Assembly: GCF_002105755.1 (NCBI RefSeq)
Contig: NZ_CP020821.1
Span: forward strand, 496,001-560,000
Source: Mycobacterium colombiense CECT 3035
GTDB taxonomy: Bacteria; Actinomycetota; Actinomycetes; Mycobacteriales; Mycobacteriaceae
Length of the DNA stretch: 64,000 bases
Reading direction: 5' to 3'
Positions 1 to 64,000 of the stretch are shown here, piece after piece. Within the stretch, counting starts at the first letter, position 1, and each line of letters starts with the position of its first letter. Under the pieces are notes generated by a model. That model did not search any database. It had not been told where the DNA came from and was given only the letters and a program-made list of their open reading frames with translations. The position numbers were made by a program, and so were the translations under genes.

Positions 1-1
1 G

Positions 2-3000
2 CGCGCCGACATCGGTGAAGATCCGGGCCTGCTTCTCCCGGATGCCGGACAGGTCGACTTTGCCGGGCGTGAAGCCGGTCGCCTCGAAGCGGCGGGCGCG
101 GCGCGCCTCGGCCTCCACGGCGTTGACCGGTGGCGTGTCGTAGGCCCGCCCGCCGGGGTGGGCGACGTGGTAGGTGCAGCCCCCGCGCGAGGTGCCGGTG
201 GTCAGGTCGATCAGCTCGAACCGCAACGGCCCGTCGGTCGAGATGGTGGGGTGCAGCGCGCTGGGCGGCTGCCAGGCCTTGAACCGCACCCCGCCCACGT
301 GGATGTCGGGATTGTCGGTGGCCAGCAACGGCACCGGATAGCCGTTGGCCGTCAACACATAACGGTGCCGGTCGGCCCCGATGATGCGGACCTGGATGCG
401 CTCGACCGAGGAATCGACGTAGCGCGCGGTGCCCGTCGCGATGGACTCCTCGCCCAGCGTCGTCCACGGCTCGATGGCCCCGCGCAGTTCGATCTCCACG
501 CCGTCGAACACCGCGGTCCCGATGCGCGGGAACCGGAACTCGGTGAACGGATCCAGCCAGCTGGTCTCGAACGCGATGCCGTGCGCGCGCAGGTCCGCGG
601 CGACGTCGGCGATGTCATGAATCAGGAAGTGCGGCAACAGGTATCGGCCGTGCAGGTTGGCGCCGTGGCGGATCAGCGGCGCGCGCAGCGGCTCGTCCCA
701 GAACCACGCGACCAGTGAGCGCACCAACAGCGACTGCACCATCGCCATGTGCAGGTGCGGCGGCATCTCGAAGCCGCGCAGCTCCAGCAGGCCGAGCCGG
801 CCGCGGGCGCTGTCGGGACTGTAGAGCTTGTCGATGCAGAACTCGGCGCGGTGCGTGTTGCCGGTGATGTCGGTCAGCAGGTGGCGCAGCGCGCGGTCGA
901 TCACCCACGGCTTGGTGGCGCCACCGCCGCCCAGCCGGGCGATCTCGGCGAACGCGATCTCGAGTTCGTAGAGGGCATCGGCGCGGCCCTCGTCCACGCG
1001 CGGCGCCTGCGACGTGGTCCCCACGAACCGGCCGGCGAACAGGTAGGACAGCGACGGGTGGCGCTGCCAGTACGTCAGCAGCGACACCAGCAGGTCGGGG
1101 CGGCGCAGCAGCGGTGAGTCCGCGGGCGTCACGCCGCCCAGGGTGATGTGGTTGCCGCCGCCGGTGCCGCCGTGCGTGCCGTCCACGTCGAAGGACTCGG
1201 TGGACAGGCGGGCCAGCCGGGCCTGCGCGTACAGCGTCTCCAGTTGCCGGTGCTGTTCGGCGAAGCTGGCGGTGGGTGCGACGTTGACCTCGATGACGCC
1301 GGGGTCCGGGGTGATGGTCGTCGAGCGCAGCCGCGGGTCCGGCGGGGGATCGTAACCCTCGATCACCACCGGGCAGCCGGCCTTCGCCGCCGCGGCCTCG
1401 ACCCGGGCGATGAGATCGACGTAGTGCTCGAGCGCCCCGGTGGGCGGCATGAAGACGAAGAGCAGCCCGTCCCGAATCTCGGTGACCAGCGCGGTCGGCG
1501 GCGCGCCGTCGGGGTCGACGAGCACGGCGCCTGCCGACTCCGTCGACAGGGCGCCGCCGACGGTGAGGGGATCGGCATCGAACGACGGGCGCGGCGGTTT
1601 CCAGCTGATCGAGTCCAGTGGCAGCCGCAGCCCCGCCGGGGAATCCCCGGGCAGCAACACGATACGGCCGCGGCGCAGCCGCCAGTCGGCGCTGGCCCAT
1701 CCGAGGTCATCGTCGCGCCGGTGCAGTGGCAGCACGAATGCGGCCGGGGCCGTGACGGATTCGTCGAGGCGGGCGAGCAGCGCCGCGCGGCGCGCGGGGG
1801 AGTCGTCCTCCAGGTCGTCGGTGGCCTCCACCGGAACCCCTTGGGGCTCACGGACTGCGGCCGCCAGCCGGTGCAGTGGGTCCTCGTAGGCCGGCCGTAC
1901 CTGCGAGGCGGGCAGGCCCAGGCCGTCGGCGATCCCGGCGAGCAGCCGGGCGGCCGCCTCGCCGTCGACGGGGCATGGCGCCGCGGGGCTCCAGGGGTCG
2001 GCCAGCAGCGTGTCGTCCGCCCACAGCGGACGCCCGTCGGTGCGCCAATGCAGCGCAATCTGCCAGCGGGGCAACGGTTCTCCGGGATACCAGCGACCCT
2101 GCCCGCGCTGGATCACGCCGCCCGGCGCCCACACGGACTTCAGCCGGGCGGCCAGCTCGGAGGCGCGCTCCCGCTTGTGCGGGCCGTCGGCGGCCGTGGT
2201 CCATTCCTCGGCCGGCCCGTCTGGGGGAAGGTCCACCGCAACAAAGGTCGGCTCACCGCCGATGGTCAGCCGGACGTCGGCCGCGGCCAGCCGCTCGTCG
2301 ACGCGCCGGCCGACGTCGTGGATGGTCCGCCACGCGTCGTCGGTGTAGGGCAGGGTGACGCGCGGATCTTCGTGCACCCGGGTGACGGTGTTGGAGAATT
2401 CCAGCGTCGAGGCGCAGGGTTCGGTCCCCCCGCTGATCGGTGCCGCCGACGTCGGGTGCGGCGTCGCCGCGAGCGGGATGTGGCCCTCGCCCGCGAACAG
2501 CCCGGACGTCGGATCGAGCCCGATCCAGCCCGCGCCCGGGATGTACACCTCGGTCCAGGCGTGCAGGTCGGTGAAGTCGGCGGCGGGTCCCGACGGCCCG
2601 TCGAGCGCCTCGACGTCGGAGGCCAGCTGCACCAGGTAGCCGGACACGAAGCGGGCGGCCAGCCCCAGCTCGCGCAGGATCGACACCAGCAGCCAGGCCG
2701 AGTCGCGACACGAGCCGACGCCGGCGCGCAGCGTGTAATCCGGCGTCTGCACACCGGGTTCCATCCGCAGGCTGTAGGCGACGTCGGCGTTGATCGCGTG
2801 GTTGAGCTCGACCAGCATGTCGATGGTGCGCGTGCCGGCGGGCACCGAGAAATTGTTCAGCCAGTCCCGGACCAGCTCGCCGGGGCCCGAGCCGCTGGAG
2901 TCCGGACCCGCTTCGTCGACCGGACGCAGGTAGGGCTCCAGGTCGTCGGCCAGCTCCCGGGGGTAGGTCAGCCCGGCCCGTCCGTTGGCGGGGACCCACC

Positions 3001-3301
3001 GTTCGGCCCAGTCCTCGATGAAGAAGTCGAACGGGTTGATCACCTTGAGCTCGGCGATCAGCCCAACGGTGATGCTCAGTCGTTGCATCGGAGTCGGAAA
3101 TACCAGCCGGGCAAGGAAATTGCCCACCGCGTCCTGCTGCCAGTTGATGAAGTGTTCGTCGGGCTCGATGCGCAACGAGTACGCCTCGATGGGCGTACGG
3201 GTGTGGGGCGCCGGGCGCAGCCGCACCACGTGCGGATACACCCGGACCAGCCGGTCAAAGGTGTAGCTGGTGCGGTGCTCCAGCGCAACTTTGATGCTCA
3301 T
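2..3301 (-). CDS. Transglutaminase-like / DUF2126 protein (Rv2566-like), C-terminus outside window
   Basis: An open frame of 1,100 codons reads from the ATG at 3301 to the window edge with no stop, so the C-terminus is missing. The N-terminal part carries a transglutaminase-like triad: Cys198 in GSCRDS, His247 in DLHAW and Asp263 in GLDPTSG. The long second part has the DUF2126 signature GGGNHITLGG near residue 717. I checked the frame at positions 4, 1150 and 2710 and it is continuous. Its family includes M. tuberculosis Rv2566 (about 1,140 aa), so only a few dozen residues should be missing. Homologues usually lie beside alpha-E and circularly permuted ATP-grasp genes, suggesting peptide ligation or cleavage; the substrate is unknown. 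No signal peptide is visible, so it is probably cytoplasmic. Confidence 0.9.
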   Translation of the reverse strand, partial: MSIKVALEHRTSYTFDRLVRVYPHVVRLRPAPHTRTPIEAYSLRIEPDEHFINWQQDAVGNFLARLVFPTPMQRLSITVGLIAELKVINPFDFFIEDWAERWVPANGRAGLTYPRELADDLEPYLRPVDEAGPDSSGSGPGELVRDWLNNFSVPAGTRTIDMLVELNHAINADVAYSLRMEPGVQTPDYTLRAGVGSCRDSAWLLVSILRELGLAARFVSGYLVQLASDVEALDGPSGPAADFTDLHAWTEVYIPGAGWIGLDPTSGLFAGEGHIPLAATPHPTSAAPISGGTEPCASTLEFSNTVTRVHEDPRVTLPYTDDAWRTIHDVGRRVDERLAAADVRLTIGGEPTFVAVDLPPDGPAEEWTTAADGPHKRERASELAARLKSVWAPGGVIQRGQGRWYPGEPLPRWQIALHWRTDGRPLWADDTLLADPWSPAAPCPVDGEAAARLLAGIADGLGLPASQVRPAYEDPLHRLAAAVREPQGVPVEATDDLEDDSPARRAALLARLDESVTAPAAFVLPLHRRDDDLGWASADWRLRRGRIVLLPGDSPAGLRLPLDSISWKPPRPSFDADPLTVGGALSTESAGAVLVDPDGAPPTALVTEIRDGLLFVFMPPTGALEHYVDLIARVEAAAAKAGCPVVIEGYDPPPDPRLRSTTITPDPGVIEVNVAPTASFAEQHRQLETLYAQARLARLSTESFDVDGTHGGTGGGNHITLGGVTPADSPLLRRPDLLVSLLTYWQRHPSLSYLFAGRFVGTTSQAPRVDEGRADALYELEIAFAEIARLGGGGATKPWVIDRALRHLLTDITGNTHRAEFCIDKLYSPDSARGRLGLLELRGFEMPPHLHMAMVQSLLVRSLVAWFWDEPLRAPLIRHGANLHGRYLLPHFLIHDIADVAADLRAHGIAFETSWLDPFTEFRFPRIGTAVFDGVEIELRGAIEPWTTLGEESIATGTARYVDSSVERIQVRIIGADRHRYVLTANGYPVPLLATDNPDIHVGGVRFKAWQPPSALHPTISTDGPLRFELIDLTTGTSRGGCTYHVAHPGGRAYDTPPVNAVEAEARRARRFEATGFTPGKVDLSGIREKQARIFTDVGA

Positions 3302-3391
3302 AATCGCTGATCCCATCACACGCGCGGACGCGGCGCAGCGCGCCGCAATTGCGGCTTACCGCGCCGTGATACGACAGACCCGCGCGCAGCC

Positions 3392-4328
3392 TCAGGCCGG
3401 TGCGTGTCCCGGTGGGGTGCCCGGCGGCGGGCCGGCCTGGTATCCCGCCTGCTGCGGCGCGACGACCTGGCCACCGGAGAACTTGCGGTACGCGTAGATC
3501 CCGACCAGGGCGGCGACCGGGACCGCCACCAGCACGCCGACGCCACACGCCAGGAAACCGACGATGACTGCGGCGACCTCGACCAGCCAGACCAGCAGGG
3601 CGTTGCCGAAGTTCGCGGCGACGGTGGAGAAGCTGGAGGTGAGCGCCTTGATGGGCTGCTCGGACCGATCGATCGCGTACGGGATGGTGAACTGGGCAAA
3701 GATCCCCAGGATCAGGCCGGGCAGGAAGCACAGCATCGAAGCGATCGAGGTGAGGATCCCCACCAGCAGCGCCGCCAGAAACACCATGCCGAAGTTGCGC
3801 GGCTTGAAGAACGACCCGATGGTCACCGGGCGGCCGTCGGTCAGATCCAGGCAGCCGGACAGGAACGCGGACTGGGCGAACGCCCCCACAAGGTAGGCGA
3901 CGAGATAGCCGAGGATCAGCAGCGCCATCCCGCCGCCGTTGAGGTTCGCGGTAAACGTGAAGTAGTCGTCGTCGGAGCTGCTCGTCGTGGTGCCCATGTC
4001 CTGGCTCAGGCCGATCAGGGTGGAGGCGATGGCGAACAACACCGCGTATGCGAGGGCCGGAACGATAAGTGTCACAGCATTTTTGGTGAACGTGTTCCAC
4101 GCCCAACCGAACGCGTCCCCGATGCTGAACGCGGGTGGGCCGCCGTAGCCGGGGGCGGCCCGTAGCCGGGAGGGGCGCGCCGTATCCGGGCGGCGGTCCG
4201 TAGCCCGGCGGCGGGGGAGGTGTGCCATAACCCGGAGGCGGCGGTGGGGGTGCGCCGTAGCCCGGCGGCGGGTAGCCGGGAGGGTTGCTGCCCTGGGGTT
4301 CTGCCGGATGCTCGGGAGGTTGGCTCAT
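3392..4328 (-). CDS. Pro/Gly-rich multi-pass membrane protein (Rv2560-like) with apparent frameshift
   Basis: The ATG at 4328, preceded by AAGGA, opens a frame coding for a PPPGYG-repeat tail. The hydrophobic remainder lies in another frame, open from 4228 to 3392 (278 aa). The frames join if one C is restored in the run at about 4172-4175 and one G at about 4150-4155. This regenerates the PPPGYG periodicity and gives about 312 aa, near the 325 aa I recall for Rv2560. The C-terminal part has four or more hydrophobic stretches (for example VPALAYAVLFAIAS and LLVGILTSIASML), so it is an inner-membrane protein with a proline-rich cytoplasmic tail. Function unknown. The lesion could be a homopolymer sequencing error, a real null, or phase variation. 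Confidence 0.8.
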
Positions 4329-4496
4329 GTCCGTCCTTGCTGTCGGATTTCCTCGGGTGGCGAAGTGTCCTGGGAGGCAACGCGCGCGCAACTTGGCAAA
4401 CTCGGAACTTAGCAAAGATGCGGGCGGCACGCGCGGCTTGCCGCCCGCGCGCCTGGGCCGGCGCGGGTGTCCGCCCGCCGTGGTATGCCTGAAACC

Positions 4497-5849
4497 GTGT
4501 CCGACGGTCTGTTCGACCTCCCCGGTGCGCCGCAGCCGACCGATCACGGGCTGGGCGTGTCGGGCGGTGCACCGCTGGCGGTCCGGATGCGTCCGGCATC
4601 GCTGGACGAGGTGGTCGGGCAGGACCACCTGCTGGCGCCCGGGTCTCCGCTGCGCCGGCTGGTCGAGGGCTCGGGCGTGGCGTCGGCCATCCTGTACGGC
4701 CCGCCCGGCAGCGGCAAGACCACGCTGGCCGCGCTGATCTCCCGGGCGACCGGCCGCCGGTTCGAGGCGCTGTCGGCCCTGTCGGCCGGTGTCAAAGACG
4801 TTCGGGCGGTGATCGAGAAGGCTCGTACCGCGCTCCTTCATGGTGAGCAGACGGTGCTGTTCATCGACGAGGTGCACCGCTTCTCCAAGACCCAGCAGGA
4901 CGCGCTGTTGTCCGCCGTGGAGAACCGGGTGGTGTTGCTGGTCGCGGCGACCACGGAGAATCCGTCGTTCTCGGTGGTGGCGCCCCTGCTGTCGCGCTCG
5001 CTGATCCTGCAGCTGCGGCCCCTGAGCGGCGAGGACATCCGGGCCGTGGTGCAGCGCGCGATCGACGATCCGCGCGGTCTGGGCGGCCAGATCGCGGTCG
5101 CCCCCGAGGCGGTCGACCTGCTGGTGCGGCTGGCCGCGGGCGACGCCCGGCGCGCGCTGACGGCGCTGGAGGTCGCCGCTGAAACCGTACGGGCGGCCGA
5201 GCCCGACGGCGAGCTGACCGTCGCCGCCGTCGAGCAGTCGCTGGATGAGGCCGCGGTGCGCTACGACCGCGACGGCGACCAGCACTACGACGTCATCAGC
5301 GCGTTCATCAAGTCGGTGCGCGGTTCGGACGTCGACGCCGCGCTGCACTACCTGGCCCGCATGCTGATCGCCGGCGAGGACCCACGGTTTGTCGCGCGCC
5401 GGCTGATGATCCTGGCCAGCGAGGACATCGGCATGGCCGACCCGAACGCGCTGCAGGTCGCGGTGGCGGCCGCGCAGACGGTGGCGCTGATCGGCATGCC
5501 CGAGGCGCAGCTCACGCTGGCGCACTGCACGATTTATCTGGCCACCGCGCCGAAGTCGAACGCGGTCACCACCGCGCTGGCCGCGGCGATGGCCGACATC
5601 AGGGCCGGCAAAGCCGGTCTGGTTCCGCCCCATCTGCGCGACGGCCACTATTCGGGTGCGGCGGGGCTGGGCAACGCGCAGGGCTACAAGTACTCCCACG
5701 ACCACCCGGATGGGGTTGTCGCGCAACAGTATCCGCCGGATGAGCTGGCAGGGGTCGACTACTACCGGCCCACCGGGCGCGGCGGTGAGCGCGAGATGGC
5801 GGGCCGGCTGGACCGGCTGCGCGCGATCATCCGCCGCAAGCGCGGCTAG
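4497..5849 (+). CDS. rarA: Replication-associated recombination protein A (AAA+ ATPase RarA/MgsA)
   Basis: A 450-aa AAA+ ATPase of the RarA/MgsA/WRNIP1 family, which acts at stalled replication forks. Seen: Walker [12 protein letters not shown], Walker [10 protein letters not shown], sensor 1 region [13 protein letters not shown], then the RarA C-terminal tetramerisation region ending in KYSHDHPDG and a basic tail. Candidate starts are GTG 4467, ATG 4485 and GTG 4497; none has a Shine-Dalgarno. GTG 4497 ([10 protein letters not shown]) sits 7 nt after TATGCC, a weak -10-like hexamer, and gives the length I recall for Rv2559c (452 aa). Stand-alone gene divergent from the Pro/Gly-rich membrane protein gene. 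Confidence 0.92.
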
Positions 5850-5861
5850 CGCGCAGCGGTG

Positions 5862-6485
5862 CTAGACCAGCTCGGGCACCCGCAGGTGCGCGATCGCCAG
5901 CTCGAACTCGGCCACGTCGATCACCTCGGCGCCCAGCTCGCGCACCCGGCGGCTGCGCAGTTCGCTGGCGCGGTCGCGGTTGCGGGCCATCGCCTCCATC
6001 GAGTCGAACGTCGAACACGTCACGGCCCGCCGGCACGCGGGGTGATCGACCATCAGGCTGGCGCTGCAGAACCCGTCGAGGTTCTGCATCTCGGGCAGCA
6101 CCGCCATCCGGTAGAACTCCAGCGACCGGTCGAGCTGATCCGGCACCACCTTGAGCCAGGTGGCGCGCACGCACGCGCCCGGGCGGGAGGGGTGCGCGCG
6201 GTGCAGCAACGGGATGTCCCACTCCTCGACCCGCGCGCTGCCGTCGAACATCAGCGCGGCCCGGTCGCGGATGGGTGCGACCTGCTCGGCGCTGCCGCGC
6301 ATCGCCTCCATGGTCTCCCACGAGCTGGTGGCGATGCAGGTGCCCGACTGCCGGTCAACCAGCAGCGACAGTCCGACACACCCGTCGATCTCGGTGAGCG
6401 CGGGCATCACGACGTCGCGAACGTGCGCAATGCCGATGTCGACCGACAGGGGTTGCGCCTGGATGGTGGTGGAGCGTGCGTACAC
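5862..6485 (-). CDS. Tandem ABM-like domain protein (Rv2557/Rv2558-like)
   Basis: A 207-aa protein made of two similar halves. Each has a WLKV/GIAHV-like strand, an LPEM or MPALTEIDG segment, a strand such as CSASLMVD or CVGLSLLVD, and a Ser/Trp-x-(S/T)MEAM helix. This looks like two ferredoxin-like alpha/beta-barrel (ABM/EthD-like) domains in tandem. M. tuberculosis has two adjacent paralogues (Rv2557, Rv2558) reported as starvation-induced; only one copy is here. The start is GTG 6485, chosen because AGGAGGGG lies 6 nt upstream. No catalytic residues can be assigned. It is convergent with rarA, 12 bp apart. Confidence 0.78.
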
Positions 6486-6625
6486 GGTCGACCCCTCCTA
6501 TGTCGGGGCGGCGCCCCGGTGGCGCCACCGGTCCCACCCGCTACCTTCCTCCTGCCGATAACCCGCCGCAATGCCCAAATGTGGTCGGGCTCACAAACGG
6601 TTGGCTGGCCCCGACGCACGCGCCG

Positions 6626-6638
6626 TAGGCTTGGCCGG
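6626..6638 (+). promoter_or_regulatory. -10 element for leaderless YjbQ-family gene
   Basis: TAGGCT (6626-6631) matches mycobacterial TANNNT and is followed by 7 nt, placing +1 on the GTG at 6639. Confidence 0.55.
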
Positions 6639-7040
6639 GTGCATACCGATGTGTTGGACGTGGACACCTCGCGCCGCCGCATCGTCGATCTCACCGAGGC
6701 GGTGCGCGGCTTCTGCTGGTCGCGGGGCGACGGCCTGTGCAACGTGTTCGTCCCGCACGCCACGGCGGGGGTGGCCATCATCGAGACGGGTGCCGGTTCC
6801 GACGACGACCTGGTCGACACGCTGGAACGGCTGTTGCCGCGCGACGACCGCTACCGGCATTCGCACGGCTCCGCGGGCCACGGCGCCGACCACGTGATGC
6901 CGGCGCTCGTCGCGCCGTCGGTGACGGTTCCGGTGTCGGCGGGTGAGCCGATGCTGGGGACGTGGCAGAGCATCGTCCTGGTCGACCTGAACCGGGACAA
7001 CCCGCAGCGCTCGGTCCGGCTGAGCTTTCTGCAGGGCTAG
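6639..7040 (+). CDS. YjbQ / UPF0047 family protein (secondary thiamine-phosphate synthase-like)
   Basis: A 133-aa protein of the YjbQ/UPF0047 family; some members have weak thiamine-phosphate synthase activity but the real role is unclear. Diagnostic segments are VFVPHATAGVAIIE, RYRHSHGSAGHGADH and LGTWQSIVLVDLN, with the conserved His residues of the trimer site. The open frame extends far upstream, but homology begins at VHTDVLDVDT, so GTG 6639 is the start. TAGGCT at 6626-6631 ends 7 nt before it, as expected for a leaderless mRNA. Equivalent to Rv2556c (129 aa). Confidence 0.88.
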   Translation: MHTDVLDVDTSRRRIVDLTEAVRGFCWSRGDGLCNVFVPHATAGVAIIETGAGSDDDLVDTLERLLPRDDRYRHSHGSAGHGADHVMPALVAPSVTVPVSAGEPMLGTWQSIVLVDLNRDNPQRSVRLSFLQG

Positions 7041-7050
7041 CGGCTCGGTG

Positions 7051-7064
7051 CCCGGCGCGCCGGG
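7051..7064. terminator. GC-rich palindrome downstream of the YjbQ-family gene
   Basis: A perfect 14-nt palindrome (CCCGG, CGCG, CCGGG) starts 10 nt after the stop at 7040. It has no U-tract, so it could be a mycobacterial-style terminator or only a GC-rich coincidence. Confidence 0.3.
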
Positions 7065-7170
7065 GCAGGTACTGTGAGCGGTCGAAATGCGTCGTGAGAC
7101 GGGCTTGCCGTGCCCCGGCGAATAGGCTGGGAGCCAGACGTCGAAGTAACGGAAAGAAGCGGACTCGAAA

Positions 7171-9873
7171 GTGCAGACACACGAGATCAGGAAGCGGTTT
7201 CTTGATCATTTCGTGAAGGCGGGCCACACCGAGGTGCCGAGCGCATCGGTGATCCTCGACGACCCCAACCTGCTGTTCGTCAACGCGGGCATGGTCCAGT
7301 TCGTGCCCTACTTCCTGGGCGCGCGCACCCCCGAATACTCGACCGCCACCAGCATTCAGAAGTGCATCCGCACCCCCGATATCGACGAGGTCGGTATCAC
7401 CACGCGGCACAACACGTTCTTTCAGATGGCCGGCAACTTCTCGTTCGGCGACTACTTCAAGCGGCGCGCCATCGAGCTGGCCTGGACCCTGCTGACCAAC
7501 GGTGTCGAGCAGGGCGGTTACGGCCTGGATCCCGAACGCATCTGGACGACGGTGTTTTTCGACGACGACGAGGCCGTGCGGCTGTGGCAGGAGATAGCCG
7601 GGCTGCCGGAGGATCGCATCCAGCGCCGCGGCATGGAGGACAACTACTGGTCCATGGGCATCCCCGGCCCGTGCGGCCCGTCCTCGGAGATCTACTACGA
7701 CCGCGGGCCCGAGTTCGGCGTCGAGGGCGGCCCGATCGCCAACGAGGACCGCTACATCGAGATCTGGAATCTCGTGTTCATGCAGAACGAACGCGGCGAG
7801 GGCACCGGCAAGGCCGACTTCGAGATCCTGGGGCCGTTGCCCCGCAAGAACATTGACACCGGCATGGGTGTGGAGCGGGTCGCCTTCATCCTGCAGGGCG
7901 TGCACAACGTCTACGAGACCGACCTGTTGCGGCCCGTCATCGACGCCGCGGCGGCGCGGGCGCCGCGCGGATACGACGCCGGCAACCACGACGACGACGT
8001 GCGCTACCGGGTCATCGCCGACCACAGCCGCACCGCGGCGATCCTGATCGGCGACGGCGTCACCCCCGGCAACGACGGCCGCGGCTATGTGCTGCGCCGG
8101 CTGCTGCGCCGGGTGATCCGCTCGGCCAGGCTGCTCGACATCGAGGGGCCGATCGTCGGCGATCTGATGGCCACCGTGCGCGACGCGATGGGCCCGTCGT
8201 ATCCGGAGCTGGTCGCCGACTTCGATCGGATCCGGCGCATCGCGGTCGCCGAGGAGACCGCGTTCAACCGCACCCTGGCGGCGGGTTCCAAGCTGTTCGA
8301 CGAGGTGGCTGGCACCACCAAAGCCTCTGGCGCGAAAGCGATCTCGGGTTCGGATGCCTTCACCCTGCACGACACCTACGGGTTCCCCATCGAGCTCACG
8401 CTGGAGATGGCGTCCGAGGCCGGCCTGCAGGTGGACGAGATCGGCTTCCGGGAACTGATGGCCGAGCAGCGCCGCCGCGCCAAGGCCGACGCCGCCGCGC
8501 GCAAGCACGCACACGCCGACCTGACCGCCTACCGGGAGCTGGTCGACGCCGGGCCCACCGAGTTCACCGGCTTCGACGAATTGACTTCCGAGGCAAAGAT
8601 TCTCGGCATCTTCGTGGATGGCAAGCGGGTCCCGGTGGTCACCCACGGCACCGACGGGGCCGACCGGGTCGAGCTGGTGCTGGACCGCACGCCGCTGTAC
8701 GCCGAGGCCGGCGGTCAGATCGCCGACGAGGGCACCATCAGCGGAACGGGCGCCGGGCAGAGCGCGCGGGCCGCGGTCACCGACGTGCAGAAGATCGCCA
8801 AAACCCTGTGGGTGCACCGGGTCAACGTCGAATCGGGTGAATTCGTGGAGGGCGACACGGTCGTCGCGGCCGTCGACCCGCAGTGGCGCCGGGGCGCCAC
8901 CCAGGGGCACTCGGGCACCCACATGGTGCACGCCGCGCTGCGACAGGTGTTGGGGCCCAACGCCGTTCAGGCCGGGTCGTTGAACCGCCCGGGATACCTG
9001 CGGTTCGACTTCAACTGGCAGGGTCCGCTGTCCGAAGAGCAGCGCACCCAGGTCGAAGAGGTGACCAACCAGGCCGTGCAGGCCGACTTCGAGGTGCACA
9101 CCTTCACCGAGCAGCTGGAGAAGGCCAAGGCGATGGGCGCGATGGCGATGTTCGGCGAGGCCTACCCCGACGTGGTCCGGGTGGTCGAGATCGGCGGCCC
9201 GTTCTCGCTGGAGCTCTGCGGCGGGACCCACGTGCACAACTCGGCGCAGATCGGGCCGGTGACCATCCTGGGCGAATCCTCGGTCGGTTCCGGGGTGCGC
9301 CGGGTGGAGGCCTACGTCGGGCTGGAGTCGTTCCGGCACCTGGCCAAGGAACGCGCGCTGATGGCGGGCCTGGCGTCGTCGCTGAAGGTGCCCTCCGACG
9401 AGGTGCCCGCCCGGGTGGCCAACCTGGTGGAGCGGCTCAAGGCGGCGGAGAAGGAACTCGAACGCGCGCGGCTGGCCGGCGCGCGGGCCGCCGCCACCAA
9501 CGCCGCGGCAGGCGCGGAGCGCATCGGTAACGTCCGGGTCGTGGCGCAACGGATGTCCGGCGGAATGACGGCGGCCGATCTGCGCTCCCTGGTCGGTGAC
9601 ATTCGCGGCAAGCTGGGCAGCGATCCCGCGGTGGTCGCGCTGATCGCCGAGGGTGAAAGCGGGTCCGTGCCCTACGCCGTCGCCGCCAACCCGGCCGCCC
9701 AAGACCTCGGCCTTCGGGCCAACGACCTGGTCAAGCAGCTCGCCGCGACTGTCGACGGCCGCGGCGGCGGCAAGGCGGACCTGGCGCAGGGTTCCGGCAA
9801 GGATCCGAGCGGCATCGACGCAGCGCTGGACGCGGTCCGGTCCGAGATCGCCGTGATAGCGCGGGTCGATTGA
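7171..9873 (+). CDS. alaS: Alanyl-tRNA synthetase
   Basis: A full-length, 900-aa class II alanine-tRNA ligase. Seen: class II core with [18 protein letters not shown] (motif 2 region) and [11 protein letters not shown] (motif 3 region), editing-domain zinc ligands [12 protein letters not shown] and [10 protein letters not shown], and a C-terminal C-Ala domain with [13 protein letters not shown]. The start GTG 7171 begins [13 protein letters not shown], the usual N-terminus, behind a purine-rich GGAAAGAAG. About 130 bp separates it from the gene upstream, so it probably heads the alaS-ruvX-mltG-aroE operon; ruvX follows with no gap. Confidence 0.98.
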
Positions 9874-10392
9874 GTGGCCTTGACACAGCACCGCTCGCCT
9901 GACCGGCCCGGCGATCCCCACCAGGACCCCGGGCGGGGACGACGGCTCGGCATCGACGTGGGCAGCGTCCGCATCGGCGTGGCCTGCAGCGACCCCGACG
10001 CGATCCTGGCCACCCCGGTCGAGACCGTGCGCCGCGACCGCGGCGGCAAACACCTGCGGCGGCTGGCCGCGCTGGCCGCCGAATACGAGGCCGTCGAGGT
10101 CGTCGTCGGGCTGCCGCGCACGCTGGCCGATCGCACCGGCCCGTCGGCGATCGACGCGATCGAGGTGGCCGACGCGCTGGCGGAAGTGCTGGCCCGCCGA
10201 GTGCCGCCCGTTCCGGTGCGGCTGGCCGACGAGCGACTGACCACGGTGGCCGCGCAGCGTTCGCTGCGCGCGGCGGGTGTGCGGGCCAAGGAACAGCGTG
10301 CGGTGATCGATCAGGCGGCGGCGGTGGCCATCCTGCAGAGTTGGCTGGATCAGCGTCGCGCGGCGGTGGCGGGGGAGCTCAGCGATGGTTGA
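9874..10392 (+). CDS. ruvX: Holliday-junction resolvase-like YqgF/RuvX
   Basis: A 172-aa YqgF/RuvX RNase H-fold nuclease, implicated in rRNA processing and recombination. The first catalytic Asp is in [13 protein letters not shown], then [26 protein letters not shown] (catalytic Glu) and a late Asp in [13 protein letters not shown] 30-residue N-terminal extension is typical of mycobacteria. It starts (GTG) on the base after the alaS stop, and its 3' end overlaps mltG by 8 nt, so it is translated from the same transcript. Confidence 0.95.
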
Positions 10393-11632
10393 CAGCGCAC
10401 GGCGGGAACGGGCCGAGCCCGAGGCGGTGGGTGCGCCGTCGCGGCGCAGGTCGAGCCGCGTCTCCCGGAAACGGGCCGAGCGGGGCCGTCGGCGGCGGTT
10501 CGCCGGCAAGATCGCGCTCGCGGTGCTCGTCGTGGTGGTGGTCGCCGGTGTCTTCCTCGGCGGCAGGCTGTGGCACACGCTGTTCGGGCCCGGCGACGAC
10601 TACAGCGGTGGCGGCAAGCGGGACTTGGTGATCCAGGTGCAGGCCGGCGACTCGACCACCAACATCGGCGAGACGCTGCAAAAAGAGCAGGTCATCAAGA
10701 CGGTGCGGGCGTTCGTCAACGCCGCGCACGGCAACAGCGCCATCAACTCGATCCAGCCCGGCTTCTACCGGATGCGCACCGAGATCCCGGCGGCCAACGC
10801 CGTCGCGCGGCTGACCGACCCGAAGAGCCGGGTGGGCCGGCTGGTCATCCCGGAGGGCCGCCAGCTCGACGACACCACCGACATGAAGACCAACGTGGTG
10901 ACGCCGGGGATCCTGACCCTGATCTCGCGCGCCACCTGCGTGGATCTCGACGGTGACACGCACTGCGTCCGGGCGGAGGATCTGCGCGCGGCGGCGACCA
11001 ACAGCTCTCCGCTGGCGCTGGCGGTGCCGCCATGGGCCACCGAACCCGTCGGTGAGCTCGGCAAGGACCACCGCCGGATCGAGGGCCTGATCGCGCCCGG
11101 CACCTTCAACATCGATCCGTCCGCGTCGCCGGAGAGCATCCTGGCCACCCTGATCGGCGCCGGCGGTGAGGAGTACGTGAAGTCCGGGCTGGTGGACACC
11201 GCACAGGCCATGGGCCTGTCGCCCTACGACATCCTGGTGGTGGCGTCGCTGGTGCAGCAGGAATCCAACTCCCAGGACTTCGCCAAGGTCGCGCAGGTCA
11301 TCTACAACCGCCTGCACGCCCACCACACGCTCGAGTTCGACTCGACGGTCAACTACCCGCTGGACCGCCGCGAGGTGGCCACCAGCGACGCCGACCGGGC
11401 CCAGAAGACGCCGTGGAACACCTACGTGTCGCAGGGCCTGCCGGCCACCGCGATCTGTTCGCCCGGCACAGACGCGCTCAACGCCGCCGAGCACCCGCAG
11501 CCCGGCGACTGGCTGTACTTCGTCACCATCGACGCCCAGGGCACGACGCTGTTCACCCGCGACTACCAACAACATCTGGCCAACATCGAGCTGGCTAAGC
11601 GCAACGGTGTCCTCGACAGCACGCCCCGTTAG
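10385..11632 (+). CDS. mltG: Endolytic murein transglycosylase MltG
   Basis: A 415-aa YceG-family lytic transglycosylase that cleaves nascent glycan strands at the membrane. It has a basic cytoplasmic N-terminus ([19 protein letters not shown]), one membrane helix at about residues 40-60 ([17 protein letters not shown]), a LysM-like stretch and the YceG domain. The catalytic Glu is in [11 protein letters not shown], followed by [18 protein letters not shown] and [13 protein letters not shown]. It overlaps ruvX at its start and aroE by 26 nt at its end, implying coupled translation. Equivalent to Rv2553c. Confidence 0.95.
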
Positions 11633-12446
11633 CCCGGGCCCCCGCAAGGCGGCCGTGCTCGGCAAGCCGATCGCCCACTCGAAGTCCCCGCAGCTGCATC
11701 TGGCCGCCTACCGCGCGCTGGGCCTGGCCGACTGGACGTACGAGCGCATCGAATGCGACGCCGAGCAGCTGCCCGGCGTGGTCGGCGGCATGGGCCCCGA
11801 ATGGGTCGGGGTGTCGGTGACCATGCCCGGCAAGTTCGCCGCTTTGCGATTCGCCGACGAGCGCACCGACCGGGCGCAGCGGGTGGGATCGGCCAACACG
11901 CTGGTGCGCACCCCGGCGGGGTGGCGCGCCGACAACACCGACATCGACGGGGTCGCCGGGGCGCTCGCGTCAACAAAGCGGACCTCGGGATGGGCGCTCG
12001 TCTGTGGATCGGGCGGCACCGCGCCGGCCGCCGTCGCCGGCCTGGCCCAGTTGGGCGTCGCCGGCATCACCGTGGTGGCCCGCAACCCCGATAAGGCGGC
12101 CCGCCTGCTGGGCCTGGGCGACGAGCTGGGCGTGCCGACCCGCTTCTGCGACCTGGACGGGCACGGGCTGGCCGATGAGGTGGCGGGCGCGGAGGTGCTG
12201 GTCAGCACCATTCCGGCGGACATCGCCGAACGCTACGCCGGCACCTTCGCACGCATCGGTGTGCTGCTGGACGCCGTCTACGACCCGTGGCCCACGCCGC
12301 TGGCCGCCGCGGTCGGCGCCGCCGGCGGGCGGGTGGTCAGCGGCCTGCAGATGCTGCTGCACCAGGCTTTCGCGCAGGTGGAACAGTTCACCGGGCGGCC
12401 CGCCCCGCGCGAGGCGATGACTTGCGCGCTGACCGCGCCGCAATAG
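11607..12446 (+). CDS. aroE: Shikimate dehydrogenase
   Basis: A 279-aa NADPH-dependent shikimate dehydrogenase (3-dehydroshikimate to shikimate). Shikimate-site residues are in GKPIAHSKSPQLH and the catalytic Lys in VSVTMPGKF; the paired Asp is in DNTDIDG. The dinucleotide fold begins CGSGGTAPA. The GTG start at 11607 lies inside mltG; a start after the mltG stop would delete the substrate motif. It is separated from aroC-aroK-aroB-aroQ by the monooxygenase/ABC island. Confidence 0.96.
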   Translation: MSSTARPVSPGPRKAAVLGKPIAHSKSPQLHLAAYRALGLADWTYERIECDAEQLPGVVGGMGPEWVGVSVTMPGKFAALRFADERTDRAQRVGSANTLVRTPAGWRADNTDIDGVAGALASTKRTSGWALVCGSGGTAPAAVAGLAQLGVAGITVVARNPDKAARLLGLGDELGVPTRFCDLDGHGLADEVAGAEVLVSTIPADIAERYAGTFARIGVLLDAVYDPWPTPLAAAVGAAGGRVVSGLQMLLHQAFAQVEQFTGRPAPREAMTCALTAPQ

Positions 12447-12456
12447 CCTGCCGCGC
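12444..12456 (+). promoter_or_regulatory. -10 element at the aroE stop for the leaderless prepilin peptidase gene
   Basis: TAGCCT (12444-12449) begins with the aroE stop codon TAG and is followed by 7 nt before the ATG at 12457. No Shine-Dalgarno is present. Confidence 0.5.
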
Positions 12457-12885
12457 ATGCGGATTGCGTGCGCGTGCCTGGTGCTGGCCTGGCTGGCGGC
12501 GTTGAGTTGCTACGACATCCGCGAACGCCGCCTGCCCAACGCGCTGACGCTGACCGGGGCCGCGGCGATCCTGGCGGCCGCGACGCTGGCCGGGCGCGGG
12601 CCCGCGGCGCTGGGCGGAACCGCGGCGCTGACCGCGATCTACCTGGTGGTGCACTGCGCCGCGCCGGACGGAATGGGCGCCGGCGACGTCAAGCTGGCCC
12701 TGGGCCTGGGCGCGTTGACCGGTTGCTTCGGGGTCGGCGCGTGGTTCCTGGCGGCGCTGGGCGCGCCGCTGCTGACCGCGGCGGTCGGTTTGGTCCGGAC
12801 TGCCCGGCGCGCCGGTGCCGCGGTGCCGCACGGCCCGTCGATGTGTCTGGCCAGCGCGGCGGCGGTGGGGCTGACGCTGTACTGA
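12457..12885 (+). CDS. Short A24-type prepilin peptidase
   Basis: A 142-aa membrane protein with only the peptidase half of type IV prepilin peptidases. Both catalytic aspartates are visible: one in SCYDIRERRLPN and one in the GxGD motif GMGAGDVKLA. The N-terminal methylase domain with its Cys-zinc site is absent, as in archaeal or Tad-type enzymes and in Rv2551c. At least four hydrophobic segments (for example LVLAWLAALS, TAALTAIYLVVH). No pilin or Tad genes are in the window, so its substrate lies elsewhere. The stop is 5 bp from the convergent monooxygenase gene. Confidence 0.88.
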   Translation: MRIACACLVLAWLAALSCYDIRERRLPNALTLTGAAAILAAATLAGRGPAALGGTAALTAIYLVVHCAAPDGMGAGDVKLALGLGALTGCFGVGAWFLAALGAPLLTAAVGLVRTARRAGAAVPHGPSMCLASAAAVGLTLY

Positions 12886-12890
12886 TGCCC

Positions 12891-13976
12891 TCAGTGCGGG
12901 ACGGCGGTGGGGCGCAGCAGCGGCAGCAGCTGGTCGCCGAGCCTGACCGTCTCCGACTGGTACGGGGTGTCCGACAGCACGAAATGGGTGACCCCGAGAT
13001 CGGCGTATTTGCGCAGCGCGGCGGCGACTTCGGCGGCCGAGCCGACCAGCCAGGTGGTCCCGGCGCCCTCCCCGCCGTACTTGCTCGGCGTCGTGTACAG
13101 GCAGGAATCGACCACCTCGCTGCGCCCGGCGAGGTCGTTGAGCCGCCGCTGGCCCTCGGACCCGGCCGGGTCGTGCAGCAGCAGCATGGTCGGCGTGCCG
13201 GCCAGCTTGGCGACCTTCGCCTCGGCGTCGCGCCAGGCCTGCTCGGAGGTGTCGCGCACCAGCGTCGTCACCCGCAGGCCGAACTCGAGCGGCGCGTGCT
13301 CGCGACCGAGCTTGTGGGACAACGACTTCAGCCGGTCGATGCGCTCGGCGATGCCGTCCAGCGACTCGCCCCAGAACAGCTGGACGTCGGCGTCGGTCGC
13401 GGCGACCTGCTCGGCGGCCGCCGATGCGCCGCCGAAGTAGAGCTTCGGGTAGCGGCCGTCTTCCGCACCCAGCGGGCGCGGCTGCAGCGTCGAGTGTTCG
13501 ACGCCGAAGAACTCGCCCCGGAAGGTGACGTCGTCCTCGCTCCACAGGCGGCGAACCAGCCGGATGAATTCGCGGGTGCGGTCGTAGCGGCGGCCCTTGT
13601 CGACTTCGGTGTCGCCGTACGCGGCCAGATCATCGGCGCCGCTGACGACGTTGATCAGCAGCCGGCCGCCGTTGAGCCGATCCAGGGTCGCCGCCGCACT
13701 GGCGAAATGCGCCGGCTGCCAATACCCGGGCCGCACCGCCACCAGCGGGGCGAAGTTGGTGGTGCGCGCGGCGATCGCGGTCGCGACGGTGAAGGTGTCC
13801 GGCCGTCCCCAGCCGGTGCCGATCAGCGCGCCTTCCCAGCCGTGTTGCTCGGCGCGCAGCGCCAGATCGACCGAATAGTCCAGGCTTCCCCAGCCGTCGA
13901 CGGTGTCGTCGCCGCGATGGCCGGGCTCGACGGTATTCGGTATGTACCAGAGAAATTGACCCTTATCGGCGGGCAC
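12891..13976 (-). CDS. FMNH2-dependent alkanesulfonate monooxygenase-like protein (SsuD family)
   Basis: A 361-aa bacterial luciferase-like (LLM) monooxygenase closest in pattern to SsuD, which releases sulfite from alkanesulfonates. Seen: TIM-barrel start FLWYIPNT, WGRPDTFTVATAIAA, the flavin/phosphate region GGRLLINVVSGAD, and GDTEVDKGRRYDRTREFI followed by PKLYFGGASAAAEQVAA. Start GTG 13976 has AGAAGG 6 nt upstream. It is the last gene of a three-gene minus-strand LLM operon, 21 bp after the preceding gene. No flavin reductase gene is present, so FMNH2 must come from elsewhere. Substrate is inferred from family and neighbours only. Confidence 0.85.
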   Translation of the reverse strand: MPADKGQFLWYIPNTVEPGHRGDDTVDGWGSLDYSVDLALRAEQHGWEGALIGTGWGRPDTFTVATAIAARTTNFAPLVAVRPGYWQPAHFASAAATLDRLNGGRLLINVVSGADDLAAYGDTEVDKGRRYDRTREFIRLVRRLWSEDDVTFRGEFFGVEHSTLQPRPLGAEDGRYPKLYFGGASAAAEQVAATDADVQLFWGESLDGIAERIDRLKSLSHKLGREHAPLEFGLRVTTLVRDTSEQAWRDAEAKVAKLAGTPTMLLLHDPAGSEGQRRLNDLAGRSEVVDSCLYTTPSKYGGEGAGTTWLVGSAAEVAAALRKYADLGVTHFVLSDTPYQSETVRLGDQLLPLLRPTAVPH

Positions 13977-13997
13977 GGTGCACCTTCTCTCTTGGGT

Positions 13998-15281
13998 TCA
14001 CGCGGCGGCGACGTACCGGTCGCCGGTGAGCCGTTCGCGCAGCGTCTTGTCCGTGTACGAGGTGCGGAAGAGCCCGCGGGACCGCAGAATCGGCACCACC
14101 TCGTCGACGAACACCTCCAGACCGTCGGGGAAGACGTCGGGCATCAGGTTGAAGCCGTCGGCGGCACCGGTTCGGAACCACCGCTCGATGGTGTCGGCCA
14201 CGTCGACCGGCGACCCCACGATCACCCGGTGGCCCGAGCCGCTGAACTCGCGGAGGGTCTCCCGCAGCGTCAGCCCGCGGCCGGTCACCAGACGCACGAC
14301 CGACTCCCGAAAACCCAGCGAGCCAACGAATTTCGACGGGTCCGGCACGGCCCCCAGCAGCTGCGGGGGGATGGGCTCGTCCAGCGGAAGTCCCGACAGA
14401 TCCGCCCCGAGGGTCTGTGACAACCGCTCAACGTCGTGGCCGGCGGGCAGGAGCTCGTTCTGCTCGTCGTAGCGCCGCTGCGCTTCGGCGCGGCTGCTGC
14501 CGATGGTGGTGATCAGTCCTGGCAGGATGCGTACCGCGTCACGGCCGCGACCGTGCGCCACGGCGGCGTCCTTGACGTGGCGGTAGTGCTCGATACCGGC
14601 GTCCAGGTCGAGTTCCGCGCTGAACACCGCATCCGCGACCCGGCCGGCCAGGTCCCGGCCCTGCGGCGACCCGCCGGCCTGCACCAGCAGCGGATGCCGT
14701 TGCGGGGAGGGGCCCTGCGGCAACGACCCGGTGACGCCGAAGAATTCGCCGCGGTGGTCGATGCCGCCCCCTCCGGCCGCGGCGTCGCGCCACAAGGCCA
14801 GCACCACGTCGACGAACTCCGCGGCGCGCCGGTATCGGGTCTGCCGGTCGGGCAGGTCGGCGAGACCGAAGTTGCCGCCGGCCGCCTCGGAATACGTGGT
14901 GACGACGTTCCAGCCGAGGCGCCCACTGGAGAGGTGATCGAGGCTGAGCAACCGGTGCGCCAGCTCCACCGGGTCGTTGAATGTCGTGGACAACGTTCCG
15001 ATGAGCCCGAGATGCTCCGTCTCTGCCGCGACAGCGGCCAGGATCACGCTCGGCTCCAGGGCCTGTGACGGGCGCAGAGCCGGGTGATCGCGCAAGGCGG
15101 GCCCGTCGGCCAGGAACAGCGCGTCCAGGGTTCCGCGTTCGGCGATCTCGGCCATTCGCACGTAGTACCCGGGATCGGTGAACGCGGCGGGCGCCTCGGT
15201 CGACCGGCGCCACGATGCGGTGTGAATGCCCAGGTTCAACACGTTGACGTTGAGCGTCAGCCGGCGCTCGTGGCTGCTCAC
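13998..15281 (-). CDS. NtaA/SnaA/DszA-type FMN-dependent monooxygenase
   Basis: A 427-aa luciferase-like monooxygenase of the nitrilotriacetate/DszA branch, enzymes that use FMNH2 and O2 on organosulfur or organonitrogen compounds. Seen: LNVNVLNLGIHTASWR, DALFLADGPAL, the branch-typical LSSGRLGWNVVTTYSEAAGGNFG, and LLVQAGGSPQGRDLA. Its GTG start overlaps the stop of the upstream LLM gene (GTGA), so translation is coupled. Together with the SsuD-like gene it suggests stepwise oxidation of one substrate class, possibly a sulfone or sulfonate; that is inference. Confidence 0.85.
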   Translation of the reverse strand: MSSHERRLTLNVNVLNLGIHTASWRRSTEAPAAFTDPGYYVRMAEIAERGTLDALFLADGPALRDHPALRPSQALEPSVILAAVAAETEHLGLIGTLSTTFNDPVELAHRLLSLDHLSSGRLGWNVVTTYSEAAGGNFGLADLPDRQTRYRRAAEFVDVVLALWRDAAAGGGGIDHRGEFFGVTGSLPQGPSPQRHPLLVQAGGSPQGRDLAGRVADAVFSAELDLDAGIEHYRHVKDAAVAHGRGRDAVRILPGLITTIGSSRAEAQRRYDEQNELLPAGHDVERLSQTLGADLSGLPLDEPIPPQLLGAVPDPSKFVGSLGFRESVVRLVTGRGLTLRETLREFSGSGHRVIVGSPVDVADTIERWFRTGAADGFNLMPDVFPDGLEVFVDEVVPILRSRGLFRTSYTDKTLRERLTGDRYVAAA

Positions 15282-16204
15282 AGGCGGGCTCCCGCATTCG
15301 GGGCGCCGTCAAAGGCGCGGCGGTGTGCCGACAGGTCGGGGACGGCGGGCGCGGGTAGCCGAAGCTGCTGTCGCAGTGTGCCGGCGCGGGGTGTGGCCAC
15401 AACACCCCGTCGTTGCGCCGCGGCGACCACGTCGTCGAGCACCGCTGTCAGGGAGTCCGGTGGCACCCGCAACAGCACGCCGCGGACGCCCGGCGTGGCC
15501 GCCACCCGATCCAGCGCCGCGTGATCGACCGACCGCACGCGGATGACGGCGCCGTCCGGGACAGGCTCGCCGTCCTCGACGACGACCACGTCCGGGTGCG
15601 CAGTGGGGGCACCGGCCTGCTGCCACACCGGCGGGTCGCCGTGCGGCGAACCGGGCACGTTCAACGGCCCGGCGATGCGATAGGTGCCTCGCACGTCGGC
15701 CCGCCGAATCTGTGCGGCGTCGGCGAAAACGCCGGCCTCGCTGTCACCCACCAGCGATGCATGGGGCCATGTGCGCCACAGCGTTCGCACCGCCTCGATC
15801 GCCGCCGCGGTGTGCGCCGGGCCGAGGGCGGCGCCGGTCCAGGTGTCGGCAACCGCGTTGAGCCCGATGCGCCGGTCTGCATCGAGGGCGAACCAGCCGA
15901 CGCGCCCTGGCGCGGCGTGCTCGACCGACAGCAACCGGCGGGCGAGGTTGTAGGGGTGGTCGCGATGCGCGGACGCGGCCACGACCAGGCCCAGCCTGGT
16001 GCTGTGCCGGGCCGCGACGGTGGCGATCAGCGACGCGTCCAGGGCGGAGGCACCGAGCGGTTCGTTGCGGTCGGCGCCGATCACCCAGTAGTGCACACCG
16101 GCGGATTCCAGGCGATGCGCCAGCCCGGCGACGCCCCGCACGGGCGGCTGGTCGCCGATCCCGTCGCCGGCGACCTCGATCCCGACGGACAGCGTGACAG
16201 GCAT
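15278..16204 (-). CDS. Divergent luciferase-like (LLM) flavoprotein, first gene of the LLM operon
   Basis: A 308-aa LLM-class protein shorter than its two neighbours. Barrel features are recognisable: LAHRLESAGVHYWVIGADR, ASLIATVAARHSTRLGLVV, LARRLLSVEHAAPGRVGWF and PPVWQQAGAPTAH. The region after about residue 200 is weakly conserved and may not bind flavin in the usual way; it could be a partner subunit or a degenerate paralogue. The start ATG 16204 lies 8 nt after TAACGT on the minus strand, making it the probable leaderless head of the operon. Confidence 0.75.
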   Translation of the reverse strand: MPVTLSVGIEVAGDGIGDQPPVRGVAGLAHRLESAGVHYWVIGADRNEPLGASALDASLIATVAARHSTRLGLVVAASAHRDHPYNLARRLLSVEHAAPGRVGWFALDADRRIGLNAVADTWTGAALGPAHTAAAIEAVRTLWRTWPHASLVGDSEAGVFADAAQIRRADVRGTYRIAGPLNVPGSPHGDPPVWQQAGAPTAHPDVVVVEDGEPVPDGAVIRVRSVDHAALDRVAATPGVRGVLLRVPPDSLTAVLDDVVAAAQRRGVVATPRAGTLRQQLRLPAPAVPDLSAHRRAFDGAPNAGARL

Positions 16205-16218
16205 GAGTCACGACGTTA
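16205..16218 (-). promoter_or_regulatory. -10 element of the LLM operon
   Basis: On the minus strand TAACGT (16218-16213) ends 8 nt before the ATG at 16204, as expected for a near-leaderless transcript. Confidence 0.45.
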
Positions 16219-16282
16219 CGTGCGGGCACGCGCGACGCAACCGGCGCGTGCAACGCCGACTCGAAGATGGCTGACCACACGC

Positions 16283-16345
16283 CATTCCACTTAAAAATTG
16301 TGACGCTATAAACCGTTGTCGGCATAGTGGGCGGCGCATAGGTTT
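16283..16345. promoter_or_regulatory. AT-rich segment in the divergent LLM / DszC-like intergenic region
   Basis: The 199-bp gap between the divergent transcripts holds a conspicuous A/T-rich patch (CTTAAAAATTGTGACG and CTATAAACCG) in otherwise GC-rich DNA. It is a reasonable site for the rightward promoter and a control protein, but no clear operator palindrome was found. Confidence 0.35.
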
Positions 16346-16403
16346 TGGGGCTGGCTGCCGTGGATCGCCGCGGCACGGACCCATCCGGAAGGCTTTGTCA
16401 CAC

Positions 16404-17615
16404 ATGTCCGTTGGAGTTCACCGCCACGACACACCCGCAGGCCCGCAGGTGATCGGCGACGCGCTCGCCGAGATCGCCGCGGACTATCGCCTGCGGTTGG
16501 CCGACGGGGGAACCGAACCGCCGCTGCGTGGGCTCAAACTCATTCGCGACCATCGGCTGGGCGCGGTGCGATTGGCCCGCGAACTCGGCGGTGCCGGCTT
16601 CACGGTGCCGGAGTTCTTCGACTTTCTCGTCACGCTGGCCGCCGCCGACCCCGACCTGGCGCACATTTTGCGGATCCATTACGCGCTGGTCGAGGAGCTC
16701 CAGGTCAAGCCCGGACGCGTCGGCAGCGACCGCTGGATCGCCGTGGTGGCCGAGGGCGGATTGATCGGGGGCGCCAACGCCGAACAGAGCCAGAAGTCCG
16801 TGGGCGGCACCAACCGCGACACGCGGTTGGTGGCCACCGAGGACGGGTTGCGGTTGCGCGGCAGGAAGTTCTACAGCACCGGCGCGCAGTTCTCCGACTA
16901 CCTGCGGATCACCGCGCAGGACGATGACGGCGCCCCGACCGCCGTTGTGATTCCGGTGGACCGGGCCGGCGTCGAGCACCTCGACGATTGGGACGGCATC
17001 GGCCAGCGTCAAACCGGAAGCGGGACAACGGTCTTCAATGATGTCTCGGTCGCGGCCGATGAAGTCTTCCCGCTGGGCGCCACCATCGGGGTGAACCGCG
17101 CCCGGGGTGCGCTGGTGCAGCTGTACCTGCATGCGGTGGCCGCCGGCATCCTGCGCAGCCTGACGGCGGATGCTGCGGCGCTGGTGCGTGGGCGGCGCCG
17201 CACCTACACCTTTGCCAGCACCGACACGCCGACCGCCGACCCGCAGTTGCTGCAGATCGTCGGCGAGATCGACGCGGTCGCCTACTCCGCGCAAGCGCTG
17301 GTGCGCAGCGCGGCGGCCGACCTCGCACCCGCGCTGGAGGCCGCGCGCGGCACCGGGATCGATCCCGAATTGGAAGCCGCGGCGTCGATCGCCGCCGCGC
17401 GGGTCAAGGTTGCGATCCAGGAGCCCGCGCTGCGGGCGGCGTCCCGCGTTTTCGACGCCGGGGGTGCGTCGGCCGTTCAGGCCTCGGCGCTGCTGGACCG
17501 GCACTGGCGAAACCTGCGAACGCTGTTCTCGCACAACCCGACGATCTACAAGGCGCGGGTGCTGGGCGACATCGCCGTCAACGGCACGGCGCTGCCCGAC
17601 ACCAGTTTCTTCTGA
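16404..17615 (+). CDS. Acyl-CoA dehydrogenase-fold monooxygenase (DszC/SfnB family)
   Basis: A 403-aa flavoprotein of the acyl-CoA dehydrogenase fold, in the DszC/SfnB group that oxidises dibenzothiophene or dimethylsulfone rather than acyl-CoA. Seen: LARELGGAGFTVPEFF, GGANAEQSQKSVGGTNRDT, LRGRKFYSTGAQFSDY, WDGIGQRQTGSGTTVF and a C-terminal helical domain with LLDRHWRNLRTLFSHNP, the segment that replaces the catalytic Glu region of true dehydrogenases. ATG 16404 is preferred over TTG 16395 because GGAAGG lies 11 nt upstream. First gene of the rightward transcript with the ABC importer. Confidence 0.85.
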   Translation: MSVGVHRHDTPAGPQVIGDALAEIAADYRLRLADGGTEPPLRGLKLIRDHRLGAVRLARELGGAGFTVPEFFDFLVTLAAADPDLAHILRIHYALVEELQVKPGRVGSDRWIAVVAEGGLIGGANAEQSQKSVGGTNRDTRLVATEDGLRLRGRKFYSTGAQFSDYLRITAQDDDGAPTAVVIPVDRAGVEHLDDWDGIGQRQTGSGTTVFNDVSVAADEVFPLGATIGVNRARGALVQLYLHAVAAGILRSLTADAAALVRGRRRTYTFASTDTPTADPQLLQIVGEIDAVAYSAQALVRSAAADLAPALEAARGTGIDPELEAAASIAAARVKVAIQEPALRAASRVFDAGGASAVQASALLDRHWRNLRTLFSHNPTIYKARVLGDIAVNGTALPDTSFF

Positions 17616-17625
17616 CGCGGCCCGG

Positions 17626-19218
17626 ATGTCGAAGGCAGCGACGCGCGCGGCGATGCTGGGCGTGGTCTTCTCCCTCGTGGTGGCGGGGTGTTCGAGCCAC
17701 CGGCACGCTCCCAGCACCGGGCCCACCGGGGCGCCGGTGCGCGGTGGCACGTTGACCTACTCCGATGTCCAGTTCGTCACCGACACCATGGCGGCCAACT
17801 ACAGCGCGAACAACCTGATGTTCCAGGTGCTCGACCGGGTGGTGTACGTCGACCCGAAGACCGACACGGTGCACGGGTGGCTGGCAGAAGCCTTCTCGCG
17901 CAACCAGAACGCCACCCGGTACACCTTCACGATCCGCGACCGGGTGACATTCAGTGACCGGACACCGCTGACCGCCGAGGTGGTGAAGGCGAACTTCGAC
18001 CAGCTCGGCAAGGGCGACCCGGGCAAGAAGATGCCGGCCTTCGCCGATTTCGTGGGCTACGACCACAGCGAGGTCAGCGGAAACGTCGTGACCGTGTTCC
18101 TCAACCGGCCCAATACCAACTTCTACAAGGTTTTGTCCTACAGCCGCGCGGGGATCCGCGCGCCGTCGACGCTGGCCCTCGATTACCAGCGCCAGGCCAA
18201 GATCGAAAATGTCGTCGGCTCAGGGCCGTTCGTTTACCAATCGCAGATTCCCGACCAACAGGTGGTGCTCACGAAGCGCCCGGATTACGCGTGGGCGCCG
18301 TCGTCGTGGCCGAACCGGGGGGCCGCCTATCTGGACAAGGTCGTCTTCCGGGTGATCGCCGAACCGGGCCTGCGTGCGGGTGCGGTCCAGTCGCATCAGG
18401 TGGACGTGGCCCGCGGGATCCAGCCGACCGACGAACCCGCGCTCAAACAGGGTGGACTGCAGGTGATCTCGGTTGCAGCACCCGCCGAGACCGCGAACCT
18501 GGTCGGGTTCAGGATCAACGACCAGGTCGTCAACGACGTGCGGGTGCGCCGGGCGCTGCAGTTGGGCATCGACCGCCAAGCGGTGGTGGATACGGTGCTG
18601 TCGGACAGTTATCGGGCAAGTGATTCCGTTCTCGGCCACGACGACCCACTGTTCGCCAACGTGAGCGCCGACATCGGATACGAACCGGAGCGGGCGGCCA
18701 GCCTGCTCGATGCGGCCGGATGGCGACCCGGCAGCGACGGTGTGCGCGAAAAAAACGGTAAGAAGCTGAATTTGACGCTGGCGGCGTCCAACCAGAGTGT
18801 GGTGTTCCGCCCGGCGTTCGAGTTCATCGAATCGCAGTGGCGAGAACTGGGCGTCGTCCTGCAGAACCGGGCGGGTGATACGACGTTCTTCAACGCCTCC
18901 AGCAGCCAACAGTCGACTCCGCTGTTCGGCACCCGAATTCAATACAACATCGGCCTGGGCCTGCTGTTCGGCCGCCCGAAGAGCAACCTGACATTCGCCA
19001 AGAACGACGATCTGATCGCGCTATCGGAGGAAGAGCTCAAGGAGACCGATCCGGCCCGGCTCAAAGACATCGTCGCTCGCGAACAGCGCAAGATCATCGA
19101 CGACCAGCTGGCGTTGGTGCTCTGGGACGAGGTGCAGGTTCACGCCGCCGCGCCGAATGTCCACGTGGAGTTCACCCGCTACACCGAGCCGTTGCTGCAG
19201 AGCGCGTGGAAGGCCTGA
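17626..19218 (+). CDS. ABC importer substrate-binding lipoprotein (SBP_bac_5 / Dpp-Opp type)
   Basis: A 530-aa extracellular solute-binding protein, family 5. A signal peptide with lipobox LVVAGC at residues about 18-23 predicts a membrane-anchored lipoprotein. Family features: GGTLTYSDVQFV, a YTFTIRDRVTFSDRTPLTAEVVKANFDQL block, VVGSGPFVYQ, and VRVRRALQLGIDRQAVVD. It is 10 bp after the DszC-like gene and 4 bp before the first permease. Family 5 proteins bind peptides but also nickel and diverse organic molecules, so the ligand is open; the neighbouring monooxygenases favour an organosulfur compound. Confidence 0.9.
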   Translation: MSKAATRAAMLGVVFSLVVAGCSSHRHAPSTGPTGAPVRGGTLTYSDVQFVTDTMAANYSANNLMFQVLDRVVYVDPKTDTVHGWLAEAFSRNQNATRYTFTIRDRVTFSDRTPLTAEVVKANFDQLGKGDPGKKMPAFADFVGYDHSEVSGNVVTVFLNRPNTNFYKVLSYSRAGIRAPSTLALDYQRQAKIENVVGSGPFVYQSQIPDQQVVLTKRPDYAWAPSSWPNRGAAYLDKVVFRVIAEPGLRAGAVQSHQVDVARGIQPTDEPALKQGGLQVISVAAPAETANLVGFRINDQVVNDVRVRRALQLGIDRQAVVDTVLSDSYRASDSVLGHDDPLFANVSADIGYEPERAASLLDAAGWRPGSDGVREKNGKKLNLTLAASNQSVVFRPAFEFIESQWRELGVVLQNRAGDTTFFNASSSQQSTPLFGTRIQYNIGLGLLFGRPKSNLTFAKNDDLIALSEEELKETDPARLKDIVAREQRKIIDDQLALVLWDEVQVHAAAPNVHVEFTRYTEPLLQSAWKA

Positions 19219-19222
19219 GCCG

Positions 19223-20185
19223 ATGGTCACCTACATCGCCACCCGGGTCGGCCAGTCGGCGATCGTGCTGCTGGTGGCCTTCACGGTCGTCTTTTGGGGG
19301 GTCAGCATCCTGCCGACCGATCCCGCGGCAATCTTCGTGGCCAAGGGCGAGGGCTATTTCAACCCCGACATCGTGACCCAGGTCAGGGCGTTCTACGGCT
19401 ATGACCGGCCGTTGTGGGTGCAGTACTTCTCGCAGCTGAATCAGGTGCTGCACGGGCATTTCGGCTTTTCGCTGTCCAGCGGTCAGTCCGTCACCGATCG
19501 CATCGGCGGGGTGATCGGCGAGACGGTGAAGTTGGCGGCCACGGCAACCGTGTTCGCGCTGCTGTTCGCTGCCGTTATCACGGTGCTGGCGACCACGTGC
19601 GCGCCGGTGCGGTCGTTGGTGCGCGCGATTCCGCCGCTGTTCGGCGCCATTCCGACGTTCTGGCTGGGATTGGTTGTACTGCAGGTTTTTTCGGTGCAGC
19701 TCGGGCTGATATCGCTGTTTCCGGACGGATCTGTGACCTCGCTCGTGGTCGCGGCGCTGGTGCTCGCGGTGCCCATCTCGGCGCCGATCGCGCAGGTGCT
19801 GGGCAAGAACATCGATGCCACACTGGCGCTTCCGCACATCAACACCGCGCGCGCCAAGGGCGGCACACCCGGGTGGGTGATCCGCAAGCACGTGCTGAAG
19901 AACGCCGCCGCGCCGGCGCTGACCGTGACCGCGACGACGGTGGGTGCGTTACTGGGTGGCTCGGTGGTCACCGAAACCGTGTTCTCTCGTTCCGGTTTGG
20001 GTGCCGTCCTGCTGCAGGCGGTTTCCAACCAGGACATCTCGCTGATCCAAGGCCTGGTGCTGCTGACGGCGGTGGTCATCGTCGCGGCGAATCTCGTGGT
20101 CGACTTGATCTATCCGCTGCTGGATCCGCGCGTCACCAAGCTGCAGCGCCGCGGCTTCACCACCCGGCTGGGCAGGTTCGGTTGA
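19223..20185 (+). CDS. ABC importer permease (DppB type)
   Basis: A 320-aa inner-membrane permease of the BPD_transp_1 family. It begins MVTYIATRVGQSAIVLLVAF and has six predicted helices and the cytoplasmic EAA-like loop INTARAKGGTPGWVIRKHVLKNA that contacts the ATPase. The start ATG 19223 is 4 bp after the lipoprotein stop; an earlier in-frame start would lie inside that gene. It overlaps the next permease by 4 nt. Confidence 0.93.
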   Translation: MVTYIATRVGQSAIVLLVAFTVVFWGVSILPTDPAAIFVAKGEGYFNPDIVTQVRAFYGYDRPLWVQYFSQLNQVLHGHFGFSLSSGQSVTDRIGGVIGETVKLAATATVFALLFAAVITVLATTCAPVRSLVRAIPPLFGAIPTFWLGLVVLQVFSVQLGLISLFPDGSVTSLVVAALVLAVPISAPIAQVLGKNIDATLALPHINTARAKGGTPGWVIRKHVLKNAAAPALTVTATTVGALLGGSVVTETVFSRSGLGAVLLQAVSNQDISLIQGLVLLTAVVIVAANLVVDLIYPLLDPRVTKLQRRGFTTRLGRFG

Positions 20186-21015
20186 GCGCGGTCGCGGCAC
20201 CCGCCCGCCGCGAGCGGCGTTCGGCGTCCTGGTCGGTGCGGCTGTCCGCGGCCTTACTGATCCTGGTCGCCGCATGGGCGGTCGCTCCCGGGCTGTTTAC
20301 CGGCCGAAACCCGTTGAAGGGAAAGTCCGTTGACAAGTTTCAGCCGCCCAGCTCGGCGCACTGGTTCGGCACCGACCATCTGGGCCGCGATGTGCTGACG
20401 CGGGTCATCTACGGGACTTCGCACACCATCGCGACGGCCGGGCTGGCGGTGGCGGTGGGACTGCTGATCGGCAGCGTCGTCGGCGTCCTCGCCGGCGTAT
20501 CCGGGCCGGTCGTCGACGCGGTCGGCATGCGATTTGCCGATGTGCTGCTGGCGCTGCCGGGTTTTCTGGTGTCCGTATGGATCGTCACCGCCTACGGTCC
20601 GGGCCCGCTGTCGGTTGGCATCGGTGTGGGCATCGGTTCGATCGCGGTCTTCGCCCGGGTGTTTCGCGCCGAGGTGCTACGCGTTCGGGCGCTGGACTAT
20701 GTCGAGGCGGCCTTCCTGTCCGGGGAGACCCGCTGGTCGGTGATCCGCCGCCACATCGTCCCCAACGCGGCGGGGGTCGTTATCGCCCTGACCGTCATCG
20801 ATCTCAGCAGCGCGATCTTGTTGATCTCGGCGTTGGGTTATCTCGGCTACAGCGCCCCGCCGCCGACACCGGAGTGGGGGCTGCTGGTCGCCGAGGGCCG
20901 CCGCTACCTGGCGACCGCGTGGTGGCTCACCACGCTGCCCGGCGCCGTCGTCCTGCTGGTGATCCTGGCGCTCGGTGTGGTGAGCCGCCGGGCGCTGACG
21001 TCCAACCGGATCTGA
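20182..21015 (+). CDS. ABC importer permease (DppC type)
   Basis: A 277-aa second permease. It starts at a TTG (20182) overlapping the upstream TGA stop as TTGA; the open frame upstream is not homologous. Features: basic N-terminus, first helix LSAALLILVAAWAVAPGLF, the DppC signature HWFGTDHLGRDVLTRVIYG, and EAA loop ALDYVEAAFLSGETRWSVIRRH. It pairs with the DppB-type protein to form the channel. Confidence 0.92.
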   Translation: MSAVAAPARRERRSASWSVRLSAALLILVAAWAVAPGLFTGRNPLKGKSVDKFQPPSSAHWFGTDHLGRDVLTRVIYGTSHTIATAGLAVAVGLLIGSVVGVLAGVSGPVVDAVGMRFADVLLALPGFLVSVWIVTAYGPGPLSVGIGVGIGSIAVFARVFRAEVLRVRALDYVEAAFLSGETRWSVIRRHIVPNAAGVVIALTVIDLSSAILLISALGYLGYSAPPPTPEWGLLVAEGRRYLATAWWLTTLPGAVVLLVILALGVVSRRALTSNRI

Positions 21016-21031
21016 ACGGAAGGAACACACC

Positions 21032-22642
21032 GTGGCCCCACCGCTGCTCGACGTGTCCGGCCTCACCGTGACCTACCCGGGGGATCCGCCCAAGGTGGCC
21101 CTCGACCACCTCGATCTGGCGGTGGCAGCGGGAGAATTCGTCGCCGTGGTCGGCGAATCCGGTTCGGGCAAAACCACTTTGGCGAACGCGGTGCTCGGGC
21201 TGCTACCGCCGGCCGCGACGATCACCGCGGGGTCGCTGGCCATCGGTGGCCGCCACGCGCTCGGCCTCAGTGAGCGCCAGTGGTGCGGGCTGCGGGGCAG
21301 CACCGTCGGATTGGTTCCGCAGGATCCCGGTACGTCGCTGAACCCGGTGCGCACCATCGGATCTCAGCTCGCCGAGGTCTTCACCCTGAAAGGGGAGAGG
21401 CTCTCCCGGCGCCAGATCCGGCAGCGCTGCGTCGACCTGTTGGACCGGGTCGAAATCGACCGCGCCGCGCAACGGCTGAAGCAGTATCCCGGTGAGCTGT
21501 CCGGGGGGATGCGTCAGCGCGTGCTCCTGGCGATCGCGTTCGGTCTCAATCCCGAGCTGCTGATCGCCGACGAGCCGACGTCCGCCCTCGATGTGACCGT
21601 CCAGCGCCACGTCTTGGCCGTGTTCGACCGGCTGGTCGCCGAGCACGGCACCACCGTCGTCTTCATCACCCACGACATCGGGGTGGCCACCGATCATGCG
21701 TCGCGCATCGTGGTGATGCGCGACGGCGCCGTCGTGGAAGATGCCGCGGCCGACGCGATCGTCGCGGCGCCGCGCACCGAGTACGCCGCGCACCTGATCC
21801 GTCGGCTCGGGGCACAGCAGCCGGACGTCGCGCACGCCGGTTCCGAAGACGTCATCGAGGTCGCCGCCGTCGCCAAGGAGTTCCGGGTCGGCGCCCGGGA
21901 CACGCACACCGCCGTGGCGGACCTGACCTTCACCGTCCGGCGCGGCGAGACGCTGGCCTTGGTGGGGGAGTCCGGGTCGGGCAAGTCGACGACCGCGAAG
22001 ATGATCGTCGGCCTGCTCAAGCCCAGCCGGGGGACGGTTTCTGTGCTGGGCCGCGACATCGCCTCGCTGTCGGCGCGGGGACGGCGCGAGCACTGGCAGG
22101 ACATCCAGTTCGTTTATCAGAACCCCGGTTCGGCGCTCGACCCCCGATGGACCGTCCGTCAGATCCTGGAGAGCCCGCTGCGCTCCTACGGGCTGGCCGA
22201 CAGGGGTCGGCGGGCGCTGCGTATCTCGGAGGCGATGGCCGGCGTCGGGCTGAGCCTGGACAAGCTCGACCGGCGGCCCGCCGAGCTGTCCGGCGGTGAA
22301 TGCCAACGCGTCGCGATCGCCCGCGCGCTGGTGGTGCGACCGCAGATCGTGCTGCTCGATGAACCGCTGTCGGCGCTGGATGTCGTGACGCAGGAACAGA
22401 TCATCGGCCTGCTGCAGCGGCTGCAGGAGGAGCTGGGCCTGACGTATCTGTTCATCTCCCATGACCTGTCGGTCGTCCGGCGGGTGTCGCATCGCGTCGT
22501 GGTGCTGCGGGCGGGACGGGTGGTGGAACGCGGGGACACCGCGGCGGTGTTCGCGGCGCCGGCCGCGGAGTACACCCGCGCGCTCGTGGACGCCGCCCCG
22601 GGCCGCCGGTTGGCGCATCTGGCGCTGTCCGCCTCCGGATAG
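21032..22642 (+). CDS. Fused double-ATPase ABC protein (DppD+DppF type)
   Basis: A 536-aa protein with two nucleotide-binding domains in one chain. Domain 1: Walker [13 protein letters not shown], signature LSGGMRQRV, Walker [13 protein letters not shown]. Domain 2 from about residue 270: [12 protein letters not shown], the variant signature LSGGECQRV and [11 protein letters not shown]. Both have the C-terminal peptide-transporter extension. GTG 21032 has GGAAGG 8 nt upstream. With the preceding genes it completes an importer. It ends 72 bp before aroC. Confidence 0.94.
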
Positions 22643-22714
22643 TGGCCGCACCCCACTACCGCCGCGGGCTGCGCGAATCGGCTTTTCGGAAGTCGACATG
22701 GGAAGATGGGACCC

Positions 22715-25971
<3,257 letters not shown>

Positions 25972-25975
<4 letters not shown>

Positions 25976-26682
25976 CCCTTGTCGTGTTCGGTGCCCGGCT
26001 TGGTGTGCTCGTCGCCGGTGCGGATCACCTCGGTCTTCGGGTCGTCCTCGGGCTTGGCGATCGTTTCGGTCGGTGATTCGGTGGTGGCCACCGAGTCGGT
26101 GGGCGCCTCGCGCTCGGCCGTGGCGACCGCCGCGGTCCGCGCCTCGGCCTGGGCGCCGGACGTCTGCGCCGGGATCTCCCCGGTGGGGGCGTCGTCGGCG
26201 CGCACCGCGGAGAACACGTCGGTGTCGGCCCGGTCCTCGTCGGTGCCCGGCCGGCGCGGCGGGGGATTGCGGTCCACCCGCCAGCGCCCGATGGTCACGC
26301 CGATGATGCCGGGCAGGAAGACGCACAGCGCGGTGAAGGCCGCGAACGTCGTCACCTCGTTGAGCAGCCCGCCGGTGTACAGGCCGTTGTAGACGAGCGC
26401 GATCAGCCAGGAGACGGCCCCGCTGAGCACACCGGCCACCAGCCCGGCCAGCAGCCATGTCATCGCCAGGTCGCCGCGACGATCCGGATCCGGGTTGTCG
26501 ATGGCGTCGCGGCGGCCGTCGAGAACCCCCCACACGGCCACACCGATGACGAACAACAGCAGCAGCGTCACGCTGAACAGGGTGGCCTGCGTCTGCCACG
26601 CGTTGATCAGTGCACCTTGGAACAATCGGACGACGACCATCGCCGCGGCGTAGACCAATCCGCGCAGCATCCAGTTACTCAT
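25972..26682 (-). CDS. Four-helix membrane protein with acidic cytoplasmic tail (B-4DMT family-like, Rv2536-like)
   Basis: A 236-aa protein: about four hydrophobic segments in the first 130 residues ([65 protein letters not shown]), then a hydrophilic tail rich in Glu, Asp, Thr and Pro ending [10 protein letters not shown]. The position between aroQ and pepQ matches Rv2536. Its substrate, if any, is unknown. ATG 26682 follows TACGCT by 8 nt on the minus strand. Confidence 0.8.
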
Positions 26683-26715
26683 GGCCCAGAAGCGTAGCGA
26701 GTACCGTCAAGACCT
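26683..26715. promoter_or_regulatory. Back-to-back divergent -10 elements for the B-4DMT-like gene and pepQ
   Basis: The whole divergent spacer is 33 bp. On the minus strand TACGCT (26696-26691) points to ATG 26682 at 8 nt. On the plus strand TACCGT (26702-26707) points to GTG 26716 at 8 nt. Only 5 bp separate the two hexamers, so each -35 region must lie in or beside the other gene's start. Confidence 0.5.
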
Positions 26716-27825
26716 GTGACACATTCACAGCGTCGAGACAGGCTCAGAGCGCGACTTGAGGCCAGCGGATTGGATGCGCTGCTGGTCACGGACCTGGTGA
26801 ACGTCCGTTACCTCTCCGGTTTTACCGGGTCCAACGGCGCGTTGCTGGTGTTCGCCGACGATCGCGGCCCCGTGCTGGCCACCGATGGCCGATACCGGAC
26901 CCAGGCCGCCGAGCAGGCGCCGGACCTCGACGTCGCCATCGAGCGGGCGCTGGGGCGCCACCTGGCCGCGCACGCCGCCGCGGCCGGCGCGCAGAAGCTG
27001 GGCTTCGAAAGCAACGTGGTGACCGTCGACGGATTCGACGCCCTGGCCCGCGAGCTACAGGAGCGGAAGGCGACCACCGAGCTGGTCAAGGCCGCCGGAA
27101 CCGTCGAGGCGTTGCGCGAGGTCAAGGACGCCGGCGAGGTCGCCCTGCTGCGGCTGGCGTGCGAGGCCGCCGACGCGGCGCTGACCGACCTGGTGGCGCG
27201 GGGCGGCCTGCGGCCGGGGCGGACCGAACGCGAGGTCAGCCGCGAGCTGGAGGCCCTCATGCTCGACCACGGCGCCGACGCGATTTCGTTCGAGACCATC
27301 GTGGCCGCTGGGCCGAATTCGGCGATCCCGCATCATCGCCCCACGGACGCGGTGCTGGCGGGCGGCGACTTCGTCAAGATCGACTTCGGTGCGCTGGTCG
27401 GCGGCTACCACTCCGACATGACCCGCACCTTCGTGCTCGGCAAGGCCGCGGACTGGCAGCTGGAGATCTACCAGCTGGTCGCCGACTCGCAGCGGGCCGG
27501 CCGGGAGGCGCTGCACGCGGGCGCCGACCTGCGCGAGGTGGACGCAGCGGCCCGCCGGGTGATCGCCGACGCCGGCTACGGCGATCAGTTCAGCCACAGC
27601 CTGGGCCACGGCGTGGGGCTGGAGATCCACGAGGCGCCGGGCATCGGCGCCACGTCCACCGGCACGTTGCTGGCCGAATCCGTGGTGACCGTGGAACCCG
27701 GCGTCTACCTGCCCGGCCGCGGCGGCGTGCGCATCGAGGACACGCTGGTGGTGCCGGACGAAACCCTCGGCACGCCCCCGGAACTGCTGACCAAGTTCCC
27801 CAAGGAGCTCGCCGTTTTGACGTAG
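26716..27825 (+). CDS. pepQ: M24 metallopeptidase (Xaa-Pro dipeptidase/aminopeptidase)
   Basis: A 369-aa proline-specific peptidase with a creatinase-like N-terminal domain (LLVTDLVNVRYLSGFTGSNG) and the pita-bread M24 domain. Metal ligands: two Asp in IDFGALVGGYHSDMTRTF, His in HSLGHGVGLEIHE, Glu in VTVEPGVYLPG and the final Glu in GVRIED. It probably recycles proline-containing peptides in the cytoplasm. GTG start with no Shine-Dalgarno, consistent with a leaderless mRNA. Confidence 0.93.
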   Translation: MTHSQRRDRLRARLEASGLDALLVTDLVNVRYLSGFTGSNGALLVFADDRGPVLATDGRYRTQAAEQAPDLDVAIERALGRHLAAHAAAAGAQKLGFESNVVTVDGFDALARELQERKATTELVKAAGTVEALREVKDAGEVALLRLACEAADAALTDLVARGGLRPGRTEREVSRELEALMLDHGADAISFETIVAAGPNSAIPHHRPTDAVLAGGDFVKIDFGALVGGYHSDMTRTFVLGKAADWQLEIYQLVADSQRAGREALHAGADLREVDAAARRVIADAGYGDQFSHSLGHGVGLEIHEAPGIGATSTGTLLAESVVTVEPGVYLPGRGGVRIEDTLVVPDETLGTPPELLTKFPKELAVLT

Positions 27826-27867
27826 CCGGACGTCGCTGGACGGCTTTGCCGGGGTTGCGCGCCCGAG

Positions 27868-27880
27868 TACAGTCGGGTGC
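27868..27880 (+). promoter_or_regulatory. -10 element for the leaderless 74-aa gene
   Basis: TACAGT (27868-27873) with TTGCCG 16 bp upstream (27846-27851); +1 is expected on GTG 27881, 7 nt downstream. Confidence 0.5.
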
Positions 27881-28105
27881 GTGAACGGGGTGGCACGGGG
27901 TTTGGCGCGCCTGCGGGATTTCCGGTGGGACATGTATGCCCAGCCCCTTCGGGAGATGCGGCTGGAGATGCAGATCGTCTACTTCGCGATCCACATGCCG
28001 TTCGCCAGCGGGGTCACGCTGCACGTCCCGCTGCTGACGATGATCAAGCCGCTGCCGTCGCCGGACGAGCACGCCGCGGTCGGCCCCGAACACGTCCACC
28101 ACTAA
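27881..28105 (+). CDS. Small conserved-looking protein of unknown function (74 aa)
   Basis: I do not recognise this gene. The 74-aa product begins MNGVARGLARLRDFRWDMY, has an amphipathic or mildly hydrophobic middle (MQIVYFAIHMPFASGVTLHV) and ends in a His-rich tail (EHVHH). It is supported by GC-rich third positions and by a TACAGT hexamer exactly 7 nt before the GTG. It lies alone between pepQ and efp. It could be a membrane-associated small protein; no domain can be assigned. Confidence 0.5.
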   Translation: MNGVARGLARLRDFRWDMYAQPLREMRLEMQIVYFAIHMPFASGVTLHVPLLTMIKPLPSPDEHAAVGPEHVHH

Positions 28106-28163
28106 CGGCGTTTCGCGCGTCACGGCCCGACCCCGGCCCGCGGGGCGCGGTCGCGGAGCGCTC

Positions 28164-28231
28164 TAAACTGGCCGACAAGTTACAGACAGTTCCGTAGCGA
28201 CTGTCCAACGTCTGAGGAGATATACCGAACC
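28164..28231 (+). promoter_or_regulatory. efp promoter and leader with short hairpin
   Basis: TAAACT (28164-28169) is a plausible -10. The leader then contains a perfect 6-bp inverted repeat, GACAGT (28185-28190) and ACTGTC (28200-28205), with a 9-nt loop, and a GAGGAG Shine-Dalgarno before the GTG at 28232. Confidence 0.4.
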
Positions 28232-28795
28232 GTGGCAAGCACTGCCGATTTCAAGAACGGACTGGTGCTGGTGATCGACGGCCAGCTGTGGCAGATCGTC
28301 GAGTTCCAGCACGTCAAACCGGGCAAGGGCCCGGCCTTCGTGCGGACCAAGCTTAAGAACGTGCTCTCCGGCAAGGTCGTCGACAAGACGTACAACGCCG
28401 GCGTGAAGGTGGAGACCGCCACCGTCGACCGGCGCGATGCCACGTACCTGTACCGCGACGGCTCGGACTTCGTGTTCATGGACAGCGAGGACTACGAGCA
28501 GCACCCGCTGTCCGAGTCGCTGGTCGGCGATTCCGCGCGGTTCCTGCTGGAGGGCCTGCCGGTGCAGGTGGCGTTCCACAACGGCGCCCCGCTGTACCTC
28601 GAGCTGCCCGTGTCGGTGGAGATGGAGGTCACGCACACGGAGCCGGGCCTGCAGGGCGACCGGTCCAGCGCTGGCACCAAGCCCGCCACCGTGGAGACCG
28701 GTGCCGAGATCCAGGTGCCGCTGTTCATCAACACCGGAGACAAGCTGAAGGTCGACACGCGCGACGGCAGCTACCTGGGGCGCGTCAACGCGTGA
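28232..28795 (+). CDS. efp: Elongation factor P
   Basis: A 187-aa EF-P, which relieves ribosome stalling at polyproline. Three beta-barrel domains: KOW-like N-terminus with the loop [10 protein letters not shown] (modifiable-tip lysine region), [18 protein letters not shown], and the C-terminal signature beginning at [22 protein letters not shown] start behind a good Shine-Dalgarno; the stop overlaps nusB (GTGA). Confidence 0.97.
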
Positions 28796-29295
28796 GCAGA
28801 CCCGTGCGGGGACGCCACCAGGCCCGCAAGCGCGCCGTCGACCTGTTGTTCGAGGCCGAGGCCCGCGGGCTGAGCCCGGCGGAGGTCGTCGACGTCCGCA
28901 CCGGGCTCGCCGAGACGAACCCCGAAGTCGCGCCCCTGCAGCCGTATACGGCCGCGGCGGCCCGGGGCGTCGGCGAACACGCCGCGCACATCGATGACCT
29001 GATCAGCTCGCATCTGCAGGGCTGGACGCTGGACCGGCTGCCCGCCGTGGACCGCGCCATTCTGCGGGTCGCGGTGTGGGAGCTGCTCTACGCCGACGAC
29101 GTGCCGGAGCCGGTCGCCGTCGACGAGGCCGTCCAGCTGGCCAAGGAGCTGTCCACGGACGACTCACCGGGTTTCGTCAACGGGGTGCTCGGCCACGTCA
29201 TGCTGGTGACACCGCAGATCAGGGCCGCCGCCCAGGCGGTCCGCGGCGCGGTGGGTTCCGACACCACACCGGAGGACCACGGACCGCAACCATGA
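28792..29295 (+). CDS. nusB: Transcription antitermination factor NusB
   Basis: A 167-aa all-helical NusB, the partner of NusE (S10) at boxA in rRNA antitermination. Features: [21 protein letters not shown] at the N-terminus, [20 protein letters not shown] and [23 protein letters not shown]. Start GTG overlaps the efp stop; the 3' end overlaps the next ATG by 4 nt, so efp-nusB-membrane protein form one operon. It is longer than E. coli NusB because of a C-terminal tail typical of mycobacteria. Confidence 0.96.
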
Positions 29296-29693
29296 CCCGG
29301 CTGGAGCTGCGCCTGCTCGTGGCGGCCATCCTGGCCGCGACGGTGGTGCTGGGTGCGGTGATCTGCGCCGCCTTCGGCCTGGCCATCGTGGCCTCGGTGC
29401 TGGCCATCTACGCGCTGGGGGTGGGCGCGTGGCTGTATCACTGCGCCGAACGGGTGGCCGTCGCCCGCCGCATCAGCACGGTCCGTTCGGCGGCCAGGCC
29501 GCTGCAGCCGCTGCTGCCGGTGATGGCCGCGATCATGGGGCTGACGCAGGGCGTGGTGCGCTCGCTCAGCGACGTCACCGAGTCGCCGGTCCGTCGCCTC
29601 GAGCTGCCCATGCTGCGGTGGGCGGACGGCGCGCGGGGTAATCGGCGCCCGCGGGGCGAGGTCGTGGACGGCGACGACGAGGCGGATCGCTGA
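29292..29693 (+). CDS. Small membrane protein of the efp-nusB operon (Rv2532c-like)
   Basis: A 133-aa protein with two adjacent hydrophobic helices ([20 protein letters not shown] and [20 protein letters not shown]) followed by a basic cytoplasmic part and an acidic end ([11 protein letters not shown]). Start ATG 29292 overlaps the nusB stop. Position matches Rv2532c. Function unknown. Confidence 0.78.
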
Positions 29694-29789
29694 GCAAGCT
29701 GAGGTGAAACGACCACGAGGCGTGGCGCCGCGGGTTCACAATACGAGCGGCACGTCAGCGGCGGCGATCCGAGAAGAACAGGTGAGGTC

Positions 29790-32654
29790 ATGATTCGATA
29801 CAGCACCCAGCCGCGACGACTACGAGTGTCCGCACTGGCGGCCGTCGCCAACCCGTCCTACGCCCGCGTCGACACCTGGAACCTGCTGGACGACGCCTGC
29901 CGTCACCTCGCCGAGGTGGACCTCGCCGGACTGGACAAGACCCACGACGTGGCGCGGGTGAAGCGCCTGATGGATCGCATCGGCGCTTACGAGCGGTACT
30001 GGCTGTACCCCGGTGCGGAGAACCTGGCGATCTTCCGGGCCCACCTGGAGAGCCTGTCCACGGTGCGGCTCACCGAGGAGGTCTCGCTGGCCGTGCGGTT
30101 GTTGAGTGAATATGGTGACCGCGCAGGGCTTTTCGACACCTCCGCGCCGCTGGACGACCAGGAGCTGGTCGCCCAGGCCAAGCAGCAGCACTTCTACACG
30201 GTGCTGCTCGCCGACGACGCCCCGGGCACCGCCCCGGACAGCCTGGCCGAGTGCCTGCGCGCGCTGCGCTGCGCGTCCGACGACGTACAGTTCGAGATCC
30301 TGGTGGTGCCCAGCGTCGAGGACGCGATCACCGCGGTGGCGCTGAACGGCGAGATTCAGGCCGCGATCATTCGCGACGACCTGCCGCTGCGTTCCCGGGA
30401 CCGGCTGCCGCTGATGAACACACTGCTGGGGCCCAACGAGGATGCGGACGGGGTCATTCCGGATCGGGCCAACGACTGGGTGGAGTGCGGCGAGTGGATC
30501 AGGGAGCTGCGGCCCCACATCGACCTGTATCTGCTGACCGACGAGTCGATCGCGGCCGGCGATGACACCGAGCCCGACGTCTACGACCGCACGTTCTACC
30601 GGCTCAACGACGTCACCGACCTGCACAGCACGGTGCTTGCCGGGCTGCGAAACCGCTACGCCACACCGTTTTTCGACGCGCTGCGCGCGTATGCCGCCGC
30701 GCCGGTAGGCCAGTTCCACGCCCTGCCCGTCGCGCGCGGCGCCAGCATCTTCAACTCCAGGTCGCTGCAGGACATGGGGGAGTTCTACGGCCGCAACATC
30801 TTCATGGCCGAAACGTCCACCACCTCCGGCGGCCTCGACTCGCTGCTGGATCCGCACGGCAACATCAAGAAGGCGATGGACAAGGCCGCCAAGACGTGGA
30901 ACGCGGACCACACCTACTTCGTCACCAACGGGACGTCGACCGCCAACAAGATCGTCGTGCAGTCGCTGACCCGGCCGGGCGACATCGTGCTGATCGACCG
31001 CAACTGCCACAAGTCGCACCACTACGGCCTGGTGCTGGCGGGCGCCTATCCGCTGTACCTGGACGCCTATCCGCTGCCGCAGTTCGCGATCTACGGCGCG
31101 GTGTCGCTGCGCACCATCAAGCAGACGCTGCTGGACCTGGAGGCGGCCGGACAGCTGCACCGGGTGCGCATGCTGCTGCTCACCAACTGCACCTTCGACG
31201 GCGTGGTCTACAACCCGCTGCAGGTCATGCAGGAGGTGCTGGCGATCAAGCCGGACATCTGCTTCTTGTGGGACGAGGCGTGGTACGCGTTCGCCACGGC
31301 CGTGCCGTGGGCCCGGCAGCGGACCGCCATGGTGTCCGCCGAGCGCCTGGAGCAGATGCTGGCCTCGCCGGAATACGCTGCGGAATACCGGAAGTGGGCC
31401 GCCACCATGGACGGGGTCGACCGGTCGGAGTGGATCGAGCGCGAGCTGATGCCCGACCCGGCCACCGCCCGGGTGCGCGTCTATGCCACGCACTCCACGC
31501 ACAAGTCGCTCTCGGCGCTGCGGCAGGCGTCGATGATCCACGTGCGGGACCAGGATTTCAACGCGCTGACCCGGGATTCCTTCGCTGAGGCGTTCCTGAC
31601 GCACACGTCGACCTCGCCGAATCAGCAGCTGCTGGCGTCACTGGACCTGGCCCGCCGGCAGGTCGACATCGAGGGCTTCCAACTGGTCCGGCAGGTCTAC
31701 GACATGGCGCTGGTCTTCCGGCACCGGGTGCGCAAAGACCGGCTGATCAGCAAATGGTTCCGCATCCTCGACGAATCCGACCTGGTGCCAGAGGAATTCC
31801 GGGAGTCCTCGGTGAGTTCCTACCGCGAGGTCAGGCAGGGGGCGCTGGCCGAGTGGAACGAGGCCTGGCGCTCCGACCAGTTCGTGCTGGACGCGACGAG
31901 GGTGACCTTGTTCGTGGGGGCCACCGGGATGAACGGCTACGACTTCCGCGAAAAGATCCTGATGGAGCGGTTCGGCATCCAGATCAACAAGACGTCGATC
32001 AACAGCGTGCTGCTGATCTTCACGATCGGCGTCACCTGGTCCAGCGTGCATTACCTTCTCGACGTGTTGCGAAGGGTGGCAACCGATTTCGACCGCATCG
32101 AGAAGGCGGCCAGCGTCGCAGACCGGGCGCTGCAGGAGCGTCACGTCGAGGAGATCACCGAGGATCTGCCGCATCTGCCCGACTTCAGCGAATTCGACGT
32201 GGCGTTCCGGCCCGTCGACGAGTGCAACTTCGGCGACATGCGCTCGGCGTTCTACGCCGGCTACGAGGAGTCCGACCGCGAACACGTGCTGATCGGCATG
32301 GCCGGGCGGCGACTGGCCGAGGGCAAGACCCTGGTGTCGACGACCTTCGTGGTGCCCTACCCGCCGGGCTTCCCGGTGCTGGTCCCGGGCCAGGTGGTCT
32401 CCAAGGAGATCGTCTACTTCCTGGCCCAGCTCGACGTCAAGGAAATCCACGGGTACAACCCCGATCTCGGGCTGTCGGTCTTCACCGAGACCGCGCTGGC
32501 CCGCATGGAGGCGCAACGCAACGCAGCGATGGCGGCGGTGGGCTCGGTGACGGCGGCCTTCGAGCTGCCGGCGGACGCATCGGCGACCAACGGCGCGCGC
32601 AACAACGGCGCCGACGACGCCCCGGCCGTTCCGTCGGTCGCGGACAGCGGCTGA
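29790..32654 (+). CDS. PLP-dependent Orn/Lys/Arg decarboxylase (Rv2531c-like)
   Basis: A 954-aa fold-type I amino-acid decarboxylase of the inducible Orn/Lys/Arg family. It has an N-terminal wing/receiver-like domain, the PLP core with TYFVTNGTSTANKIVVQSL, FLWDEAWYAF, and the Schiff-base Lys572 in YATHSTHKSLSALRQ, then the C-terminal domain with VPYPPGFPVLVPGQ. It is longer than the E. coli enzymes (about 710-760 aa), with an extended N-terminus. Which amino acid is used cannot be told from sequence. ATG start behind GAGGT; it stands alone, 96 bp after the nusB operon. Confidence 0.88.
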   Translation: MIRYSTQPRRLRVSALAAVANPSYARVDTWNLLDDACRHLAEVDLAGLDKTHDVARVKRLMDRIGAYERYWLYPGAENLAIFRAHLESLSTVRLTEEVSLAVRLLSEYGDRAGLFDTSAPLDDQELVAQAKQQHFYTVLLADDAPGTAPDSLAECLRALRCASDDVQFEILVVPSVEDAITAVALNGEIQAAIIRDDLPLRSRDRLPLMNTLLGPNEDADGVIPDRANDWVECGEWIRELRPHIDLYLLTDESIAAGDDTEPDVYDRTFYRLNDVTDLHSTVLAGLRNRYATPFFDALRAYAAAPVGQFHALPVARGASIFNSRSLQDMGEFYGRNIFMAETSTTSGGLDSLLDPHGNIKKAMDKAAKTWNADHTYFVTNGTSTANKIVVQSLTRPGDIVLIDRNCHKSHHYGLVLAGAYPLYLDAYPLPQFAIYGAVSLRTIKQTLLDLEAAGQLHRVRMLLLTNCTFDGVVYNPLQVMQEVLAIKPDICFLWDEAWYAFATAVPWARQRTAMVSAERLEQMLASPEYAAEYRKWAATMDGVDRSEWIERELMPDPATARVRVYATHSTHKSLSALRQASMIHVRDQDFNALTRDSFAEAFLTHTSTSPNQQLLASLDLARRQVDIEGFQLVRQVYDMALVFRHRVRKDRLISKWFRILDESDLVPEEFRESSVSSYREVRQGALAEWNEAWRSDQFVLDATRVTLFVGATGMNGYDFREKILMERFGIQINKTSINSVLLIFTIGVTWSSVHYLLDVLRRVATDFDRIEKAASVADRALQERHVEEITEDLPHLPDFSEFDVAFRPVDECNFGDMRSAFYAGYEESDREHVLIGMAGRRLAEGKTLVSTTFVVPYPPGFPVLVPGQVVSKEIVYFLAQLDVKEIHGYNPDLGLSVFTETALARMEAQRNAAMAAVGSVTAAFELPADASATNGARNNGADDAPAVPSVADSG

Positions 32655-32658
32655 CCGA

Positions 32659-32943
32659 TCAGCCGGCCGTCGGAGCCGGATGCGCGCCGCACGTGGTGCG
32701 GGCCGAGGTCTGCGGTGCGCCCGGCGACCAGTCGGCGATGCCTTGCCGGATCCCTTGCAGGAGCGCGTCGCGGCCCGCGGGAGCCGTCTGGTTGCAGCTC
32801 GAACTGAGGGTGCTGAACGGACTCGGGTCGGCGCCCGCCGGCGCCGCCGCCAGGGCACCGGAGCCGACCATGACTGCCGCGCTGACCAGGATTCGTGCGA
32901 TCGCACGATCGATACGACGCATAGGGCGTGCAGTACTGAACAT
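32659..32943 (-). CDS. Hemophore-related small secreted protein
   Basis: A 94-aa exported protein: basic N-terminus (MRRIDRAIARI), hydrophobic core (LVSAAVMVGSGALAA) and AxA cleavage site (APAGA-DP), leaving about 55 mature residues with two Cys (SSSCNQ and TTCGAH) and the helix DALLQGIRQGIADW. This pattern fits the mycobacterial hemophore-related family (Rv0203/Rv1174c type). ATG 32922 is an alternative start. On the minus strand TAGCCT (32958-32953) lies 9 nt before ATG 32943. It is divergent from the kinase gene across the GCTGAG repeats, so heme or envelope signalling is a natural hypothesis. Confidence 0.72.
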   Translation of the reverse strand: MFSTARPMRRIDRAIARILVSAAVMVGSGALAAAPAGADPSPFSTLSSSCNQTAPAGRDALLQGIRQGIADWSPGAPQTSARTTCGAHPAPTAG

Positions 32944-32968
32944 GACGGTCCCAGGCTAGGACGCGACC

Positions 32969-32996
32969 GCTGAGAGGCCGCTGAGAACGCGCTGAG
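32969..32996 (+). promoter_or_regulatory. Three GCTGAG direct repeats with exact 11-bp period (candidate OmpR-type operator)
   Basis: GCTGAG occurs at 32969, 32980 and 32991. Tandem direct repeats at 11 bp are the usual layout for OmpR/PhoB-type winged-helix regulators. The array lies between the hemophore-like gene and the kinase gene, just upstream of the probable kinase -35 region and overlapping that of the hemophore-like gene. Confidence 0.65.
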
Positions 32997-33040
32997 CTTG
33001 GTGTTTTCACCCGGGCCGCGGGGCCTGCAGAATTAACGAC

Positions 33041-34459
33041 GTGCGAACATCCGGTGTCTGGCCATTCCGGCGAGGCGGGCGAGCGGGTTGGTGGCGCCTC
33101 GGGCACCTGGGCATCTCGGCCCGCTCGGCGGCCGTGTCGGCGATCGTCGTGCTGTGTGCGCTCAGCGTGGCCGGCGCCGGTCTGGACGCGATCCTGTACC
33201 GCACGTTGCTGACTGGCGTGGATTACGCCGCGGCCGAACGGGTCCGCGACATCACCAAGGCGCTGCAGTTCGATTCGCCCGAGGATCTCGACAACCATTT
33301 GCTGACCACCGACCAGCGGGTGGTGGCAGCCCAACTGCTCGGCCCGGATGGCAACGTGGTCAAGCGATCCGACTCCGCCCCCAAGACGCCGCTGGTTCCG
33401 GCCAGCCAGTTCGACTTCAAGCTGCGGCGCGGCCTGCCCGACGACGCGGTGGCCGGTGACGACATGCGCGTCAGTGGCCAGAAAGTCGCGACCCGGTCCG
33501 GGGTGTACACGGTGCTGGTGGGCGGAGGCAGCGAGGCGGTCGAGGCCACCGCGCGGACCCTGGCGATTCTGTTGGCCTGCAGCGCACCGGTGATCGTCGG
33601 CGTGGTGGCGGCGGCGACCTATTGGCTGGTGCGCCGCTCGCTGCAGTCGGTGGACGCGATCCGCACCAGGGTGGCCGACATCTCGACGTCGGATCTGGCC
33701 GAGCGGGTACCGGTGCCGGACAGCAACGACGAGATCGCGGCCCTGGCCGTCACGATGAACGAGATGCTCTCCCGGCTGGAAGCGGGTCACCGTGCGCAGC
33801 AACGCTTTGTCGGCGACGCGTCGCACGAATTGCGCAGCCCGCTGGCCACCATCATCTCCGGGCTGGAAGTGGCCGAGGCCCATCCCGATCTGCTCGACGC
33901 CGACCTGGCGGTCAACACGCTGCTGCCCGAGGCGCAGCGCATGCACACCCTGATCGAGGACCTGCTGCTGCTGGCCCGCGCCGACGAGCAGACGCTGCTG
34001 CGGCGCACGGAGCAGGTGGCGCTCGACGACCTCGCACGCGCGGAAGCCGACCGCGCGCGCCGCGGCACGCCATGCGTGGTGCATACCGATGTGCGTCCGG
34101 TGTACCTGGAGGCCGACCCGATAGCCATGTCGAGGATGATCCGTAATCTGGTGGAAAACGCTGTCCGCCACGCGGTTTCATGCGTATCCATCGAAGTCGG
34201 CGGCCGGGACGGGGCGGCGGTCCTCACCGTCAGCGACGACGGCCCGGGCATAGCCCCCGCCGACAGGGACCGCGTGTTCGAACGCTTCGTGCGCCTGGAT
34301 TCCGACCGGGCCCGCAGCGGGGGAGGGACGGGCCTCGGCCTGGCGATCGTCGCCGAGGTAGTTGCCGCGCACGGGGGCACGGTCGTCATCGACGCACCGC
34401 CCTCCGGCGGAACCCGGATGACCGTGACGTTGCCGGTCTCTCAGCACAGCAATCGGTAA
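33041..34459 (+). CDS. Sensor histidine kinase (HAMP/HisKA/HATPase)
   Basis: A 472-aa membrane kinase. TM1 at about 30-50 (AVSAIVVLCALSVAGAGL), an extracytoplasmic sensor of about 120 residues, TM2 at about 171-196, HAMP at about 197-249, phosphoacceptor His262 in DASHELRSPL, N-box Asn373 in NLVENAVRHA, G1 DDGPGI (399-404) and G2 GGGTGLGLAI (427-436). GTG 33041 is 7 nt after CAGAAT, consistent with a leaderless start. Its last 19 bp overlap the convergent response-regulator gene. Confidence 0.93.
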   Translation: MRTSGVWPFRRGGRAGWWRLGHLGISARSAAVSAIVVLCALSVAGAGLDAILYRTLLTGVDYAAAERVRDITKALQFDSPEDLDNHLLTTDQRVVAAQLLGPDGNVVKRSDSAPKTPLVPASQFDFKLRRGLPDDAVAGDDMRVSGQKVATRSGVYTVLVGGGSEAVEATARTLAILLACSAPVIVGVVAAATYWLVRRSLQSVDAIRTRVADISTSDLAERVPVPDSNDEIAALAVTMNEMLSRLEAGHRAQQRFVGDASHELRSPLATIISGLEVAEAHPDLLDADLAVNTLLPEAQRMHTLIEDLLLLARADEQTLLRRTEQVALDDLARAEADRARRGTPCVVHTDVRPVYLEADPIAMSRMIRNLVENAVRHAVSCVSIEVGGRDGAAVLTVSDDGPGIAPADRDRVFERFVRLDSDRARSGGGTGLGLAIVAEVVAAHGGTVVIDAPPSGGTRMTVTLPVSQHSNR

Positions 34460-35109
34460 CCGACGCCCCGAATCGTCTCGATGGTGTTGGTGCCGAAGGG
34501 GACATCGATCTTGCGCCGCAGATATCCCACGTAGACCTCGACGACGTTGTCGGGGCCGTGAAAATGCGCGTCCCAGACGTTCTGCAGTATCTCGGCCTTT
34601 GTCACCACCACGTCCTTATTGCGCATCAGGAATTCGAGCACCCCGTACTCGCGCGGCGTCAGCGCGATCGGCGTCGAACCCCGTTTGACCGTGTGCCGGG
34701 CCGGATCCAGCGTCAGCGTCCCGGCTTTCAGCACCACCGGGCGCGCCGGCGCGCCGCGACGGATCAACGCCCGCAACCGCGCCACCAGCACCCGGAACGA
34801 GAACGGCTTGGTCAGATAGTCGTCCGCGCCCAGATCGAAGGCGTCGGTTTCGTCGTACTCACCGTCCTTGGCGGTCAGCATGAGCACCGGCGTCCACACG
34901 TTGTGCGACCGCAGCCGGCGCAACACCTCATAGCCGCTGAGGCCGGGCAGCATGATGTCGAGAATGATTACGTCGAAACCGTTTTCGGTGGCCTCCCGCA
35001 GGCCGTCGACGCCGTTGCCGACGGCCATCACGACGAACCCCTCCGCCTTGAGCCCCCGGACCACGGTGGCGGACAGCCGCGGTTCATCCTCGACGAGCAG
35101 GACTCTCAT
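34441..35109 (-). CDS. OmpR-family response regulator, convergent with its probable kinase
   Basis: A 222-aa two-domain regulator. Receiver: acidic pocket in VEDEP (Glu7, Asp8), phosphoacceptor Asp51 in LDIMLPG, Thr79 and Lys101 (LTKPFS). The C-terminal winged helix includes LTPREYGVLEFLM and VYVGYLRRKID. It resembles TcrA-type mycobacterial regulators by memory. ATG 35109 is 6 nt after TAGCGT on the minus strand (leaderless pattern). The gene is tail to tail with the kinase gene instead of in the same operon, so the pair relies on separate promoters. Confidence 0.93.
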   Translation of the reverse strand: MRVLLVEDEPRLSATVVRGLKAEGFVVMAVGNGVDGLREATENGFDVIILDIMLPGLSGYEVLRRLRSHNVWTPVLMLTAKDGEYDETDAFDLGADDYLTKPFSFRVLVARLRALIRRGAPARPVVLKAGTLTLDPARHTVKRGSTPIALTPREYGVLEFLMRNKDVVVTKAEILQNVWDAHFHGPDNVVEVYVGYLRRKIDVPFGTNTIETIRGVGYRLLC

Positions 35110-35142
35110 GTTTCAACGCTACGTCGAGCGCCGGACACACCC

Positions 35143-35469
35143 TCAATCGGGCCAGCGTGCCTCGATCAGCACCTCGGCGAACGGGCCGCCCATCCGGCAG
35201 AAACGGTCGGTCGTTACCCACACGACGCCGGGGTTTACCAGGGTGATTTGCGCCGGGTGGCCGACGATGGTCTCACCGGGATTGGTGTGGCTGAATAACG
35301 TCGTCAGCTTGTCGACGTCGACGTCGACTTTCCAATCAGGCCACGGCCGTTGAAAGAAATCGCGGTTGAACCACATCGTCGGGCATTCTTCGATGCGGCG
35401 CTCGCGCAGGGCCATCGGGGGAAGCATCATGAGGGCCGTCGCCTGCCGCTGCTGCGTGCCGCGTGGCAT
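35143..35469 (-). CDS. 108-aa protein of unknown function upstream of the response regulator gene
   Basis: The open frame extends to 35679, but AAAGGAG just before ATG 35469 fixes the start and gives 108 aa: a short N-terminal region, then PTMWFNRDFFQRPWPDWKVDVDVDK and a strand-rich segment (IVGHPAQITLVNPGVVWVTT). No signal peptide or known domain is recognised. It is on the same strand as the regulator gene and starts 360 bp upstream of it. A TACGAT hexamer at 35519-35514 and a two-copy 11-bp repeat at 35530-35547 lie upstream, suggesting control by the neighbouring regulator. Confidence 0.6.
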   Translation of the reverse strand: MPRGTQQRQATALMMLPPMALRERRIEECPTMWFNRDFFQRPWPDWKVDVDVDKLTTLFSHTNPGETIVGHPAQITLVNPGVVWVTTDRFCRMGGPFAEVLIEARWPD

Positions 35470-35513
35470 CCCGCTCCTTTGTGACCTTGTGCCGCCGTCA
35501 TTACCGACGCCAA

Positions 35514-35547
35514 ATCGTACGGCCAGGCCGCTGTGAAATCGTTGAGA
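35514..35547. promoter_or_regulatory. Two-copy 11-bp repeat and -10 upstream of the 108-aa gene
   Basis: GCTGTGA (35530) and GTTGAGA (35541) are 11 bp apart and resemble the GCTGAGA units at 32969-32996. On the minus strand TACGAT (35519-35514) is a candidate -10 whose -35 position falls inside the repeats. Confidence 0.45.
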
Positions 35548-35620
35548 ATCCCCCAGCGCCGGCGTCGTTACCGCACGTGGCGCCCGGTGTGGGCGTTGAA
35601 TTCTCGATGAGCGCGGCCGG

Positions 35621-36448
35621 TCAGCGTGGATCCTGATCCGGTTGCTGGACGCCGGTTTCGGGATGATGTTCGGCCGCATCGTCTTTGGGCCGGCCGGGGT
35701 GCCGACCGGGCCGCTGCGGTATGACGGCGATCAACACCGCGATCAGCGCCGCGAGCACCGCCGAGGCGAGCGGGCGGCTCCACGCCAGGCCGCCGTCGGC
35801 GACGGGCTTGTCGATGAAGTCACCGACGGTCGCGCCCAGCGGCCTGGTGAGGATGAACGCCAGCCAGAACAAGGCGACGCGGGAGATCGAGGTCCAGAAG
35901 TACAGGGCCGCCACCACCGCGAGGCCCACCGCGAAAACCAGCGCGCCGCGTTCGTAACCGAAATCGCGTGTGTCGGCCAGCCAATCGCCGAGCGCGGTGC
36001 CCAGCGTCTGGGAGAACGTGATGGTGGCCCAGTAGAAGGCCTCCACCTTGGGCGTGGCGACGGTGCTGACCGATACGGTGCCCTGCGACCAGCGCCAGAG
36101 TCCCAGCGTGGCCAGCAGGCACGCCAGCAGCAGCAGCGACCCGCCCGTGTAGCCGATGCCCAGCGATCGGTCCGCGAAATCGGCCAGCACGGTGCCGAAC
36201 GTCGTCGAGGCCACGATCGTCGCCCAGTAGAGCGCCGCATGGAACCGCTTGGCGAGGATCTGCGCCGCCACCAGCGCCACCAGCGCGACGCCGAAAATCG
36301 CGACCCCGGCGGCGTAGCCCCAATTCAGCGTCATCGTGACGGTGTCGCCGCCGGTCTCGCCCAACGTCGTCGCCAAGACCTTGATGACCCAGAACCCCAG
36401 GGTGACCGCCGGCACCTTGGTCAGCGCGTGCTTCGAAACGTCCGTCAT
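35621..36448 (-). CDS. Multi-pass membrane protein with four internal repeats (COG4705-like)
   Basis: A 275-aa protein with about eight hydrophobic segments. Four similar units are visible, each a helix containing T(L/F)G-x-x-x-(G/A)D: TTLGETGGD, TTFGTVLADF, QTLGTALGDW and RPLGATVGDF. The units of about 60 residues suggest ancient duplication. This fits the COG4705 'membrane-anchored protein' group; substrate unknown. ATG 36448 is preferred; ATG 36457 is possible, and the frame upstream is unlike the family. The hydrophilic tail is rich in Pro, His and Gln. Confidence 0.75.
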   Translation of the reverse strand: MTDVSKHALTKVPAVTLGFWVIKVLATTLGETGGDTVTMTLNWGYAAGVAIFGVALVALVAAQILAKRFHAALYWATIVASTTFGTVLADFADRSLGIGYTGGSLLLLACLLATLGLWRWSQGTVSVSTVATPKVEAFYWATITFSQTLGTALGDWLADTRDFGYERGALVFAVGLAVVAALYFWTSISRVALFWLAFILTRPLGATVGDFIDKPVADGGLAWSRPLASAVLAALIAVLIAVIPQRPGRHPGRPKDDAAEHHPETGVQQPDQDPR

Positions 36449-36673
36449 GCACGCCATCTTGCGCCGTCGGGAGCCCATCCGGGAATCGGCGGGTGCCGCG
36501 GCGTGGCGGGTTCTGCTCACCGGGATCACAAAGCCGGCGCGTTCTCGCAGGTGGCGCAATAGCGCGGCGGCCGGCGGTTTTAGCTGGTCGGGCCTCGGGG
36601 CCGCCCGGCGCAATGCGCGCGGCCGCCGCCCCGGGGCCCCGCCGGCGACCCGAAAAACGGCCCTGAGCTGCGT
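36449..36673. other. Intergenic stretch between COG4705-like and gntR genes
   Basis: About 225 bp of GC-rich sequence in the divergent gap. Apart from the gntR promoter at its right edge I see no gene, RNA or clear operator palindrome. Confidence 0.5.
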
Positions 36674-36686
36674 TAGCGTGACTCCC
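36674..36686 (+). promoter_or_regulatory. -10 element of the gntR-ferredoxin-ABC-flavoprotein operon
   Basis: TAGCGT (36674-36679) is followed by 7 nt and then GTG 36687, the leaderless pattern. It is the only obvious promoter for the six coupled genes downstream. Confidence 0.5.
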
Positions 36687-37439
36687 GTGGCGCAACCAGT
36701 ACCCATCGCAGGACCCCGGGCCGACCGCGCCCGCCGGGTCGCCGACGTGCTGCGCCAGCAGATCCACTCCGACGCCTACCCGGATGGCCTGCCCGCCGAG
36801 CTGGAGTTGGCCGCCGAATTCTCGGTATCCCGCAACACCATTCGCGAGGCGCTGACCGTCCTCAAGCACGAGGGGCTGATCGACCGCGGCCCCAAGGTCG
36901 GCACGCACGTCGCGCAGCGCAAGTACGACCACGGGCTCGACGCGCTGCTGGGTCTGAAGGAGACCTTCAAGGACCTCGGCGAGGTCCGCAACGAGGTGCG
37001 CGCCGCGATGGCGGTCACCGCGCCGCCGTCGGTGGCCCGCCGGTTGCGGCTGCAACCGGGCGAGCAGGCGGTGTTCATCGAGCGGCTGCGGTACCTGGGG
37101 GACCTGCCGCTCAGCCTCGACCTGACCTACCTCGCCCCGGACATCGGCCGCGAGGTGCTGACCCACCCGCTGGAGAGCAACGACCTGTTCGCGCTCATCG
37201 AGGAGGTGAGCGGGCAACGGCTGGGGTCGGCGGCGCTGGCGCTGGAGGCCATTCCCGCCGACGCGCACTCGGCCGCCACGCTGCAGGTGCCCGACGGCGC
37301 GGCCCTGCTGATGCTGGAGCGGCTCACCAGCCTCGCCGACGGCACGCCCGTCGACCTGGAATACATCCGGATGCGGGGCGACCGAATCACCATGCGGGGC
37401 AATCTCGTTAGGGCCGAGCCGATGAGGAGCAACCCATGA
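36687..37439 (+). CDS. GntR/HutC-family transcriptional regulator
   Basis: A 250-aa regulator: N-terminal winged helix with LPAELELAAEFSVSRNTIREAL and the wing DRGPKVGTHVA, and a C-terminal UTRA ligand-binding domain with FIERLRYLGDLPLSLDLTYL and LEYIRMRGDRITM. It is the first gene of its operon, so it probably autoregulates and senses the imported compound or a product. GTG 36687 follows TAGCGT by 7 nt. It overlaps the ferredoxin gene by 4 nt. Confidence 0.9.
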   Translation: MAQPVPIAGPRADRARRVADVLRQQIHSDAYPDGLPAELELAAEFSVSRNTIREALTVLKHEGLIDRGPKVGTHVAQRKYDHGLDALLGLKETFKDLGEVRNEVRAAMAVTAPPSVARRLRLQPGEQAVFIERLRYLGDLPLSLDLTYLAPDIGREVLTHPLESNDLFALIEEVSGQRLGSAALALEAIPADAHSAATLQVPDGAALLMLERLTSLADGTPVDLEYIRMRGDRITMRGNLVRAEPMRSNP

Positions 37440-37666
37440 CGCTGATCAACAACAACCGCGCCGACGTGCCCGTCACGATCGACGAGTCGCTGTGCATCGA
37501 CGGTTGCACGTTGTGCGTGGAGGTCTGTCCGCTCGACGCGCTGGCCATCGACCCCGACACCGGCAAGGCCTTCATGCATGTCGACGAGTGTTGGTACTGC
37601 GGCCCCTGCGCGGCCCGCTGTCCGACCGGCGCCGTCACGGTCAACATGCCCTATCTCCTTCGCTGA
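37436..37666 (+). CDS. 2x[4Fe-4S] ferredoxin (AprB-like small subunit)
   Basis: A 76-aa ferredoxin with two cysteine sets: C20-x3-C24-x2-C27-x3-C31-P and C52-x2-C55-x2-C58-x3-C62-P. The first has CX3C in place of the usual CX2C. In this operon it probably passes electrons to or from the AprA/fumarate-reductase-like flavoprotein, as AprB does for AprA in APS reductase. ATGA overlap with gntR; 25 bp before the lipoprotein gene. Confidence 0.9.
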   Translation: MTLINNNRADVPVTIDESLCIDGCTLCVEVCPLDALAIDPDTGKAFMHVDECWYCGPCAARCPTGAVTVNMPYLLR

Positions 37667-37691
37667 AAAGCCTCTGACCCCAGGACCTTTC

Positions 37692-39080
37692 ATGAAACGA
37701 CGCGCCGTCCGGCTGGCGTCGGTGGTGATCGCGATCGCCGCGCTCACCACCGGCTGCTCACTGGAATCCCTGTCGCAGTCCTCCGGTGTGGTCAACGTGG
37801 TGGTGGGATATCAGTCCAAGACCATCAACACCGTCACCGCCGGCACGCTGCTGCGCGCGCAGGGCTACCTGGAGCGCCGGCTGGCCGACATCACCAACCG
37901 CACCGGCACCAAATACGCGGTGCGGTGGCAGGATTACGACACCGGCGCGCCGATCACCGCGCAGATGCTCGCCGAGAAGATCGACATCGGCTCGATGGGC
38001 GACTATCCGATGCTGATCAACGGTTCCAAGACGCAGGCCAACCCGCTGGCGAAAACCGAGATCGTCTCCATCACCGGCTACAACCCCAAGGGCGCGCTGA
38101 ACATGGTGGTAGTGGCGCCCGGTTCGTCGGCGACCACGCTGCGCGACCTGGCCGGCTCGAAGGTGTCGGCGAGTGTGGGGTCGGCCGGTCACGGCACGTT
38201 GATGCGGGCGCTGGACCGGGCCGGGATCAACGGTGTGGAAGTGCTCAACCAGCAACCGCAGGTGGGCGCCTCCGCGTTGGAATCTGGTCAGGTGCAGGGC
38301 CTTTCGCAGTTCGTCGCCTGGCCGGGGCTGCTGGTGTACCAGGGCAAGGCCAAACTGCTCTATGACGGGGCCGAGCTGAACCTGCCCACCCTGCACGGGG
38401 TGGTGGTGCGGCGCTCGTACGCGGCGTCGCATCCGGAGGTGCTGGGCGCCTTCCTGCAGGCCCAACTGGACGCCACCGATTTCCTGAATCGCAAGCCGCT
38501 GGAGGCCGCCCGGATCGTCGCCCAGGGCAGCGGACTGCCGCAGGAAGTCGTGTACCTCTACAACGGCCCCGGTGGCACGTCGTTCGACACGACGCTCAAA
38601 CCGTCCCTGGTCGAGGCGTTGAAAAACGATGTGCCGTACCTGAAGTCGATCGGCGACTTCGCCGACCTGGACGTGTCCGGCTTCGTCCAGGACGGGCCGC
38701 TGCGCAGCGTGTTCGGCGCCCGCGGCCTGAACTACGACGCGGCGCGCGCGGCCACCGCCAACCCGTCCGCGCTGCGCGGGGATCCCGCGCTGGCCAGCGA
38801 ATTATGGCTGGACGGTTCGGATTCCACGCAAACGGTCGCCAACCCCACCGGGCTGCTCCGGGCGGTTCGCGAGGCGACCGCCCGCGGCGCCAAGATCCGG
38901 GCCGCCTATGTTCCGGACGCGGAGCTGGGCACCCGGTGGTTCGCCGACAAGGCGGTCTGGGTGCGGGACGGCCAGAACTACCTGCCGTTCGGGACACCGG
39001 CCGGCGCGCATCGCTATCTCGCCGCGCACCCGGGCGGCGCCGTCGTCAATTACCAGCAGGCCCTTGGAGGTTCGGTATGA
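37692..39080 (+). CDS. ABC substrate-binding lipoprotein (NitT/TauT type) with extra C-terminal domain
   Basis: A 462-aa lipoprotein: signal peptide with lipobox LTTGC, then a NitT/TauT/SsuA-like binding domain (QMLAEKIDIGSMGDYPMLING, LRDLAGSKVSASVGSAGHGTL, HPEVLGAFLQAQLDATDFL) to about residue 340. Residues about 370-462 are an addition not found in TauA/SsuA: GLLRAVREATARGAKIRAAYV, then FADKAVWVRDG, LPFGTPAGAHRYLAAHPGG and AVVNY. That order resembles the back half of NosL-type domains, but the NosL methionines are not evident. ATG 37692 is the start; it overlaps the permease gene by ATGA. Confidence 0.87.
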   Translation: MKRRAVRLASVVIAIAALTTGCSLESLSQSSGVVNVVVGYQSKTINTVTAGTLLRAQGYLERRLADITNRTGTKYAVRWQDYDTGAPITAQMLAEKIDIGSMGDYPMLINGSKTQANPLAKTEIVSITGYNPKGALNMVVVAPGSSATTLRDLAGSKVSASVGSAGHGTLMRALDRAGINGVEVLNQQPQVGASALESGQVQGLSQFVAWPGLLVYQGKAKLLYDGAELNLPTLHGVVVRRSYAASHPEVLGAFLQAQLDATDFLNRKPLEAARIVAQGSGLPQEVVYLYNGPGGTSFDTTLKPSLVEALKNDVPYLKSIGDFADLDVSGFVQDGPLRSVFGARGLNYDAARAATANPSALRGDPALASELWLDGSDSTQTVANPTGLLRAVREATARGAKIRAAYVPDAELGTRWFADKAVWVRDGQNYLPFGTPAGAHRYLAAHPGGAVVNYQQALGGSV

Positions 39081-39949
39081 CCGCTTATCTCACCGGCGAC
39101 CCGGCAGCCCCGGTGTCGGCGCAAGTCGTCGACGCGGCCCCGGCGGCGGCCACCCCGCGCCGCGCGGGCTCGCCATGGCAGTGGCGGCTGCTGCGGCTCG
39201 CCTCGGTCGCCGCCGCGATCGGGCTGTGGCAGGCGCTCACCGCCGACAAGGTGCGGCTGCTGCTGCGCTTCGACACGCTGCCCACCGTCACCGAGATCGT
39301 GCACGCGCTGGGGCGCCGGCTGGGCACCTCCGAGTACTGGCTCGACCTGGCGCAGTCGCTGATCCGCATCCTCACCGGCTTCGGACTGGCCGCCGTGGTC
39401 GGGGTCGCGACGGGGGTGCTGCTGGGACGTTCCCGCTTGTTCGCCAACACCTTCGGCCCGTTGACGGAGTTGGTCAGACCCGTTCCGGCCATCGCAATCG
39501 TGCCGGTGGCGATCCTGCTGTTCCCGACCGACGAGGCGGGCATCGTGTTCATCACCTTCCTCGCCGCGTACTTCCCGATCCTGGTCAGCACCCGGCACGC
39601 GGTCCGGGCGCTACCCACGCTGTGGGAGGACTCGGTGCGCACCCTGGGCGGCGGCCGGTGGGACGTGCTCAGGCAGGTGGTGTTGCCGGGCATCCTGCCC
39701 GGAGTGTTCGGCGGCCTGTCGGTCGGTATGGGCGTGGCGTGGATCTGCGTGATCTCCGCCGAGATGATCTCTGGTCGACTCGGCATCGGCTATCGCACCT
39801 GGCAGGACTACACCGTGCTGGCCTACCCCCAGGTGTTCGTCGGCATCATCACCATCGGCGTGCTGGGTTTCGCGACGGCGGCGGCCGTCGAGGTCGTGGG
39901 TCGCCGGGTCACCGGCTGGCTGCCGCGCGCGGAGGAGGAGCAGCGATGA
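39077..39949 (+). CDS. ABC transporter permease (TauC/SsuC type)
   Basis: A 290-aa permease with about six helices and the EAA loop TLGGGRWDVLRQVVLPGILPG. It starts at ATG 39077 overlapping the lipoprotein stop, with GGAGG 6 nt upstream inside that gene. The N-terminal 35 residues are hydrophilic and Ala/Pro-rich. It forms the channel for the ligand captured by the lipoprotein. Confidence 0.93.
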   Translation: MTAYLTGDPAAPVSAQVVDAAPAAATPRRAGSPWQWRLLRLASVAAAIGLWQALTADKVRLLLRFDTLPTVTEIVHALGRRLGTSEYWLDLAQSLIRILTGFGLAAVVGVATGVLLGRSRLFANTFGPLTELVRPVPAIAIVPVAILLFPTDEAGIVFITFLAAYFPILVSTRHAVRALPTLWEDSVRTLGGGRWDVLRQVVLPGILPGVFGGLSVGMGVAWICVISAEMISGRLGIGYRTWQDYTVLAYPQVFVGIITIGVLGFATAAAVEVVGRRVTGWLPRAEEEQR

Positions 39950-40689
39950 CTGTCGGAGTGAGCCTGGAGCTGGATCGAGTTCGCTTGTCCTACACCGGGG
40001 AACCGGTGATCGACGGGCTGAGCCTGACCGTGCGCCCGGGGGAGATCCTGGTGCTCACCGGCCCCTCGGGCTGCGGCAAGTCGACGGTGCTGCGGGCCCT
40101 GGCCGGGCTGCTGCGGCCCGACGAGGGCCGGATCGTCGCCGACGGCGACGAGGTGACCGCCACCTCGGGCGACCGGGGCATGGTGTTCCAGGACAATGCG
40201 CTGCTGCCCTGGCGCACCGTGCGCTCCAACATCGAGCTGGCCCTGCGGCTGCGCGGCGTCGCCCGGGCCGGCCGCCGCGCCGAGGCCGACCGCTGGATCG
40301 CCGAGCTCGGTCTCACCGGCTTCGGCGACTATCTGCCCAAGAGCCTGTCCGGCGGCATGCGGCAGCGCGTCCAGCTGGCCCGCGGGCTGGCCGGGGCGCC
40401 GCGCGCGGTGATGATGGACGAGCCGTTCGGCGCGCTGGACACTCAGACGCGCACGGCCATGCAGCGGCTGCTGATCGACACCTGGCGCGCCCATCCGACG
40501 ACGATCGTCTTCGTCACGCACGACGTCGACGAGGCGCTGCTGCTGGGTGATCGCATCGCCGTGCTGGGCAGGGCCGGTCAGCCGCTGCGCACCCTGATCG
40601 ACGTGCCCGAGCCGCGCGCCGACCGGCAGCGCGCCGCCCTGCGCGCCGAAGTCATTGCGGCACTGAATCACTCGGCGGTGGCGGCATGA
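39946..40689 (+). CDS. ABC transporter ATPase (TauB/SsuB type)
   Basis: A 247-aa nitrate/taurine-type ATPase: Walker A GPSGCGKSTVLRAL, Q-loop region MVFQDNALLPWRTV, signature [15 protein letters not shown], Walker B VMMDEPFGALD, H-loop FVTHDVDEAL. GGAGGAGGAG precedes ATG 39946; ATGA overlaps on both sides. It powers the neighbouring permease. Confidence 0.95.
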   Translation: MTVGVSLELDRVRLSYTGEPVIDGLSLTVRPGEILVLTGPSGCGKSTVLRALAGLLRPDEGRIVADGDEVTATSGDRGMVFQDNALLPWRTVRSNIELALRLRGVARAGRRAEADRWIAELGLTGFGDYLPKSLSGGMRQRVQLARGLAGAPRAVMMDEPFGALDTQTRTAMQRLLIDTWRAHPTTIVFVTHDVDEALLLGDRIAVLGRAGQPLRTLIDVPEPRADRQRAALRAEVIAALNHSAVAA

Positions 40690-43385
40690 TGCAGATTCCC
40701 GACCCGGCGACCCCGGTCCGGCTCGACTGTGACGTCCTGGTCATCGGCGGCGGCACCGCGGGCACCATGGCCGCGCTGTCGGCCGCGGAGAGCGGCGCGC
40801 AGGTGCTGCTGCTGGAGAAGGCCCACGTGCGCCACTCCGGAGCCCTGGCGATGGGCATGGACGGCGTCAACAACGCCGTGATCCCGGGCAAGGCCGAACC
40901 CGAGGACTACGTCGCCGAGATCACCCGCGCCAACGACGGAATCGTCAACCAGCGCACCGTGTATCAGACCGCCACCCGGGGCTTCGCGATGGTGCAGCGG
41001 CTGGAGCGCTACGGCGTGAAGTTCGAGAAGAACGAGCATGGCGAATACGCGGTGCGCCGGGTGCACCGCTCGGGCTCCTACGTGCTGCCCATGCCCGAGG
41101 GCAAGGACGTCAAGAAGGCGCTGTATCGCGTGCTGCGGCAACGGTCGATGCGCGAGAAGATCCAGATCGAGAACCGGCTGATGCCGGTCCGGGTGCTGAC
41201 GCACGAGGGCCGGGCCGTGGGCGCCGCGGCGCTGAACACCCGCACCGGTGAATTCGTCACGGTCGGCGCCAAGGCGGTCATTTTGGCCACCGGCGCGTGC
41301 GGCCGGCTCGGCCTGCCCGCATCGGGTTACCTGTACGGCACCTACGAGAACCCCACCAACGCCGGCGACGGCTACTCGATGGCCTACCACGCGGGCGCGG
41401 AGCTGTCCGGCATCGAGTGCTTCCAGGTCAATCCGCTGATCAAGGATTACAACGGCCCGGCGTGCGCGTACGTCGCCAATCCCTTTGGCGGATATCAGGT
41501 CAACGCGCACGGCGAGCGGTTCGTCGACTCCGACTACTGGTCGGGGCAGATGATGGCCGAGGTCAAATCCGAGATCGATTCCGCGCGCGGACCCATCTAC
41601 CTCAAGGTGTCGCACCTGCCCGACGAGACGCTGACCGCGCTGGAAAACATCCTGCACACCACCGAGCGGCCCACCCGGGGCACCTTCCACGCCAACCGCG
41701 GCCACGATTACCGCACTCACGACATCGAGATGCACATCTCCGAAATCGGCTTGTGTAGCGGGCATTCCGCGTCAGGCGTGTGGGTCGACGAGCACGCGCG
41801 CACCACGGTGCCCGGGCTGTATGCGGCGGGTGACATGGCCTGCGTCCCGCACAACTACATGATCGGGGCGTTCGTGTTCGGCGACCTGGCCGGCACGCAC
41901 GCCGCCTCGACCCTGGCCGACGTCGCAGCGCCGCAACAACTCCCGGCCGACCAGGTGCGTGAGGCGCACGAGCTGATCTACCGGCCGCTGCGGCATCCGG
42001 ACGGCCCGCCGCAGCCCCAGGTCGAATACAAGCTGCGCCGCTTCGTCAACGACTACGTCGCGCCGCCCAAGACCGGGGCCAAGCTGTCGCTGGCCATCCG
42101 CACCTTCGAGCGGATGAGCGCCGAGATCGCCGAAATGGGCGCCCGCAATCCGCACGAGCTGATGCGCGCGGTGGAGGTGTCGTTCATCCGCGACTGCGCC
42201 GAGATGGCCGCCCGCTCGTCGCACACCCGCACCGAATCCCGTTGGGGCCTCTACCACGATCGCGCCGACCTGCCCGGCCGCGACGACAGCCAGTGGGGCT
42301 ATCACCTCAACCTGCGCAAGGACGCCGGTGGCCAGATGGTCTTCCTCAAGCGGCCGGTGGCACCGTACTTCGTGCCGGTCCCGGAACTCGACGGCCTGCC
42401 GCCCACCGACCAGACGGTGTACCCGGTGGAGCAGCCGCCGCTCATCGGCGGCCAGGCCCCGGCCACCGCGGTGTCCCGAATCGGTTCGGCCACAACCACC
42501 TTCGAGCCGCCCTCACCGCGCATCGCCGAGGTCCTGGCGCTCGAGGAGCCCACGATGGACGACCTCGATCGCTACCTCGCCGACGCGGATCCCGGCGTGC
42601 GCCGCACCGCGGTGTCGACGCTGACCGAGCACATCCCCGCCGGGTACGCGCCGGCCCTGGTGGCCGCGCTGAAGGACGACGACGCCACGGTCCGCCGCAC
42701 CGGCGCCGACGGCATCCGCGAGCTGGTCGAGGTGTTGCCGCAGCCGGAAAGCGTGCGCGAACACCTGGATTCGGTCGATCGGGTGGTGCGCGCCGCCTCG
42801 CTGTACGTGCTGGCCGCGCGGCGGGCCGGTGACGCCGCGCAGTACCGTCGGGCCCTCGACGACGTCGATCATCGGGTGCGCATCGAGGCGGTGCGCGCGC
42901 TGGTGTCCGTCGACGATGTGGCGGGTGTCGTCGCCGCCGCCGGTGACGAGAACCGCGAGGTTCGCATCGCGGCGGCCGCCGGGCTGGCGACGCTGCGGGC
43001 GGCGGCGGCCCCGGCTGGTGGGGCGGTGCGCCGGCTGGTCGCCGACTCCGATCCGCTGGTGCGCGCCGCCGCGCTGGCCGCGCTGGGCCAATTGGGTTGC
43101 GGTCAAGACGATTACGCCGCCATCAAGCAGGCGCTGCGGGCGCCGGCCTGGCAGGTGCGCGAAGGCGCGGCCCGCGCGCTGGCCGGCGCGCCGGTCGATT
43201 TCGCGGTTCCGCATCTGTCCGAGGCGCTGAGTGACGCCCATCTGGACGTGCGCAAGGCGGCCGTGCTCAGCCTGACCCGGTGGGCCGGGGAGCCCGCCGC
43301 CCGGGACGCGCTGGGGCTTGCGCTCAAGGACGGCGACGCCGACGTGCGCGCCTACGCGCGCCGTGCGCTCGAGCGGGATGGCTAG
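40686..43385 (+). CDS. AprA/fumarate-reductase-like flavoprotein fused to HEAT repeats
   Basis: An 899-aa protein. Residues 1 to about 600 are a FAD oxidoreductase of the succinate dehydrogenase/fumarate reductase/APS reductase alpha superfamily: CDVLVIGGGTAGTMAALSAAE (dinucleotide site), KAVILATGACGR, GVWVDEHARTTVPGLYAAGDM, HNYMIGAFVFGDLAG and a helical C-terminal part. From about residue 620 there are roughly eight HEAT-like repeats (for example LADADPGVRRTAVSTL, LKDDDATVRRTGADGI, LVADSDPLVRAAALAAL, LKDGDADVRAYARRAL). The fused solenoid is unusual for this superfamily. With the operon ferredoxin it may form a two-subunit redox enzyme acting on the imported substrate. Confidence 0.9.
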   Translation: MMQIPDPATPVRLDCDVLVIGGGTAGTMAALSAAESGAQVLLLEKAHVRHSGALAMGMDGVNNAVIPGKAEPEDYVAEITRANDGIVNQRTVYQTATRGFAMVQRLERYGVKFEKNEHGEYAVRRVHRSGSYVLPMPEGKDVKKALYRVLRQRSMREKIQIENRLMPVRVLTHEGRAVGAAALNTRTGEFVTVGAKAVILATGACGRLGLPASGYLYGTYENPTNAGDGYSMAYHAGAELSGIECFQVNPLIKDYNGPACAYVANPFGGYQVNAHGERFVDSDYWSGQMMAEVKSEIDSARGPIYLKVSHLPDETLTALENILHTTERPTRGTFHANRGHDYRTHDIEMHISEIGLCSGHSASGVWVDEHARTTVPGLYAAGDMACVPHNYMIGAFVFGDLAGTHAASTLADVAAPQQLPADQVREAHELIYRPLRHPDGPPQPQVEYKLRRFVNDYVAPPKTGAKLSLAIRTFERMSAEIAEMGARNPHELMRAVEVSFIRDCAEMAARSSHTRTESRWGLYHDRADLPGRDDSQWGYHLNLRKDAGGQMVFLKRPVAPYFVPVPELDGLPPTDQTVYPVEQPPLIGGQAPATAVSRIGSATTTFEPPSPRIAEVLALEEPTMDDLDRYLADADPGVRRTAVSTLTEHIPAGYAPALVAALKDDDATVRRTGADGIRELVEVLPQPESVREHLDSVDRVVRAASLYVLAARRAGDAAQYRRALDDVDHRVRIEAVRALVSVDDVAGVVAAAGDENREVRIAAAAGLATLRAAAAPAGGAVRRLVADSDPLVRAAALAALGQLGCGQDDYAAIKQALRAPAWQVREGAARALAGAPVDFAVPHLSEALSDAHLDVRKAAVLSLTRWAGEPAARDALGLALKDGDADVRAYARRALERDG

Positions 43386-43925
43386 TCAGCGCAGGATCTT
43401 GGCGTAGAGCAGGCTGTCCTGAGGTTCGGGCCCCATCGTGGGGTAGACCGCGTGCCGGGCCAGCCGACCCTCCAGGAAGAACCCGGCGTGCTCGAGCAGG
43501 CGCGCCGAGCGCTCGTTGTCCACACTGCAGGTGGCCCAGACGCGGTACACCTCGCGATCAGCGTCGAGCGCGGCGAGCAGCATGCCGAGCACCTCGGACA
43601 TCAGCCCCTTGCCCCACCATCGCCGGCCCAGGCAGTAGCCCACCTCGACCGAGTGCGGCGCGCTGCGCCGGCAGCTGGCCAGCCCGATCACCTCGCCGCG
43701 GTGCCGCGACTCGATGACCCAGGTCTTCTCGTCGGCGCTGGCGTTGAGCTTTTCGGTGATCACGCGCCGCGTAGCGGCCACGTCGGGGTGCGGCGCCCAC
43801 AGCAGGTACTTGGTGACCTGGGGATCGCGGGCGACCCGCTGGAACAGCGCCCCGGCGTCGTCGAGCGTGGGTGGGCGCAGCAGCAGGCGCGGACCGCTGA
43901 TCCGGTCGGGTGGGTATTCGGGCAT
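43386..43925 (-). CDS. GNAT N-acetyltransferase (RimJ/RimL type)
   Basis: A 179-aa acetyltransferase of the RimJ/RimL-like branch: RLLLRPPTLDDAGALFQRV at the start, VEVGYCLGRRWWGKGLMSEVL (acetyl-CoA binding motif A), and YRVWATCSVDNERSARLLEHAGF. Substrate unknown; this branch acetylates protein N-termini or small amines. The stop codon abuts that of the flavoprotein gene on the other strand. A TAAAGT hexamer lies 9 nt upstream of the ATG. Confidence 0.88.
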   Translation of the reverse strand: MPEYPPDRISGPRLLLRPPTLDDAGALFQRVARDPQVTKYLLWAPHPDVAATRRVITEKLNASADEKTWVIESRHRGEVIGLASCRRSAPHSVEVGYCLGRRWWGKGLMSEVLGMLLAALDADREVYRVWATCSVDNERSARLLEHAGFFLEGRLARHAVYPTMGPEPQDSLLYAKILR

Positions 43926-43937
43926 CGGGATGTGACT

Positions 43938-45143
43938 TTAAAGGTCGAGGGCGCGATAGGTGCTGCGGACGAATCTCGGTTGCGCCGTGCGGAGTTTGGC
44001 CAGCGACGTGTTCCCGGCGACGGCGGTGGCGGCGTCGACCGTCAGGTCCGGCAGGTTCTGGATCAGGTAGAGCAGGATCAGGTCCGCGCTGGGGTCCGCC
44101 TGCCACCAGGTTCCGTAGGCGCCGGGCCAGCTGAAGGTGCCGAGGCCGCCGGGCCCGAAAAGCGGTGTGCTCCTGGCCGGATCGGTCACCAGCGACAGGT
44201 TCAGCCCGAAGCCGCGGCCGACCCAGTACGGCGCGCCCAGGAAGTTGTGCCGCTTCTGCTCCTCGGTGAGCCGATCGGTCCGCATCAGCCGGACGGACTC
44301 TTCGGAGAGCACCCGCACGCCGTCGACCGTTCCGCCGGCGAGCAGCATCCGCACGAACCGCAGGTAATCGTCGGCGCTCGACCACAATCCGCCGCCGGCG
44401 TTGCAGAACGACGGCGGCGTGATGTGCGGGGGGCCCATCACGCCGTGATGCAACCGGCTTTGTTCGTCGAGCGAGTACATGGTCGCGGCCCGGCGCCGCG
44501 CCTCGGGCGAGACGAAGAACCCGGTGTCGGTCATGCCCGCCGGGCCCAGGATCCGTTCGTCGAGCACCTCGTGGAACGCCTTGCCCTCCACGCGGGCGGC
44601 GATGACGCCCAGCAGGTCGATCGAGTGGCTGTACGTGACCCGATCACCGGGCTGATGCACCAGCGGCAGCTTGGCCAGCTCGGCCAGCCAGGCGTCCGGG
44701 CCCTGATTGAAGGGCAGCCGCATGTAGGCCTTGGAGATCGGCCCGGACACCGAGAAGCCGTAGGCCAGCCCGCTGGTGTGGGTGAGCAGATCCTCGATCA
44801 AGATGGTGCGGTCCGCCGGGTGCGTCCGGTCGAGCGGGCCGTGCGGATCGTCGAGCACCCGCACGCCGGCCAGCTCCGGCGCCCAGCGCGTGACCGGATC
44901 CTTGAGCGTCAGCTTGCCGTCGTCGACCAGGCTCATCACCGCTGCGACCGTCACCGGCTTGGTCATGGACGCGATGCGAAACAGCGTGTCGCGCCGCATC
45001 GGCAGGCCCGCGTCGACGTCTCGGTAGCCGATCTCGTTGACCTGCAGCAGTTCTCCGCGCTGCCAGACCACCGTCACCGCACCGGCGAGCAGGCCGGCGT
45101 CGCACACCTCACGAATGGAAGCGGCATTGCCGTCAAGATTCAC
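43938..45143 (-). CDS. Serine hydrolase of the beta-lactamase / class C PBP family
   Basis: A 401-aa EstB/LACTB-like hydrolase. The SxxK motif is Ser59-Met-Thr-Lys62 (RIASMTKPVT), the second motif Tyr171-Ser-His (TYSHSIDLLG) and the third a Trp-Pro-Gly variant (FSWPGAYGTWW) in place of KTG, typical of esterases rather than true beta-lactamases. No signal peptide is visible. GTG 45143 lies 6 nt after TAACCT on the minus strand (leaderless). It may hydrolyse esters or amides; resistance to beta-lactams should not be assumed. Confidence 0.87.
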   Translation of the reverse strand: MNLDGNAASIREVCDAGLLAGAVTVVWQRGELLQVNEIGYRDVDAGLPMRRDTLFRIASMTKPVTVAAVMSLVDDGKLTLKDPVTRWAPELAGVRVLDDPHGPLDRTHPADRTILIEDLLTHTSGLAYGFSVSGPISKAYMRLPFNQGPDAWLAELAKLPLVHQPGDRVTYSHSIDLLGVIAARVEGKAFHEVLDERILGPAGMTDTGFFVSPEARRRAATMYSLDEQSRLHHGVMGPPHITPPSFCNAGGGLWSSADDYLRFVRMLLAGGTVDGVRVLSEESVRLMRTDRLTEEQKRHNFLGAPYWVGRGFGLNLSLVTDPARSTPLFGPGGLGTFSWPGAYGTWWQADPSADLILLYLIQNLPDLTVDAATAVAGNTSLAKLRTAQPRFVRSTYRALDL

Positions 45144-45155
45144 CTGGTCAGGTTA
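45144..45155 (-). promoter_or_regulatory. -10 element for the leaderless serine hydrolase gene
   Basis: On the minus strand TAACCT (45155-45150) followed by 6 nt, then GTG 45143. Confidence 0.45.
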
Positions 45156-45255
45156 GCGGGCCGGTGACGGCGCCCCATTGGCCCCACCTCACGGACGAAA
45201 TAGCGCGCCATTCTTCGCGCAATATAACGCCTCTGTACATTTCGCCAGGACAAAT

Positions 45256-45269
45256 TAGAATTGACCGCC
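45256..45269 (+). promoter_or_regulatory. -10 element for the small secreted protein gene
   Basis: TAGAAT (45256-45261) followed by 8 nt and ATG 45270; supports ATG 45270 over the in-frame TTG at 45261. Confidence 0.45.
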
Positions 45270-45551
45270 ATGGCCAATCTAACGGCCAGGACGGTAGCCG
45301 CAGCGTGCGGTGGTGCTGCCGTATTTGCCCTGGCGCTAAGTGGAATCGGCGGTGTCCCGGCGCCGCGTACCAACATGACCGACCCTGTGACCACCGTGGA
45401 ACCGACGCCCACATCGCCGGATGACGTTTGCTGCGATACGCCACAACCGCAGGCAAGTGGCTGGGAATGCAAAATCGGCCTGAACTGCGGGCCGATCAAC
45501 CCGCGCCGCACCTGGCCCCCGCCGCCGCCCCCTCCTCCGCCTCCGCAATAG
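45270..45551 (+). CDS. Small secreted protein with cysteine cluster and polyproline tail
   Basis: A 93-aa exported protein: signal peptide ([23 protein letters not shown], likely cleaved after GIGGVPA), a mature part with four cysteines ([19 protein letters not shown]) and a run of ten prolines before the C-terminal Gln. No known domain. The compact Cys set could form disulfides or bind metal, and the proline tail could span or stick to the cell wall. It stands alone between the hydrolase gene and the pyr operon. Confidence 0.62.
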
Positions 45552-45790
45552 GCCGCCGCCGCGAAATTCGCCGTTCGCGTTCGTCGAATGTCTGTGGGCC
45601 GGACATAATTGGTCCCCGCCTTTCGGCGACAAATCGCGATTGATCGCGGCCCGCGGCGGCGCCGGCCGTTCGCTGTGCGACGGGCGCGCACCCCAGGTGC
45701 CCCTTTCCCGAGACCCATGGGACGGGTGTGACTGGCGCGGGTGGGATCGGCTTGCGCCACACGTGCCTGGCGGCGTGGCACCCGGAATAA
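45552..45790. other. Gap between the secreted protein gene and the pyr promoter
   Basis: About 240 bp with no convincing gene. Short open frames on both strands lack Shine-Dalgarno sequences and homology. Confidence 0.5.
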
Positions 45791-45791
45791 G

Positions 45792-45807
45792 TGCTACGCT
45801 GCCTCGC
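45792..45807 (+). promoter_or_regulatory. Extended -10 promoter of the pyr operon
   Basis: TG (45792-45793), one base, then TACGCT (45795-45800): an extended -10. Expected +1 near 45807 gives a leader of about 58 nt before pyrR. Confidence 0.5.
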
Positions 45808-45815
45808 AGTCGACA

Positions 45816-45853
45816 TCCTTTAACGATCCGTCCGGCGAGGCGGAGAAGGAGGT
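45816..45853 (+). promoter_or_regulatory. PyrR-binding hairpin overlapping the pyrR Shine-Dalgarno
   Basis: GTCCGGCGAGGC (45830-45841) closely matches the conserved PyrR-binding loop of Bacillus pyr attenuators (UCCnGnGAGGC), and GGAGAAGGAGG follows at 45842-45852. TCCTT (45816-45820) can pair with AAGGA (45846-45850), so the hairpin would sequester the ribosome-binding site. This agrees with the translational repression by PyrR reported for M. smegmatis. UMP-bound PyrR would stabilise the hairpin and lower operon translation. Confidence 0.75.
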
Positions 45854-45864
45854 CAAGTTTCGTT

Positions 45865-46449
45865 ATGGGTGCTGCGGGCGACACCGGCTGGTCCGGTTTC
45901 AGGGGCAGCGATTCCCGGGAGTTGATGTCGGCGGCCGACGTGGGCCGCACCATTTCCCGCATTGCGCATCAGATCATCGAAAAGACCGCGCTGGACGGTC
46001 CCGACGCGCCACGGGTGGTGCTGCTGGGCATCCCGACCCGCGGTGTGATCCTCGCCAACCGGCTCGCCACCAACATCGGTGAATTCAGCGGCGTCGACGT
46101 CGGCCACGGGGCCCTGGACATCACGCTGTACCGCGACGATCTGATGCAGAAGCCACCGCGGCCGCTGGAAGCCACCTCGATTCCGGCCGGCGGCATCGAC
46201 GACGCTCTGGTGATCCTGGTCGACGACGTCTTGTACTCCGGCCGCTCGGTCCGTTCCGCGCTGGACGCGCTGCGCGACGTGGGCCGGCCGCGGGTGGTGC
46301 AGCTGGCGGTGCTGGTCGACCGCGGCCACCGCGAACTGCCGCTGCGCGCCGACTATGTGGGCAAGAACGTCCCCACCTCGCGCGGCGAGAGCGTGCACGT
46401 GCTGCTGCGCGAGAACGACGGCAACGACGGGGTGGTGATCTCACGATGA
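45865..46449 (+). CDS. pyrR: pyr operon regulator PyrR (bifunctional, UPRTase fold)
   Basis: A 194-aa PRPP-fold protein that binds pyr mRNA and has uracil phosphoribosyltransferase-type activity. Seen: [38 protein letters not shown], the PRPP loop [21 protein letters not shown] and the basic RNA-binding face. ATG 45865 starts MGAAGD as in Rv1379; spacing from GGAGG is 12 nt, unusually long. It overlaps pyrB by ATGA. Confidence 0.96.
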
Positions 46450-47414
46450 CGCGTCATCTGCTGGCGGCCGGCGACCTAAGCCGCGATGACGCCACGGCCA
46501 TCCTCGATGACGCCGACCGGTTCGCGGAGGCGCTGGTGGGACGCGAGATCAAGAAGCTGCCGACGCTGCGCGGCCGCACCATCGTCACGATGTTCTACGA
46601 GAACTCGACCCGGACGCGGGTGTCGTTCGAGGTGGCCGGCAAGTGGATGAGCGCCGACGTGATCAACGTCAGCGCGTCCGGATCGTCGGTGGGCAAGGGG
46701 GAGTCGCTGCGCGACACCGCGTTCACGTTGCGCGCCGCCGGCGCCGACGCGCTGATCATCCGGCACCCGGCCTCCGGGGCCGCGCACCTGCTCGCCGAAT
46801 GGACCGCGGCGAACGACGTGGCCGCCCAGGGCGGGCCGTCGGTGATCAACGCCGGCGACGGCACCCACGAGCACCCGACCCAGGCGCTGCTGGACGCGCT
46901 GACCATTCGCCAGCGGCTGGGCGGCATCGAGGGCCGTCGCATCGTGATCGTCGGCGACATCCTGCACAGCCGGGTCGCGCGCTCCAACGTGATGCTGCTG
47001 GGAACCCTGGGCGCCGAAGTGGTTCTGGTCGCGCCGCCGACGCTGCTGCCGGTCGGGGTCGAGGGCTGGCCGGTGACGGTGTCGAACGACTTCGACGCCG
47101 AGTTGCCCGCCGCCGACGCGGTGCTGATGTTGCGGGTGCAGGCCGAGCGGATGAACGGCGGGTTCTTCCCCTCGGTGCGCGAATACTCCTCGCTGTACGG
47201 GCTTTCCGATCGCCGCCAGGCGATGCTGCCCGGCCACGCCGTGGTGCTGCACCCGGGGCCGATGCTGCGCGGCATGGAGATCGCCTCGTCGGTGGCCGAT
47301 TCGTCGCAATCGGCCGTGCTGCAACAGGTTTCCAACGGTGTCCACGTGCGGATGGCGGTGCTGTTCCACGTGCTGGTGGGCACCGAACTGGCCGGAGAAG
47401 AGGGTGCGGCGTGA
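46446..47414 (+). CDS. pyrB: Aspartate carbamoyltransferase catalytic subunit
   Basis: A 322-aa catalytic chain that makes carbamoyl-aspartate. The carbamoyl-phosphate motif is STRTRVSFE and the 80s-type loop is [16 protein letters not shown]; also [11 protein letters not shown], then the Asp-binding domain. No PyrI regulatory subunit gene is present, as usual in actinobacteria. Coupled by 4-nt overlaps to pyrR and pyrC. Confidence 0.97.
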
Positions 47415-48703
47415 GCGTGCTGATCCGCGGCGTGCGTCTTTACGGCGAGGGCGACAGGGTCGACGTGCTGGTCGATGACGGCCAGATCGCCGACATCGGC
47501 CCACGCCTGGAGGTTCCCGACACCGCCGACGTGATCGACGCGACCGATCATGTCCTGCTGCCCGGCCTGGTCGACCTGCACACCCATCTGCGCGAGCCCG
47601 GGCGCGAATACGCCGAGGACATCGAAACCGGCTCGGCCGCAGCGGCTTTGGGCGGCTACACCGCGGTGTTCGCGATGGCCAACACCAATCCGGTCGCCGA
47701 CAGCCCGGTGGTCACCGACCACGTCTGGCACCGAGGCCAGCAGGTGGGCCTGGTCGACGTGCACCCGGTGGGCGCGGTCACCGTCGGGCTCGCCGGCAAA
47801 GAGCTCACCGAGATGGGCATGATGGCGGCCGGTGCCGCGCAGGTGCGGATGTTCTCCGACGACGGCATCTGCGTGCACGACCCGCTGGTGATGCGCCGCG
47901 CCCTGGAATACGCCACCGGGCTGGGCGTGCTCATCGCCCAGCACGCCGAGGAGCCGCGGCTCACCGTCGGCGCCGTCGCCCACGAGGGGCCCACCGCGGC
48001 CCGGCTCGGTCTGGCGGGATGGCCCCGGGCCGCCGAGGAGTCGATCGTGGCCCGCGACGCGCTGCTGGCCCGCGACGCCGGCGCCCGGGTGCACGTCTGC
48101 CACGCCTCCACGGCGGGCACCGTCGAGATCGTGAAATGGGCTAAGGGGCAAGGGATCTCGATCACCGCCGAGGTCACCCCGCACCACCTGATGCTCGACG
48201 ACAGCAGGCTGGCCAGTTACGACGGGCAAAACCGCGTGAACCCGCCGCTGCGCGAAGCGGCCGACGCGGTGGCGCTGCGCCAGGCGCTGGCCGACGGCGT
48301 CATCGACTGTGTGGCCACCGATCACGCCCCGCACGCCGAGCACGAGAAGTGCGTGGAGTTCTCCGCGGCGCGCCCGGGCATGCTGGGTCTGCAGACGGCG
48401 CTGTCGATCGTGGTGCAGACGATGGTCACCCCCGGCCTGTTGACCTGGCGGGACGTCGCCCGGGTGATGAGCGAAAACCCCGCCCGGATCGTGGGCCTGC
48501 CCGATCACGGCCGTCCGCTGGAGGTGGGGGAGCCGGCCAATCTCACGGTGGTGGATCCCACGGCCTCGTGGACCGTCGCCGGATCCGACCTGGCCAGCCG
48601 GTCCGCCAACACGCCCTACGAGGCGATGACCCTGCCCGCCACCGTGACCGCCACGTTGCTGCGCGGCAAGGTCACCGCCCGAGACGGGAAGTCGCCGGCA
48701 TGA
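47411..48703 (+). CDS. pyrC: Dihydroorotase
   Basis: A 430-aa class I dihydroorotase. Zinc ligands HTH in [14 protein letters not shown], the metal-site region near [11 protein letters not shown] and [13 protein letters not shown], and catalytic Asp in [12 protein letters not shown] 47411 overlaps the pyrB stop; the longer frame upstream is pyrB sequence. It overlaps the next gene by 4 nt. Confidence 0.97.
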
Positions 48704-49203
48704 ATTCGGGCACGCTGGTGGGATCGCTGATCTTCGCCGCCGCGATGGTGGTGGTGATCACGGTGGTGATCCAGCTGATGATGCGATCCTGGCACCGTCG
48801 CTCGCAGCGGCAGGCGGAGCTGATCGGGGAGTTGCCCGAGATCCCGGACCAGGTGGGGGCGGCGACCATCACCACCCGCGGCCACTACTGCGGCTCCATG
48901 ATGGCGCCGGGCTGGGCCGAGCGGATCGCGGCCGGCGATCTGGGTTACCGCAGCAAGGCGGTGCTGACCCGCTATGCCGGGGGCATCATGGTGGAACGCG
49001 TCCGGGCCCATCCGATTTGGATTCCCCGGGACTCGATCAAGCAGATCCGTATGGAACGCAGGATGACCGGCCGGATCGGGATCCTGGCGATCCGCTGGCG
49101 GCTGCCGTCGGGCGTCGAGATCGACACCGGCTTCAGGGCCAACGACCGTGGCGAATACGACCGGTGGCTGGAATCGCAGCATGAGGAGGAGCGGCGCTCG
49201 TGA
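48700..49203 (+). CDS. Single-helix membrane protein embedded in the pyr operon (Rv1382-like)
   Basis: A 167-aa protein with one N-terminal membrane helix ([23 protein letters not shown]) and a soluble cytoplasmic domain ([47 protein letters not shown]) that looks PH-like. It is in the same place as Rv1382, so its link with pyrimidine genes is conserved, but its role is unknown. ATG 48700 overlaps pyrC; the end overlaps carA by 4 nt. Confidence 0.82.
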
Positions 49204-50320
49204 CTAAGGCGCAGTTGGTACTCGAGGACGGGCGCGTCTTCACCGGCAGGCCGTTCGGCAAGGTCGGCCAAACATTGGGCGAGGCAGTGTTTTCCACCGG
49301 CATGTCCGGCTACCAGGAGACGCTGACCGATCCGAGCTACCACCGCCAGATCGTGGTGGCCACCGCCCCGCAGATCGGCAACACCGGTTGGAACGGCGAG
49401 GACGCCGAGAGCCGCGGCGACAAGATCTGGGTGGCCGGCTACGCGGTGCGCGATCCGTCGCCGCGCCCGTCCAACTGGCGGTCCACCGGCACCCTGGAGG
49501 ACGAACTGGTCCGCCAGCACGTCGTCGGGATCGCCGGCATCGACACCCGCGCGGTGGTCCGGCATCTGCGCACCCGCGGCTCGATGAAGGCCGGGGTGTT
49601 CTCCGGTGACTCGCTCGCCGATGCGGACGAACTGCTGGCACGGGTGCGCGGGCAGCGGTCGATGCTGGGGGCCGACCTGGCCGGCGAGGTCAGCACGCCG
49701 GACACCTACATCGTGGAACCCGAAGGCTCACCGCGGTTTACGGTGGCCGCGCTGGACCTCGGCATCAAAACCAACACGCCGCGCAACTTCGCCCGCCGCG
49801 GCGTCCGCACCCACGTGCTGGCCTCGTCGGCGACCTACCAGCAGATCGCCGACCTCAAGCCCGACGGCGTCTTCCTGTCCAACGGCCCCGGCGACCCCGC
49901 CACCGCCGACCACATCGTCGCGGTCACCCGCGAGGTGCTGGGCGCCGGAATCCCGTTGTTCGGCATCTGTTTCGGCAATCAGATCCTGGGCCGGGCGCTG
50001 GGACTGTCCACCTACAAGATGGTGTTCGGCCACCGCGGCATCAACATCCCGGTGATCGACCACGCCACCGGGCGGGTGGCCGTCACCGCCCAGAACCACG
50101 GCTTCGCGCTCGAGGGTGAGGCCGGCCAGACGTTCGACACGCCGTTCGGCCAGGCCGTCGTCAGCCACACCTGCGCCAACGACGGAGTGGTCGAAGGCGT
50201 CAAACTCACCGACGGGCAAGCCTTCTCGGTGCAGTACCACCCGGAGGCCGCGGCCGGACCGCACGATGCGGAGTATTTGTTCGACCAATTCATCGAGCTG
50301 ATGGCAGGGGAGGGCCGCTA

Positions 50321-50321
<1 letters not shown>
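49200..50321 (+). CDS. carA: Carbamoyl-phosphate synthase small (glutaminase) subunit
   Basis: A 373-aa class I amidotransferase subunit giving ammonia to CarB. Catalytic Cys in [16 protein letters not shown], His and Glu in [12 protein letters not shown]-terminal carA domain with [20 protein letters not shown] 49200 start; its TAG overlaps the carB GTG (TAGTG). Confidence 0.97.
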
Positions 50322-53667
<3,346 letters not shown>

Positions 53668-53671
<4 letters not shown>

Positions 53672-54492
53672 CCGGGTTCGGCGTCCGGCTGGCGGAGGCG
53701 AAGGCGGAACGCGGGCCGCTGTGTGTGGGCATCGACCCGCACCCCGAGCTGCTGCGCGCCTGGGACCTGCCCACGACGGCCGACGGCCTGGCCGCGTTCT
53801 GCGACATCTGCATCGAGGCGTTTTCCGGATTCGCCGTCGTCAAACCGCAGGTCGCGTTCTTCGAGGCGTACGGCGCCGCGGGTTTCGCCGTGCTGGAACG
53901 CACCATCGCGGCGCTGCGATCCGCCGGCGTGCTGGTGCTGGCCGACGCCAAGCGCGGCGACATCGGCACGACGATGGCGGCCTACGCCGCCGCCTGGGCG
54001 GGCGATTCGCCGCTGGCCGCCGACGCCGTGACGGCCACCCCGTACCTGGGCTTCGGCTCGCTGCGGCCGCTGCTGGAGGCCGCCGCGGCGCACGACCGCG
54101 GGGTGTTCGTCCTGGCGGCGACGTCCAACCCCGAGGGCGCCACCGTGCAGCGTGCCGCCTTCGACGGCCGCACCGTGGCCCAGCTGGTCGTCGATCAGGC
54201 GGCGGTGGTGAATCGCTCCGCGACCCCGTCCGGGCCCGGATATGTCGGCGTGGTGGTGGGCGCGACGGTGTTGCAGGCGCCCGACCTGAGCGCGCTGGGC
54301 GGTCCGGTCCTGGTGCCGGGGCTCGGCGTGCAGGGTGGGCGCCCGGAGGCGCTCGCCGGGCTGGGCGGGGCGAAATCCGGCCAGCTGCTGCCCGCGGTGG
54401 CCCGCGAGGTGTTGCGGGCCGGGCCGGGCGTGGCCGAGCTGCGCGCGGCGGCCGACCGCATGCTGGACGCGGTCTCCTACCTGGCGGTGTGA
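53668..54492 (+). CDS. pyrF: Orotidine 5'-phosphate decarboxylase (type 2)
   Basis: A 274-aa OMP decarboxylase (OMP to UMP) of the longer type found in mycobacteria. The Asp-Lys-Asp catalytic array is in [17 protein letters not shown]; also [11 protein letters not shown] and the phosphate-binding end [14 protein letters not shown] 53668 start; last gene of the pyr operon. pyrD and pyrE are not in the window. Confidence 0.96.
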
Positions 54493-54505
54493 GCGGGGTT
54501 GCTGT

Positions 54506-54928
54506 TTAGTCCGACGCGACCGCGGTGCTGGGCCGCGCGGTTTCAACGATGACGGTGGTGGCCTTGACGACGGCCACCGCGACGCTGCCGGGACGCAGCT
54601 GCAGTTCCTCGGCGGCCTCGGTGCTCATCAGCGACACCACCGTGAAAGGGCCGCACTGCATCTCGACCTGGGTCATCACCTTGTCGCTGACCACGGAGGT
54701 GACCAGCCCGACGAACCGGTTGCGGGCCGAGCTGCCGATGCTGAGCGGGTCCGCTGGCGGGGCGGGCGCATTGGTGCGGGAGAAGTGGGCGAGGTCCTCG
54801 CTCGCGATCACCTTGCGGCCGGCGGCGTCGTGACTGACCGCGAGTGTGCCCTGGTTGATCCAGCGCCGCACGGTGTCGTCGCTGACGCCAAGCAGCTCAG
54901 CTGCCTGGCGAATTCGCAGGTTGGACAC
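54506..54928 (-). CDS. HTH + TOBE (molbindin-like) protein
   Basis: A 140-aa protein: an excisionase/MerR-like helix-turn-helix at residues 1-45 (RIRQAAELLGVSDDTVRRWINQG), a linker, then a TOBE/Mop domain at about 68-130 (SARNRFVGLVTSVVSDKVMTQVEMQCG, VVSLMSTEAAEELQLRPGSVAVAVVKATTVIVE). Such proteins bind molybdate or tungstate and may sense or store it. No mod transport genes are nearby. GTG 54928 lies 6 nt after TACGAT on the minus strand. It is convergent with pyrF, at the place where M. tuberculosis has PE15/PPE20. Confidence 0.82.
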   Translation of the reverse strand: MSNLRIRQAAELLGVSDDTVRRWINQGTLAVSHDAAGRKVIASEDLAHFSRTNAPAPPADPLSIGSSARNRFVGLVTSVVSDKVMTQVEMQCGPFTVVSLMSTEAAEELQLRPGSVAVAVVKATTVIVETARPSTAVASD

Positions 54929-54940
54929 GTCTCGATCGTA
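54929..54940 (-). promoter_or_regulatory. -10 element for the leaderless HTH-TOBE gene
   Basis: On the minus strand TACGAT (54940-54935) is followed by 6 nt, placing +1 at or next to GTG 54928. Confidence 0.5.
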
Positions 54941-55150
54941 TCGGATTCCCCGCCCCCGATTAGCTGAAATGGGCCGCGGTCAAGGCGTCGATCCGCAATT
55001 ACGGGCTTGGTGCGAGCCTAAGTCCGCGTGTGCGGAATTAGGGCCAAAGACCTCTCGGGTTCCGCGGAAGCGGCCACCCGTCATCGGCCGCGCGCGTCCG
55101 GCGCCGCGGCCACTGCGGGGCCGTCAACTGCGCTGCGGCCCTTGGTGGTT

Positions 55151-55164
55151 GGTGAAAGTTCACC
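55151..55164. repeat. Perfect inverted repeat GGTGAA-AG-TTCACC
   Basis: Two 6-bp arms around AG. A near-continuous palindrome of this type is more like a dimeric regulator site than a terminator. Confidence 0.45.
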
Positions 55165-55192
55165 GGTTGTTCAGGCGCGCAGACCTTGATCG

Positions 55193-55212
55193 GGGCCGGG
55201 CTGGTCCGGCCC
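55193..55212. repeat. Inverted repeat GGGCCGG / CCGGCCC
   Basis: Seven-bp perfect arms with a 6-nt loop; could form a strong hairpin in either transcript. Confidence 0.4.
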
Positions 55213-55665
55213 GGGCGCACGCGCGGCCGCCCGCGGGCGAACGTCCGCACGTCGCGACGCGGCGGCCCGCGGGGCCGGCGACTGTGCCGACGAATCCCGG
55301 CCGTTTCGACGGTTGCTGACGGTGCGCGCGTGACCTGCGCAAGGCCGCCCAGGGCGGCCGCCCCGGGTCCGGGAGCTCGGCGGAGCCTCGGTGATGCCCG
55401 CACGGCCAGATTCGGGGCCACCAGGCCGCCTCGAGGCCCCTACGGGGACCGTCAGGACCGGTGTGCGGGCCGAACTGCGGCGTTGGCCTGGCGTTTGACC
55501 GAGCGCTGCGACACGCGCGACACGCCGCAACAAATCCGTGATCCCTCGCACCAGGCGTGACGGCGGCCCACCGGCGGCTTTCCGGACCGCCCGGCCGTCC
55601 TAACCGTCGCCGCCGCCGTCAGGTAAATCCGCAGGTAGACGGCCTATCGAGGGGCCGGAACGGAG

Positions 55666-55691
55666 GCGGCGCCGCCCCAGGACGGCGCCGC
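55666..55691. repeat. Inverted repeat GCGGCGCCG / CGGCGCCGC
   Basis: Nine-bp perfect arms with an 8-nt loop about 200 bp upstream of mihF. A candidate terminator or RNA structure in the mihF leader; no U-tract follows. Confidence 0.45.
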
Positions 55692-55888
55692 GCGGGGCGC
55701 TCGTGGGCCCCGCCCGAGGCATCGCTTTGGCCGGCTACACGCCTGTGCATGCTGGGACTTTGCCCCCATAAGCAGGGGGTCGGGTTAGATTTCGTCAGGA
55801 GGCCTGAGTACGGTCGTCTCCGCTGGCAGAAGTACCGGCGAGACAAAATGAGATCGATTGAAATTGATTGATCAGATACGGAGGAATC

Positions 55889-56203
55889 GTGGCCCTTCCC
55901 CAGTTGACCGACGAGCAGCGCGCGGCCGCGTTGGAGAAGGCGGCTGCCGCACGTCGAGCGCGAGCAGAGCTCAAGGACCGCCTGAAGCGTGGCGGCACCA
56001 ACCTGACCCAGGTCCTCAAGGACGCCGAGACCGACGAAGTCCTGGGCAAGATGAAGGTTTCCGCGCTTCTCGAGGCGTTGCCCAAGGTGGGCAAGGTCAA
56101 GGCGCAGGAGATCATGACTGAGCTGGAGATCGCCCCCACCCGCCGTCTGCGCGGTCTTGGCGATCGTCAGCGCAAGGCCCTGCTGGAAAAGTTCGGCTCC
56201 TAA
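55889..56203 (+). CDS. mihF: Mycobacterial integration host factor mIHF
   Basis: A 104-aa DNA-binding nucleoid protein of actinobacteria. It is helical, begins [28 protein letters not shown] and has an H2TH-type DNA-binding segment ([21 protein letters not shown]) with a basic [18 protein letters not shown] end. GTG 55889 with GGAGG 4 nt upstream; a start further up (55868) would be poorly conserved. Essential in M. tuberculosis and needed for L5 phage integration. It precedes gmk by 34 bp. Confidence 0.95.
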
Positions 56204-56237
56204 CCGAGCCGTGGGCGCACCGGCCCAGGGAGCGCCT

Positions 56238-56909
56238 GTGAGCGCCGGCGGGGGACCGGACGTCCAGCACGGGACACGTCCTGAACCATCAGGTAACGGA
56301 CGTGTGGTCGTGCTGTCCGGTCCCTCCGCGGTCGGCAAGTCGACGGTGGTCCGATGCCTGCGAGAGCGGGTCCCGGACCTGCATTTCAGCGTCTCGGCCA
56401 CGACGCGGGCGCCGCGGCCCGGGGAGGTCGACGGCGTCGATTACCACTTCGTCACCCCGGCCCGCTTCCAGCAGCTCATCGACGAGGGCGCGCTGCTGGA
56501 GTGGGCCGAAATCCACTCGGGGCTGCACCGGTCCGGCACCCTGGCCGAGCCGGTCCGGGCCGCCACCGCCCGCGGATTCCCGGTGCTGATCGAGGTAGAC
56601 CTGGCCGGGGCCCGGGCCGTCAAGAAGGCGATGCCCGAGGCCCTCGCGGTCTTTTTGGCGCCGCCCAGCTGGGAAGACCTCAGGGCCAGGCTCGTCGGCC
56701 GCGGCACCGAAACGCCGGAGGTCATGCAGCGACGCCTGGAGACGGCCCGCATCGAAATGGCGGCCCAAAACGACTTCGACCGGGTGGTCGTGAACAGTGA
56801 ATTGGAGTCAGCGTGCTCCGAATTGGTATCCTTGCTGGTGGGAACTGCGCCGGGCCGGCATGACCCGTCTGGCCAGACCAGAAGCCGAACCACATCCCAG
56901 CAAGATTGA
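56238..56909 (+). CDS. gmk: Guanylate kinase
   Basis: A 223-aa enzyme phosphorylating GMP. P-loop [16 protein letters not shown]-binding [35 protein letters not shown] and [20 protein letters not shown] 56238 is preferred because GGGAG is 5 nt upstream; GTG 56211 is possible. The C-terminal tail is about 15 residues longer than in M. tuberculosis. It lies between mihF and rpoZ in the usual order. Confidence 0.95.
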
Positions 56910-56983
56910 GCACCGTTTTCAGTATTTTTCAGCGGCTTTCCAGTGGTGGAGAGCCGCTCCAATCCGCCAGGAGATTGACCTAA

Positions 56984-57310
<327 letters not shown>

Positions 57311-57331
57311 CAGGGCCGGGCCGGGCGCGCT

Positions 57332-58597
57332 GTGGACAACCGCGATCGGGTCGCGAAGAGAGTAATCGTCGGCGTCTCCGGCGGTATCGCCGCCTATAAG
57401 GCGTGCACCGTGGTTCGTCAGCTCGCCGAGGCCGGTCATTCGGTCCGCGTCATCCCGACCGAGTCCGCGCTGCGTTTCGTCGGGGCCGCCACATTCGAGG
57501 CGCTCTCCGGCCAGCCGGTGCACACCGGCGTCTTCAACGACGTGCCGGAGGTTCCGCACGTCCAGCTCGGCAAGCAGGCCGATCTGGTCGTGGTGGCCCC
57601 GGCCACCGCGGATCTGCTGGCCCGTGCGGTGCACGGCCGCGCCGACGACCTGCTGACCGCCACCCTGCTCACCGCGCGATGCCCCGTGCTGTTCGCGCCG
57701 GCCATGCACACCGAGATGTGGTTGCACCCGGCCACCGTCGACAACGTGGCCACGCTGCGCCGCAGGGGAGCGGTGGTGCTCGAACCCGCCGCCGGGCGGC
57801 TCACCGGGACGGACAGCGGCTCGGGCCGGCTGCCCGAGGCCGAGGAGATCACCACGCTGGCTCACCTGCTGCTGGAGCGCCACGACGCGCTGCCCTACGA
57901 CCTGGCCGGCTGCAAGATGCTGGTGACGGCCGGGGGCACGCGTGAACCGGTCGACCCGGTGCGCTTCATCGGCAACCGCAGCTCCGGCAAGCAGGGCTAC
58001 GCGGTGGCGCGGGTGGCCGCCCAGCGCGGCGCCGAGGTCACGCTGATCGCCGGGCACACCGCCGGGCTGATCGACCCCGCCGGCGTCGAGGTGGTCCACG
58101 TCAGCTCGGCCGAGCAACTCGGCGACGCCGTCGCCAAGCACGCGGCCGAGGCGGACGTGCTGGTGATGGCCGCCGCCGTCGCCGACTTCCGGCCGGCCCG
58201 GGTTGCGGCCGCCAAGATCAAAAAAGGCCCGCAGGAGCAAGACCGCCCGCCCGCGATCGAATTGGTCCGCAACGACGACGTGCTGGCGGGTGCGGTGCGG
58301 GCGCGCGCCAACGGCGAGCTGCCCAACATGCGCGCGATCGTGGGTTTCGCCGCCGAGACCGGCGACGCCAACGGGGACGTGCTGTTTCACGCCCGGGCCA
58401 AGCTGCGCAACAAGGGCTGCGACCTGTTGGTCGTCAACGCGGTGGGCGACGGCCGCGCCTTCGAGGTGGACAGCAACGACGGCTGGCTGCTGGCGGCCGA
58501 CGGCACCGAGTCGGCGCTGCAGCACGGCTCCAAGACTTTGATGGCCAGTCGTATCGTGGATGCGATCGCCGCGTTCCTGCACGGGGACGGCGGATAG
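57332..58597 (+). CDS. coaBC: Bifunctional phosphopantothenoylcysteine decarboxylase/synthetase (CoaBC, Dfp)
   Basis: A 421-aa two-domain CoA-synthesis enzyme. N-terminal CoaC flavoprotein: VIVGVSGGIAAYKACTVVRQL, catalytic His in EVPHVQLGKQAD, VVVAPATADLLAR, PAMHTEMW. C-terminal CoaB: VTAGGTREPVDPVRFIGNRSS, GKQGYAVA, VLVMAAAVADFRP and KIKKGPQEQ (dimerisation and CTP site). GTG 57332 start without a strong Shine-Dalgarno. Likely cotranscribed with rpoZ. Confidence 0.96.
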   Translation: MDNRDRVAKRVIVGVSGGIAAYKACTVVRQLAEAGHSVRVIPTESALRFVGAATFEALSGQPVHTGVFNDVPEVPHVQLGKQADLVVVAPATADLLARAVHGRADDLLTATLLTARCPVLFAPAMHTEMWLHPATVDNVATLRRRGAVVLEPAAGRLTGTDSGSGRLPEAEEITTLAHLLLERHDALPYDLAGCKMLVTAGGTREPVDPVRFIGNRSSGKQGYAVARVAAQRGAEVTLIAGHTAGLIDPAGVEVVHVSSAEQLGDAVAKHAAEADVLVMAAAVADFRPARVAAAKIKKGPQEQDRPPAIELVRNDDVLAGAVRARANGELPNMRAIVGFAAETGDANGDVLFHARAKLRNKGCDLLVVNAVGDGRAFEVDSNDGWLLAADGTESALQHGSKTLMASRIVDAIAAFLHGDGG

Positions 58598-58648
58598 AAC
58601 GGTCGAGTTCTTCTCGGCACCGGGGCAGGTGCTGGCCGGGCCGACGCC

Positions 58649-58690
58649 AGCCGATATAATTCGGCTAACTAATTAATTGGAAGGATTGGC
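58649..58690 (+). promoter_or_regulatory. metK promoter with palindrome centred on TATAAT
   Basis: A consensus -10 TATAAT (58655-58660) is flanked exactly by AGCCGA (58649-58654) and TCGGCT (58661-58666), perfect inverted arms. The 24-nt leader then has TAACTAATTAATTGG and a GGAAGG Shine-Dalgarno 6 nt before ATG 58691. A repressor on this palindrome would block the promoter. The leader is too short for a SAM riboswitch. Confidence 0.6.
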
Positions 58691-59901
58691 ATGAGCGAAA
58701 AGGGTCGCCTGTTTACCAGTGAGTCGGTGACTGAGGGACATCCCGACAAGATCTGTGACGCGATCAGCGACTCGGTCCTCGATGCCCTGCTGGCGCAGGA
58801 CCCCCGCTCACGTGTCGCCGTCGAGACGCTGGTCACCACCGGGCAGGTGCACGTGGTGGGTGAGGTGACCACCACCGCCAAGGAGGCGTTCGCCGACATC
58901 ACCAACACCGTTCGCGAGCGCATCCTCGACATCGGCTACGACTCCTCGGACAAGGGCTTCGACGGCAGCACGTGCGGGGTCAACATCGGCATCGGCAAGC
59001 AGTCGCCCGACATCGCCCAGGGCGTCGACACCGCCCACGAGCACCGCGTCGAGGGCGCCGCCGACCCGCTGGACCTGCAGGGCGCCGGCGACCAGGGTCT
59101 GATGTTCGGCTACGCGATCAACGACACCCCCGAGCGGATGCCGCTGCCCATCGCGCTGGCCCACCGGCTGTCGCGGAAGCTGACCGAGGTCCGCAAGAAC
59201 GGCACGCTGCCCTACCTGCGCCCGGACGGCAAGACGCAGGTCACCATCGAGTACGAGGACGACGTTCCGGTCCGCCTGGACACCGTGGTGGTCTCCACCC
59301 AGCACGCCGACGGCATCGACCTGGAGAAGACGCTGGACCCCGACATCCGCCAGCACGTGCTCAAGACCGTGCTGGACGAGCTCGCCCACGACACCCTGGA
59401 CTCGTCGGCGACGCGGGTGCTGGTGAACCCCACCGGCAAGTTCGTTCTCGGCGGCCCGATGGGCGACGCCGGCCTGACCGGCCGCAAGATCATCGTGGAC
59501 ACCTACGGCGGCTGGGCCCGCCACGGCGGCGGCGCCTTCTCCGGCAAGGATCCCTCCAAGGTGGACCGGTCGGCGGCCTACGCGATGCGCTGGGTGGCCA
59601 AGAACATCGTCGCCGCCGGGCTGGCGGAGCGGGTCGAGGTGCAGGTGGCCTACGCCATCGGCAAGGCGGCCCCGTCGGGCTGTTCATCGAGACCTTCGGC
59701 ACCGCCACGGTCGACCCGGTCAAGATCGAGAAGATCGTGCCCGAGGTGTTCGACCTGCGGCCCGGCGCGATCATCCGCGACCTGGACCTGCTGCGCCCGA
59801 TCTACGCGCAGACCGCCGCGTACGGCCACTTCGGCCGCACCGACATCGAGCTGCCCTGGGAGCAGCTCAACAAGGTCGACGACCTCAAGCGCGCGATCTA
59901 G
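58691..59901 (+). CDS. metK: S-adenosylmethionine synthetase with apparent single-base deletion
   Basis: ATP + methionine to SAM. Frame 1 from ATG 58691 has [27 protein letters not shown] and [16 protein letters not shown], but after about residue 328 it runs into unrelated sequence. The correct C-terminus ([20 protein letters not shown] to KVDDLKRAI) continues in the next frame to TAG 59899-59901. Restoring one G at about 59674 (CCCCGTCGG to CCCCGGTCGG) gives exactly 403 aa, the family length. Since MetK is essential, an error in the sequence is more likely than a real null, though this cannot be proven here. Confidence 0.93.
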
Positions 59902-60457
59902 GCGGCGGGTGGTCCGCGTCCAGCGCGGGCAGCCCGTCGATGCTGCGCCGGTTGCGTTCGACCAGCCGGACATACGCCTCGTCGGGAGCCTTGGCGTGGT
60001 GCGCGTCGAGCACCGGCCGTTCGTCGACGAGATCGTAATAGGGCACCGCGAATCCGCACGCGTCGGCGATCCGCTCCACGTCGACCACGATGATGGCGCG
60101 GGCCCCGGCGCGCCGGCCGCCGAAATGCCGCATCAGATCGGCGAATTCGGCGTGGTCCGGGCGGATCGCCCGTCCGGTGCCGAACAGCCGCAGGATCCGC
60201 GAGTTGCGGGTGAACGAGCAGAACATCACGGTGATGCGGCCGTTGTCGCGCAGATGGGCGATGGTTTCCACGCCGCTGCCGAACAGGTCAAGGTAGGCAA
60301 CGGTGTGCTCGTCGAGCACCGCGAAGGTGTCGCGATATCCCTTGGGGGACAGGTTGATTCGTCCACCCTCGGACGGTGCGGTGGCAACGAAGAATACGGC
60401 CTGTTCGTGGATGAAGTCGCGCAGCGACCCGTCGATGCTTTCAAATTCCTTCGCCAC
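59885..60457 (-). CDS. PPOX-class flavin/F420-type oxidoreductase-like protein
   Basis: A 190-aa split-barrel protein of the pyridoxamine-phosphate-oxidase-like class: [60 protein letters not shown] and [10 protein letters not shown]. It could bind FMN, F420 or heme; this cannot be separated by eye. GTG 60457 is 6 nt after TACGCT on the minus strand. Its 3' end overlaps the metK 3' end by 17 nt. Confidence 0.83.
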
Positions 60458-60469
60458 GTGAGCAGCGTA
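60458..60469 (-). promoter_or_regulatory. -10 element for the leaderless PPOX-class gene
   Basis: On the minus strand TACGCT (60469-60464) followed by 6 nt, then GTG 60457. Confidence 0.45.
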
Positions 60470-60473
60470 GCCG

Positions 60474-61970
60474 CTAGCTGGTGAACCGGTAGTCGTCCAG
60501 GTTGAACCGCCGGCTGCGCCAGTACACCTCCGGGGTGGTGCCCGGGCGCAGCGGCACGTCGCCGTTCTTGTCGAAGTAGTAGCTGTTGGCCAGCCGGCAG
60601 CTGTCCTGCCAGAAGATCTGTTTGGGCCGCCGGCGCATCATCTCGGCGAAGTAGCGGTCGTTGGCCTCCTGGCTCACCTCGACGCGGGTCGCGCCGACGC
60701 GCTTGGCCCGCTTCAGGCAGCGCACGATGTGGTGGGTCTGCGCCTCGATCAGCGCGAAATACGAAGAGCCGACGTAACCGTACGGGCCGAACACGGTGAA
60801 CAGGTTGGGGAACCCCGGCACCGTGACGCCCTCGTAGGCCTGCAGCCGGTGCTCGTCCCAGAAGCGGCTCAACGACTTTCCGCCGCTGCCGGTCACGGCG
60901 AAGGTGGGCACGTTGTCGGGATCCATCACCTTGAAGCCGGTAGCCAGGATCAGCACCTCGACCTCGTGGTTCTCGCCGTCGGTGGTGGCCACCGCGTCGG
61001 GCGTGATCTTGTCGATCGGTTCGGTGACCAGCCGCACGTTGTCGCGGTTGAAGGTGGCGAGGTAACCGTTGTGGAAGCCGGGGCGTTTGCAGCCGACGGC
61101 GTACTGCGGGGTGAGCTGTTCGCGCACGACGGGGTCCCGAACCTGTTGCCGCAGATAGGACTTCCCCAGCGAGGCCATCCTCTTGGCCAGCGGGAGGACC
61201 GTGAAATAGTGCGCCGAGATGGGGAAGGTGAGCTCCACGTAGGCCTGGCTGAGCAGGCGCTGCAGGAACTTGCCGCCGGGAACTCGCATGGCCCAGCGCG
61301 CCGGTGCGGGCAGCGGGACGTCGAACTTCGGGAAGCACCAGATCGGGGTGCGCTGAAAGACCGTGAGCGACGACACGATCGGCGCGATCTCGGGAATCAC
61401 CTGCACGGCCGAGGCGCCGGTGCCGATCACCGCCACGCGCTTGCCGCGCAGATCCTGGCCGTGATCCCACCGGGCCGTGTGCATGGTGATGCCGCCGAAC
61501 GAGTCCACGCCGTCGATGTCGGGCAGGTTCGGCACCGTCAGCACGCCGCAGGCGCTGATCAAGAACCGGGCCGTGATTTCTCCGGCCGGGTCGGTCTGCA
61601 CCCGCCACAGGCCGCGCTCGTCGTCGAACTCGGCGGTTTGCACCTTGGTGTTGAACCGGATCCGGGAGCGGATGCCGTACTTGTCGGCGCAGTGTTCGGC
61701 GTAGGCCTTGAGCTCGCGGCCCGGCGCGTAGGTGCGCGACCAGTGCCGGCTCTGTTCGAAGGAGAACTGGTAGGAGAACGACGGAATGTCCACGGCGATA
61801 CCGGGGTACGTGTTCCAGTGCCAGGTGCCGCCGACCCCGTCGCCGGCCTCGATCACCAGGTAATCGGGCAGCCCGGCCCTGTCTAGGTTGATCGCCGCAC
61901 CGATGCCGGAGAACCCGGCCCCGATGATCAGCGTGTGATAGTCCGGGACTTCGTCGTCGTGCGTCACCAT
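60474..61970 (-). CDS. Flavin-containing monooxygenase (Baeyer-Villiger type, Rv1393c-like)
   Basis: A 498-aa class B flavoprotein monooxygenase. FAD site [15 protein letters not shown] near the N-terminus; the Baeyer-Villiger-like fingerprint [18 protein letters not shown]-binding [17 protein letters not shown]; and [11 protein letters not shown]. It would insert oxygen into ketones or oxidise sulfides with NADPH and O2; the substrate is unknown. ATG 61970. It is followed on the same strand by the PPOX-class gene and preceded by two esterase genes, a grouping that suits ketone-to-ester-to-alcohol degradation. Confidence 0.9.
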
Positions 61971-61980
61971 CGTTGCCTGC

Positions 61981-62952
61981 CTAGGGGTGCAGCGCTTTAT
62001 GGAGAGCCGTCAGGCCGCGCTCGGTGGCCTCCGCGGCGGCGGGGATCGCCAGGGCGAAGCTGACGAAGCCGTGCACCAGGGTGGGCTCGTTGCTCAGCTC
62101 CACCGGCACGCCGGCGGCGCCCAGCAGCTCGGCGTAGCGGGCGCCGTCGTCGCGCAGCGGATCGTGTCCGGCGGTGCCGATGTAGGCCGGCGCCAGCCCG
62201 GACAGGTCCGCGGCGTTGGCCGGGGCCATGGTGGTGGGCAGCGACTTCGGGTCGGTGATGTCGAGGTCGGGCACGTACCAGGACAGAAACGCGTCGATGA
62301 CCTCACGGTTCAGGATCGGCGCCTCGGCGTTGTCGGTGTACGACGGCAGCGACTGGTCGGCGGTGACCGTGGGGTACCACAGCAACTGGAACCGCAGCGC
62401 CGGGCCGCCGTTGTCGGCGTTGTCGCGGGCCAGCAGCGCCGTCACCGCGGCGAGGTTGCCACCCGCCGAGTCGCCGGCCACGGCGATGTTGTCCGGGTCG
62501 CCGCCGAGCTCGGCGGCGTTCTCGGCGACCCAGCGCAGGGCCGCCCAGCAGTCGTCCACGCCGGCCGGGAACGGGTGCTCGGGCGCCAGCCGATATCCGA
62601 CGGACACCACGATGGCCTCGGCGCCGACGGCGTGTGCGCGGGCGACCGGGTCATGGGTGTCCAGGTCGCCCAGGCAGAAGCCGCCGCCGTGGTAGAAGAC
62701 GACCACGGGCAGCGGGCGCAGCTCGCTGTCGGGCCAGTAGATGCGCACCGGGATGCCGGTGCGCTCGCCGTGGGCGATCGTGCGGTCCTCGATCCGCAGG
62801 TCCGGCAGCATTTTCGGCGGCACCTTGAGCATCCGGAGCCGCGAGCGGGCGACCTCGACACCGTCGGCCTCGCGGAAGGTCATCGGGAAGGCGTCGAGCA
62901 GCGCCTTGAACGCCGGATCGATCCCGGGCCGGGCGGCGGTCGGCTCGCTCAT
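61981..62952 (-). CDS. lipH: HSL-family esterase/lipase (LipH-like)
   Basis: A 323-aa alpha/beta hydrolase of the hormone-sensitive-lipase group. Oxyanion HGGGFCLGDLDTHD, nucleophile Ser in GDSAGGNLAA, acid Asp in DPLRDDG and His in LVHGFVSF. The open frame runs to 63105, but that part lies over the upstream esterase end; ATG 62952 (MSEPTAARPG) is supported by TACGGT 6 nt before it. No signal peptide, so cytoplasmic. About 50% similar by eye to its neighbour, a tandem duplication as in Rv1399c/Rv1400c. Confidence 0.88.
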   Translation of the reverse strand: MSEPTAARPGIDPAFKALLDAFPMTFREADGVEVARSRLRMLKVPPKMLPDLRIEDRTIAHGERTGIPVRIYWPDSELRPLPVVVFYHGGGFCLGDLDTHDPVARAHAVGAEAIVVSVGYRLAPEHPFPAGVDDCWAALRWVAENAAELGGDPDNIAVAGDSAGGNLAAVTALLARDNADNGGPALRFQLLWYPTVTADQSLPSYTDNAEAPILNREVIDAFLSWYVPDLDITDPKSLPTTMAPANAADLSGLAPAYIGTAGHDPLRDDGARYAELLGAAGVPVELSNEPTLVHGFVSFALAIPAAAEATERGLTALHKALHP

Positions 62953-62964
62953 GGGTTCACCGTA
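62953..62964 (-). promoter_or_regulatory. -10 element for the leaderless LipH-like gene
   Basis: On the minus strand TACGGT (62964-62959) followed by 6 nt, then ATG 62952. Confidence 0.45.
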
Positions 62965-62974
62965 CGCCGCGCGG

Positions 62975-63949
62975 TCAGCGGTGCAGGGCGGTTCGCAGCG
63001 CCTCCAGCCCGGCCTCGAGGGCCGCGGTGGCGGCGGGCACCACGCCGGCATAGCCCAGGTAGCCGTGCACCAGCGTCTCGGCGTTGTGCACCCGGGCGTC
63101 GACACCGGCGGCGGTCAGCAATTCGCCGTAGCGGATGCCGTCGTCGCGCAGCGGGTCGTACCCGGCGACGGCGATGTAGGCCGGCGCCAGGTTGCTCAGG
63201 TCCTTCGCGCGCCCCGGCGCCATGTCCGACGGCGGATCGGACAGGTCGACTTCGCCCGCGTACCAACGCGAGAACTCCGCGACGGCCTTGACGTCCAGGA
63301 TCGGCGCGGTGGCGTTCTCGGTGAACGACGGCAGCGACGCGTCCCACATGGTCGACGGGTACCACAGCAGCTGGAACACGATCGGCGGGCCGGCGTTGTC
63401 CCGTGCCCGCTGCACCACCGCGGCGGAGATGGTGCCGCCGGCCGAATCCCCGGCGACGGCGACCCGGTTCGGGTCGCCGTGCAGTTCGGCGGCGTGCTCG
63501 GCGACCCAAAGCGTTGCGGCCCAAGCGTCTTCGACGGCGGCGGGGTAGGGGTGCTCGGGCGCCAGCCGGTAGTCGACCGACACGACGATCGCGTCGGCGC
63601 CGACCGCGTGCTGACGCGCGGTGCCGTCGTGGGTGTCGAGGTCGCCGATGACGAACCCGCCGCCGTGGAAATACAGCACGACGGGCGCCGCGGGGCCTTC
63701 CACGGGCCCATCGGAATGGCTTGGCGGCCAATAGATCCGGACCGCGATGGCGCCCGCGGGCCCGGGAATCGTGCGGTCCTCGACCCGCAGCTCGGGATGC
63801 AGCGGCCGGCGCGGCAGATCCCGGAACCGCTGCCGCGCCGCGTCGATTCCGTCCTCAGTGGATAGCCGGAACGGAACCGCATCCAGTACCTTCTGCAGGA
63901 TGGGGTCGATAGCGGGTTTCTCGTCGGCTGTGTTATCCAAGCTGGGCAT
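62975..63949 (-). CDS. lipI: HSL-family esterase/lipase (LipI-like)
   Basis: A 324-aa paralogue of the next gene. Oxyanion [15 protein letters not shown], nucleophile in [10 protein letters not shown], Asp in DPLRDDG, His in [11 protein letters not shown]-terminus [16 protein letters not shown] differs from LipH-like. ATG 63949 follows TACGGT by 6 nt, the same spacing and hexamer as its neighbour, so both esterase genes seem to have their own leaderless promoters despite lying 22 bp apart. Confidence 0.88.
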
Positions 63950-64000
63950 GGACGTACCGTACGCACCTCGTGTGGTGGCCGGCGCCTGGGTGGTGGCCGG
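63948..64000 (+). CDS. Possible start of a plus-strand gene (Rv1401-like), cut by the window
   Basis: An ATG at 63948 opens a frame ([18 protein letters not shown]) to the window end. It would share the palindromic CATG (63947-63950) with the divergent esterase start. M. tuberculosis has a small membrane protein gene in this place. Only 17 codons are visible, so this is tentative. Confidence 0.35.
63950..63961 (-). promoter_or_regulatory. -10 element for the leaderless LipI-like gene
   Basis: On the minus strand TACGGT (63961-63956) followed by 6 nt, then ATG 63949. Confidence 0.45.

Follow-up and report, generated by a model that had tools for sequence, protein, structure and literature searches.

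Described systems related to the operon

The sulfonate enzymes of aerobic bacteria include FMNH2 monooxygenases and 2-oxoglutarate dioxygenases. The alkanesulfonate and taurine importers SsuABC and TauABC share the transporter family and the body of the substrate-binding protein (SBP) with the operon treated here. MtPAPSR (8a8o) and dissimilatory AprBA share the flavoprotein fold, the FAD core, and an eight-cysteine 2[4Fe-4S] partner with it. In asfRABC from Pseudomonas putida S-313, an FAD reductase is combined with a 2[4Fe-4S] ferredoxin and a sulfonate-type binding protein/ABC transporter, as given in the available part of PMC4267179. The asf genes are an electron-transfer set that needs ssu, according to the accessible portions of PMC4267179 and PMC10441942. 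A sequence-only reading of the operon could match this combination of genes to no pathway already described; judged from the available text of PMC4267179, asfRABC is the same kind of set, with the flavoprotein here belonging to another branch.

Organization and promoter of the operon

The window is a stretch of 64,000 nucleotides from Mycobacterium colombiense CECT 3035. Six genes on its plus strand form the coupled operon that had been proposed, and their assignment is confirmed. A GntR/UTRA transcriptional regulator of 250 aa with a GTG start (36687..37439; PF00392, 55.2 bits; PF07702, 105.5 bits) is followed by a 76-aa 2[4Fe-4S] ferredoxin (37436..37666), a 462-aa binding lipoprotein with an ATG start and a TTGC lipobox recognized by eye (37692..39080), a 290-aa ABC permease of the NtrB/TauC/SsuC type (39077..39949), a 247-aa ABC ATPase of the TauB/NtrCD type (39946..40689), and an 899-aa flavoprotein-HEAT fusion (40686..43385). 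Four junctions are 4-base ATGA overlaps, and 25 bases separate the ferredoxin from the SBP gene. The arrangement is more than chance because the same gene order is found repeatedly across Actinomycetota.

The -10-like hexamer TAGCGT (36674..36679, plus strand) lies 7 bases ahead of the GTG at 36687. In all 21 upstream regions whose GntR is >80% identical (window included), TAGC[GT]T falls in the interval from 28 bases before to 12 bases after the aligned start. The position of the hexamer and its recurrence make the leaderless promoter that had been suggested to drive the operon a probable one. Further upstream, two GGCGCAAT boxes (36553..36560 and 36607..36614, both plus strand) are paired at a 54-bp spacing. 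A GGCG[CT]AAT pair at 53 or 54 bp recurs in 36 of 74 homologous upstream regions, the window included, and occurs once in the genome; a second copy, looked for across the genome as a sign of an operator regulon, was not found. The paired boxes mark the promoter of the operon. The GntR/UTRA protein probably senses the substrate or product and may act via these boxes. A structured RNA in the leader was also considered; the single match fell under its gathering score and was taken as chance.

The flavoprotein and its relatives

The fused protein (FAD_binding_2, 134 bits; HEAT_2, 85.5 bits) consists of an FAD-binding, APS/PAPS-reductase-alpha-like domain (40686..42440, plus strand) and a C-terminal HEAT-repeat domain with 19 predicted helices (residues 611-896; 42516..43385, plus strand). 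The unusual architecture pointed out in the sequence-only reading is real, but the protein is not a lone oddity, as the curated NCBIfam family NF010374 (PRK13800) already matches it over residues 2-896 with 1783.8 bits (cut-off 1196). Residues 12-567 additionally match NF006131 (PRK08275) above its cut-off. Both models carry only the generic name fumarate reductase/succinate dehydrogenase flavoprotein and no further function.

The flavoprotein takes on the FAD-containing fold of APS/PAPS reductase alpha subunits. MtPAPSR (8a8o) is its best match in three comparisons, in one of them just ahead of fumarate reductases, and in the tree its family forms a joint clade with the AprA/PAPSR alpha subunits (support 98/94). 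This kinship, together with the 2[4Fe-4S] partner, would fit a genuine APS/PAPS reductase or fumarate reductase that goes by a different name. Such an identity is nevertheless very improbable, as the scores lie far under the curated cut-offs for aprA (135.8 versus 641.75 bits), NF005331 (267 versus 557), and sdhA/frdA (TIGR01812, 154.1 versus 567.3 bits), and profile scores identify neither an ATP sulfurylase nor a membrane subunit among the six genes. Moreover, the arginine of the FRFKD motif in AprA (Arg265) and of LRVKD in PAPSR (Arg237 in MtPAPSR), which we take to be the active-site arginine, is replaced by Leu251, and this leucine is invariant in 48 aligned members. The segment HNYMIGAF likewise holds no counterpart of the SDH arginine, presumably a functional residue. 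The invariant leucine makes it improbable that the flavoprotein is an APS reductase or a fumarate reductase. The earlier label "AprA-like" is thus apt for the grouping but limited by the lost arginine. The window family further differs from MtPAPSR and AprBA in its own ECxQxNPLxKDYNG segment, the importer, and the HEAT repeats, and it comes without sulfate-activating genes. The capping (substrate) region is retained in the FAD domain and highly conserved. Two structure models (mean pLDDT 73.8 and 75.3) both leave this region unreliable; in the one with the higher mean, residues 226-362 are mostly below pLDDT 50.

The ferredoxin harbors eight cysteines in the patterns CX3CX2CX3CP and CX2CX2CX3CP, the number found in APS/PAPS reductase beta-type partners with two [4Fe-4S] clusters, and ends in a conserved P[YF]L[LI][RK] tail. 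It scores 32.1 bits against the aprB model (cut-off 135.65). Its best PDB matches are polyferredoxins (63.9 bits), which outscore AprB and PAPSR beta (31-38 bits); this counts against the interpretation favored below.

Flavoprotein, ferredoxin, and HEAT protein occur together in all 21 unfused loci that were read, where HEAT is a separate gene; the ferredoxin proposed as partner of the flavoprotein is thus constant. Besides Actinomycetota, the trio is present in cyanobacteria and proteobacteria, so it is conserved in three phyla. Almost everywhere, the flavoprotein-HEAT gene is accompanied by those for the ferredoxin and the importer, and the opposite case named earlier as a refutation, a gene usually lacking both, was not found when co-occurrence was inspected. 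One Pseudomonas protein cluster of the flavoprotein family alone counts 1,320 sequences. Among the papers listed in searches of the open PMC literature, none dealt with the flavoprotein-HEAT set.

The importer and its binding protein

The lipoprotein has an SsuA/NMT1-like body, and its closest solved relatives are SsuA (best, 58.6 bits) and TauA, which supports a sulfonate-type importer, as suggested from the sequence. It stays below the curated cut-offs of the SsuA_fam model (110.2 versus 163.5) and of the taurine SBP model (65.4 versus 304.25). Matches of the body extend to NMT1/THI5 and to an SBP of the nitrate type. Differing from the SsuABC and TauABC proteins, the SBPs of this family (447-503 aa) carry an added C-terminal NosL-like domain, with which the C-terminal part of the window protein aligns. 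This fusion of an SsuA-like importer protein to a NosL-like domain is a second novel point of the operon, next to the desulfonase proposal given below. Other SBPs with this fold serve for nitrate, taurine, or thiamine precursors, an observation that counts against a sulfur reading.

Comparison with Asf

Like asfRABC, the operon combines a dedicated ferredoxin with a sulfonate-type SBP and ABC transporter. The regulators differ, asfR being of the LysR type and the window regulator of the GntR/UTRA type; in related loci, a LysR-type gene adjoins the flavoprotein in L040, L058 (Pseudanabaena), and L152 and lies further off in L042 and L059. The ferredoxin gene is near the operon start in the window, whereas it follows asfA in asfRABC. 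A HEAT protein is present in the window system, is not mentioned in the available part of PMC4267179, and did not turn up when four mycobacterial Asf-type loci were searched.

The flavoprotein is 26-28% identical to the protein annotated as AsfA in Cupriavidus metallidurans. The reference used, P0121 (26% identity), is the CH34 protein nearest the expected place of Rmet_4334 and not the S-313 sequence. Because the CH34 record is unannotated, Rmet_4334/5 (AsfA/AsfB) were inferred to lie near 923 kb, by interpolation between TauD genes and a hopene cyclase (six TauD tags from the accessible part of PMC2864759, six positions found); a flavoprotein/ferredoxin pair at 928-930 kb adjoins this place. 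Among the 120 matches listed for each of three protein searches, none was named AsfA. Asf-type proteins form their own clade (support 100/100), apart from the window family and AprA/PAPSR, and the AU test does not reject the window family and Asf as one clade (p 0.084). Both operon types coexist in three mycobacteria. Membership in Asf had at first been expected; the CH34 megaplasmid holds no close relative, with best matches of 31%, 28%, and 28%. The low identity to AsfA, the separate clade, and the coexistence leave membership unsupported: the window system may work like asfRABC, but it is not shown by these comparisons to belong to Asf.

Proposed mechanism and alternatives

On plasmids, genes for TauE/SafE, a sulfite exporter, are overrepresented in the neighborhood of the trio, which gives it a sulfur-type context there and bears out the sulfur connection drawn in the sequence-only reading. 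No TauE match above 60 bits is present in 82 actinobacterial loci, and some neighborhoods look unrelated to sulfur: L153 has thiCOSG, L042 has genes for PII and an ammonium transporter, and Crp/Fnr regulators occur in 9 of the 21 unfused loci, in part on symbiosis plasmids; these observations stand against a sulfur reading.

The favored interpretation, held tentatively and at a little short of an even chance, takes the operon to be an import-and-redox module that scavenges sulfur through uptake and redox desulfonation of an organosulfonate. The lipoprotein would capture an organosulfonate-type anion, which would subsequently be imported by the ABC transporter. The dedicated ferredoxin, presumably docked as in APS reductase, would feed electrons to the FAD domain. 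There the anion would be transformed in the domain's own active site, most likely by redox cleavage of its sulfur-containing head group, with release of sulfite. The HEAT domain, a separate subunit in other phyla, is constantly associated and may serve as an assembly or docking scaffold. The ferredoxin tail and the W..R face of HEAT would be conceivable contacts in such a complex. A more specific proposal, itself unlikely, sees the trio as an oxygen-independent flavin desulfonase related to APS/PAPS reductase, in which FAD N5 would attack a C-sulfonate or related sulfur head group using electrons of the partner ferredoxin while HEAT holds the complex.

It is somewhat unlikely that flavoprotein and ferredoxin leave the substrate untouched and instead, as the analogous asf genes suggest, supply electrons to a distinct flavin monooxygenase of the SsuD type, which would break the C-S bond in an aromatic or other sulfonate. 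SsuD-like genes, none above the curated cut-off, are commoner in operon carriers (13 of 14) than in same-genus non-carriers (12 of 23; Fisher 0.013, a test that ignores phylogeny and completeness), which fits this alternative, although the carrier G020 has no SsuD-like match at E 1e-60. An SsuD-like enzyme is also encoded directly downstream and convergent in Nonomuraea (L050), a DmoA-type gene adjoins the module in L041 (Cupriavidus pinatubonensis), LLM genes adjoin it in L155 and L159, and L154 holds a ferredoxin-NADP reductase and FdxA. However, LLM-type matches above 60 bits, some truncated, occur in the flanks of just 8 of 82 actinobacterial loci, so a linked LLM monooxygenase, considered as a constant partner in Actinomycetota, was rejected. 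The retained capping region and the distance to annotated AsfA likewise oppose a mere electron donor. It is quite unlikely that the imported compound is a precursor of a vitamin, a nitrogen compound, or another anion, which the flavoprotein would reduce or oxidize. The NMT1/THI5 and nitrate-type SBP matches, the thiCOSG and ammonium transporter loci, and the Crp/Fnr regulators are in favor of this alternative; SsuA as best solved relative and the plasmid TauE enrichment are against it, and no nitrogen or vitamin gene common to the loci read was seen.

Implications

If the sulfur-scavenging reading is true, a widespread flavoprotein family now called fumarate reductase/succinate dehydrogenase is misnamed and serves organosulfur acquisition. 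Aerobic bacteria could then have a further kind of sulfonate enzyme besides monooxygenases and dioxygenases. A flavin desulfonase would be at work in aerobes from three phyla, in addition to the monooxygenase routes already known, and HEAT repeats as the scaffold of a redox complex would become testable.

Organization and conservation of the operon

The operon lies on the single 5.58-Mb contig of its genome and is composed of six plus-strand genes, all of them located where the sequence-only reading had placed them. A GntR/UTRA gene with a GTG start (36687–37439) is followed by genes for a ferredoxin (37436–37666), a binding lipoprotein (SBP, 37692–39080), a permease (39077–39949), an ATPase (39946–40689), and the flavoprotein-HEAT protein (40686–43385). 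Four junctions are ATGA overlaps and one is a 25-base gap. The operon observed in that reading is confirmed. A TAGCGT hexamer sits 7 bases 5′ of the GTG at 36687, in a position that would fit a leaderless promoter; TAGC[GT]T occurs near the start in all 21 upstream regions whose GntR is >80% identical.

The genome scan yielded at least 589 relatives, of which the best 80, all actinobacterial, were retained and combined with the plasmid loci L039 and L050. Across these 82 actinobacterial loci the operon is conserved: GntR (74), ferredoxin (75), binding protein (77), and permease (78) are encoded within 6 kb of the flavoprotein, and missing partners for the most part reflect contig ends. At L101 and L139, the GntR and ferredoxin genes are found farther upstream, beyond additional genes, and L099 begins at the ferredoxin. 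On the Tsukamurella plasmid L039, a CBASS-like defence set of nucleotidyltransferase, ThiF, Mov34/MPN, and SAVED genes comes after the operon (L039, 13275–17561). The Qat anti-phage genes qatC and qatD lie near the module on a Methylobacterium radiotolerans plasmid (L154, 754–2801).

The fused flavoprotein-HEAT family

The window's fused protein belongs to an already known family, as NF010374 covers its whole length with 1783.8 bits against a cut-off of 1196, and NF006131 matches the flavoprotein portion with 877.4 bits against a cut-off of 587. Both models carry only the name fumarate reductase/succinate dehydrogenase flavoprotein. The closest named relatives are mycobacterial (e.g., M. colombiense, 96%; M. 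intracellulare, 93%). The NF010374 cut-off is passed in 14 of 61 genomes, i.e., 14/37 of the same genus (own genome counted) and 0/24 others of the order, and that of NF006131 in 8 of 296 genomes across the phylum, all eight in open frames no shorter than 927 codons, room enough for the fusion. In these assemblies, two copies look interrupted: that of Mycolicibacterium houstonense (L139), in its HEAT part, and that of genome G031.

Outside Actinomycetota, 21 plasmid loci from cyanobacteria and proteobacteria were picked from about 48 good matches; 17 of them came with annotation, and the other 4 were scanned for genes. Here HEAT is a separate gene, and since ferredoxin and HEAT protein are present in 21/21 of these loci, HEAT is a regular partner of the flavoprotein that is fused to it in Actinomycetota. 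All 17 annotated stand-alone HEAT proteins (313–333 aa) are detected by the window's HEAT part at 32 to 69 bits. They share a W..R repeat 77 to 91 residues from the end, which recurs within the last 130 residues, mostly 76 to 86 from the end, in 74 of the 75 full-length fused frames taken from the 82 loci. The importer is complete in 17/21 plasmid loci (not in L051, L055, L056, and L158), with a short SBP in L157. DUF971-type genes accompany 13/21 loci and Mrp/NBP35 genes 4/21, both presumably tied to iron–sulfur assembly. In Nostoc edaphicum (L051, 9695–12876), five protein genes separate flavoprotein and ferredoxin (two HAD hydrolases, a methyltransferase, GNAT, and VOC).

Paired boxes upstream of the operon

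At least one GGCG[CT]AAT box is present in 62 of 74 upstream regions (window counted) and two boxes at 53 or 54 bp in 36 of 74, counts that are not independent, as the regions share descent. The spacing is 64 in Tsukamurella L133 and 63 in Gordonia L130, one helical turn more. No such pair arose in 200 rounds of shuffled sequences, and a looser paired pattern has a single occurrence in the genome, at the operon promoter. Two boxes on one helix face, upstream of −70, suggest a regulator that perhaps loops or is tetrameric; the GntR protein is a candidate for this role.

Binding protein and sulfur context

The sequence-only reading proposed import of a small anion, sulfonate-like or a related oxyanion, followed by redox attack. 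This interpretation is partly supported, among other things by the SBP and by the TauE context, with a sulfonate as a candidate substrate. The SBP body is closest to SsuA (2x26, 58.6 bits), followed by TauA and a nitrate-transport protein. When eight full-length SBPs were compared with Pfam NosL, the extra part beyond residue ~300 matched in six, with E values of up to 0.11 and a single protein reaching the curated cut-off; the window and L039 SBPs gave no match, and the window SBP aligns in register with the matching homologues. Among 19 plasmid records, NosL matched the SBP C terminus in 15 (E up to 0.13, 7 over cut-off) and a separate NosL gene in a 16th. Copper binding by this NosL-like part is doubtful because no cysteine is among the listed invariant columns of the alignment of the window SBP with its homologues. 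A literature search listed two papers, neither of which links NosL with a sulfonate importer.

A search of 11.39 Mb, made up of 19 of these 21 plasmid records, gave twelve TauE/SafE genes above the cut-off, six of them within ~8 kb of the flavoprotein versus 0.35 expected (binomial 5e-7; 5/11 and 9e-6 without one Pseudanabaena), in a test made only after TauE had been noticed in several of the same loci. Single loci additionally hold YeiH-type, LLM monooxygenase, TauD, sulfate/sulfonate transport, or 3-mercaptopropionate dioxygenase genes. Thiamine or ammonium genes beside the module in L153 and L042 count against a sulfur context, and no TauE match >60 bits was found in the 82 actinobacterial loci. 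Within the genus, 13/14 operon carriers have an SsuD-like gene, versus 12/23 non-carriers (Fisher 0.013, with no control for phylogeny or genome incompleteness); the matches were taken at E 1e-60, and none exceeds the curated cut-off. The sole carrier lacking such a gene, G020, is 100% complete. The own genome's best SsuD-like monooxygenase (contig C1, 4769738–4770787) scores 437.7 bits (cut-off 518.2), and transporter queries found no match in the 16 kb around it. About 20 kb upstream of the operon, an organosulfur-type cluster (window 12894–19215) encodes an SsuD/SfnG-like LLM monooxygenase (229.7 bits to NF001939, below cut-off), an NtaA/DmoA monooxygenase (413.6 bits, above cut-off), an SfnB/DszC-like oxidoreductase (242.4 bits, below cut-off), and a KPN_01854-type binding protein.

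Relation to the Asf system

The sequence-only reading could name no described pathway with this set; asfRABC, as presented in PMC4267179, is the same kind of set, with reductase, ferredoxin, binding protein, and ABC transporter, plus a LysR regulator. According to the same source, an asfA mutant loses aromatic sulfonates and keeps aliphatic ones. Cupriavidus metallidurans CH34 proteins bear the annotation AsfA/AsfB in PMC2864759, and their positions were estimated via locus-tag interpolation. CH34 AsfA is 26 to 28% identical to the window flavoprotein, and distant common descent is possible, as the AU test did not reject the window family and the Asf type as a single clade (p 0.084).

Asf-type genes are present in 5 of 61 related genomes; a search of the window's genome found none. 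The four same-genus loci (L166 to L169) carry permease, ATPase, AsfA, and AsfB side by side in this order, without a HEAT match; an SBP-like ORF precedes them in L167 (G027). The other three genomes (G021, G028, and G035; L166, L169, and L168) also hold the studied operon, and the two systems therefore exist in parallel. One primer of the asfA marker PCR is called asfBtoA; given that the ferredoxin gene of the actinobacterial operon lies 3 kb upstream of the flavoprotein, this operon could scarcely yield the product. The operon thus works like Asf, and membership in Asf is not supported. We rate it as a second system of flavoprotein, ferredoxin, and putative sulfonate importer, distinguished by its HEAT partner and unusual binding protein; it is widespread and probably misnamed in databases.
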